Shown: in pieces, positions 1 through 64,000 of the stretch
Layout of the letters: each line of letters starts with the position of its first letter
Position numbering within the stretch: the first letter of the stretch is position 1
Source: Methyloversatilis sp.
Lineage (GTDB): Bacteria > Pseudomonadota > Gammaproteobacteria > Burkholderiales > Rhodocyclaceae
DNA length: 64,000 bases
Direction of reading: 5' to 3'
Assembly (NCBI GenBank): GCA_017984755.1
Contig: JAGNYW010000011.1
Location: 20,205 to 84,204, forward strand
Notes under the pieces: model-generated
Seen by the model: the letters and a program-made list of their open reading frames with translations, nothing else
The model's database searches: none
Told to the model about the DNA's origin: nothing
Program-made: the position numbers and the translations under genes

Positions 1-1
1 C

Positions 2-655
2 GATCTGCTGCAGGCGATCAATCGCGACGCACCGCTGGCATCAATTCCGCTGCTGTCGCAGCACGGCGTCGCAGTGGTGCCGGCCGCCCGGCTGGCGACC
101 CAGTCGCGTCAGCTCAACCGCCTGCAGCTCGAAGCTCTGGACGAAGCCCTGGTGGAACTGACCCGCGATACCGAACTTCTGATTGTCGATTGTGCGCTGG
201 ACGAGTCGCAGCTGTCGGCGCTGGCCCGCCGCTCGGACCGTCTGGCAGTGGTGACCGCGGCTTCGGGTGTCAGCGTGACTGCGGCCTATGCGCTGATCAA
301 GCGTCATTTCACCGGCAACGCCCCGGTGTCGGCCGGCGTGGTACGGCCGGTGCACGTCGGGGTCAGCCGGGCGCGTTCCGTTGCCGACGCACGTCAGGCG
401 TTTGCCAGCCTGAATGGTGTGGTGAGCGAGCACCTGGGCAGCGCGCTGCACTGGCTGGGCTGCCTGCCCGCCGGATACCAGCGGCCGATTTTCTCCGTGA
501 CGGGTGACGATGCCCTCAAGATCGGACGTGATCTTGCCGAAAAGCTCTTCGTATCCCTCGACTCAGAAAAAACCGGTATGTTGATGTCCCTTAACGAAAC
601 GCCACCTGCCGACGCGTCCCCTTACCAGGGTTCGGTTTCGGCGCGGGTGGCCTGA
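2..655 (+). CDS. flhG: FlhG/FleN flagellar number regulator, 3' part
   Basis: The 5' end lies outside the window; about 217 C-terminal residues are visible. The surviving part resembles the C-terminal half of MinD/ParA-type ATPases of the FlhG (FleN) family: a hydrophobic strand ending in an Asp (LLIVDCALD, about residues 60-68 of the fragment), then an AVVTAASGVSVTAAYALIK segment matching the switch and membrane-proximal region. FlhG partners FlhF to set flagellar number and position at the cell membrane. The order flhG-fliA-motC-motD is typical of polarly flagellated proteobacteria and supports the call. The Walker A half cannot be checked because it is missing. Confidence 0.75.
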   Translation, partial: DLLQAINRDAPLASIPLLSQHGVAVVPAARLATQSRQLNRLQLEALDEALVELTRDTELLIVDCALDESQLSALARRSDRLAVVTAASGVSVTAAYALIKRHFTGNAPVSAGVVRPVHVGVSRARSVADARQAFASLNGVVSEHLGSALHWLGCLPAGYQRPIFSVTGDDALKIGRDLAEKLFVSLDSEKTGMLMSLNETPPADASPYQGSVSARVA

Positions 656-686
656 CAGCGCAGCCGGCCGAAGCAGAGGACTCAAT

Positions 687-1403
687 ATGTATACCGCATC
701 CGGAACACTGGACCGCGACCAGCTCGCCAAGCACTACGCGCCGCTGGTCAAGCGCATCGCTTATCACCTTATGGCCAAGCTTCCGGCCAGTGTTCAGGTC
801 GAAGACATCATCCAGAATGGAATGCTGGGTTTGCTCGACGCCATGAGCCGCTACGAGGAAGGGCTGGGGGCGCAGTTCGAAACCTATGCCGTGCAGCGCA
901 TCCGCGGCGCCATGCTCGACGGTCTGCGTGAGAACGACTGGCTGCCGCGCAGCCTGCGTCGAAACATGCGCCGCATCGAAACGGCCATCCATACGCTCGA
1001 GCAGCAGAAGGGGCGTCAGCCGACCGAAGGCGAGCTGGCCGATTCGCTCAGCATGCCGCTGGGTGAATACCAGAAGATGCTGCAGGAAGCGCGTGGCTAT
1101 CAGCTGGTCTACTTCGAGGATTTCACTGACGGCGACGATGACGATTATCTCGACCGCCACAGTGTCGGTACCGCCGACCTCGACCCGCTCGCGCGCCTGC
1201 TCGACAAGAACATGCGCGATGTGCTCGTGCGTGCCATCGGTGATCTGCCGGACCGCGAAAAGACGGTGATGGGCCTCTATTACGAAGAAGATCTGAATCT
1301 GCGCGAAATAGGCGAAATCCTCGGCGTGTCCGAGTCGCGCGTGTGCCAGCTGCACAGTCAGGCCATCGCCCGCCTGCGCAGCCGCATCGCCGCTCGCGGC
1401 TGA
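687..1403 (+). CDS. fliA: RNA polymerase sigma-28 factor FliA
   Basis: A 238-residue protein of normal FliA length. It has the region 2 pattern (QVEDIIQNGMLGLLDAM, then FETYAVQRIRGAMLDGLR) and a region 4 helix-turn-helix near the end (LNLREIGEILGVSESRVCQ). FliA directs RNA polymerase to late flagellar and chemotaxis genes and is held inactive by FlgM until the hook is complete; flgM lies 2.5 kb downstream on the other strand. The gene follows flhG by 31 bases, and motC starts 20 bases after it, so the three are probably co-transcribed. Confidence 0.96.
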   Translation: MYTASGTLDRDQLAKHYAPLVKRIAYHLMAKLPASVQVEDIIQNGMLGLLDAMSRYEEGLGAQFETYAVQRIRGAMLDGLRENDWLPRSLRRNMRRIETAIHTLEQQKGRQPTEGELADSLSMPLGEYQKMLQEARGYQLVYFEDFTDGDDDDYLDRHSVGTADLDPLARLLDKNMRDVLVRAIGDLPDREKTVMGLYYEEDLNLREIGEILGVSESRVCQLHSQAIARLRSRIAARG

Positions 1404-1422
1404 TCCGGAACTGGACGGGGCG

Positions 1423-2187
1423 ATGAGCATGCGCGTCGATCGGATCAGCGTTGCCGGCCTGGCTCTGGGCGTTGCGGCCATCATGGCCGGGCAGGTGCTG
1501 GAGGGCGGCCGCCTGTCCTCGCTGTTTCAGCCGGCGGCAATGATCATCGTACTGGGCGGCACCCTGGGCGCGACCATGCTGCAGACGCGTTTTCCGATCT
1601 TCATGCGTGGCATGCGCATGGGAGCCTGGGCGTTCGCGACGCCCGCCCAGATGCCGGACGACATGATCACCAAGCTGGTCGGCTGGGCGCAGCTGTCACG
1701 GCGCGAAGGCATTCTGATACTTGAGAAGCAGGTTGCCAGCGAGCCGGATGCCTTCTTCCGGAAAGGCATCCAGCTGCTGGTGGATGGCGCCGATTCCGAG
1801 CGGCTGCGCGAAGTCATGGAAGTGGAGATCACTACCTATGAAACTACACTCCGACAGTCGGCCCGCGTCTGGGATGCAGCCGCCGGATACGCGCCGACCG
1901 TCGGCATCCTGGGGGCGGTGCTCGGTCTCATCCACGTGATGGAAAACCTGGGTGATCCGACCCGGCTCGGCGCGGGCATCGCGACAGCCTTCGTGGCCAC
2001 GATCTACGGCGTGGGCACTGCCAACATGATTTTCCTGCCCATCGGCCGCAAGCTGCAGATGCATGTGACGCAGCTTGTCAGCATGCGCGAAATGTTCGTG
2101 GATGGTCTGGCCGGCATCGCCAATGGCGACAACCCCCGCATCATCGAAAGCCGCCTGCTCGGTTACGTCGCGCAGGTGCCGGGCTGA
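1423..2187 (+). CDS. motC: Flagellar motor stator protein MotC (MotA family)
   Basis: A 254-residue member of the MotA/TolQ/ExbB proton-channel family, with four predicted membrane helices: two near the N-terminus (about residues 8-25 and 35-52) and two near 150-200 around GYAPTVGILGAVLGLIHVM. A cytoplasmic loop carries the rotor-contacting charged residues. Its position directly before a MotB-type gene and after fliA matches the MotCD stator of Pseudomonas, as opposed to the primary MotAB. Two ATGs lie 6 bases apart (1423 and 1429); the first is used here. Confidence 0.9.
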   Translation: MSMRVDRISVAGLALGVAAIMAGQVLEGGRLSSLFQPAAMIIVLGGTLGATMLQTRFPIFMRGMRMGAWAFATPAQMPDDMITKLVGWAQLSRREGILILEKQVASEPDAFFRKGIQLLVDGADSERLREVMEVEITTYETTLRQSARVWDAAAGYAPTVGILGAVLGLIHVMENLGDPTRLGAGIATAFVATIYGVGTANMIFLPIGRKLQMHVTQLVSMREMFVDGLAGIANGDNPRIIESRLLGYVAQVPG

Positions 2188-2201
2188 ATGTGAGGCGCGC
2201 A

Positions 2202-3026
2202 ATGAGGAAGCGCCGCTATGTTCCCGACTCGGACGAGAATCACGACCGCTGGCTGATTTCGTACGCGGATCTGGTCACGTTGCTGTTTGCGTTTTTTGTC
2301 GTGATGTACGCCATCTCGCAGGTCAACGAGGGCAAGTACCGTGTGCTGAGCCAGTCGCTGAACAGCGCCTTTGCGGCGCGCGAGGGTGTGCGCCTCATTG
2401 AGCTGCCCGCCACCGATCAGAGCGACGCGATGCAGATACAACTCGATCAGCTGCGTGCGGCACGTTCCGCGCAGAAGGAGCAGGAGCGCAAGGAACGGGC
2501 TGACAAGGCTGCCAAGGATATTCGTCAGGCCTTGTCGGCACTGACCCGGGAAGGTCAGGCGAGTGTGACCGAAGGAGCGCTGGGGCTCACGGTCGATCTG
2601 GATGCCGCGTTCCTGTTCGGCGCCGGCGAGGCGACGCTGCAGCCTGCCGCCCAGGACATCATCGCGGCGATCGCCCGCGTGCTGCTTTATACCGATTTTC
2701 CGCTGGTCGTCGAGGGCCACACGGACAACAGTCCGGTGAGTGGCCGACTGGTGTCGAACTGGGCCCTGTCGGCGCTGCGCGCCGCTGCCGTGACCGGAGT
2801 CTTCGCCGATCAGGGCATTCTCGCGACGCGGCTTACCGCAGCCGGCCTTGCCGATCAGCGACCGGTGGCCGACAACACAAGCGAGGAAGGGCGCGCCCGG
2901 AATCGTCGTGTGTCCATCCGCATCGAAACCTTTTCGAACGAACCCGTCCAGCCGGGTGTACAGCCAGCCACCGGGCCGGTCGAAGTGCCCGAAGGCAGTC
3001 TGGGATCAAGCTTCCCGCGGTTGTAA
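2202..3026 (+). CDS. motD: Flagellar motor stator protein MotD (MotB family)
   Basis: The protein has one N-terminal membrane helix (LISYADLVTLLFAFFVVMYA) with the MotB-type Asp that carries protons, a short linker, and an OmpA-like peptidoglycan-binding domain at about residues 150-250 containing the family motif VEGHTDN. It anchors the stator to the cell wall and pairs with MotC. A GTG at 2190 is in frame, but the ATG at 2202 has a GAGG at proper distance, so 274 residues are preferred. The tail after the OmpA domain is Pro/Val rich and probably disordered. Confidence 0.9.
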   Translation: MRKRRYVPDSDENHDRWLISYADLVTLLFAFFVVMYAISQVNEGKYRVLSQSLNSAFAAREGVRLIELPATDQSDAMQIQLDQLRAARSAQKEQERKERADKAAKDIRQALSALTREGQASVTEGALGLTVDLDAAFLFGAGEATLQPAAQDIIAAIARVLLYTDFPLVVEGHTDNSPVSGRLVSNWALSALRAAAVTGVFADQGILATRLTAAGLADQRPVADNTSEEGRARNRRVSIRIETFSNEPVQPGVQPATGPVEVPEGSLGSSFPRL

Positions 3027-3139
3027 CCTTTACCGGGGTCGGTGCTCGGCAAACAGGCATGACGAAAACGTACTGATTTCGCATAGGAAATCCATACCAT
3101 AGGAATCTGCGTGGCCGCAGTGGCGACGCTTCAAACGAC

Positions 3140-3156
3140 GCGGCGAAACACGCCGC
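3140..3156. repeat. Small GC hairpin between convergent motD and flgN
   Basis: GCGGCG and CGCCGC form a perfect 6-bp inverted repeat around a 5-base loop in the 153-base gap between the convergent motD and flgN genes. It may help end transcription from either side, but no T-run follows on either strand, so a terminator call would be weak. Confidence 0.3.
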
Positions 3157-3179
3157 TCGAACTCCATCCGGTCGAAAGA

Positions 3180-3674
3180 TCAGGCGCTGCCGAGTGACCG
3201 GCTGGAACCGCGCAGCATCGACTGCCCGTCCGGCCCGTAGGTCGACGCCTGTTCCGATGCAGACATCAACACGGCCAGTGCCTGCTGGCTCGACTTCATC
3301 TGCGCGCGGATCAGCACGCCGTTGGCCTGATTCAGGTCATGGGCTTCGCGGGCAAGTCCGGTCAGGTCGGCGAACGGCTGCCGACATACAGCCCATTCCG
3401 GAACACTGTCGAACAGTGCCTCGATATCGACTCTGGCGGGTTTCACGCCGGCGCGGGCAAGCAGCGCGACGCGTGCGTCGCCCAGTTGTGCCAGTCGTCC
3501 GTAAGCCTCCGACTTGCGTGCGGCAATGACGGCGAGGCTGTCCACCTCGCCCGACTCAAGTGCCGTGCGCTCGGCATGCAGATGGCCGAGGGCGGTGCGC
3601 AAGGTCACCGATTCTTCGTTCATCACTGCAGCCAGCCTCGCAGCGGTCTGCGCGGCCGGTTCGTTTGCAGCCAT
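3180..3674 (-). CDS. flgN: Flagellar export chaperone FlgN
   Basis: A 164-residue, mainly helical protein with the heptad-rich N-terminal half and C-terminal substrate-binding helix typical of FlgN (motif ANGVLIRAQMKSSQQALAVL near 125-145). FlgN keeps the hook-filament junction proteins FlgK and FlgL soluble and brings them to the export gate; both substrates are encoded at 13-16 kb. Its start overlaps the flgM stop by one base (TGATG), so the two are translationally coupled. Sequence conservation in this family is low; the call leans on the flgM neighbour. Confidence 0.85.
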   Translation of the reverse strand: MAANEPAAQTAARLAAVMNEESVTLRTALGHLHAERTALESGEVDSLAVIAARKSEAYGRLAQLGDARVALLARAGVKPARVDIEALFDSVPEWAVCRQPFADLTGLAREAHDLNQANGVLIRAQMKSSQQALAVLMSASEQASTYGPDGQSMLRGSSRSLGSA

Positions 3675-3988
3675 CAGGTGGTCGGTCGCGTGTTCAGCAT
3701 CTGACGCACGCTTTCGATCAGGCTGTCGGCCACGCGGTCTGCATTGACCTTGAAACGGCCGTCTGCGATCGCCTGCTTGATTTCGTCAACGCGTGCGCTG
3801 TCGACCACCGGCACGTTGGCGACCGATGCCTCGAGCTCGCGCAGTCGTGCCGAAGTACCCGAAATATCGATCTGCGCACCTGGTGCGGTCGTTGATGAGG
3901 CAGCACCCGCCGGGTTGCTTCCCGAAGTGCCTTTGGTAGCCGAAGTCGCCGTCGGAGCAAGCGGTTTTCCAGTTCCGTCGATTTTCAC
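3674..3988 (-). CDS. flgM: Anti-sigma-28 factor FlgM
   Basis: A small protein with a disordered, Ser/Thr/Ala-rich N-terminal half and a C-terminal helical region (VDEIKQAIADGRFKVNADRV) that binds FliA. It blocks FliA until it is exported through the finished hook. An in-frame ATG lies at 4003, but I prefer the GTG at 3988: AAAGGG sits 6 bases before it and the product then starts (M)KIDGTGKPLA, like most FlgM proteins. The choice changes the length from 109 to 104 residues. It forms a two-gene unit with flgN. Confidence 0.9.
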   Translation of the reverse strand: MKIDGTGKPLAPTATSATKGTSGSNPAGAASSTTAPGAQIDISGTSARLRELEASVANVPVVDSARVDEIKQAIADGRFKVNADRVADSLIESVRQMLNTRPTT

Positions 3989-4020
3989 GATGAACCCTTT
4001 CATAAGACGTTCGACCGGTA

Positions 4021-4047
4021 TTACGACGGTCCCTGCACAAAACTTTA
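4021..4047 (-). promoter_or_regulatory. Candidate sigma-28 promoter for flgMN
   Basis: On the minus strand there is an exact TAAAGTTT, the classic FliA -35 element, followed after 11 bases by CGTCGTAA, which shares only the closing TAA with the -10 consensus GCCGATAA. The predicted start, near 4014, would leave a leader of about 26 bases before the preferred GTG start of flgM. Late-class flgM transcription by FliA is well known in other bacteria. Confidence 0.4.
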
Positions 4048-4133
4048 GGAGTTTTTGTAGGGAGCAGTCTTACACGGTCTGCTGCTCATGAATATACCAA
4101 TCACAGACGCCGGATGCGAACGGTCTGGAAGGG

Positions 4134-4838
4134 TCAGTAAACAACCTCCACCTGGCCACCCGCACGGGCGACGCCGCTCACTACCTGGCCGCGACCGGTA
4201 CGCACCTGCACGGTCTGGCCTGGTTGGGCGCTGGCCAGTGCCCGGCCATCGTGACTGACGGAAAAGCCGCCGCCACGGGCAAAGAGCTTGACGATCTGGC
4301 CCTGCTGCACGGCAACTGGCGCGCGCAGCCAGTCGGCACGCAACGGTTGTCCGGCGGCCAGTGCCACATTTACCGACTGACCCACGAGGTGCTGCGGGTC
4401 GGTCAGGATGTTCGGTGGAAGATCGGTCAGGTCACCGCGCATGAAACCGTAGTCGCCCTCTCCGACGATCTGGCCGCGCCCGAGGGCACGCGAGGCGACG
4501 AGGTAGTTGCCGTCGATGCGCACGCGGACCGGCAGGTAGAGCGTCCAGGTGGCGCCGGCAACGCAGCGCACGCCGACGCTGATGCGTCCCCAGGCGCGTG
4601 TGCCCTGGGGCAGGAAGGCTTCATGCGCCGCGCACGGTGCAAGCGCCAGCCGTGCCTCCGGCTGGCCCAGATCGAACGTGGCCTGACCCGGCATGCCGGC
4701 CGTCTGAACCTGCAGGAAGTGAATGACGGTGCGACGCATCGCCTCGGCATCGGGGTGTACAGGTGTCTGACCGGCCATCTGTGCAAGGGCGAGGCCGCAT
4801 GAGGCCATGAATAGAATCATCAGCAGACTGCGGATCAT
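4134..4838 (-). CDS. flgA: Flagellar P-ring assembly chaperone FlgA
   Basis: A 234-residue periplasmic protein with a cleavable signal peptide (about residues 1-19, ending ALA). It has the SAF-like C-terminal domain of FlgA: a GQSVNVALAAGQPLRADWLR-type segment, then QQGQIVKLFARGGGFSVS and the closing TGRGQVVSGVAR. FlgA helps FlgI subunits form the P ring in the periplasm. A good GGGAG ribosome site precedes the ATG. It is divergent from flgB, the usual arrangement. Confidence 0.92.
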   Translation of the reverse strand: MIRSLLMILFMASCGLALAQMAGQTPVHPDAEAMRRTVIHFLQVQTAGMPGQATFDLGQPEARLALAPCAAHEAFLPQGTRAWGRISVGVRCVAGATWTLYLPVRVRIDGNYLVASRALGRGQIVGEGDYGFMRGDLTDLPPNILTDPQHLVGQSVNVALAAGQPLRADWLRAPVAVQQGQIVKLFARGGGFSVSHDGRALASAQPGQTVQVRTGRGQVVSGVARAGGQVEVVY

Positions 4839-5146
4839 GATTTGCTCCCGTTCGATGTCGTCATTGCATCACGCGGCGGCTTCCGGCGATGCGGCAAATA
4901 GGGTGTGAAGCACAGCCTTCTTTCGCGTTGAAGCGGTCAGACAGCCGAAAACCGCCTTGCCGGCCCGAAAAGCCTTGTGGGTAAAGGGTTTGCGGCTGAT
5001 CTGTGTGGCTGCGGGCGGCAAAGCTTGCCGCTTTCGAGCGGCAGATAGCCTTGAAAGGCGGGGCTCGAACGGTCCTTTTTTGCCGATCCAGTCGCGCAAC
5101 GGGGACATAGAGTGGCTGGCACGATAGCTGCAATGGGATACCCACC
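4839..5146. other. Intergenic region between flgA and flgB
   Basis: 308 bases between the divergent flgA and flgB genes. It holds the sigma-54 promoter for flgB (separate entry) and several GC-rich inverted segments around 5030-5070 (GCGGCAAAGCTTGCCGC is a near-perfect palindrome at the HindIII-like core). No convincing sigma-54 or sigma-28 site was found facing flgA, and no gene is seen. Confidence 0.5.
5117..5132 (+). promoter_or_regulatory. Sigma-54 (-24/-12) promoter of the flgB operon
   Basis: TGGCACG, 4 bases, CTGCA matches the sigma-54 consensus TGGCACG-N4-TTGCA except at one position, with the required 10 bases between the invariant GG (5118-5119) and GC (5130-5131). The start point should be near 5143, only about 4 bases before the flgB ATG. 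Middle-class flagellar rod and hook genes under sigma-54 are known in Pseudomonas, Vibrio and some betaproteobacteria. Confidence 0.75.
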
Positions 5147-5554
5147 ATGCCGACACCACTCGACAGACTTCTCGATCTTCCACAGGCCGCACTCGGCGTG
5201 AGGGCTGCACGTCAGCAGGCGCTGGCATCGAACATCGCGAACGCCGACACGCCGCACTTCAAGGCGCGGGATGTCGATTTCCGCAGTGCGCTCGAAGGTG
5301 CCATGGGCGGCCGACTGGGTGGACCGGTCGAACTGGCCCGAACTTCGGGGCGCCACATCGAGGCGAAAGGCGACGGCGGAATGGATCAGTCGATGAAGTA
5401 CCGCACCGAAACGCAGTCCAGTGTTGATGGCAACACCGTCGACATGGACGTCGAACGCGCCGCATTCGCCGAAAACTCGGTGCAGTACGAGGCGCTTCTC
5501 ACCTTCATAAGCGGTCGTCTGCGCACCATGCAGAACGCCATCCAGGGTCAGTAA
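5147..5554 (+). CDS. flgB: Flagellar basal body rod protein FlgB
   Basis: A 135-residue proximal rod protein. It has the N-terminal rod-family signature RQQALASNIANADTPHFKARDVDF (family core ANIANADTP near residues 30-38) and a C-terminal helix ending YEALLTFISGRLRTMQNAI. FlgB joins the rod to the MS ring in the periplasm. No other in-frame start fits. No Shine-Dalgarno sequence is visible, in keeping with the very short predicted leader. First gene of a tight operon through flgJ. Confidence 0.95.
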   Translation: MPTPLDRLLDLPQAALGVRAARQQALASNIANADTPHFKARDVDFRSALEGAMGGRLGGPVELARTSGRHIEAKGDGGMDQSMKYRTETQSSVDGNTVDMDVERAAFAENSVQYEALLTFISGRLRTMQNAIQGQ

Positions 5555-5566
5555 GGAGTCTGAATC

Positions 5567-5977
5567 ATGGGAAACATGTTCAATGTATTCGGCATCGCCG
5601 GTTCGGCGCTCACCGCGCAGTCGGTACGCCTCAACACGGTCTCCAGCAACCTGGCCAATGCCGATTCCGTCACGTCGGCGAACGGTCAGCCGTACCGCGC
5701 CAAGCAGGTGGTATTCGAGACGCGTCCGATCACTGACGGCGGCGACGCCAACGGCGTGCGCGTGACGCAGATCGTCGAAAGCGCCGCGCCGCTGCGCATG
5801 ACTTACGACCCGAACAATCCGGCTGCGAACAAGGAGGGGTATGTGCAGATGCCCAATGTCAACGTGGTGGAAGAGATGGTGAACATGATTTCCGCCTCAC
5901 GCTCGTATCAGACCAACGCGGAAATGATGAATACCGCGAAGCAGCTGATGCTCAAGACTCTCACCATCGGACAGTAA
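5567..5977 (+). CDS. flgC: Flagellar basal body rod protein FlgC
   Basis: A 136-residue proximal rod protein with the N-terminal [11 protein letters not shown] motif and the C-terminal rod motif [19 protein letters not shown], followed by [12 protein letters not shown]. Length matches the family. It begins 12 bases after flgB behind AAGGAG. It builds the rod with FlgB, FlgF and FlgG. Confidence 0.96.
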
Positions 5978-5987
5978 GGACAAAGCC

Positions 5988-6665
5988 ATGGCAATCACTC
6001 CCGCAGGCGGCACCTCCGCCGCAGACATCTACAGCTCGCTGAACACCTCGCAGACCAAGGCTACATCCGAGATCGACGCATCGCAGAACCGCTTCCTCAG
6101 GCTGCTCACCACGCAATTGAAGATGCAGGATCCGCTCAACCCGATGGATAACGCGCAGGTCACCTCGCAGCTCGCGCAGATCAGCACGGTGGATGGCATC
6201 AGCAAGCTCAACAGCACGCTCGAGAAGCTGACCGAAAGCTCGTCCGACGCGCAGCACCTGCAGGCCGCCGCGCTGGTTGGTCACGCCGTGCTGGTCGAGG
6301 GATCGAAGCTTGAACTGCTCAATGGCCAGTCGATGGGCGGAGTGGAACTGACGGCACCGGCCGACCGGGTGGCGATCACGATCAAGGACGCCAGCGGTCT
6401 GGTCGTGCGCGAGCTCGATCTGGGCCCGAAGGAAGCAGGTATCTCCCAGTTTCCGTGGGACGGATTGACCGATGCTGGCACGCCTGTTGCTAAGGATGGC
6501 AAGTACTCCTTCACCGTCGAGGCGGTGCTGGGCAAGCAGAAGCTGGTGGGTACGCCGCTCGAGCTTGCCGTGGTGAACAGCGTGGAGCGCACTGGCGGCA
6601 CGACCCGCCTGAATGTAGGCCAGCAGTCGCTGGTCACGATGAACGATATCAAGCAGATCTATTGA
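5988..6665 (+). CDS. flgD: Flagellar hook capping/assembly protein FlgD
   Basis: A 225-residue hook cap. The conserved N-terminal block (FLRLLTTQLKMQDPLNPMDN, about 37-56) is followed by the AQISTVDGI segment and a C-terminal Ig/tudor-like part containing FPWDGLTDAGTPVAKDGKYS. FlgD sits at the growing hook tip and lets FlgE polymerise, and is later replaced by FlgK. It is 10 bases from flgC and 14 from flgE. Confidence 0.96.
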   Translation: MAITPAGGTSAADIYSSLNTSQTKATSEIDASQNRFLRLLTTQLKMQDPLNPMDNAQVTSQLAQISTVDGISKLNSTLEKLTESSSDAQHLQAAALVGHAVLVEGSKLELLNGQSMGGVELTAPADRVAITIKDASGLVVRELDLGPKEAGISQFPWDGLTDAGTPVAKDGKYSFTVEAVLGKQKLVGTPLELAVVNSVERTGGTTRLNVGQQSLVTMNDIKQIY

Positions 6666-6679
6666 TCGGGAGTTGAATC

Positions 6680-7897
6680 ATGGCTTTCCAGCAAGGACTT
6701 TCCGGATTGAACATCGCCTCCAAGGCGCTCGATGCCATCAGCAACAATGTGGCCAACTCGACGACCGTGGGTTTCAAGCAGTCAATGGCACAATTTGCCG
6801 ACATCTACGCGTCGACCCTCGGTGGCGGCGGTTCATCGCAGATCGGCATCGGCGCCATGGTCAATGGCGTCGCGCAGCAGTTCTCGCAAGGCAACATCAC
6901 GGTCACCAGCAATCCGCTCGATCTGGCGATCAACGGTGATGGCTTTTTCCGGATGAACGACAGCGGCACCACGCTCTACACCCGCAACGGCCAGTTCTCG
7001 GTGGACAAGTCGGGCTACATCGTCAATGGGTCGGGCTATCGACTGACCGGCTACGGCGTCGATGCGGACGACAACATCGTCGTCACGGCACCGATCGATC
7101 TGCAGATCGACACTGCGCTGAGCGGCGGCGAGCCCAATGCCACAACGACCGCCGACCTGGCCGTCAATCTGGATTCGCGGCGGGCAGTACCGACCAGCGG
7201 AACCTTTGCGACCACCGATACCAACAGCTTTTCGTATTCGACTTCGCTGACCGCCTACGATTCGCTCGGCAATCCGCACGTGATGTCGCTCTACTTCATC
7301 AAGTCGGCGACGCCGAACGAGTGGGGTGTTCGTTCGCAGCTGGACGGTGGGGCCGCCTCGGCTGCGACCACGGTCACCTTCAATTCGAATGGCAATCTGG
7401 TCAGCCCGACCACGATCGCGCTTTCCTTTCCGGTCACCACGGGTGCGGTCACGACGCTTGATTACGACCTCAATCTGACCAACTCGACGCAGTTCGGCAC
7501 CAATTTCAGCGTGAATGCGGTTTCGCAGGACGGGTTTGCATCCGGGCGACTGTCCGGCATCAGCGTGTCGCCGGAAGGCATTCTCCAGGGCCGCTACACG
7601 AATGGTCAGTCGCGCAACCTCGGTCAGGTGGTGCTCGCCACGTTTCAGAATCCCGACGGCATGACCCAGCTCGGCAGCAACGCCTGGGGTGAAACCTCGA
7701 TTTCGGGCCCGCCGGCAGTCGGGGAGCCGGGTACCGGCAACCGCGGCGGACTGCAGCCGGGCGCAGTCGAAGATTCCAACGTCGACCTGACCGCCGAACT
7801 GGTGAACATGATCACCCAGCAGCGCGCCTACCAGGCCAACGCGCAATCCATCAAGACGCAGGACCAGATCATGCAGACGCTGGTCAATCTGCGCTGA
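6680..7897 (+). CDS. flgE: Flagellar hook protein FlgE
   Basis: A 405-residue hook subunit, normal length. The N-terminal rod/hook motif is KALDAISNNVANSTTVGFKQ, and the C-terminus has VDLTAELVNMITQQRAYQANAQ. The middle (about 70-330) is Ser/Thr/Ala-rich and forms the D1/D2 surface domains. It polymerises outside the outer membrane into the flexible joint. GGGAG precedes the start. Confidence 0.96.
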   Translation: MAFQQGLSGLNIASKALDAISNNVANSTTVGFKQSMAQFADIYASTLGGGGSSQIGIGAMVNGVAQQFSQGNITVTSNPLDLAINGDGFFRMNDSGTTLYTRNGQFSVDKSGYIVNGSGYRLTGYGVDADDNIVVTAPIDLQIDTALSGGEPNATTTADLAVNLDSRRAVPTSGTFATTDTNSFSYSTSLTAYDSLGNPHVMSLYFIKSATPNEWGVRSQLDGGAASAATTVTFNSNGNLVSPTTIALSFPVTTGAVTTLDYDLNLTNSTQFGTNFSVNAVSQDGFASGRLSGISVSPEGILQGRYTNGQSRNLGQVVLATFQNPDGMTQLGSNAWGETSISGPPAVGEPGTGNRGGLQPGAVEDSNVDLTAELVNMITQQRAYQANAQSIKTQDQIMQTLVNLR

Positions 7898-7916
7898 TCG
7901 CCACTGAGGACCGACC

Positions 7917-8657
7917 ATGGATCGCGTGATCTACACCGCAATGACAGGTGCCAAATGGACGCTCGAGCGTCAGGCATCCGTCGCGCAGAACCTCGCCAAC
8001 GCATCGACTACCGGCTACCGCGCCGAAGAGCACAGGCTGCGCGCGGTACCGGTGAAGTCAGAGGCTCTCGCGTCGCGCGCCTTCGTGGTCGATGCCAGCG
8101 TGAAGAACGACTTCACGCCCGGCCCGCTGCAACAGACCGGCCGGCCTTTCGACGTCGCCATACAGGGCAGCGGCTGGATCGCGCTTGCCATGCCTGACGG
8201 CAGCGAGGCCTACACGCGCAACGGGCACCTGCAGATCAGCCCGACCGGCGTGCTGCAGAACCATAACGGCATCCCTGTGGCGGGTGAATCCGGACCGATC
8301 ACCGTACCGCCGGACACCGAAGTCACGTTCGGCTCCGATGGAACGCTGTCTGCCGTGCAGCGCACCGGTGGCGTGAACCAGGTCAATCCGCTGGGCCGGC
8401 TGAAGCTGGTCGATCCGCCCGAAAACACGATCACGCGCGGTGATGACGGTCTTTTCCGCGTCACTGCCCAGGCACCGGTGCCGCAGGCACAGAACGTGCG
8501 TGTGGCGGGTGGCTACCTTGAGGGCAGCAACGTGAATGTGGTGGATCAGGTGGTGGCGATGATTTCCCTGTCCCGCCAGTTCGAAATGCAGACGCGCATG
8601 CTGCAGACGGCAGAGCGCGACGATCAGACAGCTTCGCAGCTGCTGTCCAACCGATAA
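7917..8657 (+). CDS. flgF: Flagellar basal body rod protein FlgF
   Basis: A 246-residue rod protein. FlgF-type N-terminus (DRVIYTAMTGAKWTLERQASVAQNLANASTTGY; core QNLANASTTGY near 25-35) and C-terminus NVNVVDQVVAMISLSRQFEMQ. The Arg-Gln-Phe-Glu ending distinguishes FlgF from FlgG. It lies 19 bases after flgE and 15 before flgG. Confidence 0.95.
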   Translation: MDRVIYTAMTGAKWTLERQASVAQNLANASTTGYRAEEHRLRAVPVKSEALASRAFVVDASVKNDFTPGPLQQTGRPFDVAIQGSGWIALAMPDGSEAYTRNGHLQISPTGVLQNHNGIPVAGESGPITVPPDTEVTFGSDGTLSAVQRTGGVNQVNPLGRLKLVDPPENTITRGDDGLFRVTAQAPVPQAQNVRVAGGYLEGSNVNVVDQVVAMISLSRQFEMQTRMLQTAERDDQTASQLLSNR

Positions 8658-8672
8658 CCGGAGGCACCGACC

Positions 8673-9455
8673 ATGATCCGCTCGCTGTGGATTGCCCGCA
8701 CCGGCATGGATGCACATCAGACTCAGCTCGATGTCATCACCAACAACCTCGCCAACGTCAGCACCAACGGCTTCAAGCGCGCACGTGCCGTATTCGAGGA
8801 TCTGCTGTACCAGACCATGCGTCAGCCGGGTGCCCTGAACACCCAGCAGAACACCATTCCGTCGGGCCTGCAGATCGGCACTGGCGTACGCCCCGTCGCC
8901 ACCCAGCGCATCCACACCCAGGGCAATCTGCAGCAGAGCAGCAACTCACTCGATGTGGCGGTGCAGGGCGAAGGTTTCTTCCAGATCCAGATGCCCGACG
9001 GCACGCTGGCCTACACGCGTGACGGCGCATTCCAGAAGGACGCGCAGGGCGTGATGGTCACCTCCAGCGGCTTTCCGGTTCAGCCGCAGATCACCATTCC
9101 GCCTGATGCAGTATCGCTGACCATCGGTCGAGACGGCGTGGTCAGCGCGCTGCAGGCCGGTCAGGCAGCGCCGACGCAGATCGGCCAGCTTCAGCTGGCG
9201 ACCTTCGTCAATACCGGCGGTCTGCAGAGTGTGGGCGAAAACCTCTACGTCGAAACGGCGTCGAGCGGCACGCCGACGCCCAATACACCGGGTACCAACG
9301 GCGCCGGCCTGCTCAATCAGGGCTTCGTCGAAACATCGAACGTGAATGTCGTCGAAGAACTGGTGAACATGATCCAGACGCAGCGCGCCTACGAAATCAA
9401 CTCGCGCGCCATCCAGACCTCGGATGAGATGCTGGCCCGCCTGACGCAACTCTGA
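8673..9455 (+). CDS. flgG: Flagellar distal rod protein FlgG
   Basis: A 260-residue distal rod protein with [17 protein letters not shown] at the start, the [19 protein letters not shown] motif near residues 22-40, and [21 protein letters not shown] near the end, all textbook FlgG. It forms the rod section that crosses the P and L rings. A GGAGG lies 8 bases before the ATG. Confidence 0.97.
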
Positions 9456-9489
9456 ACCTGCAAACAGCTTCCCCCGCGGAGACGCCGCA

Positions 9490-10188
9490 ATGAGCCCCCA
9501 ACGAATCCAGCTGATCGCCCGCGCCACAGGCTTCATCGTCGTGCTGCTGGTGGCGGCAACCCTTGCCGGCTGCGTCACCACGACGCCGCCGACGGCCGTG
9601 CATCAGCCGATGACGGCACGTCCGGCGCCGCGCAGCGACTATGTGCAGAACGCCGGCGCCATCTATCAGCCGGGTGCCGTGCGCCCGCTGTTCGAAGACC
9701 GTCGCGCCCGTTATGTCGGCGACACGCTGGTCATCAACATCAGCGAGCGCACCCAGGCCGCCAAGAAGTCGGCCAGTTCGGCCGATCGCACGCAGGATCT
9801 CGAGATGAACGTGCCGACCATCACCGGCATGCCGCTCAAGGGCGTGCAGGGCGCTTCCGTTGCCGCAAGCAGTGAAAACGCCTTCTCCGGCAAGGGGGCA
9901 TCGTCGGCAGACAACAACTTCACCGGTACGATCACCGTGACCGTCATCGAAGTGCTGCCCAACGGCAACCTGCTGGTGTCCGGCGAGAAACAGGTCGCGA
10001 TCAATCAAGGCAACGAATTCATCCGGTTCTCGGGCATCGTCAATTCGACGCAGATCACCGGTACCAACGCGGTCCAGTCGACACAGGTGGCCGATGCGCG
10101 CATCGAATACCGTGCGAACGGCTACATCGACGAGGCGCAGGTAATGGGCTGGCTGGCACGCTTCTTCCTTACGTTCCTGCCCATCTGA
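9490..10188 (+). CDS. flgH: Flagellar L-ring lipoprotein FlgH
   Basis: A 232-residue outer-membrane lipoprotein. The signal peptide ends in the lipobox LAGC with the acylated Cys at residue 28. Family motifs include [17 protein letters not shown] and the beta-rich [24 protein letters not shown] segment. FlgH forms the L-ring bushing around the rod. It follows flgG by 34 bases behind GGAG. Confidence 0.96.
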
Positions 10189-10250
10189 GGCTCAGGCTTG
10201 AGCCAAGAATCGCCGTCTGTTCCGGCCATCGGCGCCGGCCGGGCAGACGT
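10188..10250. repeat. Two hairpins in the flgH-flgI gap
   Basis: The 104-base gap is the widest inside the flgB-J operon. It holds a short stem (GGCTC/GAGCC around the flgH stop) and a larger one where CGTCTG at about 10213 pairs with CAGACG near 10245, enclosing CCGGC/GCCGG. Neither is followed by a T-run, so they look more like mRNA processing or stability elements than terminators. Confidence 0.4.
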
Positions 10251-10292
10251 ATAAACGTCGCTGGCACACTGGCGCCCGGAGGGCGAACGATC

Positions 10293-11390
10293 ATGAAACG
10301 CATCACCGCATTCCTGCTTCTCACGCTGCTGTTGTCGCTGCCGGCACACGCCGAACGCATCAAGGATCTCGCATCGCTGTCGGGCGTACGGAACAACCAG
10401 CTCATCGGCTACGGTCTGGTGGTCGGTCTGGATGGTTCAGGCGACCAGACGACGCAGACGCCTTTCACCGTGCAGAGCGTGATCAACATGCTGGGCAACA
10501 TGGGTGTCACGCTTCCGCCCGGCCAGACGCTGCAGCTGAAGAACGTCGCGGCCGTGATGGTGACCGCCAACCTGCCGCCGTTTGCGCGCCCCGGACAGAC
10601 GATGGACATCACTGTGTCGTCGATGGGCAACGCGAAGAGCCTGCGCGGCGGCACACTGGTCATGACGCCGCTCAAGGGTGCGGATGGTCAGGTCTATGGC
10701 ATCGCCCAGGGCAATGTCGTGGTGGGCGGCGCCGGTGCGTCGGCCGGTGGTGCATCGGTCACCATCAATCATCTTTCGGTCGGGCGCATCGCCGGCGGTG
10801 CAACGGTCGAACGCGCGGTCCCCACGCAGGTGGGCGAGGGCGAATTCATCCATCTGGAAACGCACACCACCGATTTCGGCACCACCCAGCGCATGGTCGA
10901 AGCCATCAATGCCGGGATGCTGCCGGGTACCGCAGTGGCGGTCGACGCGCGGCGCATCCAGGTTCGTGCGCCGCTCGATCCGGGCGAGCGTGTCGCCTTC
11001 ATGAGCCGCATGGAGAATCTCGACGTGACGCCGGCGCTGCAGGCGGCCAAGGTCATTGTCAATTCGCGCACCGGCTCTGTCGTCATGAATCAGGCCGTGA
11101 CGCTTGACGCCTGCGCAGTGGCGCACGGCAACCTGACCGTCACGGTGAGTGCGGAGCCGGTGGTCAGCCAGCCTGCGCCGCTGTCGGGCGGACAGACTGT
11201 GGTGACCGAGCGCAACCAGATAGACATTCAGCAGGAAGGCAGTGCGCTGATCAATGTGAAGAAGGGCGCCAACCTGTCGGAAGTCGTGCGCGCGCTGAAC
11301 GCGCTGGGAGCCAACCCGCAGGACCTCATCATCATCCTGCAGGCGATGAAGGCCTCCGGTGCGCTGCGTGCCGAGCTGGAAGTCATCTGA
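10293..11390 (+). CDS. flgI: Flagellar P-ring protein FlgI
   Basis: A 365-residue periplasmic ring protein with a cleaved signal peptide (about 1-20, ending AHA-E). Family blocks are seen: [20 protein letters not shown] right after cleavage, [14 protein letters not shown], and the C-terminal [21 protein letters not shown]. FlgA, encoded divergently upstream, is its assembly chaperone. Its stop overlaps the flgJ start by one base. Confidence 0.97.
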
Positions 11391-12361
11391 TGGAGAACAG
11401 CGGCCTCACCACACTGGCGGCTGACGTACGGGGACTGGACGTCCTGCGCAAGGCATCGCGCGACAATTCGCCCGAAGCGCTGAAGGCGGCCGCCAAGCAG
11501 TTCGAGGCCATGTTCCTGCAGGTCGTGATCAAGTCGATGCGTGAAGCTTCACCCGGCGACGAGCTGTTCGGCGGGCAGGAAAGCAAGATGTATCAGGACA
11601 TGCTGGACCAGCAGTGGGCGCAGGTGATGACCGAGGGCGGTGGCACGGGACTGGCCCGCGTGATGGAGCGCCAGCTGGCCGCCAACGCCGGCAGCGCCGA
11701 TACGTCGAAACCGATCGACTTGAAGCCCCTGTCCGATGCCGGTCTTTTTTCCGGATTGCCGTTTCAGCCGCCGACGGCAAGGAATGCCGCCTTCCGGCAG
11801 TCCTTGCAGCCCGGGGCGGCAGAACCTGTTGCGTCCGCCATCGCCGGCCTCGCGGCCGATCAGCCGCCGCCGACGAGTGCGGGCGCTCCGGCACACGCAC
11901 GTGCGTTCGTCGAACGCGTCTGGCCGGCCGCCCTGTCGGCCAGTCGGGCGACAGGCATCCCGGCACAGTTCCTGGTAGCCCAGGCTGCGCTGGAAACCGG
12001 CTGGGGCCGGGCCGAACTTACTGCAGCCGATGGCTCTTCCAGCAATAACCTCTTCAATATCAAGGCCGGCAGCAGCTGGCAGGGGCAAACCGTCAGCGTC
12101 TCGGCGAGTGAGTATGTAGAGGGCCGCTGGACGAAGCAGAACGATGCGTTCCGCCGTTACGGTTCGTATGAAGAAAGCTTCGCCGACTACGCCAGACTGC
12201 TGCTGAACCAGCCGCGCTATGCGGGCGTGGTCGGGGCGCAGGATGCCGGCAGTTTCGCGCGCGGCCTGCAGCAGTCCGGCTACGCGACGGATCCGATGTA
12301 TGGCGCCAAGCTCGAGCGGATCATCAACGGTCCGCTGCTCCGGGCGGCGCTGTCGGAGTGA
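11390..12361 (+). CDS. flgJ: Flagellar rod cap/peptidoglycan hydrolase FlgJ
   Basis: A 323-residue, two-domain protein. The N-terminal rod-binding domain (about 30-100) has KAAAKQFEAMFLQVVIKSMR. The C-terminal glucosaminidase domain (about 165-320) has the FLVAQAALETGWGRAE motif with the catalytic Glu, then NNLFNIKAG and FRRYGSYEESFADYARLL. It caps the growing rod and opens the cell wall for it. This dual form is usual in beta- and gammaproteobacteria. Its last 38 bases overlap the convergent gene on the minus strand. Confidence 0.96.
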   Translation: MENSGLTTLAADVRGLDVLRKASRDNSPEALKAAAKQFEAMFLQVVIKSMREASPGDELFGGQESKMYQDMLDQQWAQVMTEGGGTGLARVMERQLAANAGSADTSKPIDLKPLSDAGLFSGLPFQPPTARNAAFRQSLQPGAAEPVASAIAGLAADQPPPTSAGAPAHARAFVERVWPAALSASRATGIPAQFLVAQAALETGWGRAELTAADGSSSNNLFNIKAGSSWQGQTVSVSASEYVEGRWTKQNDAFRRYGSYEESFADYARLLLNQPRYAGVVGAQDAGSFARGLQQSGYATDPMYGAKLERIINGPLLRAALSE

Positions 12362-12878
12362 CCGGCACGCCGGACCTTTCGTTCGAAGGTTCGGGCATCA
12401 ATTCAAGGCAGCGTGCGCGCATGGCCTCGGCTTGCGTATCCGCGCCGGCCCGGACGAGGGCTGTGTGACAGACGTCGATGGCGCGCAGCATCGAGACTTC
12501 GTCCGTGACGCCCAGAAAAACAGGTTTCAGATGGTGCGTGTCGCCGCGCAGCGCGCGCTCGACGCTTTTGATGAGATGAAGGCGCGCAAGCGCCAGCGAA
12601 CGGCGCGTTGTGGCGCACCCCGGTCCGGCCTCGCCCTTTGCGGTCACCAGCCCGATTGTCACGAGCCGCTGCAACGAAGCAAGGCATTCGTCATCTGCCG
12701 GGTACTGCCGGCCAAGCGCGGCAAACAGGCCGGCAAGATTCTGCCGCCCATCCACCAGTATCAGCAGCGTGCGCTCCAGCGCGCTCATCTTCATGGTTCT
12801 CCGCAAGACTTCCGAACGTCCGGCGGAAGTCTTGAAAAGCACGTCTGCACGCCCTGAGAGCTCGTTCTTTCCGGTCAT
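12324..12878 (-). CDS. Uncharacterised 184-residue protein between flgJ and flgK
   Basis: An open frame facing leftward between two rightward flagellar operons. I do not recognise a named family. Residues about 28-85 look like a small winged-helix-type fold (MSALERTLLILVDGRQNLAGL, then CLASLQRLVTIGLVTAKG), and about 95-165 is a second helical block that includes HLIKSVERAL and AIDVCHTAL. The C-terminus is Pro/Ala-rich. No membrane helix or signal peptide is seen. The ATG at 12878 is chosen because residues further upstream are Cys-rich and overlap the flgK promoter; a later Met at about residue 29 is possible. It overlaps the end of flgJ by 38 bases. Confidence 0.6.
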   Translation of the reverse strand: MTGKNELSGRADVLFKTSAGRSEVLRRTMKMSALERTLLILVDGRQNLAGLFAALGRQYPADDECLASLQRLVTIGLVTAKGEAGPGCATTRRSLALARLHLIKSVERALRGDTHHLKPVFLGVTDEVSMLRAIDVCHTALVRAGADTQAEAMRARCLELMPEPSNERSGVPVTPTAPPGAADR

Positions 12879-12921
12879 GCCGTGATTGTTGCAGCATTGT
12901 ATGACCGGAATGAAACAGAGC

Positions 12922-12937
12922 TGGCAAAGGTTTTGCT
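12922..12937 (+). promoter_or_regulatory. Sigma-54 (-24/-12) promoter of flgKL
   Basis: TGGCAAA, 4 bases, TTGCT: close to the sigma-54 consensus, with exactly 10 bases between GG (12923-12924) and GC (12935-12936). The start point is expected near 12948, which gives a 28-base leader to the flgK ATG at 12976. Confidence 0.75.
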
Positions 12938-12975
12938 TAGATGGGTCGTAAGCACTTTGAACGAGACGACACATC

Positions 12976-14919
12976 ATGGGAACGCAGCTCTACAACATCG
13001 GTATTACCGGGCTCAACGCCGCACAGGCGGGGCTGATCACGACCGGTCACAACATATCGAATGCGGCGACCCCGGGTTTCAGTCGACAGCAGGTCGTTCT
13101 GGGCACCAACGATCCGCAGCTCACCGGCGCTGGATTCCTCGGGCAGGGCGCGCGCGTCGAGACCGTGCGCCGCATCTACAACCAGTTTCTGACGGCGCAG
13201 GTCATGGAGGCGCAGACGCAGAGCGCCGAATACAGCATCTACGCGGACCAGATCGGTGCGCTCGACAATCTGCTCGCCGATTCGCAGGCCGGTCTGTCGC
13301 CTGCGATGAGCGATTTCTTCAGCGCGCTGCAGAGCGTGTCTTCATCGCCGACCTCGCTTGCGTCGCGTCAGGCCGCGATTTCTTCCGCACAGTCGATGAC
13401 GGCACGTCTGAACGCACTTGATCTACGCATCGACCAGATCCGCGAGGGCATCAATGGTGAAATTTCCGGCGCGGTGACGCAGATCAACGAGTTGGTATCG
13501 CAGGTCGCACGTTATAACGACCAGATCGTCGTGGCCCAGTCGACCACCGGTTCCAACCGATTGGCCAACGACATGCTCGACTCGCGCGACAAGATGATCA
13601 CGCAGCTCAACGAACTGGTGCGCGTGACGCAACTTCAGCAGAGCGACGGTTCTATCAATCTGTTCATCGGCAACGGCCAGCCGATCGTGGTGGGCGGAAA
13701 CGCCTTCAATCTCACTGCCACGCCATCGCTCGAGGACGCCAGCCGTACTGAAGTGACCTACACGGCACCGGGTGGCTCCGTGCTGCGGATGCAGGAAGAT
13801 TCGATCAGCGGCGGCAAGCTGGGCGGATTGCTTTCGTTCCGCCGAGACACGCTGGACGAAGCCCAGAATGCGCTGGGACGCGTTGCCATCGGGATGACTG
13901 AACAGTTCAACGCGCAGCATCTGCTGGGGCAGGACCTCGACGGTGCGCTCGGCACCGCCTTCTTCAATACGCTTTCCGGCAGCGCACTGCCGGCCAGTAC
14001 CAACAGCACGGTGGCGGCTGCGCAGGTGAATGTGACGATCGACGACTCGGCCGACCTGACCACCAGTGACTATCAACTCACCTACGACGGGGCCGCCTAC
14101 ACGCTGACCCGTCTCTCGGACGATCAGAGCTGGTCTGCTGCAACGCTCGGCGCCCTGCCGCCGCCCGGCAGTCCGCAGGGTTTCACGCTCGACTCGGGCG
14201 CAACGACGCTTGCTGCCGGGGACAGCTTCCTGATCCAGCCGACCCGCAATGGCGCCGCCGACATCCGTACGCTGCTGAAGGATCCGCGCATGCTTGCAGT
14301 GGCGGCGCCGGTGAGCACTGCCGCCGCCCTGACCAACACCGGCAGCGCCTCGATCAGTTCGGGCGAAGTGACATCGATCACCGGACTGCCGCTTGCGGCC
14401 GACATCACGCTGACCTTCGATGCCGCCAACAATCGCTTCAACGTGACCGGCGGTCCGGGTGGAACCCTCGCCTACAACCCGACCACGGATTCCGCCGGCC
14501 GCAGCTACACCTTTGCTGGCCAGGGCGGGTTCACTTTCGAGATGTCGGGCGTGCCGCGCAACGGAGACAGTTTCGTGGTGAAGGCGAATTCCAGCGGCCA
14601 GGGTGATAACCGCAACCTGCTGGCATTGGCCGCCCTGCAGGACGAGAAGACGCTGGCTGGCGGCACCACCGGATTCCAGGGCGCATACGCCCAGATGGTC
14701 GCCACGGTAGGCGCCCAGGCGCGCGAGGTGAAGGTCAATCAGAGCGCACAGAGCGTCGTGCTGGCGCGCGTGACCGAATCGCAGCAATCGCTTTCCGGCG
14801 TCAACCTGGATGAGGAGGCGGCCAATCTGCTGCGTTATCAGCAGGCCTATCAAGCTTCCGGAAAAATGATCGAACTGGCCAGCAGACTGTTCGACACCCT
14901 GCTGGCCCTCGGCCGCTGA
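12976..14919 (+). CDS. flgK: Flagellar hook-associated protein 1 FlgK
   Basis: A 647-residue junction protein. The N-terminus (GITGLNAAQAGLITTGHNISNAATPGFSRQ; core HNISNAATPGFSRQ near 28-41) and C-terminus (NLDEEAANLLRYQQAYQASGKMI) are the FlgK signatures. The long middle part forms the exposed domains. FlgK joins hook to filament after leaving the cell with FlgN as chaperone. It starts a two-gene unit with flgL, 11 bases away. Confidence 0.97.
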   Translation: MGTQLYNIGITGLNAAQAGLITTGHNISNAATPGFSRQQVVLGTNDPQLTGAGFLGQGARVETVRRIYNQFLTAQVMEAQTQSAEYSIYADQIGALDNLLADSQAGLSPAMSDFFSALQSVSSSPTSLASRQAAISSAQSMTARLNALDLRIDQIREGINGEISGAVTQINELVSQVARYNDQIVVAQSTTGSNRLANDMLDSRDKMITQLNELVRVTQLQQSDGSINLFIGNGQPIVVGGNAFNLTATPSLEDASRTEVTYTAPGGSVLRMQEDSISGGKLGGLLSFRRDTLDEAQNALGRVAIGMTEQFNAQHLLGQDLDGALGTAFFNTLSGSALPASTNSTVAAAQVNVTIDDSADLTTSDYQLTYDGAAYTLTRLSDDQSWSAATLGALPPPGSPQGFTLDSGATTLAAGDSFLIQPTRNGAADIRTLLKDPRMLAVAAPVSTAAALTNTGSASISSGEVTSITGLPLAADITLTFDAANNRFNVTGGPGGTLAYNPTTDSAGRSYTFAGQGGFTFEMSGVPRNGDSFVVKANSSGQGDNRNLLALAALQDEKTLAGGTTGFQGAYAQMVATVGAQAREVKVNQSAQSVVLARVTESQQSLSGVNLDEEAANLLRYQQAYQASGKMIELASRLFDTLLALGR

Positions 14920-14930
14920 GGAGTGATGAA

Positions 14931-16220
14931 ATGAGAATTTCGACCAACACAGTCTATGAAGCAGGTACCGCGGGGCTTCTGCGCCAGAGCGGAGACCTGT
15001 TCAAGACGCAGCAGCAGCTGTCGACAGGTCGGCGCGTGCTGGCACCGTCCGACGACCCGGTAGCGTCCGCACGAGCGCTTGAAATCGATCAGTCGAAATC
15101 GATGAATGACCAGTTCGGCGTAAATCGTCGCGATGCTGGCAGCGCGCTCGGTTTCGCGGAATCGCAGATCGCGACCGCCGGCGACGTGCTGGCGACGGCG
15201 CGCGAGCGGCTTATCCAGGCCGGAAACGCGGCGCTCGGAGATGCCGACAGAAAAGCGATCGCGACCGATCTGCGCGCCATGTTTTCCGAACTGATGGGCA
15301 TCGCCAACTCGCGCGATGCCTTCGGCGACTATCTTTTCAGTGGTTACAAGAGCACGACCCAGCCCTTTTCCGGGAGTGTCGAGGCAGGTGTCGCCTACGC
15401 CGGCGACGACGGCCAGCGCCTGGCCCAGGTTGCCAGCAATCGCCAGATCGCGATCAGCGATTCGGGCAGCAACGTCTTCATGCGGATCCCCGACGGGAAC
15501 GGGAGGTTTTCGGTGACGCCCGGCAGCACCAACAGCGGCACCGCGGTGCTGGATGCGGGCAGCGTGACCGACCGGGCGAAATGGTCCGATCCGAACAATC
15601 CGGGCAGCTTCGAAGTCGTGTTCGACGTCTCGGGCGGTGTGACGACCTATGACATCATCGACAATGCAAGCGGCGACTCGCTGCTCACTGGAGCCGCCCC
15701 TGGTGGTGCGCCGTTGCCCCGCACTTTCGCCGAGGGAGACGTCATTTTGCTGCGTTCGATCGGCAGCGAACCGCCGTTCGACTTTGGTGCGCGGTTTTCC
15801 ATGACCGGCATGCCGGCAGACGGCGACAGCGTCGAGCTCGAGATGAGTTCGTCGCAGAGCCTGTTCGAAACGCTGGGCAGCGTGATTCTGGCGCTGGAAC
15901 AGTTGGGTACCGGCGACGCTCCGTCGAGTGCGAGGGTCGGCAATGCGCTGGCGTCGGCGATTTCGAACATCGATCAGGCAACAGACAACCTGCTGACGAC
16001 GCGCGCACGCATCGGGTCGCGCAATACCGAACTTGCCGCGCTCGACTCCCTCGGCGAGGAGGTCAACCTGCAGTTCGAAACCGCGCTGTCGAGTCTGCGC
16101 GATCTGAACTACACCGAGGCGATCAGCCGTCTGACGCAGCAGCAGGCCTACCTGCAGGCGGCACAGCAGTCCTTCCTGAAGGTATCCGGGTTGTCGCTGT
16201 TCAACTTCATCGGAGCCTGA
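14931..16220 (+). CDS. flgL: Flagellar hook-associated protein 3 FlgL
   Basis: A 429-residue flagellin-like junction protein. The N-terminal helix holds QLSTGRRVLAPSDDPVASARAL, the FlgL/flagellin motif, and the C-terminus TEAISRLTQQQAYLQAAQQSFLKVSGLSLFNFI matches FlgL (core SRLTQQQAYLQAAQQSF). It places the first flagellin subunits on the FlgK ring. GAGGAGTG precedes its ATG. Confidence 0.97.
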   Translation: MRISTNTVYEAGTAGLLRQSGDLFKTQQQLSTGRRVLAPSDDPVASARALEIDQSKSMNDQFGVNRRDAGSALGFAESQIATAGDVLATARERLIQAGNAALGDADRKAIATDLRAMFSELMGIANSRDAFGDYLFSGYKSTTQPFSGSVEAGVAYAGDDGQRLAQVASNRQIAISDSGSNVFMRIPDGNGRFSVTPGSTNSGTAVLDAGSVTDRAKWSDPNNPGSFEVVFDVSGGVTTYDIIDNASGDSLLTGAAPGGAPLPRTFAEGDVILLRSIGSEPPFDFGARFSMTGMPADGDSVELEMSSSQSLFETLGSVILALEQLGTGDAPSSARVGNALASAISNIDQATDNLLTTRARIGSRNTELAALDSLGEEVNLQFETALSSLRDLNYTEAISRLTQQQAYLQAAQQSFLKVSGLSLFNFIGA

Positions 16221-16223
16221 TTC

Positions 16224-16673
16224 ATGAAGCCACAACTGTCCGTGGTCGTTGCATGCCTTCTGCTGGCTGCGTGTTCATCGCTCGATCGCACGCTGCCGAG
16301 CAGCGGTTCGGTCATACCCAACACGAAGCTGCAGCTCACGCCCGGCTACGCTACAACGGCGGAAAAACTCATCTACTTTGCCGGCGCGGCCTACATCGTC
16401 TATCTGGTGCTCGACCCGATGGCGCCGAACTGGACCATCGACGAGGCCAGGTTGTCCGACGATACGTACTACCTCGGCATGAAGAAGCTGCGCACGCGCG
16501 CCGGCGGCGAAGGTGAAGCGCGCATGGTGTTCAACCGTCGGGCCGAGCAACTGGCTCGCGCCGGCGGTTACGCCGGCTATGAAATCGTCAGCTACAGCGA
16601 AGGCATCCAGTCCGACATCATCGCCCAGCGCGTGGGCGAGGGGGTCATACAACTCAGGCACGGCACACGCTAG
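16224..16673 (+). CDS. Predicted outer-membrane-type lipoprotein, unknown function
   Basis: A 149-residue protein with a signal peptide and lipobox LAAC (acylated Cys at residue 17, followed by Ser-Ser, which favours the outer membrane). A short hydrophobic stretch follows near residues 48-62 (LIYFAGAAYIVYLVLDP). The rest is a soluble alpha/beta domain with charged repeats. It starts 3 bases after the flgL stop, so it is probably read through from the flagellar operon, but I know of no flagellar role and cannot name a family. Confidence 0.75.
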   Translation: MKPQLSVVVACLLLAACSSLDRTLPSSGSVIPNTKLQLTPGYATTAEKLIYFAGAAYIVYLVLDPMAPNWTIDEARLSDDTYYLGMKKLRTRAGGEGEARMVFNRRAEQLARAGGYAGYEIVSYSEGIQSDIIAQRVGEGVIQLRHGTR

Positions 16674-16703
16674 CGGCGGTGCGCCTCGGGTAGACTTCGC
16701 TCG

Positions 16704-17861
16704 ATGGCTCTTCCCTACTGGCGATTGTCCGCCTACTACTTCTTCTATTTCGCCTTCGTCGGTGCGTTTTCGCCTTACTTCGGCCTCTACCTCTCTTCGA
16801 TCGGTTTCACCGCGGCAGACATCGCCATCGTTATGTCGCTCATGCAGGTCATGCGCATTCTGGCGCCCAGCCTGTGGGGCTGGCTGGCAGACCGCATAGG
16901 TGCGCGCACGCCCATCATCCGGGCGGCCGGGGCGGCCAGTCTGGGCGGCTTCCTGATCTTCTTCTCTACCGAACAGTTCATCGGTGTGTTTGTCGCCATG
17001 GCGCTCATGTCTTTCTTCTGGAGTGCCTCGCTGCCGCTGGTGGAAGCGCTGACCCTCGAGCATCTGAAGTCACGGGTATCCCGCTATGGCGCCGTGCGCG
17101 TCTGGGGATCGATCGGATTCGTGGTGACGGTGCTCGTGCTCGGCGATCTGCTGGAGCGCACCGACCTCGGACTCGTGCTGTGGGCCTGCAGCGTCCTGCT
17201 GGCCGGCATATTTCTGTGCTCGCTGAGCGTACCCGAGGCGCCGGTCCATGCCGAGCGCGCGGTGGCAACGCAGTCCTTGCGTGACATCCTGCGCAGCGGC
17301 CCGGTGGCCGGATTGTTCGGTGCGGCCTTCTTCATGAGTTGTGCGCACGGCGCGCTCTACGTCTTCTATTCGATTCACCTCGATGAGCACGGCTACAGCA
17401 AGCGCCTGATCGGTGGATTGTGGACGCTCGGCGTGCTCGCTGAAATCGGCGTTTTCCTCTGCATGCCCTTGCTGCTGCGCCGTTTCACGCTACGCGCCGT
17501 GCTGATGGCGGCGCTGCTTGCCGCGAGCATCCGCTTCATCGTCATCGGCTGGGCGGTTGCCTCGCCGGCCTGGCTCGTCGGCGCGCAACTGCTGCATGGA
17601 CTGACCTTCGGCGCCTTTCACGCGAGTTCGGTGGCTGCGCTGAACCAGTGGTTCGATGCGCGTCAGCAGGCGAGGGCGCAGGCCTTGTACGGAAGCGTGT
17701 CGTTCGGCGCCGGCGGCATGGTGGGTGGCCTGCTCAGCGGCTGGATGTGGGCGCCTCTCGGGGGGGCGTGGGCGTTCGCCGTCAGTTCGTTGTTCGCGCT
17801 CGCCGGTTATCTGTTGCTGCGTCGCCTGTGGCGTGCCGATACCCTGACGGCGCAGGGCTGA
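16704..17861 (+). CDS. MFS transporter, MFS_1-like/HcaT-type
   Basis: A 385-residue integral membrane protein with about 12 hydrophobic helices. It begins YWRLSAYYFFYFAFVGAFSPYFGLYL, the typical start of the sugar/phenylpropionate-permease-like subgroup (PucC/HcaT/YcaD relatives). An MFS loop motif occurs as GWLADRIGARTP between helices 2 and 3. Substrate cannot be read from sequence. It stands alone, 30 bases after the lipoprotein gene and 55 before leuC. Confidence 0.8.
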   Translation: MALPYWRLSAYYFFYFAFVGAFSPYFGLYLSSIGFTAADIAIVMSLMQVMRILAPSLWGWLADRIGARTPIIRAAGAASLGGFLIFFSTEQFIGVFVAMALMSFFWSASLPLVEALTLEHLKSRVSRYGAVRVWGSIGFVVTVLVLGDLLERTDLGLVLWACSVLLAGIFLCSLSVPEAPVHAERAVATQSLRDILRSGPVAGLFGAAFFMSCAHGALYVFYSIHLDEHGYSKRLIGGLWTLGVLAEIGVFLCMPLLLRRFTLRAVLMAALLAASIRFIVIGWAVASPAWLVGAQLLHGLTFGAFHASSVAALNQWFDARQQARAQALYGSVSFGAGGMVGGLLSGWMWAPLGGAWAFAVSSLFALAGYLLLRRLWRADTLTAQG

Positions 17862-17877
17862 CAGTGCGTCTGCCGGT

Positions 17878-17883
17878 TATAAT
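17878..17883 (+). promoter_or_regulatory. Candidate -10 box upstream of leuC
   Basis: A perfect TATAAT sits 34 bases before the leuC start. A CTGACA lies 14 bases further up, closer than normal for a -35, so only the -10 is offered. Confidence 0.35.
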
Positions 17884-17916
17884 CATCGGTTTAGCTGATC
17901 AGCGGGAATTGCTTCA

Positions 17917-19323
17917 ATGGCGCAGACGCTCTACGACAAGCTGTGGTCCAGCCACGTTGTGCATACCGAAGACGACGGTACGACACTGCTCTACATCGAC
18001 CGTCATCTGGTGCATGAAGTCACCAGCCCTCAGGCCTACGAAGGCTTGCGGCTTGCCGGACGCAAGCCCTGGCGGGTCAGTTCCATCGTTGCGACGGCGG
18101 ACCACAACGTGCCGACCGATGGCTCGGCGCTCGAGGTTGCCGACGCGACGTCGCGCGCCCAGGTCGAAACGCTGAACGACAACATCAATGCCTTTGGCGC
18201 ACTGGCCTACTTCCCCTACCGCGACAAGCGGCAGGGCATCGTGCATGTGATCGGCCCGGAGAACGGTGCGACGCTGCCGGGCATGACTGTGGTGTGCGGC
18301 GATTCGCATACCTCAACGCACGGCGCCTTTGCCTGTCTGGCGCAGGGCATCGGCACCTCCGAGGTCGAGCACGTACTGGCCACGCAGTGCCTGCTGCAGA
18401 AGAAATCGAAGTCGATGCTGATTCGCGTCGAGGGCGACATCGGTCGCGGTGTCAGCGCGAAGGACATCGTGTTGTATGTCATCGGACAGATCGGCACGGC
18501 CGGTGGCACCGGCTACGCCATCGAATTCGGCGGTTCGGCGATCCGCGCCCTGTCGATGGAAGGTCGCATGACGGTCTGCAACATGGCGATAGAGGCCGGT
18601 GCGCGTGCCGGCATGGTGGCGGTCGATCAGACCACCATCGATTACCTGCGCGGGCGGCCGTTTTCCCCGCGCGATGAACAGTGGGACCGTGCCGTCGAAT
18701 ACTGGCGCACGCTGAAGTCGGACGACGGCGCGCAGCATGACCGCCTGGTCGATATCGATGCGCGCCGCATCACGCCGCAGGTCACGTGGGGTACATCGCC
18801 CGAAATGGTCACCGATGTGCGCGGTCAGGTACCGGCGCCGGAAGACTTCGCCGATCCCGTGCAGCGCGAAGGTGTCGCGCGCGCGCTGCAGTACATGGGG
18901 TTGTCGCCGCGTACGCTGATCGAGCAGATCCGCATCGACAAGGTGTTCATCGGTTCCTGCACCAATTCGCGCATCGAAGATCTGCGCGCGGCGGCGAAGG
19001 TGGTGCAGGGTCGTCACATTGCGGACAACGTGAAGCTGGCGATGGTGGTGCCGGGTTCGGGGCTGGTGAGGGCGCAGGCGGAAGCGGAAGGACTGGACCG
19101 CGTGTTCAAGGCGGCCGGCTTCGAATGGCGTGAGCCGGGCTGCTCGATGTGTCTCGGCATGAATGCCGACCGGCTGGAACCGGGCGAGCGTTGTGCGTCC
19201 ACGTCGAACCGCAATTTCGAAGGTCGCCAGGGTGCCGGCGGCCGTACCCATCTGGTCAGTCCCGAGATGGCGGCGGCGGCGGCAATTGCCGGCCGCTTCG
19301 CTGACGTGCGCGAAATCGTCTGA
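17917..19323 (+). CDS. leuC: 3-isopropylmalate dehydratase large subunit
   Basis: A 468-residue aconitase-family protein that isomerises 2-isopropylmalate to 3-isopropylmalate in leucine synthesis. Three Cys ligands of the 4Fe-4S cluster are visible: one in [14 protein letters not shown] (about residue 348) and two in [11 protein letters not shown] (about 408 and 411). The N-terminal block [16 protein letters not shown] is also conserved. It works with LeuD, encoded just downstream, with one small gene between them. Confidence 0.97.
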
Positions 19324-19333
19324 GGAGAAAAGC

Positions 19334-19456
19334 ATGAAACTGATCGCTGTCTGCATGACCGCAATGGCCCTCCTGCTGGCCGGTTGCAACACCGTTGAAG
19401 GAATCGGCAAGGACATCAGGAAGGGTGGCGAAGCCCTGGAAAAGTCGGCGAAATAG
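19334..19456 (+). CDS. Entericidin A/B-family small lipoprotein
   Basis: A 40-residue protein: signal peptide, lipobox LAGC with Cys at residue 18, then a short amphipathic tail ([22 protein letters not shown]) typical of entericidins. These small outer-membrane lipoproteins are linked to stress and lysis balance in E. coli; function here is unknown. It lies exactly between leuC and leuD, 10 bases after one and 2 before the other, behind GAGGAG, so it is co-expressed with them. This placement recurs in betaproteobacteria. Confidence 0.9.
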
Positions 19457-19458
19457 CA

Positions 19459-20097
19459 ATGAATCCATTCACCTCGCTCGACGGACTCGTCGCGCCCCTC
19501 GATCGCGCCAATGTCGACACCGACGCCATCATTCCGAAGCAGTATCTGAAGTCGATCAAGCGCTCGGGTTTCGGTCCGACGCTGTTCGACGAATGGCGCT
19601 ATCTCGATGTCGGTCAGCCCGGGCAGGACCACTCGAAGCGCCCGCTCAATCCGGACTTCGTGCTGAATCAACCGCGATTCCAGGGTGCCAGCATCCTGCT
19701 TGTGCGCGAGAATTTCGGCTGTGGATCATCGCGTGAACACGCACCGTGGGCGATCGAGGATTTCGGCTTCCGCGCCATCATCGGCACCACGTTTGCCGAC
19801 ATCTTCTTCAACAACTGCTTCAAGAATGGCCTGTTGCCGATCCGTCTGCCGCAGACCGAACTCGAACAGCTCTTCCTGCAGTGTGCCGGTACGCCGGGTT
19901 ACCGTCTGCGCATCGATCTCGATGCGCAGACCGTCATCCGGCCCGATGGTCACGTGATCCGCTTCGACGTCGAAGCTTTCCGCAAGTACTGTCTGCTAAA
20001 CGGTTTCGACGACATTGGCCTGACCTTGCGCCAGGCCGAAAAGATCAGCGACTTCGAAGCCCGCAGACGCATCGAGCAACCCTGGCTTTTCGCCTGA
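19459..20097 (+). CDS. leuD: 3-isopropylmalate dehydratase small subunit
   Basis: A 212-residue swivel-domain partner of LeuC. It has the family motifs [14 protein letters not shown] near the start, [16 protein letters not shown] (about 85-100) and the [18 protein letters not shown] segment. Length is normal for the bacterial LeuD1 type. Confidence 0.97.
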
Positions 20098-20114
20098 ACC
20101 CTCTGGAGCGTCCC

Positions 20115-21188
20115 TTGAAAGTCTGTGTAATTCCCGGCGACGGTATCGGTATCGAAATCACGGCCGAGGCGCTGCGCGTACTCGAGGCGCTGCGCAGCGA
20201 TGGCCTCAGGATCGAATTCGAACACGCATTGCTGGGTGGCGGTGCGGTCGATGCAACCGGCACGCCGTATCCCGATGCCACGTCGAAACTGGCGCGCGAA
20301 GCCGACGCCATCCTGCTGGGAGCGGTCGGCGGCCCCAAGTGGGACGTGCTGCCGCGCGAACAGCGTCCGGAGCGCGGTCTGCTGCGCATTCGCGCGGAAC
20401 TGGGCGTTTTCGCCAACCTGCGTCCGGCCATCCTGTATCCGGAGCTGGCCAATGCATCGTCGCTGAAGCCCGAAGTGGTCTCGGGCCTCGACATCCTGAT
20501 CGTGCGCGAACTGACCGGCGACATCTATTTCGGTCAGCCGCGCGGCATCGAGGTGCGCGATACGCAGTGGGGACGTCAGCGTGTCGGCTGGAATACGATG
20601 ATCTACGCTGAAGAAGAGATCCGCCGCATCGGCCGGGTCGCCTTCGAAGCCGCGCGCAAGCGCAGCAGGAAGCTGTGTTCGGTCGACAAGATGAACGTGC
20701 TCGAATGCACCCAGCTTTGGCGCGAGGTGATTTCGGACATGGCAAGGGATTATCCGGACGTCGAGCTGTCGCACATGCTGGTCGACAATGCAGCCATGCA
20801 ACTGGTCAAGGCACCCAAGCAGTTCGATGTCGTCGTGACCGGCAACATGTTCGGCGACATTCTGTCTGATGAGGCTTCGATGCTGACTGGTTCGATCGGC
20901 ATGCTGCCGTCCGCGTCGCTGGACGCCAACAACAAGGGCCTGTTCGAGCCGAGTCACGGCTCGGCGCCGGACATCGCCGGCAAAGGAGTCGCAAATCCGC
21001 TGGCCACCATCCTGTCGGCGGCGATGATGCTGCGCTACAGCTTCGGTGACGAAGCATCGGCGGCCCGCATCGAAGCTGCGGTGCGCAAGGTGCTGGCCCA
21101 GGGCTTTCGCACCGGTGACATCCACGAACCCGGTACCCGGCGCGTTGGCACGAAGGAAATGGGCGACGCGGTCATCGCGGCGCTCTGA
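20115..21188 (+). CDS. leuB: 3-isopropylmalate dehydrogenase
   Basis: A 357-residue NAD-dependent beta-decarboxylating dehydrogenase, third step specific to leucine synthesis. Visible motifs: [18 protein letters not shown] at the N-terminus, the [14 protein letters not shown] substrate loop, [13 protein letters not shown], and [25 protein letters not shown] with the metal-binding Asp residues. A TTG start is chosen because it follows GGAG by 6 bases and gives the usual KVCVIPGDG beginning; no ATG fits. Confidence 0.95.
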
Positions 21189-21206
21189 GGATCAGGAGAG
21201 ACGAAT

Positions 21207-22322
21207 ATGCTGAAGCTCGGAATGGTGGGTTGGCGCGGAATGGTGGGCTCGGTGCTCATGCAGCGCATGCGCGAGGAAAGAGATTTTTCGCTGGTGGAGG
21301 CGGTGTTCTTCACGACTTCCAGCGTCGGTGCGGCCGGACCGGATGTGGGGCAGGGCAGCATGCCGCTGCTGGATGCACTGGACGTGTCGGCACTGTCGAA
21401 GATGGACGTGATCATCACCTGCCAGGGCGGTGACTACACGAACGAGGTGTTCCCGAAGCTGCGTGCTGCCGGCTGGAAGGGCTACTGGATCGATGCGGCG
21501 TCCAGCCTCCGCATGAAGGATGATGCCATCATCATTCTCGACCCGGTGAATCTCGATGTGATCAAGGCCGGTCTCGCCAGCGGCGTCAAGAACTACATCG
21601 GCGGCAACTGCACGGTCAGCCTCATGCTGATGGGTGTGGGCTCGCTGTTCTCGGCCGGACTGGTCGAGTGGATGACGGCCATGACCTATCAGGCGGCGTC
21701 AGGTGCCGGTGCGCAGAACATGCGCGAACTGCTGTCGCAGATGGGCACGCTGCACAGTGTCGCCGCGCCCATGCTGAAAGACAGCGCCTCGGCCATTCTC
21801 GATATCGATCGCGTCGTCACGGACAGCCTGCGCAGCGCCGATTTTCCGAAGGCGAATTTCGGCGCGCCGCTTGCCGGTTCCCTGATTCCATACATCGACA
21901 AGGAACTGGAAAGCGGTCAGAGCAAGGAGGAGTGGAAAGGTCAGGTCGAGACCAACAAGATACTCGGTCGCAGCGGCGCGGACATCACACCGATCGATGG
22001 CATCTGCGTCCGTGTCGGCGCCATGCGTTGCCATTCGCAGGCGCTCACCATCAAGCTCCGGCGCGATGTGCCGTTAGACGAGATCGAAAGCATGATCCGC
22101 GAAGCGAATGCCTGGGTGAAGTTCGTGCCCAACCATCGCGAGGACAGCATGCGCGACCTGACGCCTGCGGCAGTCAGTGGTTCGCTGACCGTTCCGGTCG
22201 GTCGCGTGCGCAAGCTCAACATGGGACCGGAATATCTCGGTGCATTCACCTGCGGCGACCAGTTGCTCTGGGGCGCTGCGGAGCCTTTGCGGCGCATGTT
22301 GCGCATCCTGGTCGAGGCCTGA
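21207..22322 (+). CDS. asd: Aspartate-semialdehyde dehydrogenase
   Basis: A 371-residue enzyme of the long gammaproteobacterial type. It reduces aspartyl phosphate to the semialdehyde shared by lysine, threonine and methionine synthesis. The N-terminus [17 protein letters not shown] is the NADP-binding loop and [12 protein letters not shown] carries the catalytic Cys (about residue 135). leuB-asd adjacency is common in beta- and gammaproteobacteria, and asd-fimV is also a known order. Confidence 0.97.
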
Positions 22323-22458
22323 GGCGACGCGCGCCGCATTTAGCCTGTGCGGCGTGTCGTAACAGACAGTATCGCAACGTAAAGCGACTGTTTAGCTTGC
22401 AGTGCTAAGACCATGATGTTATTTTGAGATTTGGGTTTTAGCGCGCGAGGAAAACGCG

Positions 22459-25389
22459 GTGCGTCATAGCGATAAAAAACATTCGATCCGCCTTCTGACC
22501 GCATTGCTGTCAGCGCTTCCGCTGACTGCCGGTGCAGCTGGCTTGGGCAAGCTCACCGTTCAGTCGGCCATCGGTCAGGCACTTCGGGCAGAGGTGGAGC
22601 TGTCCGCCACGGCAGAAGAGCTGGCGTCAATGACGGCTCGTCTTGCGCCGCCCAGTGCATTCAAGCAGGCTGGTGTGGATTTCGCATCCAGCCTCAGCGG
22701 CGTAAAGGTTGCAGTCGACAAGCGAGGCGCCCGTCCGGTGCTCATTGTGACAAGTGACCGGGCGGTAAACGAACCCTTCCTCGATGTACTCATCGAGTTG
22801 AACTGGGCCTCCGGCAGGCTGGTGCGCGAATACACCTTCCTGCTCGATCCTGCAGACATGCCACGACCCGCCCCGGTCGAGCCATCCGTGGTCAAGGATG
22901 TCGCACCGCGGGCTGCGCCGGTCGCTCGCGCACCCGCGCCGCCTGCCCCTGCGGACGGCGCCTACGAGATTCGACGTGGCGACACCCTGAATCGCATCGC
23001 AAACCAGTACAAGCCTGCCGGCGTCAGTCTCGACCAGATGCTTGTGGCGCTCGTGCGCGCCAATCCGGACGCGTTCGACGGCGGCAACATGAACCGCATG
23101 CGTGCAGGTCGCATCCTTGCCATTCCCGACCAGGCAGCGGCAGAAAGCGTTGCGCCGCAGGAAGCCCGAAAGATCGTTTCGGCGCAAACCACCGACTTCG
23201 CCGCCTACCGTGCGCGTCTCGCGGGCGCTGTTGCGGACATCCCGCCCACCGGCGATGCCGGCAGTCGTGCAGCAAGTGGCCGCATCGAGCCCAGGGTTGA
23301 TGATCGTGCCCCCGCCACTGCAGCGTCATCCGATCAGGTCAGGGTGTCGAAATCCGCGGCGGGCAGTGATGGTCGGCTGACTGCGCTTGAAGAGGAAGTG
23401 ATTGCCAAAGAGCGCGCGCTGAAGGACGCAAACAGCCGCCTCGCCGAACTCGAACGCAATGTGCGCGAGTTGCAGCAGATGGTCGAAGTCAAGAGTTCGC
23501 CCATGGCGGCAGCTCAGAAGACCGCTTCGGCGCCGACCGTCACCGCGGTCGAGCCCGCACCTGTGCTCCCCCCTGTTGCGACCGCTGTCCCGGCACCCGC
23601 CGACAAGCCTGTGCCTGATCTGGTGGCTGGGGCGGAGGGCAAGTCGGAAGCCAAGCCAGTACCGGATCTCGTTGATCTGGCAGGCAAGGAATCCGACGCC
23701 AAGCCTGCTGCCGAACAGCCGAAGGAAGAACCGGCTCCGCCGCCCGCACCTGCACCTGCAGTGGAACCCGCACCTGCACCGGAAGCCGAAGTGGCCGAGG
23801 AGCAGGGCATGTTCGCCGATCCGAAGACTCTCGCCGGGCTTGGCGGCATTGCATTGCTTTTGCTGGGCTACCTTGGCTTCCGCAAATACAAGGCGAGGGA
23901 AGCGTCGCCAGAAGGTCCGCCTTCGACCACGGCCGGCATGGAATCCGAGCCGGCTGCGGCATCGGTGATAGGAGCGATGGGTGGCGGACAGAGCGTCGAC
24001 ACCAGCGCGAGTTCGATTCAGACTGATTTCAGCCAGTCATCTCTGTCGTCGATCGATGCAGATGAAGGCGTTGATCCGGTTGCCGAAGCTGATGTCTACA
24101 TGGCGTACGGGCGTGACGCGCAGGCTGAGGAAATCCTGCTCGAAGCGCTCAAGACCGAGCCGAGCCGCCACGCCATTCACCTGAAGCTGCTCGAAATCTA
24201 CGCCCAGCGGAAGTCGATCAAGCCCTTCGAGGCGCTTGCGACCGAGTTGTACGCCCAGACAGGCGGCAAGGGAGCGGACTGGGAAAAAGCCGCGCTGCTC
24301 GGTCGGTCGGTCGATCCCTCGAACCCGCTTTACGGCGGCGGCGAAGAGGTGCATGCCCAAAGCCAGCTTGACGAACAGGCTGCCATGGCTGCGACGGTCG
24401 TGGTGAGTGGTGCCGACAAGATGCGCGACACCTGGACACTTCCGGGTGATATCGACCAGCTTGCGTCGGGCAGCGAACCGACCATGGCACTGGATCTCAA
24501 CAAGATCGAGCAGGCGGTCTCCGCTGCCCAGGGTTCCCCTGCGGAAACTGACCTTGATTTCGATCTTGATGTGCCTGCAGCGGATTCGGTACTTGATCTG
24601 CCGCCGGTTGGCGTGGCAACAACGCTGACGAAACCGGGTGAGGAATCCGAAGGCGAATCGTCGCTCGATTTCGATCTCGGGCTGGACTTTGTGTCCGATG
24701 CGACGGCGAAGAACGTCAGCACCGTCACGCTTGAAAAGAACGTTGCAGATACGGCCGAAGCGATGGCTCAATCCGGTTCGCAGGGTTTCGACCTCGACTT
24801 GTCCCTGCCAGCGGATGACGGTGCCAGCGGTGCAGTGGTCGACCTCGAGCGCACCGATGTCGGCAACCTGATCGATTTCAACTTCGATGCAGCGGAATCG
24901 CCGGAACAAAGGCAGGGTGATCCCGTGATCGATCTTTCGGACATCAATCTCGATCTCGGCACCGATGTCTCGGCACTGGAAACGGATATCGTGGGAGATG
25001 CGACGCTTGCGGCCCACGCGCTCGAGACCGACATTGTCGGTGACGCTTCTCATGTGCTCGAAACCGATGTGGTGGGTGATGCGGCGCACATGCTCGAAAC
25101 CGAGATCGCCGGTGACGTGACGGCGTCACTCGACGACGATGTGCGCAGTCCGCTTCCGGATCTCGACGATGCGGCAGTGTCCACAGTGATCAATCCTGAA
25201 GACATGCTGGCAAACGAAGAACCGCCGCAGACCGCAGCAGAAGAAGCGGAAACGAAGCTCGAACTTGCGCGGGCCTACGAAGAAATGGGTGACAAGGAAG
25301 GCGCTCGCGAATTACTGCAGGAGGTGGTGCGGGAAGGCACCGCCGAACAGCAATCGCTTGCGAGCGACATGCTGACCAGACTTGGCTGA
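22459..25389 (+). CDS. fimV: FimV-family pilus/polarity assembly protein
   Basis: A 976-residue protein. Layout: signal peptide (about 1-26); FimV N-terminal domain (LGKLTVQSAIGQALRAEVEL); LysM-like peptidoglycan-binding segment (YEIRRGDTLNRIANQYK, about 170-186); a coiled coil near 310-350; a Pro/Ala linker; one membrane helix near 460-478; a long acidic cytoplasmic region; and a C-terminal TPR-like FimV domain (AETKLELARAYEEMGDKEGA). In Pseudomonas FimV organises polar type IV pili and signalling. GTG start. The 136-base gap upstream is AT-rich for this genome. Confidence 0.9.
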   Translation: MRHSDKKHSIRLLTALLSALPLTAGAAGLGKLTVQSAIGQALRAEVELSATAEELASMTARLAPPSAFKQAGVDFASSLSGVKVAVDKRGARPVLIVTSDRAVNEPFLDVLIELNWASGRLVREYTFLLDPADMPRPAPVEPSVVKDVAPRAAPVARAPAPPAPADGAYEIRRGDTLNRIANQYKPAGVSLDQMLVALVRANPDAFDGGNMNRMRAGRILAIPDQAAAESVAPQEARKIVSAQTTDFAAYRARLAGAVADIPPTGDAGSRAASGRIEPRVDDRAPATAASSDQVRVSKSAAGSDGRLTALEEEVIAKERALKDANSRLAELERNVRELQQMVEVKSSPMAAAQKTASAPTVTAVEPAPVLPPVATAVPAPADKPVPDLVAGAEGKSEAKPVPDLVDLAGKESDAKPAAEQPKEEPAPPPAPAPAVEPAPAPEAEVAEEQGMFADPKTLAGLGGIALLLLGYLGFRKYKAREASPEGPPSTTAGMESEPAAASVIGAMGGGQSVDTSASSIQTDFSQSSLSSIDADEGVDPVAEADVYMAYGRDAQAEEILLEALKTEPSRHAIHLKLLEIYAQRKSIKPFEALATELYAQTGGKGADWEKAALLGRSVDPSNPLYGGGEEVHAQSQLDEQAAMAATVVVSGADKMRDTWTLPGDIDQLASGSEPTMALDLNKIEQAVSAAQGSPAETDLDFDLDVPAADSVLDLPPVGVATTLTKPGEESEGESSLDFDLGLDFVSDATAKNVSTVTLEKNVADTAEAMAQSGSQGFDLDLSLPADDGASGAVVDLERTDVGNLIDFNFDAAESPEQRQGDPVIDLSDINLDLGTDVSALETDIVGDATLAAHALETDIVGDASHVLETDVVGDAAHMLETEIAGDVTASLDDDVRSPLPDLDDAAVSTVINPEDMLANEEPPQTAAEEAETKLELARAYEEMGDKEGARELLQEVVREGTAEQQSLASDMLTRLG
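24973..25128 (+). repeat. Intragenic repeats in fimV (LETDIVGDA units)
   Basis: Inside the acidic cytoplasmic region of FimV, a peptide unit close to LETDIVGDA occurs four times in about 50 residues (variants LETDVVGDA and LETEIAGDV). The spacing is irregular, 11-18 residues. The repeats look like a locally expanding, low-complexity linker. Confidence 0.7.
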
Positions 25390-25398
25390 GTGCGGCGC

Positions 25399-25421
25399 GG
25401 TCTGCACATATCAGGCAGACC
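25399..25421. repeat. Inverted repeat after fimV
   Basis: GGTCTGC and GCAGACC form a perfect 7-bp stem around a 9-base loop, starting 9 bases after the fimV stop. No T-run follows. Confidence 0.4.
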
Positions 25422-25488
25422 ACCCCACAACCTGCTGACCGGACAGTTCTTGTTTCCGTTCCCATGAAGCGAATCCAGTTGATCTGCT

Positions 25489-25517
25489 GCGGGCCGGATG
25501 CGATGCACCCGGCCCGC
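25489..25517. repeat. GC-rich hairpin upstream of the ECF-T-like gene
   Basis: A perfect 9-bp inverted repeat (GCGGGCCGG / CCGGCCCGC) with an 11-base loop, in the 180-base gap between fimV and the next gene. It lies 53 bases before the chosen start and could act in the mRNA leader. Confidence 0.45.
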
Positions 25518-25569
25518 TCCTGGTCAACGGCGTTTTCAGCATGATGCGTTCGCGTCGTGGCGATCATTG

Positions 25570-26196
25570 ATGCCGTACCCCACCATGGTGCGTTTCACGC
25601 CGAAACTGCATGCTGCATCCTGGCTCGCGATCTGGCTCATGTGGTTGCTGACCGGGCAGGGTGGGCCGGATGGCAGCCAGGACGCATGGGCTTTCGCCAG
25701 CATCGTGGCCGCGCTGGCATTCGCGCCCACCCGTTTCATCCGTCTCCTTCGCCGTCTGCGCTGGCTCCTGCTCGCAGTTTCGCTGACGTTCGCCTTCGGC
25801 ACGCCGGGCCGCCTGATTCTGGCCGATTTCACTTTTGGTCCGACCTTCGAAGGGTTTGCCGCGGCATTCCATTCCATCACCCACCTCGTGGCAATGGCGG
25901 CCAGTGTTGCCGTACTGCTCGATGGATTGTCTCCGGCACGTCTTACCGGGGCGATTCACCGCCTTATTCACCCCTTCTCAAATGATCACCCTTCGCCGGG
26001 CAGTTTCGCACTGCGATTGCAGCTTGTGCTGCGTGATCTCGAAGTACGTTTTCCCGGGCGGGACTGGCGCGCGTGGCTTGATGATGACTCCGGGACCGAG
26101 CGGCTTGCTGTCGAACCCTGTGCGCCGCTTGCGCTGTTGGATGCAGTGATGCTGACGGCTGCTGCAGCCTTGCTCGCCGTCCGGTTGCTGGCCTGA
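25570..26196 (+). CDS. Predicted membrane protein, CbiQ/EcfT-like
   Basis: A 208-residue protein with hydrophobic segments near residues 10-30, 35-55, 60-85 and 95-120. The segment RLRWLLLAVSLTFAFGTPGRLI is reminiscent of the T component (CbiQ/EcfT) of energy-coupling-factor vitamin transporters, but no ATPase or substrate-binding partner lies nearby and the diagnostic Ala-Arg-Gly coupling motifs are not evident. Start at the ATG in MPYPTMVRF is the most plausible. It ends 1 base before truA, suggesting co-transcription. Confidence 0.55.
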   Translation: MPYPTMVRFTPKLHAASWLAIWLMWLLTGQGGPDGSQDAWAFASIVAALAFAPTRFIRLLRRLRWLLLAVSLTFAFGTPGRLILADFTFGPTFEGFAAAFHSITHLVAMAASVAVLLDGLSPARLTGAIHRLIHPFSNDHPSPGSFALRLQLVLRDLEVRFPGRDWRAWLDDDSGTERLAVEPCAPLALLDAVMLTAAAALLAVRLLA

Positions 26197-26197
26197 C

Positions 26198-26995
26198 ATG
26201 CGAATCGCGCTCGGCCTTGAATATGATGGATCGAGTTTCGTCGGCTGGCAGTCGCAGGCTGTCGGTTCGACGGTTCAGGACGCGCTGGAACGTGCGCTTT
26301 CGGCCATTGCAGCCCACCCGGTTCGGGTTCAGGCATCCGGTCGCACGGATGCCGGCGTTCATGCGACCGCGCAGGTCGTGCACTTCGATACCGGGGCGAA
26401 GCGCCCTGACAGCGCCTGGGTCCGCGGTACCAATGCTCTGCTGCCTGCAGCGGTTGCCGTGCGCTGGGCGACGCCTGTGGCGGACGATTTCAACGCACGC
26501 TTCTCCGCGAAATCGCGCAGCTACCGATATTGCCTGTACAACAACCCGGTGCGCCCTGCGCTGGCTGCATCCCTGACGGGCTGGTTTCATCGTCCGCTGA
26601 ATGAAGGGCTGATGCGGGATGCCGCGACCTTGCTGACCGGTACCCATGACTTTTCGGCGTTTCGTTCATCCGAATGCCAGGCGAAAAATCCGGTACGTAG
26701 CCTGTCCCGCCTGGATGTGGTGCGCAGCGGGGACTGGATCATGTTCGATCTCACGGCCAACGCCTTCCTGCATCACATGGTGCGCAATATCGTTGGTGCG
26801 CTCATAGAAGTGGGCTGTGCGCGGCGTGGCCCGGCGTGGCCCGGCGAACTGCTTGCACTGCGGGATCGTCGCCTGGCGGCGCCGACGTTTTCACCCGGCG
26901 GCCTTTATCTGGTCGGTGTGGGCTACGATACCGGCTGGGGTTTGCCGGCACAGCACGACGGTCTGCGCATGCCCGCCATCGGCCCGTCCGATTGA
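26198..26995 (+). CDS. truA: tRNA pseudouridine(38-40) synthase TruA
   Basis: A 265-residue enzyme that makes pseudouridine at positions 38-40 of tRNA anticodon arms. It has RIALGLEYDGSSFVGWQSQ at the N-terminus and the catalytic motif ASGRTDAGVHA with Asp near residue 52. The motif FLHHMVRNIVGALIEVG lies further on. truA next to trpF and in front of trpBA-accD-folC is a widely conserved order. Confidence 0.97.
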   Translation: MRIALGLEYDGSSFVGWQSQAVGSTVQDALERALSAIAAHPVRVQASGRTDAGVHATAQVVHFDTGAKRPDSAWVRGTNALLPAAVAVRWATPVADDFNARFSAKSRSYRYCLYNNPVRPALAASLTGWFHRPLNEGLMRDAATLLTGTHDFSAFRSSECQAKNPVRSLSRLDVVRSGDWIMFDLTANAFLHHMVRNIVGALIEVGCARRGPAWPGELLALRDRRLAAPTFSPGGLYLVGVGYDTGWGLPAQHDGLRMPAIGPSD

Positions 26996-27013
26996 CCCGC
27001 CAGAGGATCCAAG

Positions 27014-27649
27014 TTGCGCAGTACACGTATCAAGGTATGCGGCTTCACGCGTGAAGCCGATCTGGACGGCGCGCTCGTGCTCGGCATCGATGCCGTCGGG
27101 TTCGTGCTGTATCCGCCCAGTCCGCGCGCGGTGTCGATCGAACGCGCCGCAGTGCTGGCGGCTCGTGTGCCACCCTTCGTCACGCGTGTCGGTCTGTTCG
27201 TCAACGAAGCGGCCGAAGCGGTGGAACGCGCCGTGCGCGGCGCGGCTCTGGATTGCCTGCAGTTCCACGGAGATGAAACGCCGGCTGAGTGCGAACGTTT
27301 CGCCCTTCCCTACATCAAAGCAGTCCGGGTCCGGCCGGGACTGGATTTGCTAGAATACGCCCGACAGTTTCGCGGAGCACGGGCATTGTTGCTGGATGCC
27401 TATTCCGACAGTTGGGGCGGCTCGGGAAAAAGTTTCGACTGGTCGCTGATACCGCCCGATCTTCCGCTTCCGGTCATCCTGTCCGGCGGCCTGAATCCGG
27501 AAAACGTTGCTGAAGCGGTAAAATTTTCCAGGCCTGCGGCGGTCGATGTGAGCAGCGGCGTGGAATCCTCAAAAGGCATCAAGGACGTTGCCAAAGTGGC
27601 TGCGTTCATATCAGGAGTTGAAAATGGGGAAGTCAGACCTGCCGACTGA
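27014..27649 (+). CDS. trpF: Phosphoribosylanthranilate isomerase
   Basis: A 211-residue TIM-barrel enzyme of tryptophan synthesis. It shows [20 protein letters not shown] (catalytic Cys near residue 9), LQFHGDE and the phosphate-binding [16 protein letters not shown]. It starts at TTG behind AGAGGA; no upstream ATG fits. Its 3' end overlaps trpB by 26 bases, indicating coupled translation. Confidence 0.95.
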
Positions 27650-28856
27650 GGTATCCGCCACCGCCTACGACCTTCCGGATGCCAGGGGGCATTTCGGTCC
27701 GTACGGCGGTACTTTCGTTGCGGAAACCCTTATCGCGGCACTCGATGAGCTGCGAGAAACCTATGAGTCGTTGAAGGATGATCCGGCCTTCAGGGCAGAG
27801 TTCGAATACGAGCTGAAACACTACGTCGGCCGTCCGAGCCCGATCTTCCATGCCCGCAGGTTGTCGGAAGCTGCTGGTGGTGCGCAGATCTACCTCAAGC
27901 GGGAAGACCTGAATCATACCGGCGCCCACAAGATCAACAACGTGATCGGCCAGGCCATGGTCGCCAAGCACATGGGCAAGCCGCGCGTGATCGCGGAGAC
28001 GGGTGCCGGCCAGCACGGCGTTGCCACCGCGACGATCGCAGCGCGCCTGGGCATGGAATGCGTTGTGTACATGGGCAGCGAGGACGTGAAGCGCCAGGCG
28101 GCCAACGTCTATCGCATGAAGCTGCTCGGTGCCACCGTTGTGCCGGTCGAATGCGGCTCCAAGACGCTCAAGGACGCGCTCAACGAAGCGATGCGCGACT
28201 GGGTGACCAACGTTGCGAACACCTTCTACATCATCGGTACGGTTGCCGGCCCGCACCCGTATCCGATGATGGTGCGCGACTTTCAGTCCGTCATCGGCGA
28301 AGAGTGCAAGTGGCAGATGCCGGAAATGATCGGCCGTCAGCCCGATGCCGTCATTGCGTGCGTCGGCGGCGGTTCGAACGCGATGGGTATCTTCTACCCC
28401 TACATTCCATATCCTGACGTACGCCTGATCGGCGTCGAGGCGGCGGGACACGGCATTGCCAGCGGCCTGCATTCCGCGTCGCTCTGCGCCGGTCGCCCGG
28501 GTGTGCTGCACGGCAACCGAACCTACCTGCTGCAGGACGAAAACGGACAGATCATCGAAACGCATTCCGTATCGGCCGGCCTCGACTATCCGGGTGTCGG
28601 TCCAGAGCACGCATGGCTCAAGGACATCGGCCGTGCCGAGTATGTGGCCATCGATGACGAGGAAGCGCTGGCTGCCTTCCACAAGACCTGCCGAATGGAA
28701 GGCATCATTCCGGCGCTCGAGTCCTCGCACGCCGTGGCCTACGCAATGAAGATGGCAGCCGGCATGTCGAAGGACGCCGTGCTGCTGGTGAATCTGTCCG
28801 GCCGTGGCGACAAGGACATGCACACCGTCGCCGAAAAGTCCGGCATCAAGTTCTGA
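27624..28856 (+). CDS. trpB: Tryptophan synthase beta chain
   Basis: A 410-residue PLP enzyme joining indole and serine. The PLP lysine sits in [13 protein letters not shown] (about residue 103) and the phosphate-binding loop is [12 protein letters not shown]. The start at 27624 follows CAGGAG by 6 bases and gives the usual short N-terminal arm. It works as an alpha2-beta2 complex with TrpA, encoded next. Confidence 0.97.
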
Positions 28857-28918
28857 CGCGTTTCAATCATCCTGTTGTCGCCCGGGTGACGGAAGTCGCC
28901 CGGCGACGGTTTCCGAAT

Positions 28919-29731
28919 ATGTCCCGAATCACTCACACACTGTCCGCGCTCGAGTCTGCTGGTCGCAAGGCGCTGATTCCATTCATCACCGCAGGTGATC
29001 CAGATATGGCGGTCACCGTACCGCTGATGCACACCCTGGTCGAAGCGGGGGCCGACATCATCGAACTGGGTGTTCCGTTCTCGGATCCGATGGCCGATGG
29101 CCCGACCATCCAGCGCGCGTCCGAACGGGCCCTGCTCAAGAAGGTTTCATTGCGTCAGGTCATTGCTGCGGTTGCAGAATTCCGCACCCGCGACAGCAAG
29201 ACACCCGTCGTGCTGATGGGGTATGCGAATCCCATCGAAGCGATGGGCGTCGACGCCTTTGCCTCCGCCGCCTCGACTGCGGGTGCAGACGGCGTGCTGG
29301 TGGTCGACTATCCGCCCGAAGAGTCGAAGGAATTCGCACAGGTGGTACGCGCCGCCGGGCTGGACGTCATCTTCCTGCTGGCGCCTACGTCGACCGACAC
29401 CCGCATCAGGGCGGTTGGCGAGATCGGCAGTGGCTATATCTATTACGTGTCGCTGAAGGGTGTGACCGGCGCCGGACACATCGACATCGGTGCTGTTTCG
29501 CAGCGCATACCGTTCATCCGCGAGTCGGTCGGACTGCCGGTTGCGGTCGGTTTCGGCGTGCGTGACGGTACATCGGCCCGGGCGCTCGCCGGTGTGGCGG
29601 ACGCCGTGGTGATCGGCAGTCGCATCATCGAAGAGATCGAACAGAGCAAACCGGAAGAGATCCTGCCGCGCGTGGGCGCGCTGCTCGGAAGCATCCGCAC
29701 GGCGATGGATACGGTCGAGGTGACGGCATGA
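28919..29731 (+). CDS. trpA: Tryptophan synthase alpha chain
   Basis: A 270-residue TIM barrel that cleaves indole-3-glycerol phosphate and channels indole to TrpB. Catalytic Glu and Asp are in [19 protein letters not shown], and the phosphate site is in the GVTGAG and GFGVRDG segments. The ATG at 28919 matches the usual beginning MSRI. Its last four bases overlap the accD start (ATGA). Confidence 0.97.
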
Positions 29732-30597
29732 GCTGGCTGCAGAAGCTGCTGCCGCCGAAGATCAACCGCAGTGAGGCGGCCGGACGCAAGTCGGTGCCGG
29801 AAGGTCTTTGGTCCAAGTGCCCGGCCTGCGAGGCAGTGCTCTACACCGCCGACCTTTCGGCCAATCAGGGTGTCTGCCCGAAATGCTGCCACCACTCCCG
29901 GATACGCGCCCGCGTGCGCCTGGATGCGCTGCTTGACCGCGAAGGTCGTTTCGAGATCGGCGCCGAGGTCATGCCGGTCGATCCGCTGAAATTCCGCGAC
30001 AGCAAGCGCTATGCCGACCGTCTGAATGCGGCGGCAGACGACACCGGTGAAGGCGATGCGCTGGTCGTCATGCAGGGCGCCATCAAGACCGTGCCGGTCG
30101 TGGTGGCCTGTTTCGAATTCGAATTCCTCGGTGGGTCCATGGGGTCCGTCGTCGGCGAGCGCTTCGTGCGTGGCGTGCGTCTGGCGGTCGAACAGCGCCT
30201 GCCATTCATCTGCATCGCCGCGAGCGGCGGTGCGCGCATGCAGGAAGGCCTCTTTTCTTTGATGCAGATGGCCAAGACGACGGCTTCGCTGACCCAGCTG
30301 TCGCAGAATCGACTGCCGTTCATTTCCGTGCTGACCGACCCGACCATGGGCGGCGTTTCGGCCAGTTTTGCCTTCATGGGCGACGTCGTGATCGCCGAAC
30401 CCGGTGCGTTGATCGGGTTTGCGGGCCCGCGTGTGATCGAGCAGACAGTGCGCGAAAAACTGCCGGAAGGCTTCCAGCGCGCGGAGTTCCTGGTTGAAAA
30501 AGGTGCGGTCGACATGATTGTCGACCGCCGCGAAATGGCAGACCGCATCGCCGGTCTGCTTGCCGTGCTGCAACGCATGCCGGCGCTGTCGCCCTGA
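29728..30597 (+). CDS. accD: Acetyl-CoA carboxylase carboxyltransferase subunit beta
   Basis: A 289-residue subunit that, with AccA, moves the carboxyl group from biotin to acetyl-CoA to start fatty acid synthesis. An N-terminal zinc ribbon has Cys at 31, 34, 50 and 53. The carboxyltransferase core contains [20 protein letters not shown] and GGVSASFA. accD between trpA and folC is a classic proteobacterial order. Confidence 0.97.
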
Positions 30598-30667
30598 GCC
30601 GCGTGCCGCTCCCGCTGCAGGTGAACGCCTGTCTTTCCCCCATGCCGTCTTCCGGGTTGCCGCCGCC

Positions 30668-31960
30668 ATGCCAGTGACCCTGACCGAGTGGCTGCAGCAC
30701 CTCGAAAGTCTGCATCCGAAGGTGATTCAGCTCGGTCTCGATCGCGTGCTCAGCGTCAAGAAGGCATTGGGCGTTGTACAGCGAGTGCCGCTTTTCATCG
30801 TCGGTGGCACCAACGGAAAGGGTTCGACCTGCGCCATGCTCGAACGCATCCTGCGCTGTGCCGGCTACCGGGTCGGTACATACACGTCGCCGCATCTGCT
30901 GGCCTACAACGAACGCGTGAGGGTCAATGGCGAACCGGCGGGCGACGAGGCACTGTGCGCAGGTTTCGCCGAAGTCGAGCGTGCTCGCGGCGATACCGCA
31001 CTGACCTATTTCGAATTCGGTACGCTGGGAGCCTGGCAGGTGTTCGAGCGTGCCGACCTCGACGTGATCGTGCTCGAGGTCGGACTGGGTGGGCGTCTCG
31101 ATGCGGTCAATGCCTTCGATGCCGACTGTGCCATCGTCACGAGTGTCGACCTCGATCACATGGATTATCTCGGCGACACGCGCGAGCTGATCGGTCGCGA
31201 AAAGGCCGGCATCTTCCGCGCCGGCTGTCCGGCCATCGTCGGTGATCCGGTACCGCCTGCGAGCGTCGTCGAGCACGCGCACTCGATCGGGGCCGTGCTC
31301 AAGATATCCGGTCGCGATTTCGGTTTCGCGGGTGACCGGCAGCAGTGGGGTTACTGGCGGCGCGAACCGCACCGACTGGTAAAGCGGGGTGGTCTGGCTT
31401 ATCCCGCACTGCGCGGGGCCAATCAGCTGCTCAATGCGTCGGCTGTCATCACCGCACTCGACGCGATGAGCGACCGGGTGCCGGTGACGGTCGGCGACAT
31501 CCGGCTGGGGCTTGCCACGGTCGAACTGCCGGGGCGCTTCCAGGTCATGCCGGGGCGTCCGTCCGTCATCTTCGACGTTGCACACAACCCTCACGCCGCG
31601 TCGGTGCTGAATGAAAACCTGTCGAGCATGGGCTTCTACCCGGAAACCTGGGCCGTGCTCGGCATGCTGCGCGACAAGGACATCGCAGGCGTGCTCGACC
31701 GTCTCAAGGGGCGTGTGGATCACTGGATGCTGTGCGATCTGGGTGGCCCGCGAGGCACCCTGGCCAGTGACATTGCCGCGATGATTGCCGCTCAGGGCAT
31801 ATCCGGCAGCGTTTCCATCTTCCCGAGCCCGCTGGAGGCATGGCGCGCAACCCGGGACAGGGTGGGGGCCGATGATAGAATTGTGGTGTTCGGTTCATTT
31901 CTGACCGTCGCAGAAGTCATGCGCGAATACGCGCGCGCTCCCCTGCCCGCAAAGGGCTGA
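30668..31960 (+). CDS. folC: Bifunctional folylpolyglutamate/dihydrofolate synthase
   Basis: A 430-residue Mur-ligase-type enzyme. The P-loop is GGTNGKGST (about 47-55), then YTSPHLLAYNERVRVNG and the central EVGLGGRLDAVN. The C-terminal domain has FDVAHNPHAASVL. It adds glutamate to dihydropteroate and folates in the cytoplasm. The ATG at 30668 gives the normal length. Confidence 0.95.
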   Translation: MPVTLTEWLQHLESLHPKVIQLGLDRVLSVKKALGVVQRVPLFIVGGTNGKGSTCAMLERILRCAGYRVGTYTSPHLLAYNERVRVNGEPAGDEALCAGFAEVERARGDTALTYFEFGTLGAWQVFERADLDVIVLEVGLGGRLDAVNAFDADCAIVTSVDLDHMDYLGDTRELIGREKAGIFRAGCPAIVGDPVPPASVVEHAHSIGAVLKISGRDFGFAGDRQQWGYWRREPHRLVKRGGLAYPALRGANQLLNASAVITALDAMSDRVPVTVGDIRLGLATVELPGRFQVMPGRPSVIFDVAHNPHAASVLNENLSSMGFYPETWAVLGMLRDKDIAGVLDRLKGRVDHWMLCDLGGPRGTLASDIAAMIAAQGISGSVSIFPSPLEAWRATRDRVGADDRIVVFGSFLTVAEVMREYARAPLPAKG

Positions 31961-31984
31961 CTCCATCCGCAGGACACGCCCTAC

Positions 31985-32647
31985 GTGGCTTCTACCAATA
32001 CACCCGATCTTCAGACCGATCTTCGCAAACGTGCGCGCCGTCGTCTGCTGGGCGCCATCGCACTGGCGCTGACTGCGGCCATCGTGCTGCCCGTCGTGAT
32101 GGACCACGAGCCGCGCCCGCCGGCGCAGGACATCGTTGTGCGCATTCCGGCGCGCGACAGCGTGCCTGCACTGGTTTCGCCGGTTGCGGGCGAATCCCCC
32201 GAGCACGATGTGTTGATTCCGCCGGCGCCCCCTGATTCCGAGAGCACTTCGTCGTCCAGCGTCGCCGACGTGAGGCCGGTCCCTCAAGTATCGCCCGTAC
32301 CCGCGCCGTCGAAGGTGGCAGTGCCCGTGGTCGACACCTCCAAAGCTGCGCCGCCAAAGGTGCCGACTGCGGTGGAAGCTTCGCGTGCCGCGGCGCTGCT
32401 CGACGGAAAGGCGTCGTCGTTCGCGCTGCAGCTCGGTGTGTTCAGTGATGCCGCCAATGTCGCAAAACTGCGCGCGCGGGCGAAAGAGTTCGGTTTTCCC
32501 ACCTTCACCGAAAACGTGAAGCTGGCCGACGGGCAGACGCGCACCCGCGTCAAGGTCGGTCCCTTCGCCACCCGCGCCGCTGCCGAAGCTGCGCAGCGCA
32601 AACTGGAAGGTGCCGGCCTCCGGTCCATGATCGCACCTGCGACATGA
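31985..32647 (+). CDS. SPOR-domain membrane protein (DedD-like)
   Basis: A 220-residue bitopic inner-membrane protein: short cytoplasmic Arg-rich start, one helix near 23-40 (LLGAIALALTAAIVLPVVM), a Pro/Ser/Val periplasmic linker, and a C-terminal SPOR domain (about 140-217, FALQLGVFSDAANVAKLR ... VKVGPFATRAAAEAA). SPOR domains bind denuded peptidoglycan at the division site. Its place between folC and cvpA is that of dedD. GTG start; stop overlaps cvpA (ATGA). Confidence 0.88.
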   Translation: MASTNTPDLQTDLRKRARRRLLGAIALALTAAIVLPVVMDHEPRPPAQDIVVRIPARDSVPALVSPVAGESPEHDVLIPPAPPDSESTSSSSVADVRPVPQVSPVPAPSKVAVPVVDTSKAAPPKVPTAVEASRAAALLDGKASSFALQLGVFSDAANVAKLRARAKEFGFPTFTENVKLADGQTRTRVKVGPFATRAAAEAAQRKLEGAGLRSMIAPAT

Positions 32648-33138
32648 CCGTTCTGGATTACATCCTGGTCGCCATCGTTGTGCTGTCGACGCTGGTCGGC
32701 CTGATGCGCGGGCTGGTCAGCGAAGTGATCGCCATCGTCGCCTGGGTGCTGGCCTTCATCCTTGCACGCCAGTTCTGCACGGACGTTGCGGTCTGGCTGC
32801 CCGATACGCTGAAGGATCCGGGCGTGCGGATGGTGTGCGGTTTCGCGCTCATCTTCATCGGCGTGCTGCTCGTGTGCGGCGTGCTGCGCTGGCTGCTGCG
32901 GTCGCTGATCAAGGCGACCGGGCTCGACTTTCCGGACCGCATTCTCGGCGGTCTGTTCGGACTTGCGCGCGCCGGACTTATACTGCTCCTCCTTGTCGTC
33001 GGTGCAGCCTTCACCCCGGCACCCGAGCAGTCGTGGTGGCGCGGGGCTGTACTGACCCCGCCGCTGGAGACGGCAGCCATTGCGCTGAAGCCATGGCTGC
33101 CTGATCCGGTGGCGAAAAAGATTCGTTTTAAGGCCTGA
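32644..33138 (+). CDS. cvpA: CvpA-family membrane protein
   Basis: A 164-residue inner-membrane protein with four predicted helices and the typical beginning [26 protein letters not shown]. CvpA was first linked to colicin V export and is needed for envelope and bile-salt resistance in enterics; molecular role remains unsettled. It lies 5 bases before purF, the usual pair. Confidence 0.92.
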
Positions 33139-33143
33139 CCATC

Positions 33144-34673
33144 ATGTGCGGAATACTCGGCGTCGTTGCCACTTCACCCGTCAATCAGCTGTTGTACGAC
33201 GGCCTGCTCGTGCTGCAACACCGTGGCCAGGACGCAGCAGGCATCGCCACTGCGCAGGGCCAGAAATTTCACATGCACAAGGGCTCCGGTCTGGTGCGCG
33301 ACGTGTTCCGTACGCGCAACATGCGGACGCTGCTGGGTGACTGGGGCATTGCGCACGTGCGCTACCCGACCGCCGGGTCGGCCTACAACGCGGCCGAGGC
33401 ACAGCCCTTCTACGTCAATTCTCCGTTCGGCATCGTGCTTGCGCACAACGGCAATCTGACCAATTCCGAAGAGCTGAAGGAAGACATGTTCCGCACCGAC
33501 CTGCGGCACATCAACACCACGTCCGACTCGGAAGTGCTCCTCAACGTGCTCGCACACGAAATGATGCAGGCGCTGAGCGACCGTCCGACCTTCGACCACC
33601 AGACCGTGTTCCGTGCCGTGGCCGGTGTGCATCGGCGTTGTCGCGGTGCCTACGCAGTGGTTGCGATGATTGCCGGCTTCGGTCTGCTGGCTTTCCGCGA
33701 TCCGTACGGCATCCGCCCGCTGGTCATCGGTACGCACGAGACGGAAGCGGGCACCGAATGGCTGGTTGCTTCCGAAAGCGTCGCACTCGATACGCTGGGT
33801 TTCAAGCTGTTGCGCGACATCGCGCCCGGTGAAGCGGTGCTGATTTCGCCGGAGGGCACCATGCAGTCCCTGCAGTGCTCCGCGCATCCGACCCAGGCAC
33901 CCTGTCTGTTCGAGTATGTCTATCTGGCTCGCCCTGATTCGCTGATGGACGGGGTGTCGGTCTACGAATCACGCGTCAAGATGGGCGAATTTCTGGCCCA
34001 CAAGATCCAGCGCGATCATGGTGACCTGCAGATCGATGCCGTCATCCCGATTCCCGATTCGAGTCGCCCCTCGGCGATGGAACTGGCACGCGTGCTCGAC
34101 GTGCCGTACCGCGAAGGTTTCGTGAAGAACCGCTATATCGGCCGTACCTTCATCATGCCGGGCCAGGCCGTGCGCAGGAAATCGGTGCGTCAGAAGCTGA
34201 ATGCCATCACCCAGGAGTTCAAGGGCAAGAACGTGCTGCTGGTCGATGACTCGATCGTGCGCGGTACGACCAGCCAGGAAATCGTCGCGATGGCGCGCGA
34301 AGCGGGCGCCAACAAGGTTTACTTCGCGTCGGCAGCACCGCCGGTGCGCTTCGCGAACGTCTATGGCATCGACATGCCGACGCGTGACGAGCTGATCGCC
34401 TCCAACCGGTCCGACGACGAGATCCGCGTGGCCATCGGTGCCGACGAGCTGATCTATCAGACGCTGGACATGCTAAAGGCATCGATCATCGCCTGCAACC
34501 CGGCGATCGACCGCTTCGAAACGTCCTGCTTCGATGGCAATTACGTCACCGGCGATGTAACCGCTGCCTATCTCGACGGTGTCGAGAACCAGCGCAAGGG
34601 TGCGCCCAGACAGTCGGAGGACGAAAGCGGTCAGCTCGACCTGAATCTGGTCACGTCGGAAGAAAACGCCTGA
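33144..34673 (+). CDS. purF: Amidophosphoribosyltransferase
   Basis: A 509-residue enzyme making phosphoribosylamine, the first step of purine synthesis. Cys2 (MCGILGVV) becomes the N-terminal nucleophile of the glutaminase domain, and the PRPP-binding motif [14 protein letters not shown] lies near 365-378. Length and layout are normal, without a propeptide. Confidence 0.97.
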
Positions 34674-34774
34674 CGCGATGGCGACATGACTTCGTGGCGG
34701 CATCCCTGATCTTGTGACGGGCATTCCCGATATCCGGCTTGACCGTCGCAGCGACCGGGCGTTAATGTCCTGAT

Positions 34775-34860
34775 ACGCGCCGATTTGAACCCAGCTTGCG
34801 GGCGCGCGGGTCAGTGGCTTCGGTGAAGCTGTCGATCCGGACAAATACGGCTAAAGCGGC
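34775..34860 (+). promoter_or_regulatory. SAM-II riboswitch aptamer with an extra hairpin, metZ leader
   Basis: The core elements of the SAM-II (metA/SAM-alpha) aptamer are in order: P1 arm CGCGC (34776-34780), loop CGATTTGAACCC with the conserved GATTT, GCTTGC (34794-34799), P1 partner GCGCG (34802-34806), and ACAAATACGGCTAAAGC (34841-34857) with the conserved AAAT and GCTAAA. GCTT can pair with AAGC, and CC (34791-34792) with GG (34858-34859), to form the P2 pseudoknot. Between the P1 3' arm and the AAAT segment is an inserted hairpin (CGGGTC/GATCCG outer, GCTTC/GAAGC inner), as in the long-loop SAM-II variants. It lies 208 bases upstream of metZ, a known SAM-II target class. Confidence 0.85.
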
Positions 34861-34891
34861 GAAACGAATGCGTTCCCGAACCCGTTTTGCC
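34858..34891 (+). promoter_or_regulatory. Predicted antiterminator of the metZ riboswitch
   Basis: GGCGAAACG at 34858-34866, directly after the aptamer, is repeated exactly in the 3' arm of the terminator (34897-34905). The upstream copy can therefore pair with the terminator's 5' arm (34883-34891; 8 Watson-Crick pairs and 1 G-U). Its first two G residues are also used by the SAM-bound pseudoknot, so binding of SAM should favour the terminator. Confidence 0.65.
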
Positions 34892-34918
34892 TCGCAGGCG
34901 AAACGGGTTCTTGTTTTT
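34878..34918 (+). terminator. Rho-independent terminator of the metZ leader
   Basis: A perfect 14-bp stem (one G-U pair), arms 34878-34891 and 34897-34910, with the 5-base loop TCGCA, is followed by TTGTTTTT. It lies between the SAM-II aptamer and metZ, so it most likely acts as the expression platform and would also stop read-through from purF. Confidence 0.92.
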
Positions 34919-34984
34919 GGGCGCCGTTTTCCGCCCTTGTTTCCGACACACGATTGCCGGCGATTGCGCCGGCTGGAGTAGAGC

Positions 34985-36199
34985 ATGAGCAGTTCCGACC
35001 ACAAGCCGTCCGCGTCGACCGACCGTGACGCCATCGGGTACGACCCGGAAACGCTGGCCGTCCGCGCCGGCATTGAACGCAGCCAGTTCGGCGAACACAG
35101 CGAAGCCCTTTTCCTCACATCGAGCTTCGTGTTCGGCAGCGCAGCCGAGGCGGCTGCACGTTTTTCAGGCGCGACGCCGGGCAATGTCTATGCGCGCTTC
35201 ACAAACCCGACCGTCACCATGATGCAGGATCGTCTGGCTGCGCTCGAAGGCGCAGAGGCGTGCGTCGCGACCAGTTCCGGCATGTCGGCGATCCTGTCGA
35301 TGGTGATGGCGCTGCTCAAGAGTGGCGACCACATCATCGCCTCGCGCAGCATCTTCGGTTCGACGCAGCAGCTTTTCAGCAATTACTTCGAGAAGTTCGG
35401 GATCATCACGACGCTGGTCGATGCGGCCGACATCGAGGCTTACCGCGCCGCAGTGCAGCTTAATACGAAGCTGTTCTTCATCGAGACGCCTTCGAATCCG
35501 CTGACCGAGGTGATCGACATCCAGGCGGTGGCCGACGTCGCGCATGAGGCCGGCGCGCTGCTCGCGGTCGATAACTGCTTCTGTTCGCCGGCGCTGCAGA
35601 AACCGATCGAACTTGGCGCGGACATCATCATTCATTCCGCCACCAAGTACCTCGACGGTCAGGGCCGTGTGCTCGGCGGCGCGGTGTGCGGCCGCAAGGC
35701 GGAAATGGACGAGGTGCTGCGCTTCCTGCGGACCGCCGGGCCGACGCTGTCACCGTTCAACGCATGGATCATCCTGAAGGGGCTGGAAACGCTGTCGATC
35801 CGCATGGATGCACAGTCGGCAAAGGCACTCGAACTGGCGCGCTGGCTCGAGGCGCAACCGTGGGTGGACCGCGTTTTCTATCCGGGTCTCGAATCGCATC
35901 CGCAGCACGCGATCGCCATGCGGCAGCAGAAGTCCGGCGCTGCCGTGGTGGCCTTCGAGGTTAAGGGCGAACGCGACGAGGCATGGAAGCTGATCGATTC
36001 GACCCGCATGCTGTCGATCACCGCCAATCTCGGTGACACCAAGACCACGATCACGCATCCGGCAACCACCACGCACGGCCGCATTTCGCAGGACGCGCGC
36101 GACGCATCCGGCATCCGCGACAGCCTGATCCGGCTCGCCGTTGGTCTGGAGTCAGTGGCCGACATGCAGCGCGACCTGTCGCGCTGGCTCACCGTCTGA
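34985..36199 (+). CDS. metZ: O-succinylhomoserine sulfhydrylase
   Basis: A 404-residue PLP enzyme of the Cys/Met metabolism family that makes homocysteine directly from O-succinylhomoserine and sulfide. It shows ETLAVRAG near the N-terminus, the YARFTNPT motif, and the PLP lysine in [16 protein letters not shown] (about residue 220). Cystathionine gamma-synthase relatives share the fold; the purF-metZ order and SAM-II leader favour MetZ. A GGAG lies 7 bases before the ATG. Control by the upstream SAM riboswitch is likely. Confidence 0.92.
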
Positions 36200-36213
36200 C
36201 CGGGCTGGCCGCG

Positions 36214-36909
36214 ATGCCGCGATACATCGCGCTCGTTCCGGCCGCCGGCACCGGCAGCCGCTTCGGCGCCCATCTGCCCAAGCAGTATCTGCCGCTTGCC
36301 GGCCAGCCGCTGATCCGTCACGCGCTGGCAACACTGTGCGCGCATCCGCGCATCGACCGCGTCGTCGTGGTGCTGTCGCCGGACGATCTGTACTGGCGCG
36401 GCTACGACTGGTCCGCGCTCGGTCCGAAACTGATGCCGGTGCATTGCGGGGGTGCGAGTCGCGCCGTTTCAGTGCGCAATGGCCTGTTCGAAATCGCCGG
36501 CTGGGCTCGGCCGGAGGATTGGGTGCTGGTTCACGACGCTGCACGGCCTTGCCTTGGCACCGATCTGCTCGATACGCTGATCACTGCGCTGGCCGACGAC
36601 ACCATCGGCGGCCTGCTCGCCGTGCCGGTCGCCGATACGCTCAAGCGCGCGGATACCGAAGGTCGTATCGAGCGTACCGTGTCGCGCGAGGACATGTGGC
36701 AGGCACAGACGCCGCAGATGTTCCGTCTCGGGCTGCTGCAAGATGCACTCGACCGCAGCACCGACGTGACCGACGAAGCATCGGCCATCGAAGCGGCCGG
36801 TCATGCGCCGAAGCTCGTTGCATCGAGGGCCGGCAACCTGAAGGTCACGTGGCCGGAGGACATGAAACTGGCCGAACTGATCCTGCGTACCCGGGAGGAA
36901 ACTGCATGA
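36214..36909 (+). CDS. ispD: 2-C-methyl-D-erythritol 4-phosphate cytidylyltransferase
   Basis: A 231-residue MEP-pathway enzyme that joins CTP to methylerythritol phosphate. The nucleotide-binding loop [13 protein letters not shown] with the Arg near residue 16 and the following [17 protein letters not shown] are diagnostic. VHDAARPC is the conserved Asp region. Its stop overlaps ispF by 4 bases (ATGA). Confidence 0.96.
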
Positions 36910-37430
36910 GCGGCTTCATGAACGTGGCACCGCTGCCACTGCGCATCGGTCAGGGCTTCGACGTGCATCGCCTGGTCGACGGCCGCAGATGCATCATCGG
37001 CGGCGTCGACATTCCGCATGAAAAGGGGCTGCTCGGTCATTCCGATGCCGACGTACTGCTGCATGCCATCACCGACGCACTGCTCGGTGCTGCCGGCCTG
37101 GGCGACATCGGCCGCCTGTTCCCGGACACCGATGCTGCCCACGCGGGCGCGGACAGCCGTGTGCTGCTGCGCGAGGCGGTCAGGCGGGTGCGCCTGACCG
37201 GCTGGCACATCGGCAACATCGACGCGACGGTCATCTGCGAACAGCCGAAGATCACGCCGCATGCTGCGCAGATGGTGGCCAACATCGCCGCCGACTGCGG
37301 CGTATCGCCCGGCGTGGTGAACGTCAAGGGCAAGACCACCGAAAAGCTCGGTCTGACCGGTCGGGGCGAGGGCATCGCCGCTCAGGCGATCGCGACACTG
37401 GTGCGGCCGTCAGAGCCAAGCATGGGGTGA
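36906..37430 (+). CDS. ispF: 2-C-methyl-D-erythritol 2,4-cyclodiphosphate synthase
   Basis: A 174-residue trimeric zinc enzyme following IspD in isoprenoid synthesis. Zinc ligands are in GFDVHRL (Asp19, His21) and in [15 protein letters not shown]. The signature [18 protein letters not shown] lies near the end. The first ten residues are a short extension. It is the last gene before the irregular 37.4-40.8 kb segment. Confidence 0.97.
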
Positions 37431-37789
37431 GCATCGCGCAGCTCCTCCGCCGACGGGTGCGGTTGCTTGAGCCTGGCGCAAACATGCACGCGCCGGCGGA
37501 GCAGGCGACAGCCAGACGTCGCAATGCACCGTTGCGGAGCGTGACGATCGCCGGGGACTTGCTGCATTCCTGATTCGGGATCGTTCCAGAGCCGTGCAGT
37601 CAGGTCACTGCTTTCCAGCACTTGCAGCACTGGCCGGCCGCTGACGGAGTGGCAGCGCCTGATTCGAACTGAAGCCGGTCGGGCTGTCTCGCCAGACCGG
37701 CTTCGAAACATGGAGGGAAGAAGCCGACGCATCGGCGTATCCGGTGCGTCGATCGCTCAACCGCCGCGAGCCTTCGACATACGTACGGG
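37431..37789. other. Gap without a supported gene after ispF
   Basis: About 360 bases. Frames exist on the minus strand (for example across 37382-37732), but they lack a ribosome site and a believable composition and run into ispF. The only clear structure is the inverted repeat at 37671-37704. It could hold the remains of a lost gene. Confidence 0.4.
37671..37704. repeat. 10-bp inverted repeat, 14-base loop
   Basis: GAAGCCGGTC and GACCGGCTTC are exact inverse copies. It lies 86 bases past the end of the leftward two-gene unit and 240 past the rightward ispF, so it may form a stem in transcripts from either side; no T-run follows on either strand. Confidence 0.6.
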
Positions 37790-37948
37790 TCAATCTGACT
37801 TGTCCAGCAACGGTCGCAGCCATCGCGCCACGCCACGTTGCCTGAGCACTTCACGCTGCTCCGGTGTCAGTCTGATCGTGACCGGTATCGTCGGATCAAC
37901 CGGCTTGCGGCCGGCACCCGGGCGGGTGCCGCCATGGTGCTGCCTCAT
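37790..37948 (-). CDS. Small basic protein, 52 residues, unknown
   Basis: Start MRQHHGGTRPGAGRKPVDPT, end WLRPLLDKSD. The N-terminus is Gly/Pro/Arg-rich like flexible DNA-contacting arms; the middle (IPVTIRLTPEQREVLRQRGV) looks like a short strand followed by helices, as in small ribbon-helix-helix proteins. That likeness is weak and by eye only. The ATG overlaps the stop of the upstream small gene by one base (TAATG), which strongly suggests coupled translation. Confidence 0.65.
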   Translation of the reverse strand: MRQHHGGTRPGAGRKPVDPTIPVTIRLTPEQREVLRQRGVARWLRPLLDKSD

Positions 37949-38157
37949 TACTGATGCCGGTCGAAAGTCGGAACCTTTTCCGGCACTTCGTGGGTGAGGT
38001 CACCATCACCGATCAGGTAATGATCCGTTCTCTTGGCTGAACGGTTGTCAACCACCCCGAAGGTCTTGTTGCTGTGATGGTTGTACATCGTCGTCGTCTG
38101 CGCTGCCTTGCCGCTGCTGAAGAGTGCCTTTGCCTGATCCACTGTGAGCATTGTCAT
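37948..38157 (-). CDS. Small protein, 69 residues, unknown
   Basis: I do not recognise this protein. It starts MTMLTVDQAKALFSSGKAAQ and has a Tyr/Asn/His-rich centre (TMYNHHSNKTFG) and an acidic end (GDGDLTHEVPEKVPTF). No signal peptide or membrane segment. A strong GGAGG lies 6 bases before the ATG, the best evidence that it is translated. It leads the two-gene unit with the 52-residue gene. Confidence 0.7.
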   Translation of the reverse strand: MTMLTVDQAKALFSSGKAAQTTTMYNHHSNKTFGVVDNRSAKRTDHYLIGDGDLTHEVPEKVPTFDRHQ

Positions 38158-38636
38158 AACGAACCTCCGTTGAGATTGCGGTTGAACGAGCCTTGAATTG
38201 AACCTGCGTATTTACGAGCTATTCCCCATTTGCAACGTGCGCTGCACCTGCCGTACTTCCCTTACTCGCTGCCGGTGACATGACGGCTGTCGTTGCGGCG
38301 GATGCGGCCAGGATTCTTGTGTTGTCTCCCTAGTCCCGATGTTCTGTCTCCTTACAGTCTGCGGGGTTGCGACGCGCTACCCGTCACGTGCAGCGTAAGA
38401 CATCAATCAAGGCGTTTCAAGTAATTTTATTTTTAGTTTTCAGTATGTTGGTCCGTTTGATGAGCGCGCAATCAATGCTGTGTCGCACAAAAAACACTGA
38501 GTGAGAAATGTGTTTCACATTTCTTGCGCGGAAAACCGGGCCAGGCAAGGCCGCAGCATTGCGCCGCTGGCGTCGTTCCGGTTCCCCGTGTCATTGTGCG
38601 ATGCGTGAAAAGGCCGGTTTTCGAGCGTGCTGCGCT
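38158..38636. other. Non-coding, partly AT-rich gap
   Basis: 479 bases between the small-gene unit and the SDR gene. 38400-38460 is markedly richer in A/T (GTAATTTTATTTTTAG) than its surroundings. The right end holds the hairpin at 38504-38524. I see no gene. It should contain the promoter of the leftward small unit, but no clear -35/-10 pair was found. Confidence 0.5.
38488..38524 (-). terminator. Hairpin plus T-run downstream of the SDR gene
   Basis: On the minus strand AGAAATGTG-AAA-CACATTTCT, a perfect 9-bp stem with a 3-base loop, is followed after CACTCAGTG by TTTTTTG. It lies 113 bases past the SDR stop. The distance between stem and T-run is longer than ideal unless the small CAC/GTG stem is the functional hairpin. 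Confidence 0.5.
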
Positions 38637-39389
38637 TCAGCGGCCACCCGCCACATCCAGCAACGCGCCCGTCGCATAGGACGCCTCTTCGGACAGCAGC
38701 CAGAGAATTGCCCGCGCGACCTCGTCCGGATATCCCCCTCGCTGCATCGGCACCGACGTCTTCACCCGCTCGATACGGCCGGGTTCGCCGCCCGATGCAT
38801 GCATTTCGGTATGGATCACGCCCGGCCGAACCGCATTGACGCGTATGCCATCTGCGGCCACCTCCTTCGCCAGACCGATCGTGAAGGTGTCGATCGCCCC
38901 CTTCGACGCGGCGTAATCCACATACTCGTCCGGCGAGCCCAGGCGGGACGCCGCAGACGACACGTTGACGATGGCGCCGCCAGAACCGCCGTGGCGCGTC
39001 GACATGCGGCGCACGGCTTCCCTTGCGCACAGCATGCTGCCGATGACGTTGGTGCCGAATACACGCATCAGACGCGCGGCGTCCATGTCTTCGACCCGAC
39101 ACTGCCGCTCAAGCATGCCGGCGTTGTTGACCAGCGCCGACACCGGTCCGAACGCGGCATCGACCTGCCCGAACAGGCGCACCACGTCGTCTTCCGCGCT
39201 CACGTCCGCCGCCACGGCCATGGCCGTGCCGCCGGTCGAGACGATGCCCTGCACGACGGCGTCCGCTGCGTCACGGTTGCGCAGATAGCTGATGCACACC
39301 GCGTCACCGCCTGCCGCAGCGAGCCTCGCAGTCGCCGCGCCGATGCCGCGACTGCCCCCGGTGATGATCAATATCCTTTTCATCTGCAT
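38637..39389 (-). CDS. Short-chain dehydrogenase/reductase
   Basis: A 250-residue classical SDR. The cofactor loop is TGGSRGIGAA (residues 10-19), then NNAG (88-91), Ser about 144-145 and the catalytic Tyr159-x3-Lys163. No Asp follows the loop at the NAD-specific place, and an Arg-Asn-Arg pattern follows the second strand, which leans to NADP. Closest by eye to FabG-like or YgfF-like oxidoreductases; substrate unknown. It stands alone on this strand. Confidence 0.85.
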   Translation of the reverse strand: MQMKRILIITGGSRGIGAATARLAAAGGDAVCISYLRNRDAADAVVQGIVSTGGTAMAVAADVSAEDDVVRLFGQVDAAFGPVSALVNNAGMLERQCRVEDMDAARLMRVFGTNVIGSMLCAREAVRRMSTRHGGSGGAIVNVSSAASRLGSPDEYVDYAASKGAIDTFTIGLAKEVAADGIRVNAVRPGVIHTEMHASGGEPGRIERVKTSVPMQRGGYPDEVARAILWLLSEEASYATGALLDVAGGR

Positions 39390-39815
39390 GGTTCCTTCCC
39401 TGACCGGGTCACAAGGTGCGGTCTATCTCGACTGGAATTTCAGAGCGTGCGGGACGTTGCGAACGCGACCCCGGACATTGCGATTCCGGGCGCGAACGCG
39501 GGATCTGTCAACGCATGGAAGCAAGAGGATCAATGTGCCCGACAACGACTCATGCCCGGGGGGGCGTAAGGTCGAGCCTCGTGACGTCCCGGTTTCCAAG
39601 CCATGAAATTCGCTGACCCGGCACGTTTCGATAGCATCGCGCAGCGAGCGCGGCGACTGTCTGGAGGGCAGCAACGAACGTCGCCCGCCGCTTGTCTGCC
39701 GCAGCAATGCATGCACGGAACCCGAGCCGGACCTTGCCTGTGGATCTCGGCGCGTTGACCGCGAAACGGATCGCGTGCCGTTGAGCACATGCACGCACGG
39801 CCCCGAAAGAAAGTC
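39390..39815. other. Gap without a supported gene
   Basis: About 426 bases between the two leftward genes for the SDR and Mrr. Short frames exist on both strands but lack ribosome sites and family-like features. No repeat, terminator or promoter stands out. Confidence 0.4.
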
Positions 39816-40727
39816 TCAGGCGTCCTCGAAATAATCCGAATCGATTTTCTTGATTACGTAAGTCGCTTGCGTCGAAACACCGACATCGAAATCCATCATG
39901 AGGGAAGCCAGCTTCTGGCCGTCGATCAGGACGACCTTTGTTTCGATGAGCGATACGTATTCGGCTGCATCCGGGGTGAACCGCGAAGTCGTGATGAAAA
40001 CGCCCTTCTTCGCTCTCTGGCCGGACAGTGCGCCCACGAACTTCTGTATCTCCGGTCGCCCGACCGTTCCCTGCCAGCGCTTGGCCTGAATGTAGATGGT
40101 GTCGAGGCCGAGCCGGTCTTCCTTGATGATGCCGTCGATGCCGCCATCTCCGCTTTGGCCGACCCGCTCGCCGGCGTCCTTTCGTGAGCCGCCGTAGCCC
40201 ATTTTGACGAGCAACTCGACCACCAGATATTCGAAAAACGCAGGTGAGCAGGAAAGTATCTTTTGAAGTAATTCCTGCGCCAGTTCGTTGCGGAGTCTCT
40301 GGTACGCCTGTTCGAGTGTTTCCTCCGGGGTTTGTCTTTCGTCCTCGACGTCGGCTGACGCCTTTTCTATCGGGGTGTTGCTTGACGAGTCTCTAAACGC
40401 CTTGAATTCCGGATACCGATCGAGAAACTTGTTGTCGATGGTCTCTGGCCGCTTGGACAGAACGGCGATGCCGCGAGCAGTGATCTTGAGCGAGCCGCGC
40501 CTTGGCGATTCGAGCAGCCCCGCCTTTTTCAGGTAGAAGCGCGCCCACGCTACCCGATTGGCAAAGACAGCCTGCTGACCGCTCGGGAGAAGCTCGGTTT
40601 GTTCTTCCTGAGTGAGGTGCAATCTTCCGGCCAGATTCTCGACCGTCTCGCGCATCGTATGCTCGGCGCCGTCCTGTGCTGTTTCAAGCAGTGGCAGCAT
40701 CAGCATCTGGTAGTCGGGAATGGGCAT
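39816..40727 (-). CDS. mrr: Mrr-type restriction endonuclease
   Basis: A 303-residue protein with an N-terminal winged-helix (Mrr_N) region (about 10-95) and a C-terminal Mrr_cat PD-(D/E)xK nuclease domain (about 155-295): Glu in FFEYLVVELL, Asp198 in GDGGIDG and the Gln214-Ala-Lys216 motif in YIQAKRW. E. coli Mrr cuts methylated DNA. No methylase or specificity subunit is nearby, so it is a stand-alone type IV-like enzyme. Catalytic residues are intact. Confidence 0.9.
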   Translation of the reverse strand: MPIPDYQMLMLPLLETAQDGAEHTMRETVENLAGRLHLTQEEQTELLPSGQQAVFANRVAWARFYLKKAGLLESPRRGSLKITARGIAVLSKRPETIDNKFLDRYPEFKAFRDSSSNTPIEKASADVEDERQTPEETLEQAYQRLRNELAQELLQKILSCSPAFFEYLVVELLVKMGYGGSRKDAGERVGQSGDGGIDGIIKEDRLGLDTIYIQAKRWQGTVGRPEIQKFVGALSGQRAKKGVFITTSRFTPDAAEYVSLIETKVVLIDGQKLASLMMDFDVGVSTQATYVIKKIDSDYFEDA

Positions 40728-40781
40728 TGACGGCTTTCAGAAGAACGCTTTGCGTGGCAGGTGAGCGGGAACGGGGTAGGC

Positions 40782-41810
40782 CTAAGCCGCCACCAGCGCC
40801 TCACTCAGCTGATGCACCGCCATCGCGTAGAAACTCGACTTGTTGTAGCGGGTGATCACGTAGAAGTTCTTGAACCCCAGCCAGTATTCGGTCGGGGCGT
40901 CGGGGGTGATCAGGTCGATGACGGCGGCAGGTTTCGGGGTCAGTTCGCGACCCAGGGGACGGATGCCGGCGGCCAGCAGGCGGTCTGTGTCGAGTACCGG
41001 TTCGATGCCGGATTCGAGCAGCGGGGCGAGGGTGCTGCTGTCTACCAGCACGCGCTGCACGACGGGTTCGCCGGGCTCCCAGCCGTGTTCCTTCAGGTAG
41101 GCGGCGACACTGCCGATGGCGTCGGTCGGGCTGTCGATCAGGTCGACGCGGCCGTCCTGGTCGAAGTCGACAGCGTAGCGGCGCCAGCTGCTGGGCAGGA
41201 ATTGCGGGTAGCCGAGGGCGCCGGCGTACGAACCGCGGTAACTGCCGACGTCGCGTTTCTGGTCGCGCGCGAGCAGGAACAGTTCGCCCAGTTCGCGGCG
41301 GAACAGATCGGCGCGCGGCGGGTAGTCGAAAGCCAGCGTGGCCAGTGCGCCGATGACCGGAAAGTTGCCGGTGTGGCGGCCGTAGATCGTTTCGACGCCG
41401 ATGATGGCGGTGACCACCTGACGCGGCACTCCGTACTGCTGTTCCGCACGCTCGAGCGTGGCGGCGTGTTCGGCCATGAAGGCGCGACCCTCGCGGATGC
41501 GCAGCGGCTCGACGAAGCGACCGCGGTAACGCTGCCACGAGCGCACGCCCGGCTTCGTCGGCGGGCGGATGAGTTCGATCACCCTGGGCTGCGGTTGAAC
41601 CGGCTCGAACTGGTTCAGCAGCCAGGCCGGGTCGAAGCCGTGCACGCCGGCCAGTTCGGCGCAGAAGGCGCGCACATCGTCACGGCCGGCGAACCCGCCG
41701 GCGGAGGCCGGACTTTGCGCGGTCAGCGGGCCGGAGGCGAGCACGGCAGCGCTGCCGAGGACGAAATCGCGCCGTGAAAAAGCGGGGCAGGGTGTGGAAC
41801 GTGAAGTCAT
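40782..41810 (-). CDS. mltB: Lytic murein transglycosylase B
   Basis: A 342-residue SLT_2 family enzyme. A Tat-type leader is seen (SRRDFVLGSAAVLASGP), unlike the lipoprotein form in E. coli. The catalytic Glu140 is in IIGVETIYGRHTGNFPV, followed by GALGYPQFLPSSWRRYAVDFDQDGRVDL. It cleaves peptidoglycan with formation of anhydromuropeptides in the periplasm. It overlaps the gene upstream (tgpA-like) by 4 bases. Confidence 0.92.
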   Translation of the reverse strand: MTSRSTPCPAFSRRDFVLGSAAVLASGPLTAQSPASAGGFAGRDDVRAFCAELAGVHGFDPAWLLNQFEPVQPQPRVIELIRPPTKPGVRSWQRYRGRFVEPLRIREGRAFMAEHAATLERAEQQYGVPRQVVTAIIGVETIYGRHTGNFPVIGALATLAFDYPPRADLFRRELGELFLLARDQKRDVGSYRGSYAGALGYPQFLPSSWRRYAVDFDQDGRVDLIDSPTDAIGSVAAYLKEHGWEPGEPVVQRVLVDSSTLAPLLESGIEPVLDTDRLLAAGIRPLGRELTPKPAAVIDLITPDAPTEYWLGFKNFYVITRYNKSSFYAMAVHQLSEALVAA

Positions 41811-43834
41811 GAGCGGGGCGGTGTTCGTTGGCGGCGCAGCGCGCGGGCGCAGGCCTTCAGTTCGCGGGCCGCGTGGGCGGGAGGAGCATCGCCGTAGCGG
41901 GCGTCTGCGTAAAGTCTACACGCGTGAGCGAGCAGGGTCGCCATATCCGGACGGATCCGGCCGACGCGCGCGGCGTAATCCAGCGGACCTTCCCATGCTT
42001 CGCGGCCCAGACCGGCCGGTCGCAGCGCGCGGTCGATCGCGGTCCAGGAGCGGGCCAGCGCATCCGCCGCGCTGCCGCGGCGCATCGCCCACAGCGTGAG
42101 CGCGATGGCGAGCATGGCGCACAGCGACGCCAGCCAGACTGTCATGGTGCGCCAGTCCGGCTCCGGCATGCCGAGCCGGCGCAGCAGGTCGCGCTGCTTC
42201 TGCTGGTCGTAAGACAGCACCCACTGGTTCCACGTATTGTTGGCCGCTTCCCACTGGTGACGCATGGCGCGCAGCCAGCCCAGATCGACGCGGGCGACGA
42301 AGGGCACCGGCTCGCCGGCCGGCAGGTCGGCCAGACCCCGTTCGATGCGCGAAGGCAGAATGGCCGCCGTCGGGTCGACACGCCTCCAGCCTTCTCCCTT
42401 CAGCCACACCTCGGCCCACGCGTGCGCGTCCGACTGGCGAACCACCACATAGTCATCCACGCTGTTGCGCTCGCCGCCCTGATAGCCCGTCACCACGCGG
42501 GCCGGCACGCCGGCGGCGCGCATCAGGAACACGAAGGCGCCTGCGTAGTGTTCGCAGAAACCGCGCCGCGTGTCGAACAGGAACTGGTCGATGCCGTCGG
42601 CGCCGAGCGCGGGCGGCTGCAGCGTGTAGACGAACGCCTCGCGCCGGAACAGGCGCAGCGCGGCATCGACCACGGCAGCATCCGGCGCTGCCGTTGCGCC
42701 GGACGCGCGCAGCGTGCGCGCCAGTTCGCGTGCGCGGGGATTGCCGCCGGGCGGCAGCTGCCGCGCGCCGTTCAGGTAGGCGCTCCACTCCTCGATGCCG
42801 GGGCGGGTACCGGGCACCGATTCGAAGCGATCGCGCCGGCGGTTGCGCACCGCATTGCTGCCCAGCACCTGCCAGTCGTCGGTGATGCGCGTGCCGGGCG
42901 GCAGCGCCGATACGGTTTCCAGCGCGAAGAGCCAGCTCTTGCTGTGTGGTTCCAGCGTGACTTCGTAGCTCAGCGTTGCGCCGGTCACCGGGTGCGGCAG
43001 GGCGTTGCCGATGCGCCGCGCCGCTTCGCCCTGACGCCAGGTGCGGCCGTCGAACTCGGTCAGCACCGGACCGCGCCAGTAAAGGTCGCGTGCCGGCGGC
43101 GCCGCACCGTCGAAGCGCGCACGGAACGCGATTTCGCCTGACAGGCTCAGTTGCGAGATCGAACCGGGCGACATGCTGTCGGACAGTCCGGACACGCCGC
43201 TGTAAGCGTCCAGAGGCAGCCCCCACAGAGGGCCCGGCACGCGCGGGAACAGCACGAACAGCACCAGCATGAAGGGCATCGCCTGCGCCAGCATCCAGGC
43301 CGACTGGCGCAGCAGCGCACGCGGTCTTGCCGGCGGGCCGGTGAGGGCGATCAGCGCTGCGGTGATCACCGTCATCGACACGCCGAGCGCGGCCGCCATC
43401 AACGGCGTCTGCGAGTACAGGAAGGCGGTGAGCAGCATGAAATAGCCGAGCAGCACGACGGTGTGTCCGTCGCGCGTGCTGCGCAGTTCATGCAGCTTGA
43501 GTACCAGCATCAGTGTGAGCAGCGCGACGCCCGGCTCGCGTCCGAAGAGGCGGCCGAAGGTCAGCGTGACGCCGGCGCAGCAGGCCACGATCACCGTCAG
43601 CTTGACGGTGCCGCCGGCGCCTGGCCAGCCGAGTCGCCACTGCGCCATGCGCCATGTGAAGAGCAGCGCGGCCACGGCCACCAGCCAGCCGGGCAGATGC
43701 GAGCCGTGCGGCAGCAGGGCGCAGGCGGCAACGCCCATCAGCCAGGCGATGCGGCTGCTGTCGAGCGGTTCGGCGACCGGCTTCGGTGTACGCGTTTGAA
43801 TCTGCGTTCGGGCCCGATTGCGTCGCCACTTCAT
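41807..43834 (-). CDS. TgpA-like membrane transglutaminase
   Basis: A 675-residue protein with about five membrane helices in the first 190 residues (DUF3488), a large periplasmic transglutaminase-like domain, and a last helix near 560 before a DUF4129-like C-terminus. Catalytic residues are visible: Cys in RRGFCEHYAGAFVFLMR, His in DAHAWAEVWL and Asp in RRVDPTAAI. The ATG at 43834 overlaps the DUF58 stop by 4 bases. In Pseudomonas TgpA is essential, but its substrate is not known. Confidence 0.9.
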   Translation of the reverse strand: MKWRRNRARTQIQTRTPKPVAEPLDSSRIAWLMGVAACALLPHGSHLPGWLVAVAALLFTWRMAQWRLGWPGAGGTVKLTVIVACCAGVTLTFGRLFGREPGVALLTLMLVLKLHELRSTRDGHTVVLLGYFMLLTAFLYSQTPLMAAALGVSMTVITAALIALTGPPARPRALLRQSAWMLAQAMPFMLVLFVLFPRVPGPLWGLPLDAYSGVSGLSDSMSPGSISQLSLSGEIAFRARFDGAAPPARDLYWRGPVLTEFDGRTWRQGEAARRIGNALPHPVTGATLSYEVTLEPHSKSWLFALETVSALPPGTRITDDWQVLGSNAVRNRRRDRFESVPGTRPGIEEWSAYLNGARQLPPGGNPRARELARTLRASGATAAPDAAVVDAALRLFRREAFVYTLQPPALGADGIDQFLFDTRRGFCEHYAGAFVFLMRAAGVPARVVTGYQGGERNSVDDYVVVRQSDAHAWAEVWLKGEGWRRVDPTAAILPSRIERGLADLPAGEPVPFVARVDLGWLRAMRHQWEAANNTWNQWVLSYDQQKQRDLLRRLGMPEPDWRTMTVWLASLCAMLAIALTLWAMRRGSAADALARSWTAIDRALRPAGLGREAWEGPLDYAARVGRIRPDMATLLAHACRLYADARYGDAPPAHAARELKACARALRRQRTPPRS

Positions 43835-44784
43835 GGCGGCAGTCCGTAGAGGGCCAACGCGCGCAGCACGCGGGCGCGGTGCGCTGCGCCACTGGCCGGA
43901 GCGATGCGGATGCCACCGAGCACCAGTCCGTAATTCAGGCCGGCAGACTCGGCGTCGATCACCCAGCCCGCCAGGCGCGACAGTTGCTGTTCGAGCGACA
44001 GCGAGGCCGGCAACTGTGCGAGGTCGAGCCAGAGCTCGCCGCCGTCGCTGCCCTCGAACTGCTTGGTCAGCAGCGGCTGGTCCGGCGTGCGTGCCCAGGC
44101 TTTCCATGCGACGTGGCGCGGCGAGTCGGCGGCGCGATGATCGCGCAGGCTGGCCAGTTCCTCGCTGCCTTCGCCGGCCGGGCGCTGGCCGATGTCACCT
44201 GCGCCATTGACCGGCAGCGGCGGACGCCTGCTTTCGGGCTGCGGATAGACCAGACAGCGCTGTGCCGGAAGGGCATACGACCACGCGCGCACCAGCCCGA
44301 GCGGGTAGCGCGTGCTCAGCGTGACGCGCCCCGGTTCCAGCCAGCCGCGCTTCGTGGCCGGCAGACCCAGGGTCACCAGCCGACTCTGTCGTGCGTCGAC
44401 CGCCATCACTGCTTCTTCGCCGCCCGGCATCGCGAAGTGCAGTGCCGGCCGCGCGCGTGCGGCGTCGTTGTCCAGCCAGAGGCGGAAGCCCGCGCTCTGG
44501 CCGGCGAACACCGGCTCCGGTGGTGCTTCGCGCAGACGCAGCCCGTGCAGCGTGCGGAAGGTATGCAGAAGCGCCACCTGGCCGAGGCCGGCCAGCATGA
44601 ACACCAGCGCAAAACCGAGACTCAGCGTGTAGTTGATCGCAGTCAGCAGCATGGCGAGCAGCGCGCAACCGAAAGCCAGTCCGGCGCCGGTCGGCAGCAC
44701 GAACACACGCTGGCGGTCAAGCACGAGCGGCAGCGCGGGCGAGCCACCCAGCGTCGCCAGCCAGCGGCGGATGCGCTCGCGCAT
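43831..44784 (-). CDS. DUF58 domain protein
   Basis: A 317-residue protein with two membrane helices near residues 27-65 and a C-terminal DUF58/von Willebrand A-like region carrying EELASLRDHRAADSPRHVAWKAWART, the family signature. DUF58 proteins accompany MoxR ATPases and transglutaminases in one operon, as here. The start overlaps the moxR stop by one base (TGATG). Function is probably envelope-related. Confidence 0.9.
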   Translation of the reverse strand: MRERIRRWLATLGGSPALPLVLDRQRVFVLPTGAGLAFGCALLAMLLTAINYTLSLGFALVFMLAGLGQVALLHTFRTLHGLRLREAPPEPVFAGQSAGFRLWLDNDAARARPALHFAMPGGEEAVMAVDARQSRLVTLGLPATKRGWLEPGRVTLSTRYPLGLVRAWSYALPAQRCLVYPQPESRRPPLPVNGAGDIGQRPAGEGSEELASLRDHRAADSPRHVAWKAWARTPDQPLLTKQFEGSDGGELWLDLAQLPASLSLEQQLSRLAGWVIDAESAGLNYGLVLGGIRIAPASGAAHRARVLRALALYGLPP

Positions 44785-45695
44785 CAGATCGGCAGCGCCA
44801 CCGCCTGCAGCAGCTGGCGTGCCGCGTCGTCGTGGCTGGCCGGCTGTTCCACCGGCGGCAGCCGATGCAGCGCGACGGCAGGCAGTACCGCCTGCACGTC
44901 TTCCGGCAGCACATGACTGCGTGCATTGAGCAGCGCATGGGCGCGGGCTGCGGCAAGCAGCGCCAGCCCGGCGCGCGGACTCAGTCCGAGGCGGTAGGCG
45001 CCGCTGCTGCGCGTATGGGCGATCAGCGCCTGCACGTAGTCGATCAGCGGGTCGCTGACGCGCACGCCTTCTGCTTGGGTACGCCAGCCGGACAGCGTGG
45101 CGGCGTCGGCCACCGGCTGCAGATCGACCAGCAGGCTGCGCCGATCGCGCCCGGTCAGCAGCGCGCGCTCGGCGGCAGGATCGGGGTAACCCATGGTGAT
45201 GCGCATCATGAAGCGATCGAGCTGCGATTCGGGCAGTGCATAGGTGCCGATCTGGCTGGCCGGGTTCTGCGTCGCGATGACGAAGAACGGCTCGGGAAGC
45301 CGGCGCGTTTCGCCCTCGACGCTCACCTGGTGCTCTTCCATCGCCTCGAGCAGCGCACTCTGCGTGCGCGGCGTGGCGCGATTGATCTCGTCGGCGAGCA
45401 GCACCTGCGTGAACACCGGGCCGGGGTGGAAACGGAACGCACCGGTTTCCCGCTCGAACACCGATACGCCGAGAATGTCGGCAGGCAGCAGGTCGCTGGT
45501 GAACTGCACGCGCCGGAAATCGAGGCCCAGCAGGCGCGCCAGCACATGGGCCAGCGTCGTCTTGCCGGTGCCGGGCACGTCTTCGATCAGCAGGTGGCCG
45601 CCGGAGATCAGGCACGTCAGCGCGAGTTCGAGGCGGCTGCGTTTTCCGAGAATGAGGTTGGAGGCGGCATCGACGACTGCGCGGGGATCTGGCAT
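44784..45695 (-). CDS. MoxR-family AAA+ ATPase
   Basis: A 303-residue AAA+ protein with Walker A in EDVPGTGKTT (about 39-47), Walker B in VLLADEINRATPRTQSALLEAM, and the sensor 1 segment FFVIATQNPASQIGTY. MoxR ATPases act as chaperones for metal or cofactor insertion; here it leads a moxR-DUF58-tgpA operon. The ATG at 45695 matches the normal N-terminus. Confidence 0.93.
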   Translation of the reverse strand: MPDPRAVVDAASNLILGKRSRLELALTCLISGGHLLIEDVPGTGKTTLAHVLARLLGLDFRRVQFTSDLLPADILGVSVFERETGAFRFHPGPVFTQVLLADEINRATPRTQSALLEAMEEHQVSVEGETRRLPEPFFVIATQNPASQIGTYALPESQLDRFMMRITMGYPDPAAERALLTGRDRRSLLVDLQPVADAATLSGWRTQAEGVRVSDPLIDYVQALIAHTRSSGAYRLGLSPRAGLALLAAARAHALLNARSHVLPEDVQAVLPAVALHRLPPVEQPASHDDAARQLLQAVALPI

Positions 45696-45811
45696 GGCTT
45701 GAGCTGGGTTAAGGTGTGACGGGATAATGCACCTGACACTGTGCTGTCCAAGGCGTGAGACAACGCAAGGCAACGGCTGTTGCATCGAAATCTGAACCCC
45801 GAGGAGACAGG

Positions 45812-46738
45812 GTGATCACTGCATACATTACACATCCCGACTGTGCCCTGCATGACATGGGCCCCCATCACCCGGAGTGCCCCGGACGACTGGCTGCGAT
45901 TCAGGACCGCCTGATTGCCTGCGGCCTCGATGGCTACCTCGACCATCACGACGCGCCGCTCGCGACGGCCGAGTCGCTCGCCCGCGCGCATTCCGCCGCC
46001 TATGTGCAGCAGGTGTTCGACGCAGTGCCGGGAGAGGGAATCGTGCATCTCGATCCGGACACCGCGATGTGCCCGGGGTCGCTGCGCGCGGCGTTGCGTG
46101 CCGCGGGTGCCGGCGTGCACGCGACCGATCTCGTGCTGTCGGGGGCTGCGGCCAACGCCTTCTGCGCCGTCCGTCCGCCCGGTCACCACGCCGAGCACGG
46201 TCGTGCCATGGGGTTCTGCTTCTTCAACAACATCGTCGTGGCAGCGCGTCATGCGCTCGAGGTGCATGGGCTGGAGCGCGTGGCCGTCATCGATTTCGAC
46301 GTGCATCACGGCAACGGCACTGAAAACATCGTCGCCGGCGACCCGCGCATCCTGATGGTGAGCATCTTCCAGCATCCGTTCTATCCCTATTCGGGGGCCG
46401 AGCCGATGGCCGACAATCTGTGCAACGTACCGCTGCCGGCGCGCAGCCGCGGCGACGCGTTCCGCGAAGCGGTCAGCACGCGCTGGCTGCCCCGCCTGAA
46501 CGAATTCGCGCCGCAGATGCTGTTCATTTCGGCCGGCTTCGACGCACACATCGAGGACGACATGGCGTCGCTCGGTCTGGTCGAAGCCGACTACGCATGG
46601 GTCAGCAAGCAGCTGATGCAGGTCGCCTGCACACACAGCAAGGGCCGCATCGTGTCGATGCTGGAAGGTGGCTACGCGCTGTCCGCGCTCGGTCGCAGCG
46701 TCGCCGAACACGTCCGGGCGCTGGCCGAGCTCGGTTGA
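45812..46738 (+). CDS. Histone deacetylase-like amidohydrolase
   Basis: A 308-residue zinc hydrolase. RPPGHHAEHGRAMGFCFFNN holds the active-site His pair, and DFDVHHGNGTEN carries zinc-binding Asp and His; a second Asp is in SAGFDAH, and the closing motif is LEGGY. These match bacterial class II HDAC/acetylpolyamine amidohydrolases. Target could be protein lysine or a small acetylated amine. GTG start behind GAGGAG. Confidence 0.92.
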   Translation: MITAYITHPDCALHDMGPHHPECPGRLAAIQDRLIACGLDGYLDHHDAPLATAESLARAHSAAYVQQVFDAVPGEGIVHLDPDTAMCPGSLRAALRAAGAGVHATDLVLSGAAANAFCAVRPPGHHAEHGRAMGFCFFNNIVVAARHALEVHGLERVAVIDFDVHHGNGTENIVAGDPRILMVSIFQHPFYPYSGAEPMADNLCNVPLPARSRGDAFREAVSTRWLPRLNEFAPQMLFISAGFDAHIEDDMASLGLVEADYAWVSKQLMQVACTHSKGRIVSMLEGGYALSALGRSVAEHVRALAELG

Positions 46739-46745
46739 AAGTCAG

Positions 46746-46805
46746 ATTCAAGGTTCAAGATGCAAGATTCAAGGAAGGCCGGGACTGTGCCAGCTTGAAT
46801 CTTGC
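46746..46805. repeat. Heptanucleotide repeat array forming an inverted repeat
   Basis: Four direct 7-base units lie end to end: ATTCAAG (46746), GTTCAAG (46753), ATGCAAG (46760) and ATTCAAG (46767). The complement follows after a 20-base loop: GCAAGATTCAAG (46762-46773) pairs perfectly over 12 bp with CTTGAATCTTGC (46794-46805). It begins 7 bases after the deacetylase stop and may also act as its terminator. Confidence 0.85.
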
Positions 46806-46833
46806 TTCGTTACAGGCTGACTCACCAAGCAGG

Positions 46834-46862
46834 TTGGGCTTGCCCTCCCGCTCCGGTAGAAT
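46834..46862 (+). promoter_or_regulatory. Candidate sigma-70 promoter for dapA-bamC
   Basis: TTGGGC and TAGAAT are separated by 17 bases, 31 bases before the dapA ATG. Confidence 0.45.
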
Positions 46863-46892
46863 GCTGCGTTTCTTGTCGACGCTGTTCCACAC

Positions 46893-47771
46893 ATGATTAC
46901 CGGATCGCTTGTCGCCATCGTCACGCCCATGAACGACGATGGCAGTCTTGACTTCCCGCGGTTGCGCGGCCTGATCGACTTCCACATTGCAGAAGGCACC
47001 GACGGCATCGTGATCGTCGGCACCAGCGGCGAGTCGCCGACGGTCGATTTCGATGAGCACTGCGAACTGATCCGCGTGACCGTGGAACAGGCAGCCGGGC
47101 GTATCCCCGTGATCGCCGGCACAGGTGCCAACTCGACGCGCGAGGCGATAGAACTGGCGCAGCGTGCCAGGGCGGTCGGTGCGGATGCCTGCCTCACGGT
47201 CGTGCCCTACTACAACAAGCCAACTCAGGAAGGGCTCTACCGCCATTTCCGCGCGCAGGCCGAAGCGGTCGACATTCCGTTCATCCTGTACAACGTGCCC
47301 GGCCGCACCGTTGCCGATCTGTCGAACGAAACCACGCTGCGTCTTGCGCAGATACCGAACATCGTCGGCCTCAAGGATGCCACCGGCAATCTCGATCGCG
47401 CCGGCGAATTGATCAATCGGTCGCCGGAAGGTTTCGCGCTGTACAGCGGCGATGACCCTTCGACCTGCGCCTTCATCCTGATGGGCGGTCACGGATGCAT
47501 TTCCGTCACCGCCAACGTGGCACCGCGCCTGATGCACGAAATGAATGCTGCGGCACTTGCTTCGGACGTCACCCGGGCGCGTGCGCTCAACGCGAAGCTC
47601 ATCGGACTGCATCGCCAGCTTTTCTGCGAATCCAACCCGATTCCAGTCAAGTGGGCCGTGCACCAGCTGGGGCTGATCGGCCCCGCGCTTCGCCTGCCGC
47701 TGACCGAGCTGGCACCGCAATTTCACGAGCAAGTGCGCGCCGCGATGAAGCAGGCCGGCGTGCTGAACTGA
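46893..47771 (+). CDS. dapA: 4-hydroxy-tetrahydrodipicolinate synthase
   Basis: A 292-residue TIM-barrel aldolase, first committed step to diaminopimelate and lysine. GTSGESPT binds pyruvate, Tyr is in [15 protein letters not shown] (about 133), and the Schiff-base Lys is in [13 protein letters not shown] (about 161). It precedes bamC by 9 bases; the pair is also seen in E. coli. Confidence 0.97.
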
Positions 47772-47780
47772 GGTTTACCG

Positions 47781-48953
47781 ATGAATTCGATGAAGTCCCA
47801 TGTCGTGCGCACCGTGCTGTTCGTTGCGCTGGCAACGCTGATGGCGTCTTGTTCGACCGTCAGCGAGTACATGGAAACGACCAAGGTCGACTACAAGGCT
47901 GCTGCCAAGAAGCGCGGCCCGCGCCTCGATCTGCCGCCCGATCTCACGCTGCCGAACGAAAGTGACCGCTTTGCGGTTCCCGATACCGGTGCCCGCGGTG
48001 CCGCGACCCTTTCCGCCTACAACGCGGATCGCTCCTCGCCGGCTGCCCAGGCGGCAACCCAGGGTGGCACCGTGCTGCCGCAGGTCGAAAAGATGCGCAT
48101 CGAGCGCTCGGGTAGCCAGCGCTGGCTGGTGGTGGGCGGCACACCGGACCAGATCTGGCCGCAGGTTAAGGAGTTCTGGCTGGAAACCGGTTTCCTGATC
48201 GACATCGAACAGCCACAGGCTGGCGTAATGGAAACCGACTGGAACGAGAACCGTGCCAGGCTGCCGAATGACATCATCCGCAACACCATCGGCAAGGTGT
48301 TCGATCAGCTTTTCTCCACCCCCGAACGCGACAAGTACCGCACCCGTCTCGAGCCGGGCGCCGAACCGGGTACGACGGAAATCTACGTCAGTCATCGCGG
48401 CGTGATGGAGGTGTACATCAACGAACGCAGCGACAACACGGTATGGCAGCCGCGTCCGGCCGATCCTGAACTCGAGGCCGAGATGCTGCGCCGCCTGATG
48501 GTGCGACTCGGTTCCGACAACGAACGCGCCAAGACGCTGATCGCCGCCGCGCCGGTGGCCGAACGCGCCCAGCTCGTGACGGCGGACAAGGGCAGCACGC
48601 TGCAGATGTACGAGGCGTTCGACCGCGCATGGCGCCGGGTCGGTCTTGCGCTGGATCGTGTCGGCTTCACTGTCGAAGACCGCGATCGCTCGCAGGGCGT
48701 GTATTTCGTGCGCTACGTCGATCCCGAGGTCGATGCGACCAAGAAGGACGGCGAGAAGGGCATCCTGTCGAAGCTGCTGTTCTTCATGCCGGATGACAAG
48801 CCGGATCCGAAGGCCGGTCAGAACCAGTACCGCATTCTGATCAAGGGTGAAGGCAAGCAGAGCACCGTGCAGGTACTCACTCCGGAAGGTGGTCTGGACG
48901 ACACGAAGACGGCGAAGCGCATTCTGTCGCTGCTTTACGAGCAGCTTAAATAA
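47781..48953 (+). CDS. bamC: Outer-membrane assembly lipoprotein BamC
   Basis: A 390-residue lipoprotein of the BAM complex, which folds beta-barrels into the outer membrane. Lipobox MASC with Cys at residue 24; then the long unstructured stretch with conserved VDYKAAAKKRGPRLDLPPDLTLP that binds BamD, and two helix-grip domains (about 120-225 and 265-385). Length is near that of E. coli NlpB plus a short insert. Confidence 0.93.
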   Translation: MNSMKSHVVRTVLFVALATLMASCSTVSEYMETTKVDYKAAAKKRGPRLDLPPDLTLPNESDRFAVPDTGARGAATLSAYNADRSSPAAQAATQGGTVLPQVEKMRIERSGSQRWLVVGGTPDQIWPQVKEFWLETGFLIDIEQPQAGVMETDWNENRARLPNDIIRNTIGKVFDQLFSTPERDKYRTRLEPGAEPGTTEIYVSHRGVMEVYINERSDNTVWQPRPADPELEAEMLRRLMVRLGSDNERAKTLIAAAPVAERAQLVTADKGSTLQMYEAFDRAWRRVGLALDRVGFTVEDRDRSQGVYFVRYVDPEVDATKKDGEKGILSKLLFFMPDDKPDPKAGQNQYRILIKGEGKQSTVQVLTPEGGLDDTKTAKRILSLLYEQLK

Positions 48954-48960
48954 GAGGAAA

Positions 48961-49030
48961 GATGCAAGCCGAAAGATGCAAGGTCAGCCCATTTGCTGCC
49001 TGCCTTCGTCTTGCATCCTGAGTCTTGAAT
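48961..49030. repeat. Second heptanucleotide repeat array, partly coding for the CobA tail
   Basis: GATGCAAG appears at 48961 and 48975 and its complement CTTGCATC at 49010, followed in 7-base steps by CCTGAGT and CTTGAAT (to 49030). Units match the array at 46746-46805. The right half lies within the last codons of cobA on the minus strand. Confidence 0.75.
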
Positions 49031-49778
49031 CTGCGTCAGCCAGGCTGACCACTTCTCCGATGACGACGATGGCCGGGCTGCCCAGTCCTGCAGCGTTGAT
49101 CCGGTCCGAAAGATCGGCGAGCGTGCCGGCCACGCTGCGCTGATCCTCCCGCGTGCCGTTCTGCACGGCACAGGCAGGCGTATCCGCCGGAAGCCCGCCG
49201 CCGAGCAGCGCCCGCGTGATCGAGGCGAGCGTGCGCATTCCCATGTAGATGACCAGCGTGGTGCCGCTGCGCGCCAGCGCGGCCCAGTCCGGTTCGCGGC
49301 CGCGCCGCCCGTCCTCGCGCGCATGACCGGTCACGAAGGTGACGCCGCACGCCAGGTCGCGGTGCGTGACCGGTATGCCCAGTGCGGCGGGTACCGCAAT
49401 GCCGGCAGACAAGCCGTTCACCACTTCGCAGGCAATGCCGGCGCGCTGCATCGTCTGCATTTCTTCGCCACCCCGTCCGAACACGAACGGGTCGCCACCC
49501 TTGACGCGACCCACGGTCAGACCGGCGCGCGCGCAGCGGCGCATCAGACGCTCGATGAAGGCCTGCGGCGTGCTGCGGCAGCCGCCGCGTTTGCCGACGT
49601 GGATGATGCGTGCATCCCCGCGGGCGTGGATGAGCACTGCCGGATCGACCAGGTCATCGACCAGCAGCACGTCGCACAGACCGAGAACGCGGACTGCCTT
49701 GAGTGTCAGCAGTTCGGGGTCGCCGGGGCCGGCGCCGATGAGAAATACTTTTCCGGGGGTGGGGGGCAGGCTGTTCAT
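48984..49778 (-). CDS. cobA: Uroporphyrinogen-III C-methyltransferase
   Basis: A 264-residue SUMT that methylates uroporphyrinogen III twice with SAM to make precorrin-2, for siroheme and cobalamin. VFLIGAGPGDPELLTLKAV opens the protein and GRVKGGDPFVFGRGGEE is the SAM site. The last about 15 residues (ADSRLRMQDEGRQQMG) are read from the heptanucleotide repeat and are probably not part of the catalytic fold. It faces bamC and is divergent from the TetR gene. Confidence 0.95.
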   Translation of the reverse strand: MNSLPPTPGKVFLIGAGPGDPELLTLKAVRVLGLCDVLLVDDLVDPAVLIHARGDARIIHVGKRGGCRSTPQAFIERLMRRCARAGLTVGRVKGGDPFVFGRGGEEMQTMQRAGIACEVVNGLSAGIAVPAALGIPVTHRDLACGVTFVTGHAREDGRRGREPDWAALARSGTTLVIYMGMRTLASITRALLGGGLPADTPACAVQNGTREDQRSVAGTLADLSDRINAAGLGSPAIVVIGEVVSLADADSRLRMQDEGRQQMG

Positions 49779-49882
49779 GCCCGCTTCAAAGCAAATCGAA
49801 TGCCATGCGCGGCAGATGCCGGTGCAGGGCCGTTCCGCCACGATCGGACCGAATCCGCCGCGCCTCGACGCCCGATTGCGTG

Positions 49883-49915
49883 GCACCCGGCGCACCGCCC
49901 CAGTGCGCCGGGTGC
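49883..49915. promoter_or_regulatory. 12-bp inverted repeat upstream of the TetR gene
   Basis: GCACCCGGCGCA and TGCGCCGGGTGC are exact inverse copies with a 9-base spacer. The repeat ends 29 bases before the TetR start, in the divergent gap with cobA. It could be an operator for self-regulation or an mRNA hairpin. Confidence 0.45.
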
Positions 49916-49944
49916 TACATTCGCTCCGAGCGTGAGGTGCCCGA

Positions 49945-50652
49945 TTGCCAGCAGACAGCGAAAAAACCAGGGGAAATGCCGAAATCCGTTGCCGCGGCGA
50001 TGCGAAGCAGCGGATCTTCGACGCTGCCGAAAAGCTGTTCACCGACAAGGGCTTCGCTGCGACGTCGATGCGGATGATTGCCCGGGCCGCTGACGTTCCG
50101 CTCGCCTCGGTCAACTATCATTTCGGTACCAAGCGCGACCTGATGGAAGCAGTGTACGGGCGTGTGCTGGGGGCCGATGCCCGGCGCTCGACCTATCTCG
50201 ACAAGCTCGAACGCGAGGCCGGAGATGCGCCGATCGGCATCACGCAGATCGTTCAGACCTTCATCGAATCAACGGTACGTCTGTCGCGCAAGGACAATGT
50301 GTCGGGCGCCGTATTCAAGCAGCTGATCGGCCGCGCGTATTTCGAGCCGGGCCACGATTTCATTCCCGCCGAGTACGTGCAGATCATGGATCGCTACCGG
50401 TGCGCGCTGATACGCGCATTGCCGGCCCTGCCCGAGGAGGAGGTGCTGAGACGCATGTACTTCTTCGTCGGCCTGGTCGCCTACGTCGTGGCCGGACGCG
50501 ACGTGATGCATCTGCTCGGACATTGCGCGCCCGTTACCGCGACCGATACCGAGTCCCTGCTTTACGCCCTGGTTCCATTCATCGTCGGCGGCCTGCAGGC
50601 GCCGGCCGTCAGAGCCGACCGGATTGCCGATCACGACGCGTCGAAGGCGTAA
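49945..50652 (+). CDS. TetR/AcrR-family transcription regulator
   Basis: A 235-residue one-component repressor-type protein. The TetR N-terminal domain is clear (about 24-70: RIFDAAEKLFTDKGFAATSMRMIARAADV, then SVNYHFGTKRDLMEAV). The C-terminal ligand domain is variable, with a hydrophobic helix near 175-190. TTG start behind GAGG. Divergent from cobA; its targets are unknown. It is the only TetR in the window, 8 kb from the RND operator. Confidence 0.9.
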   Translation: MPADSEKTRGNAEIRCRGDAKQRIFDAAEKLFTDKGFAATSMRMIARAADVPLASVNYHFGTKRDLMEAVYGRVLGADARRSTYLDKLEREAGDAPIGITQIVQTFIESTVRLSRKDNVSGAVFKQLIGRAYFEPGHDFIPAEYVQIMDRYRCALIRALPALPEEEVLRRMYFFVGLVAYVVAGRDVMHLLGHCAPVTATDTESLLYALVPFIVGGLQAPAVRADRIADHDASKA

Positions 50653-50731
50653 CGTCGCAGGCACCTTGCGCCGTCATCGCTGCGGAACGAGCGTGCCGCA
50701 CGGGCAGCGAGGAAGCTGCAGCGTCAGCGCA

Positions 50732-53305
50732 TCAGGCCGCTTCGGCGACGCGTCCGGCGATGTGCGCCAGCGCCTCTTCGACCTGGTCGATCAGGATGAG
50801 GCACAGGTCGCCCGGTTGCAGTTCTGCCAGCGCGTGGTCGATGGCGGCGAATTCACCCTGAATGTCACAGACCTCCCTGGCGCGGCTGGCGCCTGCGAGG
50901 CCTTCGCGCAGCAGGCCGATGACCTCGCCGTCCGCACGGCCGCGCTGGCATTGATCCTGATACAGTATGACGTTGTCGAAAGCCGCGCCCAGTATCCGGG
51001 TCTGGCTGCGGATGTCTTCGTCGCGCCGGTCGCCGGCGCCGCTGATGACCACGCTGCGGCGTTTTGACGGCAGCGCCTCGACCGCCTGAACCAGCGCGCT
51101 GATGGCGTCAGGGTTGTGGCCATAGTCGGCGATCAGCGTCGCGCCGCGGTAGTCGAACATGTTGAAGCGGCCGGGCGCGCTGCCTGCGTCGGACACGAAG
51201 CCGGCCAGTCCGGTGCGTATGGCCGACCAGTCGAGGCCGAGCGCCCAGGCAGCACCGAGTGCGGCCATCGTGTTTTCGACCTGAAAGGCGAGTTTGCCGC
51301 CGCGGGTCAGCGCGATCTGCGACAGCGGGATGCGCACCGCACTGCTGCTTTCTGCGGCGACCAGCGCGCCGTCCTCGACGTAGATGACGCGCCCGCCCCG
51401 CGCGCGGTGCGTTGCCAGCACCGGATGCATGCGCTGCGGCGCGAAGAAGGTGACCGAGCCGGGACAGTGCTCCGCCATGGCCGCGACGATCGGGTCGGCG
51501 GCGTTCAGCACGGCCATACCCTTGGGCGCCACGTTCTGCACGATGACGCGCTTGACCACTGCAAGATCTTCGACGGTGTTGATGTAGGCAAGGCCGAGAT
51601 GATCGCCGCTGCCGATATTGGTCACCACGGCGATCTGGCAGCGGTCGAAGCCGAGGCCTTCGCGCAGCACGCCACCGCGCGCGGTTTCCAGCACTGCGCC
51701 ATCGACATCCGGATGCCCCAGCACATTGCGGGCGCTCTTCGGACCGCTGCAGTCGCCGGTGTCGATGCATTCGCCGCCGACGAACACGCCATCGGTCGTG
51801 GTCATGCCGACGCGCAGGCCGGTCTGGGTCATCAGGTGTGCGATCAGCCGCACTGTGGTGGTCTTGCCATTGGTGCCGGCGACCGCCACCACCGGAATGC
51901 GCGCGTCGTCGCCCGGCCCGAAAAGCGTCGAAATGATGGCTTCACCGACCGGGCGTCCCTTGCCGAAGGACGGCGCGAGATGCATGCGCAGACCGGGGGC
52001 GGCGTTGACTTCGACGATGCCGCCCGACTGCTCTTCGAGTGGCTTTAGCACCGTGCGGCACACGACGTCGACGCCGCAGATGTCCAGCCCGATGGTGCGG
52101 GCCGCCTCGATCGCCCGCGCCGCCAGCTCCGGGTGCACTTCGTCGGTCACGTCCGTGGCGCTGCCGCCTGTGCTCAGATTGGCGTTGTTGCGCAGCACGA
52201 CGCGTTCACCCAGCGCAGGCACGCTGTCCGGCGAGTGACCCTGGACCGCAAGACGGGCGAGCGCGATGTCGTCGATGCGCATCCGGGTGAGCGATGTGGC
52301 GTGACCGTCGCCGCGTCGCGGATCGGCGTTCACTTCGTCGACCAGCTGACGCACGGTACGCGTGCCGTCGCCGACCACCTGCGGGGAATCGCGTCGGGCG
52401 GCAGCGACCACGTGGTCGCCCACCACGAGGAATCGGTAGTCGGCGCCGGGAATGAAGCGCTCGACCATCACGTCGCTGCTGATTTCACAGGCCGCCCTGA
52501 AGGCGACTTCCATATGATCGCGGCTGACGATGTTCACCGTCACGCCCTTGCCCTGATTGCCGTCGCGTGGCTTCACCACCACCGGCAGACCGACTTCCAG
52601 CGCCGCAGCCCAGGCCGCATCGGCATCGTCGACGGTGCGGCCACGCGGCACCGGCACACCGGCCGCGTGCAGCAGCGCCTTGGTCAGTTCCTTGTCCTGC
52701 GCGATCGATTCCGACACGGCACTGGTGCGGTCGGTTTCCGCCGCCTGGATGCGTCGCTGCCGGCTGCCCCAGCCGAGCTGCACGAGCGAGCCGTCGGTCA
52801 GCCGGCGGAACGGGATGCCGCGCGCGATCGCCGCGTCGACGATGGCACCGGTGCTCGGCCCGAGGCGGATGTCTTCATCGAGTTCACGCAGCTGATGCAG
52901 CGCACCGGCGAGGTCGAAACTGCCGCCTTCCGCGGCGGTGCGGCACAGCTGTTCGGCCAGCGTGAACGCCAGACGGCCCACCGCTTCCTCCGAATACTGG
53001 ACGACCACCTGATAGACGCCGGGATCGACTGTCTGCATGGTGCAGCTGAAGGTGACCGGGCAGCCGGCGCTGGCCTGCAGGCCGAGTGCGGCCAATTCGA
53101 GCGCGTCGGCCATGGACAGCGGGCCGCTGCGGGTGGTCGGACGCAACTGCCGGATACCCGGGAACAGCGCACGCAGGCGCTCGGCAAAACCGGGCAGGGT
53201 GTCGAGGGAGCAATGTTCCCCGGTGCACGAGACGATGGCCTCGATGCAGGTGTGGCGGCTCCAGAGATTGGGGCCGCGGAGGGCGCGCAGGCGGGTGATG
53301 TCCAT
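50732..53305 (-). CDS. cphA: Cyanophycin synthetase
   Basis: An 857-residue enzyme that builds the Asp-Arg polymer cyanophycin. All three parts are seen: an N-terminal domain (about 1-160), an ATP-grasp domain (about 200-470; VVKPRDGNQGKGV, VEVNAAPGLRMHL) which adds Asp, and a Mur-ligase-type domain with P-loop VAGTNGKTTT (about 487), ETARGGVLREGL and the closing Mur_ligase_C block with ADYGHNPDA, which adds Arg. Starting at 53305 follows 12 bases after the partner gene. It ends 79 bases from the TetR gene, convergently. Confidence 0.93.
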   Translation of the reverse strand: MDITRLRALRGPNLWSRHTCIEAIVSCTGEHCSLDTLPGFAERLRALFPGIRQLRPTTRSGPLSMADALELAALGLQASAGCPVTFSCTMQTVDPGVYQVVVQYSEEAVGRLAFTLAEQLCRTAAEGGSFDLAGALHQLRELDEDIRLGPSTGAIVDAAIARGIPFRRLTDGSLVQLGWGSRQRRIQAAETDRTSAVSESIAQDKELTKALLHAAGVPVPRGRTVDDADAAWAAALEVGLPVVVKPRDGNQGKGVTVNIVSRDHMEVAFRAACEISSDVMVERFIPGADYRFLVVGDHVVAAARRDSPQVVGDGTRTVRQLVDEVNADPRRGDGHATSLTRMRIDDIALARLAVQGHSPDSVPALGERVVLRNNANLSTGGSATDVTDEVHPELAARAIEAARTIGLDICGVDVVCRTVLKPLEEQSGGIVEVNAAPGLRMHLAPSFGKGRPVGEAIISTLFGPGDDARIPVVAVAGTNGKTTTVRLIAHLMTQTGLRVGMTTTDGVFVGGECIDTGDCSGPKSARNVLGHPDVDGAVLETARGGVLREGLGFDRCQIAVVTNIGSGDHLGLAYINTVEDLAVVKRVIVQNVAPKGMAVLNAADPIVAAMAEHCPGSVTFFAPQRMHPVLATHRARGGRVIYVEDGALVAAESSSAVRIPLSQIALTRGGKLAFQVENTMAALGAAWALGLDWSAIRTGLAGFVSDAGSAPGRFNMFDYRGATLIADYGHNPDAISALVQAVEALPSKRRSVVISGAGDRRDEDIRSQTRILGAAFDNVILYQDQCQRGRADGEVIGLLREGLAGASRAREVCDIQGEFAAIDHALAELQPGDLCLILIDQVEEALAHIAGRVAEAA

Positions 53306-53317
53306 GAATGTCGTGTA

Positions 53318-55501
53318 TCAGGCCGCTGCCGTTGCCGGCACCGGCGGATCGAATGTTTCTGCACCGGTGCGAAGCGACGCGGCCGACAGGCCGAGTGACC
53401 ACGCGGCAGCGAGTGCAGCGAGCAGGTTTTCGATGGCGGCAGGCGAGCGGTCGCCGGCGGTGAGCGGCAAGCTGTCGAGTGCGCCCAGCAGCTCATGCCG
53501 CTCGCCTTCGAGCAGCGCGACCTGACCGGCCAGCGCAACCACGGCGCGACCGCCGGCACGCAGATGCGCCGTGATGCACGGTGAGTCGGCGTGCGTGCCG
53601 TACCAGATCACCTCGCCGTCGCACAGTTCAGCCATTTCTGCCTGCAGCGGGTCGTCCGCATTCAGCACGCCGGCGCCGTGGCGCAGCACGACATCAATCT
53701 GGCTGCGCAGCACATTGAACACGCGGTCGGACGAATCGATGTAGAAGTCGCCGAAATGGGATGGCGGGTCGATGCGCGTCAGCACGCCGACCTGGCAGCG
53801 GTCGTAGGCCAGCCCTTCCGACAGGATGGTTTCGAAGCTGTTCTCGATGACCGCAACTTCGGCGCCGGGGTTCATCAGCACACGCTGCGCCGGTTCGAAG
53901 CGGGCGGCATCACCGTCCTCGAGGCGGCGGCTGTCGAGATACAGACCGTCACTGCAGCCCAGTCCGACACGCATGCCTGACAGGCGCGTCAGATGTGCGA
54001 CCAGCTTTGCGACGGTAGTCTTGCCCCGGCTGCCGCTGATGCCGACCACCGGAATGCGCCCGTCGTCGCTGTTCGCGAACAAGTGATCGACGATGGCCGG
54101 ACCGACCGGCCGCGCCTGCCCGACCGCCGGCTTCAGATGCATCAGCAGGCCGGGACCGGCGTTCACCTCGACGATGGCCCCGCCCTGTTCGCGCAGCGGG
54201 CGGCGGATGTCTTCGGCCACGAGGTCAATGCCCGCGATGTCCAGCCCGACCACGCGGGCAGCCAGCGTCACCAGCCGGGAGGTTTCCGGGTGCACGTCGT
54301 CGGTCACGTCGAAGGCGATGTTGCCGTTGCGCTGCACCAGAATGCGCGCACCTTCAGCCGGCACGGAATCCGCGGCATAACCTTGCCGCTTCAGTTCGAA
54401 GGCGAGTTTGGCGTCGCGCTCGGGCAGCAGCAGATCAAGCGGGAACTCCTGTTCCGGGCCGCGTCGCGGGTCGCAGTTGACCTGGCTGTCGAGCAGTTCG
54501 GCGACCGTCGAGCGACCATCGCCGGTAATCCATACCGTTTCGCCGCTGACGGCCGCCACCATGCGCTTGCCGACCACCAGCAGGCGATGTTCGTCACCGC
54601 GCACGAAACGCTCGACCAGCACGTATTTGCTGTAGCGCAGCGCCAGCCGGTAGGCAGTGTCCACTTCTTCATGCGTATGCAGTTCGGCCGATACGCCGCG
54701 GCCGTGATTCGCATTTGCCGGTTTCACGACGACCGGAAAACCGATTTCCTGCGCCGCTTCCCAGGCGTCTTCGGCGCTGCTCACTTCACGCCCTTCCGGC
54801 ACCGGTACGCCGCAGCCGGCGAGCAGGCGCTTGGTCAGGTCCTTGTCGCGCGAAATGCCTTCGCCGATCGCTGACGTGCGATCGGTTTCCGCCGTCCAGA
54901 TGCGGCGCAGCCTGCGGCCGTAGCCGAGTTGAACCAGATTGCCGTCGTTGAGCCGGATGTGCGGAATGCGCCGCTCCTGTGCCGCCTCAACGATGCAGCC
55001 GGTGCTGGGGCCGAGGCAGTGCGAATCGACCAGATCGCGCAGGTCGGATACCGCCGCCTTCACGTCGAACGGGCGGTCGTCCATCGCCGACAGCACCAGC
55101 TCGCGCGCTGCGAGCAGGGCGGCGCGGCTGACTACATGGTTGCCCGACATGACCACGACCTTGTAGACGCCGCGTTGCGACGTTTCGCGTGCCTTGCCGA
55201 AATTGCCCTTCATGCCGGCCTGATTCTGCAGTTCCAGCGTCACGTGTTCGAGAATGTGACCGGGCCAGGTGCCTTCGCGCAGCCGTCGCACGAAGCCGCC
55301 GCGCTCTTCGTAACTGCAGGTGTGTTCGTGCAGGGCAGGCAGCCATTCGACCAGGCGGTCGACAAAGCCGGGGAGGGTGTTCGAGGGGGAATCTTCGAGG
55401 TCGCCGATGTCTATCCAGACTTCGAGCGCTGGAACATAGGTCCAGATATTGGGGCCGCGCAGTTCAAGGGTGCGCAGGATGTCGATCGAGCGTTGACTCA
55501 T
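53318..55501 (-). CDS. CphA-type synthetase lacking the C-terminal Mur-ligase domain
   Basis: A 727-residue paralogue of the gene downstream. N-terminal and ATP-grasp domains are complete (VVKPANANHGRGV, VEVNAGPGLLMHL). The Mur-like part keeps a P-loop (ISGSRGKTT) but changes in key stretches: ENSFETIL for ETARGGVL and PPSHFGD for SGDHLGL, and the protein stops (VPATAAA) where its partner goes on into the C-terminal lid domain. It probably adds Asp or has a helper role only. Tandem cphA genes are known in betaproteobacteria, for example Cupriavidus. Start at 55501 (MSQRSIDIL) is the first ATG consistent with family alignment. Confidence 0.85.
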   Translation of the reverse strand: MSQRSIDILRTLELRGPNIWTYVPALEVWIDIGDLEDSPSNTLPGFVDRLVEWLPALHEHTCSYEERGGFVRRLREGTWPGHILEHVTLELQNQAGMKGNFGKARETSQRGVYKVVVMSGNHVVSRAALLAARELVLSAMDDRPFDVKAAVSDLRDLVDSHCLGPSTGCIVEAAQERRIPHIRLNDGNLVQLGYGRRLRRIWTAETDRTSAIGEGISRDKDLTKRLLAGCGVPVPEGREVSSAEDAWEAAQEIGFPVVVKPANANHGRGVSAELHTHEEVDTAYRLALRYSKYVLVERFVRGDEHRLLVVGKRMVAAVSGETVWITGDGRSTVAELLDSQVNCDPRRGPEQEFPLDLLLPERDAKLAFELKRQGYAADSVPAEGARILVQRNGNIAFDVTDDVHPETSRLVTLAARVVGLDIAGIDLVAEDIRRPLREQGGAIVEVNAGPGLLMHLKPAVGQARPVGPAIVDHLFANSDDGRIPVVGISGSRGKTTVAKLVAHLTRLSGMRVGLGCSDGLYLDSRRLEDGDAARFEPAQRVLMNPGAEVAVIENSFETILSEGLAYDRCQVGVLTRIDPPSHFGDFYIDSSDRVFNVLRSQIDVVLRHGAGVLNADDPLQAEMAELCDGEVIWYGTHADSPCITAHLRAGGRAVVALAGQVALLEGERHELLGALDSLPLTAGDRSPAAIENLLAALAAAWSLGLSAASLRTGAETFDPPVPATAAA

Positions 55502-55575
55502 CGTGCGGGGACGGTCGTGTTCCGGAGCCCCGAAGCTGTTGAAAACATGATGGTAACGGCGTCCGGTGCAATTGG

Positions 55576-55635
55576 TTGACACAGGCATGCACAAAAATGC
55601 ATGGCTGCACGGTCAGGCGGGGCCGGCGCTATACT
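55576..55635. promoter_or_regulatory. Divergent promoter region of the cyanophycin locus
   Basis: The 191-base gap has an exact TTGACA (55576-55581), a CATGCA/TGCATG inverted repeat (55586-55603), and TATACT (55630-55635) facing the ABC transporter. The TTGACA and TATACT are too far apart to form one promoter; the boxes may belong to separate starts. Confidence 0.35.
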
Positions 55636-55692
55636 CCGGCGCCACGCTGTGCCGCAAAGCGGCCCGCATTCCACTGGACCTGCCGCCCCCCG

Positions 55693-57957
55693 ATGAGCCA
55701 TGCCGCCGACGTTTCCTCCATGCCTCCGGATATGCCGGAGCACTGGCGCGCCGGGTTGGCAGAGCATGTCGATGCCGGCGAAACGGTCATTGCCTGGCTG
55801 GAGACCGATCTCGACGAGCGCCTGCAGTTCGGCCGGGGACTGCTGGCCCTGACCGCGCAGCGGCTGATCGCGACGTCACCCGGCGGCACTTGGCAGACCT
55901 GGCCGCTGGCTGCCGGTCAGCACATCCAGCATACCGACCACGCCGGCGTTGGCACGCTTGCACTGCATGATGCCGGCGCACGGCTCGCCGCGTGGCGCTA
56001 CACGCTGGCCCTGAACAGCGAAGCGCTGCGACTGGCCGACCAGCATGCGCGGCAGATCGAGCACCGACAGCATCCGGATCTCGCCGTCGAGGACGAAGAA
56101 GGCATCTGCCCGCGCTGCAAGGCGCCGCTGCCGCCGGACGACGACGAGTGCCCGCTGTGCGATCAGGTGACGTCGAGGCCGCCGTCGACCTGGGCGCTGC
56201 TGCGCCTGTGGCGCTTCGCCCGTCCGTATCGCGGCCGGCTGCTCGCCGGCTTCCTGCTGACGCTGGCCTCCACCGCTGCCAATCTGGTGCCGCCCTACCT
56301 CACCATTCCGCTGATGGACAAGGTGCTGATCCCGCACCAGACCGGCACGCCGATCACGGCAGCCGTTGTCTGGCCTTATCTGGCCGGCCTGTTCGGTGCC
56401 GCGCTGCTGGCGTGGGCGCTGGGCTGGGCGCGCACATATATATTGGCGCGGGTGTCCGAGCGCATCGGCGCCGACCTGCGCACCACGACCTTCGATCACC
56501 TGATGGGCCAGTCGCTGGAGTATTTCGGCGGCAAGCGCACCGGCGACCTGATGGCACGCATCGGTGCCGAGACCGACCGCATCAACGTGTTCCTGTCGCT
56601 GCACCTGCTCGATTTCGCGACCGATGTGCTGATGATCCTGATGACCTCGGTCATCCTGTTCTCGATCAATCCCTGGCTGGCGCTGGTCACGCTGCTCCCG
56701 CTGCCCTTCATCGCCTGGATGATCCATACCGTGCGCGACCGGCTGCGCACCGGCTTCGAGAAGGTCGACCGCATCTGGGGCGAAGTGACCAATGTGCTGG
56801 CCGACACGATTCCGGGCATCCGCGTGGTCAAGGCCTTCGCGCAGGAAAGGCGCGAATCGGCGCGTTTTGCCGCCGCCAACCGGCGCAACCTGGAAACCAA
56901 TGACCGCGTGAATCGCGTGTGGTCGCTGTTCGGTCCGACGGTGACGCTGCTGACCGAAGTCGGCCTGCTGTTCGTCTGGGGCTTCGGCATCTGGCAGGTC
57001 GGCAACGACCACATCACGGTCGGCGTGCTGACCGCCTTCATCGCCTACATCAGCCGTTTCTACCTGCGGCTGGATTCGATGAGCCGCATCGTATCGGTGA
57101 CGCAGAAGGCGGCTGCAGGCGCCAAGCGCATATTCGACATTCTCGACCATGCGTCCAGCGTGCCCGAGCCGGCGCGGCCGGTGCACCTGGAACGGGTCGA
57201 AGGCCGCATCGAACTGCGCGGCGTCGCCTTCCGCTACGGCAACCGGGCGGTGCTGCGCGGCGTCGATCTCGACATCGCGCCGGGCGAATTCATCGGCCTC
57301 GTCGGCCACAGCGGTTCAGGGAAGAGCACGCTGGTGAACCTGATCAACCGCTTCTACGACGTGTCCGGCGGCAGCATCCGCATCGACGGCACCGACATCC
57401 GCTCGCTGCCGGTCGTCGAGTACCGCCGCCACATCGGTCTGGTGCTGCAGGAGCCCTTCCTGTTCTTCGGCACCATCGCCGACAACATCGCCTACGGCAA
57501 GCCCGACGCCTCACGCGCCGAAATCATCGCCGCCGCGCGCGCCGCGCATGCGCATGAATTCATCCTGCGCCTGCCGCACGGCTACGATTCGATGGTGGGT
57601 GAGCGTGGCCAGACCCTGTCGGGTGGCGAGCGTCAGCGCATTTCGATCGCGCGTGCGCTGCTCATCAATCCGCGCATCCTCATCCTCGACGAAGCGACAT
57701 CCTCGGTCGATACCGCAACCGAAAAGGAAATCCAGCGTGCGCTCGACAATCTGGTGCAGGGGCGCACGACCATCGCGATCGCGCACCGACTCAGCACGCT
57801 GCGCCGTGCCGATCGTCTGGTCGTGCTCGACCGTGGCCAGATCGTCGAGGTCGGCCGGCACGAGGACCTGATGGCGCGCGAAGGTCACTACTACCGGCTC
57901 TATCAGGCGCAGCAGCGTCTGGCCGAAGCCGACGCCGCCGAAGGAGCGCAGCCGTGA
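55693..57957 (+). CDS. Cyanophycin-associated ABC transporter (permease-ATPase fusion)
   Basis: A 754-residue half-transporter of the exporter type. Residues 1-125 form an unusual N-terminal domain with a PH-like pattern (ALTAQRLIATSP), followed by a zinc ribbon with Cys 139, 142, 153 and 156. Then six membrane helices (about 175-460) and an ATPase domain with Walker A GHSGSGKST (about 538), LSGGERQR and LILDEATSSVD. It is divergent from the two cphA-type genes and overlaps the DUF1854 gene. This ABC/DUF1854 pair is known to accompany cyanophycin genes; substrate is not established. Confidence 0.85.
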   Translation: MSHAADVSSMPPDMPEHWRAGLAEHVDAGETVIAWLETDLDERLQFGRGLLALTAQRLIATSPGGTWQTWPLAAGQHIQHTDHAGVGTLALHDAGARLAAWRYTLALNSEALRLADQHARQIEHRQHPDLAVEDEEGICPRCKAPLPPDDDECPLCDQVTSRPPSTWALLRLWRFARPYRGRLLAGFLLTLASTAANLVPPYLTIPLMDKVLIPHQTGTPITAAVVWPYLAGLFGAALLAWALGWARTYILARVSERIGADLRTTTFDHLMGQSLEYFGGKRTGDLMARIGAETDRINVFLSLHLLDFATDVLMILMTSVILFSINPWLALVTLLPLPFIAWMIHTVRDRLRTGFEKVDRIWGEVTNVLADTIPGIRVVKAFAQERRESARFAAANRRNLETNDRVNRVWSLFGPTVTLLTEVGLLFVWGFGIWQVGNDHITVGVLTAFIAYISRFYLRLDSMSRIVSVTQKAAAGAKRIFDILDHASSVPEPARPVHLERVEGRIELRGVAFRYGNRAVLRGVDLDIAPGEFIGLVGHSGSGKSTLVNLINRFYDVSGGSIRIDGTDIRSLPVVEYRRHIGLVLQEPFLFFGTIADNIAYGKPDASRAEIIAAARAAHAHEFILRLPHGYDSMVGERGQTLSGGERQRISIARALLINPRILILDEATSSVDTATEKEIQRALDNLVQGRTTIAIAHRLSTLRRADRLVVLDRGQIVEVGRHEDLMAREGHYYRLYQAQQRLAEADAAEGAQP

Positions 57958-58415
57958 CGATCTCCATCCAGCGCGATGTGCATGGCCAGCTGGTGCTGAC
58001 CGATGACGGCGGTGCAAGCCACGCCGGCGTGCTGCCGGTGCGTGCCTTTCCTCTTTCGGCGCCGGGTGAAGGCGTGGCGCTGATGTCGGCCGACGGCCAT
58101 GAACTGGCCTGGTTCGACACGCTGGCGTCGCTCGACGCGGGCAGCCGCGCGGTGATCGAGGGCGAACTGGCGCGGCGGGAGTTCATGCCGGTCATCCGCT
58201 GCATCCGCGGCGTATCGAGCTTTTCCACGCCGTGCGAATGGGACATCGACACCGATCGCGGCCCGACCCGATTCACGCTGCGCAGCGAAGACGACATCAG
58301 GCGCCTGTCACCACAGCGCCTGCTGGTCACCGACAGCCACGGCATTCACTATGAAGTAACCGACCTGAAGGCGCTCGACCGGTCGAGCCGGCGCGTTCTC
58401 GACCGCTTTCTCTGA
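57954..58415 (+). CDS. DUF1854 family protein
   Basis: A 153-residue soluble protein whose body matches DUF1854: RCIRGVSSFSTPCEWDIDTDRGPTRF (core CEWDIDTDRGPT), then LRSEDDIRRL and the C-terminal LVTDSHGIHYEVTDLKALDRSSRRVLDRFL. Its ATG overlaps the ABC transporter stop by 4 bases, so the two are made together, probably as partner of the transporter's N-terminal domain. Function unknown. Confidence 0.88.
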   Translation: MTISIQRDVHGQLVLTDDGGASHAGVLPVRAFPLSAPGEGVALMSADGHELAWFDTLASLDAGSRAVIEGELARREFMPVIRCIRGVSSFSTPCEWDIDTDRGPTRFTLRSEDDIRRLSPQRLLVTDSHGIHYEVTDLKALDRSSRRVLDRFL

Positions 58416-58505
58416 TCGCCGTGCCGGTGGGTTGCGGTTCTGACTGAACCTCATTCGGTTCATCCGGGCGATGGCGCGTGCAAGGTCGAATTTTTGCAGC
58501 CGTCC

Positions 58506-58535
58506 TTTAAACATACAAGAATGTATGTTTATAAT
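58506..58535 (+). promoter_or_regulatory. Sigma-70 promoter of the RND operon
   Basis: A perfect TATAAT (58530-58535), with TTTAAA 18 bases upstream as a moderate -35. The start would lie near 58542, giving a leader of about 75 bases before the adaptor gene. The operator lies entirely between and on these boxes, so repressor binding should block polymerase. Confidence 0.65.
58508..58531 (+). promoter_or_regulatory. Perfect operator-like palindrome overlapping the RND promoter
   Basis: TAAACATACA and TGTATGTTTA form a perfect 10-bp inverted repeat with a 4-base spacer (AGAA). ACATACA...TGTATGT half-sites resemble those bound by AcrR/TtgR-like TetR repressors of RND pumps. The right arm overlaps the -10 box. 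Confidence 0.75.
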
Positions 58536-58617
58536 CGCTGCATGTTCGTGCGCTGTCGTGCGTGCCATAAAAATACCGGATGCAGCTCAGGCTGCACCTC
58601 ATACCCCGGGGTGAATC

Positions 58618-59844
58618 ATGGATACAGGAACAGGGCTGCGTCGCGCGGCCGGTCTGATCGGCGCAGCCGCACTGGCGCTCGCGCTTTCGGCTTGCGGTGA
58701 CAAGGCGGGTGCGCCCGGGGCGGGCAACGGCGGCATGCCGCCGGCGTCGGTCAAGGTGATCGAAGTGACCGCGCGCGAAGTGCCGGTGCACTTCGATTAC
58801 GTGGGCCAGGTGGCCGGTTCGCGCGACATCGAAGTGCATGCGCGGGTGAACGGCATCGTCGAAAAGCGGCTGTACGAAGAAGGCCAGCGCATCAGGGAGG
58901 GGCAGGTGATGTATCGGCTCGATGCGGCGCCGTACCGCGCGCGCGTCGCTGCCGCCGATGCCCAGCTTGATCAGGCGAAGGCGCAGCTGGCGCAGGCGGA
59001 ACGCGAATATGCCCGCATCAAGCCGCTGGCCGATGCCGAAGCGGCCAGCCGCAAGGATGCCGACGATGCGCAGTCGCAGCGTGATCTGGCGCGTGCCGCG
59101 GTGAAGGCAGCCGAGGCACAGTTGCAGACGGCGCGCATCGATCTCGGCTACACCGAAGTGCGGGCGCCACTCGGCGGCGTTGCCGGCCGAGCGCTGAAGG
59201 TCGAAGGCAGTCTTGCGGTTGCCGGCATGGACAGCCTGCTCACCACGCTGGCGCAGACCGATCCGGCCTACGTGAATTTCGGTGTGGGCGAAGCCGAATA
59301 CCTGCGTACCCGCGACGAGATCGCCAGCGGTTCGCTGAAACTCGATCCCGCTGGCTTCCTGGTGAAGATCACCGGCTCCGATGGCGCCGAATTCCCGCGC
59401 AGCGGCCGCCTCGGCTTCGAGGACTACAAGGCCGACACCAGCACCGGATCGTTTGCGTTGCGCGCCACCTTCCGGAATGCCGACAGCAGGCTGTCGCCGG
59501 GCCAGTTCGTGCGCGTGCGGCTGTCCGGCGTCAGCCGGCCCGATGCCATCGCCGTGCCGCAGCGTGCGGTGCTCGACAGCCCGAACGGCAAGTTCGTCTA
59601 TGTGATTGCGGAAGCCGACGGCAAGATGCTGGCGCAGCCGCGGCCGGTCAAGCTCGGCGAATGGGCGCAGCTCGAAGGTGCCCTGGGCAATGCCTGGGTG
59701 ATCCGCGACGGGCTCAAGCCGGGAGATCGCGTGGTCATCGAAGGCACGGCGCGCATTTTCGTCCCCGGCTCGCCGGTCACCATCGATGACGGCCAGGCAA
59801 CCGCGGGCGCCGCCGGTGGTGCCCCGGCCGCGCCGCCGAAATAA
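58618..59844 (+). CDS. RND efflux periplasmic adaptor (AcrA/MexA family)
   Basis: A 408-residue membrane-fusion lipoprotein. Lipobox LSAC, Cys at residue 26. The lipoyl half (HARVNGIVEKRLYEEGQRIREGQVMYRLD), a coiled-coil hairpin (about 105-170), the second lipoyl half (IDLGYTEVRAPLGGVAG) and a beta-barrel follow in order. It joins the inner-membrane pump to the outer-membrane channel. First gene of a three-gene operon, 11 bases from the pump gene. Confidence 0.95.
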   Translation: MDTGTGLRRAAGLIGAAALALALSACGDKAGAPGAGNGGMPPASVKVIEVTAREVPVHFDYVGQVAGSRDIEVHARVNGIVEKRLYEEGQRIREGQVMYRLDAAPYRARVAAADAQLDQAKAQLAQAEREYARIKPLADAEAASRKDADDAQSQRDLARAAVKAAEAQLQTARIDLGYTEVRAPLGGVAGRALKVEGSLAVAGMDSLLTTLAQTDPAYVNFGVGEAEYLRTRDEIASGSLKLDPAGFLVKITGSDGAEFPRSGRLGFEDYKADTSTGSFALRATFRNADSRLSPGQFVRVRLSGVSRPDAIAVPQRAVLDSPNGKFVYVIAEADGKMLAQPRPVKLGEWAQLEGALGNAWVIRDGLKPGDRVVIEGTARIFVPGSPVTIDDGQATAGAAGGAPAAPPK

Positions 59845-59855
59845 GGAGCGCCCCG

Positions 59856-62800
59856 ATGTTTTCGCGCTTCTTCATCGACCGGCCGATCTTCGCCTTCGTC
59901 ATCTCCATCCTGCTGGTGCTTGCAGGTCTCGCCGCCATGCGCGCGCTGCCGATCGCGCAGTACCCGGAAATCGCGCCGCCAGTGGTCACCGTGCGTGCCA
60001 TCTATCCGGGTGCATCGGCGGAAACCATTGCCCAGACCGTCGCGGCGCCGCTGGAGAACGTCATCACCGGCGTGGAAGGCATGATGTACATGCAGTCCAC
60101 CTCGACCTCGAACGGCGTGGTGGAAATCCAGGTCACCTTCGAAATCGGCGCCGATCCGGATCAGGCGGCGGTCAATGTGAACAACCGGGTCAAGCAGGCG
60201 GATGCGCGGCTGCCCGAAGAAGTGCGGCGGCAGGGCGTGACGGTGGAGAAGGGCTCGTCGGCCTTCCTGCTGGTGCTGGCCTTCTACTCGCCGGAAGGCA
60301 AGTACGACGACCTGTACACGTCGAATTACGTGACCCTGAACGTGCTGGACAACATCAAGAAGATCCCCGGCACGACCAACGTGCAGATCTTCGGCGCCAA
60401 GGATTACGCCATGCGAATCTGGGTGCGCCCGGACCGCATGACCCAGCTGGGCGTCACGGTGCCTGAAGTAGCCGCTGCGCTGCGCGAGCAGAACGCGCAG
60501 TTCGCGGTCGGCAAGATCGGCCAGTCGCCGACCGGCGGCGGTCAGGACATGGTCTACACGATCACCACCCAGGGTCGTCTGTCCACCGTCGACGAATTCG
60601 AGAACATCATCCTGCGTTCGAACGCCGACGGTTCGAAGCTGCGCCTGCGCGATGTGGCACGCATCGAACTGGGTTCCAGGGACAACGATTTCAACGGCAC
60701 CTACAACGGCAGGCAGGCGGTGCTGATGGGCATCTTCCTGCAGCCTGGTGCCAACGCGCTCGACGTCGCCAGGGAAGCCAAGGCGGCGATCACCGACATG
60801 GCGGCGCGCTTTCCGCCCGGCATGACCTACGCCATTCCGTACGACACCACGCGTTTCGTCGAAGTGTCGATCACCGAGGTGGTGAAGACGCTGGGTGAAG
60901 CGATGATCCTGGTGTTCATCGTGGTGTTCGTGTTCCTGCAGAACTGGCGCGCCACGCTGATTCCGCTGCTGGCGGTGCCGGTGTCGCTGCTCGGCACCTT
61001 CGCCGGCCTGCATGTGCTCGGCTATTCGATCAACACGCTCACGCTGTTCGGCATGGTGCTGGCCATCGGCATCGTGGTCGATGATGCGATCGTGGTGCTG
61101 GAGAACGTCGAACGCATCATGCACGAGCAGCAGATGATGGCGCGCGACGCGGCCATTCAGGCGATGCAGGAGGTGACCGGCCCGGTCATCGCCATCGTGC
61201 TGGTGCTGACGGCCGTGTTCGTGCCGATCGCCTTTCTCGGAGGCCTGACGGGCGAGCTGTACCGGCAGTTCGCGGTCACGATCGCCATTGCGGTCGTGCT
61301 GTCCGGCGTGGTCGCGCTGACCATGACGCCCGCCCTCTGCGTGGCCTTGCTGAAGAATGAGCACAAGAGCAAGGCGCGCATCTTCCTGTGGTTCAACGAC
61401 TGGTTCACGCGCGTCACGCACCGCTACACCGGCGCCGTGACCTGGATGATCCGCCGCTCGACGGTCGGCGTTCTGCTGTTCATCGGCATGGTGGCGATCA
61501 CCGCCGGCCTGTGGACCAAGACGCCCGGATCGCTGGTGCCGGACGAGGATCAGGGCTATTTCATCGTGGCGGTGTTCCTGCCCGACGGCGCCACGCTGGA
61601 ACGCACCGACAAGGTGGTCGCCGAAGTGATGAAGGCGATCCAGTCGAACGACGCCAACGAACACGTGATGGCGTTTTCCGGCATGGACTTCATCGGCGGC
61701 GGCTTCAAGAACAGCGCGGCCACCATCTTCGTCAGCCAGAAGCACTGGAATGAACGCAACATGACCACGCAGCAGCTGGTCGGCGAGGTGTTCGGCAGGA
61801 CGGCGGGCATCAAGGAGGCACTGGTGCTGGCCTTCAATCCGCCGGCGATCTTCGGGCTGGGCAACACCGGCGGCTTCGAGTTCTATCTGCAGAACCGCGG
61901 CGACGGCGGCACGAAGCGGCTGGTCGAGAACATGGGGGCGCTGGTCGGCGCATCGCATCAGAGCACGGTGCTGGCCGGTGGCCTGCAGACACTGTGGCGG
62001 CCGAATGCCCCGCAGCTTTACGTCGATGTCGACCGCGAACGCGCCAAGGCGCTCGGTGTGCCGCTGAACGATGCGTTCAACACGCTGGCCGGCACGCTGG
62101 GTACCTTCTACGTGAACGACTTCAACAAGTTCGGCCGCGTGTGGCAGGTGCTGATGTCGGCCGAAAGCCAGTACCGCCGTTCACCGGAAGACATCGGCCG
62201 CCTGTACGTGAAGAACACGGCCGGCGACATGGTGCCGGTGTCGGCCTTCGCGAAGGTGGAATACAGCTCGGGCCCCGATACGGTGAACCGCTACAACAAC
62301 CTGCCTGCCGTGCGGCTGATGGGGCAGGCGGCACCGGGCCATTCGTCGGGTGAGGCGATTGCCGAAGTCGAGCGGCTGGTGAAGAACCTGCCCGCCGACA
62401 TGAGCTACGAGTGGACCGGGGCTGCCTTCCAGGAAAAGCGCGTATCGAGCGCGGCATCGGTGGCGCTGATCATGGCGGCGGTCATGGTGTTCCTGATCCT
62501 CGCAGCGCTTTACGAGAAGTGGTCGCTGCCGTTCTCGGTGCTGCTGGCCATGCCGTTCGGCATCTTCGGTGCGCTTATGGCGGTGTGGCTGCGCGGCATG
62601 ACCAACGACGTGTACTTCCAGATCGGTCTGGTCACGCTGCTCGGCCTGTCCGCGAAGAACGCCATCCTGATCGTCGAATACGCCGTGCTGAAGCATCAGG
62701 AAGGCTATCCGGTCGCCGCCGCGGCCATCGAGGCGGCGCGCCTGCGCCTGCGCCCCATCGTCATGACCTCGCTCGCCTTCATTCTCGGCGTGCTGCCGCT

Positions 62801-62996
62801 GGCCATTTCGACCGGCGCCGGCGCCGGTGCGCGCGTGTCGGTCGGCACCGGCGTCATCGGCGGCATGCTGGCCGCCACCTTCCTCGCCATCTTCTTCGTG
62901 CCGCTGTTCTACAAGCTCATCGTCGACCGCCGGCTGGCCACCCCGCCGGACGAAGTCGCACCCCCTCCGCCGGAGAATCCCTATGCGCCCCATTGA
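59856..62996 (+). CDS. RND multidrug efflux pump (AcrB/MexB, HAE1 family)
   Basis: A 1046-residue inner-membrane trimeric pump. Start MFSRFFIDRPIFAFVISILLVLAG is typical of HAE1. Proton-relay Asp pair is in helix 4 (GIVVDDAIVVLENVER, about 405-420); a Lys in helix 10 lies in GLSAKNAILIVEYA. Two large periplasmic loops (about 35-335 and 560-870). Driven by proton influx, it removes drugs, dyes or solvents; substrate range cannot be read. Confidence 0.96.
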   Translation: MFSRFFIDRPIFAFVISILLVLAGLAAMRALPIAQYPEIAPPVVTVRAIYPGASAETIAQTVAAPLENVITGVEGMMYMQSTSTSNGVVEIQVTFEIGADPDQAAVNVNNRVKQADARLPEEVRRQGVTVEKGSSAFLLVLAFYSPEGKYDDLYTSNYVTLNVLDNIKKIPGTTNVQIFGAKDYAMRIWVRPDRMTQLGVTVPEVAAALREQNAQFAVGKIGQSPTGGGQDMVYTITTQGRLSTVDEFENIILRSNADGSKLRLRDVARIELGSRDNDFNGTYNGRQAVLMGIFLQPGANALDVAREAKAAITDMAARFPPGMTYAIPYDTTRFVEVSITEVVKTLGEAMILVFIVVFVFLQNWRATLIPLLAVPVSLLGTFAGLHVLGYSINTLTLFGMVLAIGIVVDDAIVVLENVERIMHEQQMMARDAAIQAMQEVTGPVIAIVLVLTAVFVPIAFLGGLTGELYRQFAVTIAIAVVLSGVVALTMTPALCVALLKNEHKSKARIFLWFNDWFTRVTHRYTGAVTWMIRRSTVGVLLFIGMVAITAGLWTKTPGSLVPDEDQGYFIVAVFLPDGATLERTDKVVAEVMKAIQSNDANEHVMAFSGMDFIGGGFKNSAATIFVSQKHWNERNMTTQQLVGEVFGRTAGIKEALVLAFNPPAIFGLGNTGGFEFYLQNRGDGGTKRLVENMGALVGASHQSTVLAGGLQTLWRPNAPQLYVDVDRERAKALGVPLNDAFNTLAGTLGTFYVNDFNKFGRVWQVLMSAESQYRRSPEDIGRLYVKNTAGDMVPVSAFAKVEYSSGPDTVNRYNNLPAVRLMGQAAPGHSSGEAIAEVERLVKNLPADMSYEWTGAAFQEKRVSSAASVALIMAAVMVFLILAALYEKWSLPFSVLLAMPFGIFGALMAVWLRGMTNDVYFQIGLVTLLGLSAKNAILIVEYAVLKHQEGYPVAAAAIEAARLRLRPIVMTSLAFILGVLPLAISTGAGAGARVSVGTGVIGGMLAATFLAIFFVPLFYKLIVDRRLATPPDEVAPPPPENPYAPH

Positions 62997-64000
62997 CCCG
63001 ACGCGCCGCGGCGCGCTCGCCGCGCTGGTCGCTGCGGCCCTGCTGTCGGCCTGCTCTCTGATGCCCCGGCCAGCACCCGAACTGGATCTGCCGCAGCTGA
63101 CCGCGACCACGCCGGTCGAGCTCGACCGCTGGTGGGAAAGCTTCAGGGACCCGGTGCTGGACGGCCTGATCGCCGAAGCACTGAGCCGCAACGATGACGT
63201 GGTGATCGCTGCGCAGCGGGTGCAGGCGTCGCAGGCCACGCTCGACCTGGTACGCATCAACCGTCTGCCGGACGCCAGCCTGTCGCTGTCCGGCTCGCGC
63301 GCCCAGTCCAGCAACGAGCGTCCGATCCCGGGGCGCCCGCGTCAGTACAACACGGTGGTCGGCGGTTTCAACGCCTCGTATGAACTGGATCTGTTCGGCC
63401 GCCTGTCTGGCCAGCGCGATGTCGCCCGCCAGCAGCTGGCGGCCAGCCGTTATGCGCTGGAAGGTCTTCGGGCCTCGGTGACGGCGCAGGTTGCGCGCGC
63501 CTACTTCAGCCTGCGTGCACTCGATGCCGACGAAGCGCTGCTGACGCAGACCCTGAGTACGCGTGAATCCGCGCTGTCGCTGCGCGACAGGCAGTTCGCC
63601 GCCGGTGCGATCAGTCGCTACGATCTGGAAATCGCGCGCTCCGAGCGTGCCAGCGTCGCCGCGTCGCTGGCCGGCACGCGCAGCGCACGCGAACAGGCGG
63701 AAACCGCCTTGTCGGTGCTGCTTGGCCGAACGCCGCGCGAACTGGTCGAAAAGATGCCGGATCGCGGTCTGGCGCTGTCCTCGCTCGCCGTTCAGCCGGA
63801 AATCCCGTCCGGACTCACATCGGACCTGCTGGCGCGGCGTGCCGACGTGCGCGCCGCCGAAGCGAATCTCGCGGCCGCCAGCCTGAGCGTCGAAGTGGCG
63901 CGCACGCAGTGGTTCCCGACCATTTCGCTGACTGCGGCGCTGGGCGGCGAAAGCGCCTCGCTCGGCAATCTGCTGTCGTCGTCGGCGCGCACCTGGAACA
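62983..64000 (+). CDS. Outer-membrane efflux lipoprotein (OprM/NodT family), truncated at window end
   Basis: 339 residues are visible; the family is usually about 470. Lipobox LSAC, Cys at residue 24. Typical start of the TolC-like fold: WWESFRDPVLDGLIAEALSRNDDV, then YELDLFGRLSGQRD, and FAAGAISRYDLEIARSERAS. It starts 14 bases inside the end of the pump gene, behind GGAG. It is the channel for the tripartite pump. Confidence 0.94.
   Translation, partial: MRPIDPTRRGALAALVAAALLSACSLMPRPAPELDLPQLTATTPVELDRWWESFRDPVLDGLIAEALSRNDDVVIAAQRVQASQATLDLVRINRLPDASLSLSGSRAQSSNERPIPGRPRQYNTVVGGFNASYELDLFGRLSGQRDVARQQLAASRYALEGLRASVTAQVARAYFSLRALDADEALLTQTLSTRESALSLRDRQFAAGAISRYDLEIARSERASVAASLAGTRSAREQAETALSVLLGRTPRELVEKMPDRGLALSSLAVQPEIPSGLTSDLLARRADVRAAEANLAAASLSVEVARTQWFPTISLTAALGGESASLGNLLSSSARTWN

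Follow-up and report, generated by a model that had tools for sequence, protein, structure and literature searches.

The metZ leader of this Methyloversatilis genome is very likely a SAM-II riboswitch that carries a P3-like hairpin and works as a transcriptional OFF switch for metZ, where the SAM ligand, the direction of control and the use of the antiterminator registers are predictions read from the sequence. It is very probably an RNA switch placed before a methionine-making gene, predicted to sense S-adenosylmethionine and to stop transcription when this compound is abundant. SAM-II identity, the metZ target and a terminator/antiterminator platform are each supported as predictions by the evidence below. 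The window, which is the whole 64,000-nucleotide stretch of DNA that was analyzed, contains the following features.

33144-34673, + strand: purF, upstream of the leader and on the same strand, ending about 100 bases before the aptamer
34739-34768, + strand: promoter-like pair, TTGACC (34739-34744) and TAATGT (34763-34768), with the transcription start placed near 34775
34776-34781, + strand: P1 5' strand, paired with 34801-34806
34782-34787, + strand: GAUUUG (GATTTG), third strand of the SAM pocket, its role assigned by alignment to the available text of PMC6061858
34791-34799, + strand: P2 5' strand, with GCUUGC (GCTTGC) at 34794-34799 and C34791-C34792 as a two-pair extension
34801-34806, + strand: P1 3' strand (sequence and alignments)
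34807-34842, + strand: inserted P3-like hairpin, stems 34807-34812/34834-34839 and 34816-34821/34825-34830
34843-34846, + strand: AAAU (AAAT) strand, taken to face P1 (sequence and alignment)
34849-34859, + strand: candidate antiterminator register A, 10 pairs with 34882-34891, U34852 bulged, excluding P2 completely, -11.8 kcal/mol
34850-34859, + strand: P2 3' strand, GCUAAAGC with G34858-G34859 (sequence and alignments)
34858-34866, + strand: candidate antiterminator register B, GGCGAAACG, proposed in the preliminary description, 9 pairs with 34883-34891, two-base overlap with P2, -11.7 kcal/mol
34878-34910, + strand: intrinsic terminator hairpin, 5' arm 34878-34891 and 3' arm 34897-34910 (terminator scan and fold)
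34911-34918, + strand: U-tract (sequence and terminator scan)
34985-36199, + strand: metZ, O-succinylhomoserine sulfhydrylase, 404 amino acids (NF006003, 704 bits, cut-off 522)

The SAM-II aptamer core is read at window positions 34776-34859 as P1, the GAUUU third strand, the P2 pseudoknot and AAAU. The preliminary description had claimed all core strings in this order, an extension of P2 by C34791-C34792 with G34858-G34859, and metZ as the next gene; the sequence bears out the first, the four bases are able to pair, and the NF006003 match settles the third. The P1 stem and the P2 pseudoknot strands, whose 3' strand contains GCTAAAGC at 34850-34857, stand in the correct order upstream of a methionine/SAM gene. 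According to the available text of PMC6061858, the third-strand U's, the UU of P2 and UAAA contact SAM in SAM-V, and the site is very similar in SAM-II. All these ligand-site bases are present in the leader when the SAM-V contacts are transferred with the numbering matched in this analysis. The core pattern with the insert matched in 2 of 398 genomes of the phylum, including this one, and a reversed control pattern gave zero matches among the phylum genomes listed.

GAUUUG is invariant across 58 aligned SAM-II leaders, which were selected partly by that very string. This set was picked from 87 non-redundant aptamers, and the search pattern fixed the P2 strings, not P1. P1 and P2 are nearly invariant in the 58 sequences and no pair is changed on both sides; therefore, the alignment neither supports nor opposes their pairing. 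The covariation that the preliminary description expected of P1, P2 and the inserted stem is accordingly found in the inserted stem, and the first two are uninformative either way. The 84-nucleotide aptamer folds no better than shuffled sequence as a single strand (z 0.07) in a program that cannot draw pseudoknots. RNAalifold, which has the same limit, draws an alternative helix instead of P1 and P2 on whole genus leaders, and that helix was rejected.

The extra two-part hairpin between the P1 3' strand and AAAT, also part of the preliminary description, is upheld by both folding and covariation. The 36-base insert after P1 folds as a two-part hairpin of -15.1 kcal/mol (z -2.6), and 5 of 200 shuffles were as good. 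Among 12 distinct genus leaders (alignment A1), both-sided changes occur in the outer stem at alignment columns 39-67, 40-66 and 42-64 (RNAalifold), so that the hairpin sequence changes and the pairing is kept. Of 113 distinct inserts of at least 20 bases among the matches listed, 109 form one spanning hairpin, where dinucleotide shuffles lead to an expectation of 53, and the mean z of these inserts is -2.7. The hairpin occupies the position where SAM-V carries P3: a SAM-V-type stem-loop between P1 and the A strand is present at 34807-34839, a resemblance in position only.

A function of the hairpin itself, such as binding a protein or a second signal or tuning SAM affinity or folding speed, is unlikely. 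It would fit the retention of the hairpin in the metZ leaders of all 13 genomes of the genus, its gain or loss in metX leaders of the same genus, and the conservation of pairing over sequence. However, the loops show no apparent common sequence in the alignments of the 12 genus leaders and of the 58-sequence set, and canonical aptamers without the hairpin precede the same genes in relatives. In the preferred reading, the hairpin would stack near the P1 end and lie outside the switch, a place and a neutral role that are both predicted. In metX leaders of this one genus, an inserted hairpin was observed in five genomes (L212, L215-L218) and was absent in eight, this one included (L148-L155, L197, L219, L221-L224). 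These metX leaders with and without the hairpin provide a natural comparison for its role.

Detection by Rfam was poor. The covariance-model search put forward in the preliminary description fails at the Rfam cut-off, as RF00521 (SAM-II) gives the leader 18 bits against a cut-off of 36, covering the 5' half only (E 0.077 for 341 bases), probably because of the inserted hairpin. No Rfam family reaches its gathering score anywhere in the window. The long-loop variant suggested alongside, RF01726, matched 1 of 14 control genomes but nothing in this one, and this identity was rejected. A scan of 34660-35000 with all families at E up to 10 gave no match to a SAM-V model. In 150 genomes of the order, RF00521 matched 66 at E up to 0.001, and just 26 were above its cut-off. 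A home-built model, R1, was made from an alignment (A2) that includes the window's own leader; its score of 65.8 bits for this leader is circular because the leader is in the training set. R1 matches 108 of 150 genomes in the same kind of draw of the order. Among the best 150 R1 places, RF00521 covers 0 of 40 of insert length (at least 62 bases) and 82 of 110 shorter ones, a set that includes some metK-type elements (e.g., G445:C39:26184) and in which some long members may have long first loops instead. In addition, 18 insert-bearing loci among the matches listed were scanned against all of Rfam at gathering level, and no family matched in any.

The insert-bearing element lies before metZ, in the same place, in all 13 Methyloversatilis genomes examined, this one included. 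In alignment A1, there is little or no variation in the core, GGCGAAACGA and the terminator 5' arm, and the insert varies. CTTGAC is found in 13 of 13 genus leaders and is followed at the same spacing by TAATGT (11), TAGTGT (1) or TAAGGT (1). A promoter scan of the leader gave nothing above threshold, and the promoter-like pair falls below it. These data bear on a very improbable explanation, in which the hairpin constitutively ends the purF transcript coming from upstream, sits beside a decayed aptamer and regulates nothing. The end of purF at 34673, close upstream on the same strand, would agree with this, but purF and the aptamer are separated by the conserved promoter-like pair, and the genus shows no variation in the aptamer core. 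In addition, metZ would be silenced by a terminator 74 bases upstream of its start if there were no switch.

The same genome has a canonical SAM-II before metX (29 bits with RF00521, below the cut-off) and an interrupted one before metH, both genes being assigned by NCBIfam, and most genomes of the genus have three SAM-II. The metH copy (L198 1217-1485) is interrupted in the P2 3' strand by an element of about 270 bases with 32-base inverted ends that are 91% complementary. The uninterrupted element was observed before a metH-like frame in six genus loci (L213, L214, L220, L225-L227).

Aptamers were gathered from relatives and from the genome scan as a sample of at least 121 distinct aptamers. 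The search gave at least 135 regex rows, of which 11 had no P1 by the rule used. Nine of these were dropped as chance matches (seven from unrelated phyla), and two were kept as the rest of the core fits, namely L077, where the regex started too early, and L120, which has no clear P1. Removal of duplicates left 121 distinct aptamers, and 89 have a terminator within 150 nucleotides among the matches listed, including 12 metZ leaders of this genus. The first genes after 103 related aptamers among the matches listed, with the genus metZ leaders excluded, include 44 MetX and 24 metZ-type; these 103 proteins derive from 108 aptamers, five of which had no open frame. The remaining 32 of the 121 leaders among the matches listed have no terminator by the rule used, including named Legionella and Undibacterium, and may act otherwise. 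Insert-bearing SAM-II without a terminator by this rule was seen in Legionella-like gammaproteobacteria (L036, L077 and L088, Legionella; L038, Tatlockia), and in L036 the gene that follows most resembles metN (TIGR02314, 377 bits, below its cut-off).

The terminator of the metZ leader has 14 contiguous pairs (15 in the fold) and a stability of -25.3 kcal/mol (z -6.6), and it is followed by TTGTTTTT. One pair is G-U, so the "perfect 14-bp" hairpin of the preliminary description has the right number of pairs and is not strictly perfect. The sequence GGCGAAACG occurs twice, at 34858-34866 just after the aptamer and at 34897-34905 within the terminator 3' arm, which is the exact repeat reported there. 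The terminator 5' arm AACCCGTTTTGCC is present in 13 of 13 genus leaders, whereas the 3' arm differs at three positions, with A or G opposite U. Such a contrast between a constant 5' arm and a variable 3' arm would be expected of a 5' arm that also has another pairing partner.

Comparison across leaders makes the P2 3' strand a candidate partner of the 5' arm. TTTAGC is complementary to GCUAAA; among the matches listed, 25 of 89 leaders have it in the 5' arm or loop of the terminator, against 0 of 648 background terminators; for the 3' arm or loop, the counts are 1 of 89 leaders among the matches listed and 4 of 648. At least eight pairs with the P2 3' strand can be formed by the 5' arm in 58 of 89 leaders and by the 3' arm in 5 of 89 (among the matches listed), compared with 46 of 648 background 5' arms. 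The excess of 58 of 89 over the background indicates that P2 with SAM bound would compete with the antiterminator for the same strand. The Fisher p-values of about 1e-25 to 1e-34 should not be read at face value because the leaders are related and independence is overstated; the contrast between the 5' and 3' arms is thus the better argument. The energy limit for terminators was -9 in leaders and -12 in the background; 2 of the 89 leader terminators fall short of -12. A duplex-energy test of the P2 3' strand against the terminator arms was not discriminating (11 of 89 leaders beat 95% of the background), in our opinion because the background is GC-rich, and it gave way to the counts of words and pairs, in which the 3' arm serves as inner control. 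Methyloversatilis has TTTTGC in place of TTTAGC, and this word pairs with the P2 3' strand when U34852 is bulged, as in register A.

Registers A and B are equally stable; of the two, it is register A that is seen again in leaders outside the genus. It is possible, although the less favored course, that the aptamer is as described and the antiterminator is register B only, the genus having departed from the general betaproteobacterial platform. The invariance of GGCGAAACGA in genus leaders and the equal stability fit this, the centroid of the antiterminator region shows register B, and ligand-free folds at some lengths join register B with an alternative helix, GCCGAUUUG/CAAAUACGGC. On the other hand, an overlap of two bases with P2 would make SAM control weak except with a long-lived P2 extension, register A has the wider recurrence, and the minimum-energy fold of 34847-34896 shows register A. 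Minimum-energy folds of growing length mix both registers with other conformations, and for the antiterminator region the fold is no more stable than that of shuffled sequence (z -0.58). The preliminary claim that the leader forms either an antiterminator or a terminator is thus supported comparatively as a platform, while its particular antiterminator shares just two bases with P2 and has an equally stable competitor that recurs outside the genus.

The preferred mechanism, with both registers available, is as follows. When SAM is bound, P1 and the P2 pseudoknot would hold the strand GCUAAAGCGG. With this strand held, the terminator would fold and transcription would stop near 34918. In the absence of SAM, GCUAAAGCGG (register A) or the overlapping GGCGAAACG (register B) would pair with the terminator 5' arm. 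Occupation of this arm would allow RNA polymerase to read on into metZ. Such a leader is a compact, testable attenuator in which a single strand would serve both the aptamer and the antiterminator.

SAM-II attenuation in betaproteobacteria is not new, as it was already known to Barrick and Breaker (2007), and the preliminary description's view of it as unusual does not hold. The available text of Corbino et al. (2005) describes SAM-II as an OFF switch found mostly in alphaproteobacteria with a few cases elsewhere, many with terminators, and that of Meyer (2009) lists Alpha-, Beta- and Gammaproteobacteria. The leader shares P1, the P2 pseudoknot, GAUUU, AAAU, GCUAAAGC, a place before met genes and the frequent terminator with RF00521 (SAM_alpha), and differs from it by the hairpin inserted between P1 and AAAU. 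SAM-V is reported to share its core and SAM site almost entirely with SAM-II and to have a P3 stem-loop at the P1 3' end and then As facing P1, but it controls translation, and P3 has 3 bp in the solved RNA. The long-loop relatives (RF01726) have longer loops but, in the available text, are from Bacteroidetes and marine sources; Weinberg (2010), as far as its available text goes, places long-loop variants in Bacteroidetes and metK motifs in Rhodobacterales and Chlorobi. The S. meliloti metZ SAM-II leader (sRNA RZ) also precedes metZ and is predicted to terminate transcription in a SAM-dependent manner in the accessible part of a 2022 paper; it is from an alphaproteobacterium and is likened here by description, not by sequence.

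Leyn et al. (2014), in its available text, describes, for betaproteobacteria, an orphan element named "metXZ" that precedes metX or metZ in a single copy per genome, and reports SAM_alpha in Rhizobiales and Rhodobacterales only. The element would agree with the present leaders in genes and bacterial group, in six conserved blocks with 1-4 and 2-6 pseudoknot pairing, and in a downstream terminator, as far as that text describes it. It differs in being described there as new, with no ligand named, and in its single copy, where this genus mostly has three SAM-II. The metXZ element is most likely SAM-II, judged from the text description in Leyn et al. (2014) and not from its alignment, and this orphan leader would thereby gain a likely identity and ligand. 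Among open-licence papers, metXZ was found together with a riboswitch only in Leyn et al. (2014), none equating metXZ with SAM-II was found, and none combined SAM_alpha, riboswitch and betaproteobacteria. One published paper states, in its available text, that the P3 helix is absent from SAM-II, having taken its SAM-II sequences from RF00521. This suggests that the statement rests on Rfam sequences from a model blind to P3-bearing members.

On balance, P3-bearing SAM-II is probably a widespread beta- and gammaproteobacterial subclass that bridges SAM-II and SAM-V, is unseen by RF00521 and uses the P2 3' strand as antiterminator. It would be part of a larger betaproteobacterial set that includes a metK motif with GAGUU and an altered P2, which is not in Rfam, is probably translational in some genera and would fill the metK gap of Leyn et al. 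(2014), whose available text leaves metK, metY and metNIQ in betaproteobacteria without a known methionine regulator. Even within one genus, the aptamer occurs both with and without a third helix, which makes a natural series.

Of 30 metK loci fetched (L228-L257), 25 have a SAM-II-like motif before metK, 13 of the 25 being from this genus. This genome's own copy lies at L199 1493-1572 (+ strand), before metK at 1623-2786 (TIGR01034), and scores 20.5 bits with RF00521 (E 0.43), below the cut-off. In 17 distinct rows of 18 aligned, P1 shows double changes from C-G to U-A in three and from G-C to A-U in one. The third strand is GAGUUAA in nearly all, and P2 is invariant as GACAACUUGC/GCUAAAGCGUC, unlike ordinary SAM-II P2. 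A model of the motif, R2, matches 82 of 150 genomes, where the weaker places are ordinary SAM-II. Ten loci with the motif had no Rfam match on the element at E up to 1, and the possibility that the metK leader is a tmRNA was dismissed. Translational control is suggested in Methyloversatilis, where the GCUC that follows the motif faces a GGAGC ahead of the metK start; in some other genera, a hairpin and U-tract follow the motif instead, as read by eye. A metK motif of this kind was not found described in the available text of Weinberg (2010) or Leyn et al. (2014), and it is a candidate new subclass that perhaps acts on translation. In L117 (7181-7260, - strand), an insert-bearing ordinary GAUUU-type SAM-II without a terminator by the rule used lies directly before metK (TIGR01034).

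RF02424 (Bp2_287, "Burkholderia sRNA") has 29 places at E up to 0.001 in 150 genomes, only one of them above the family cut-off, and all 29 overlie an R1 SAM-II match on the opposite strand. In alignments, its consensus, once reverse-complemented, reads like a SAM-II leader followed by the terminator, and it corresponds to the opposite strand of window 34746-34913. RF02424 thus appears to be a SAM-II leader and terminator on the wrong strand, in which case a catalogued "sRNA" family needs re-annotation.

Tandem SAM-II as such is already known. In five leaders (L273, L282, L284, L285 and L287, near 1280-1570), an ordinary SAM-II with a terminator is followed by a metK-type element before a small frame. 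The third strand in L282 and L284 is GAUUUAA, between the ordinary and metK types, and a MATE transporter lies further downstream of the tandem leader in L282.
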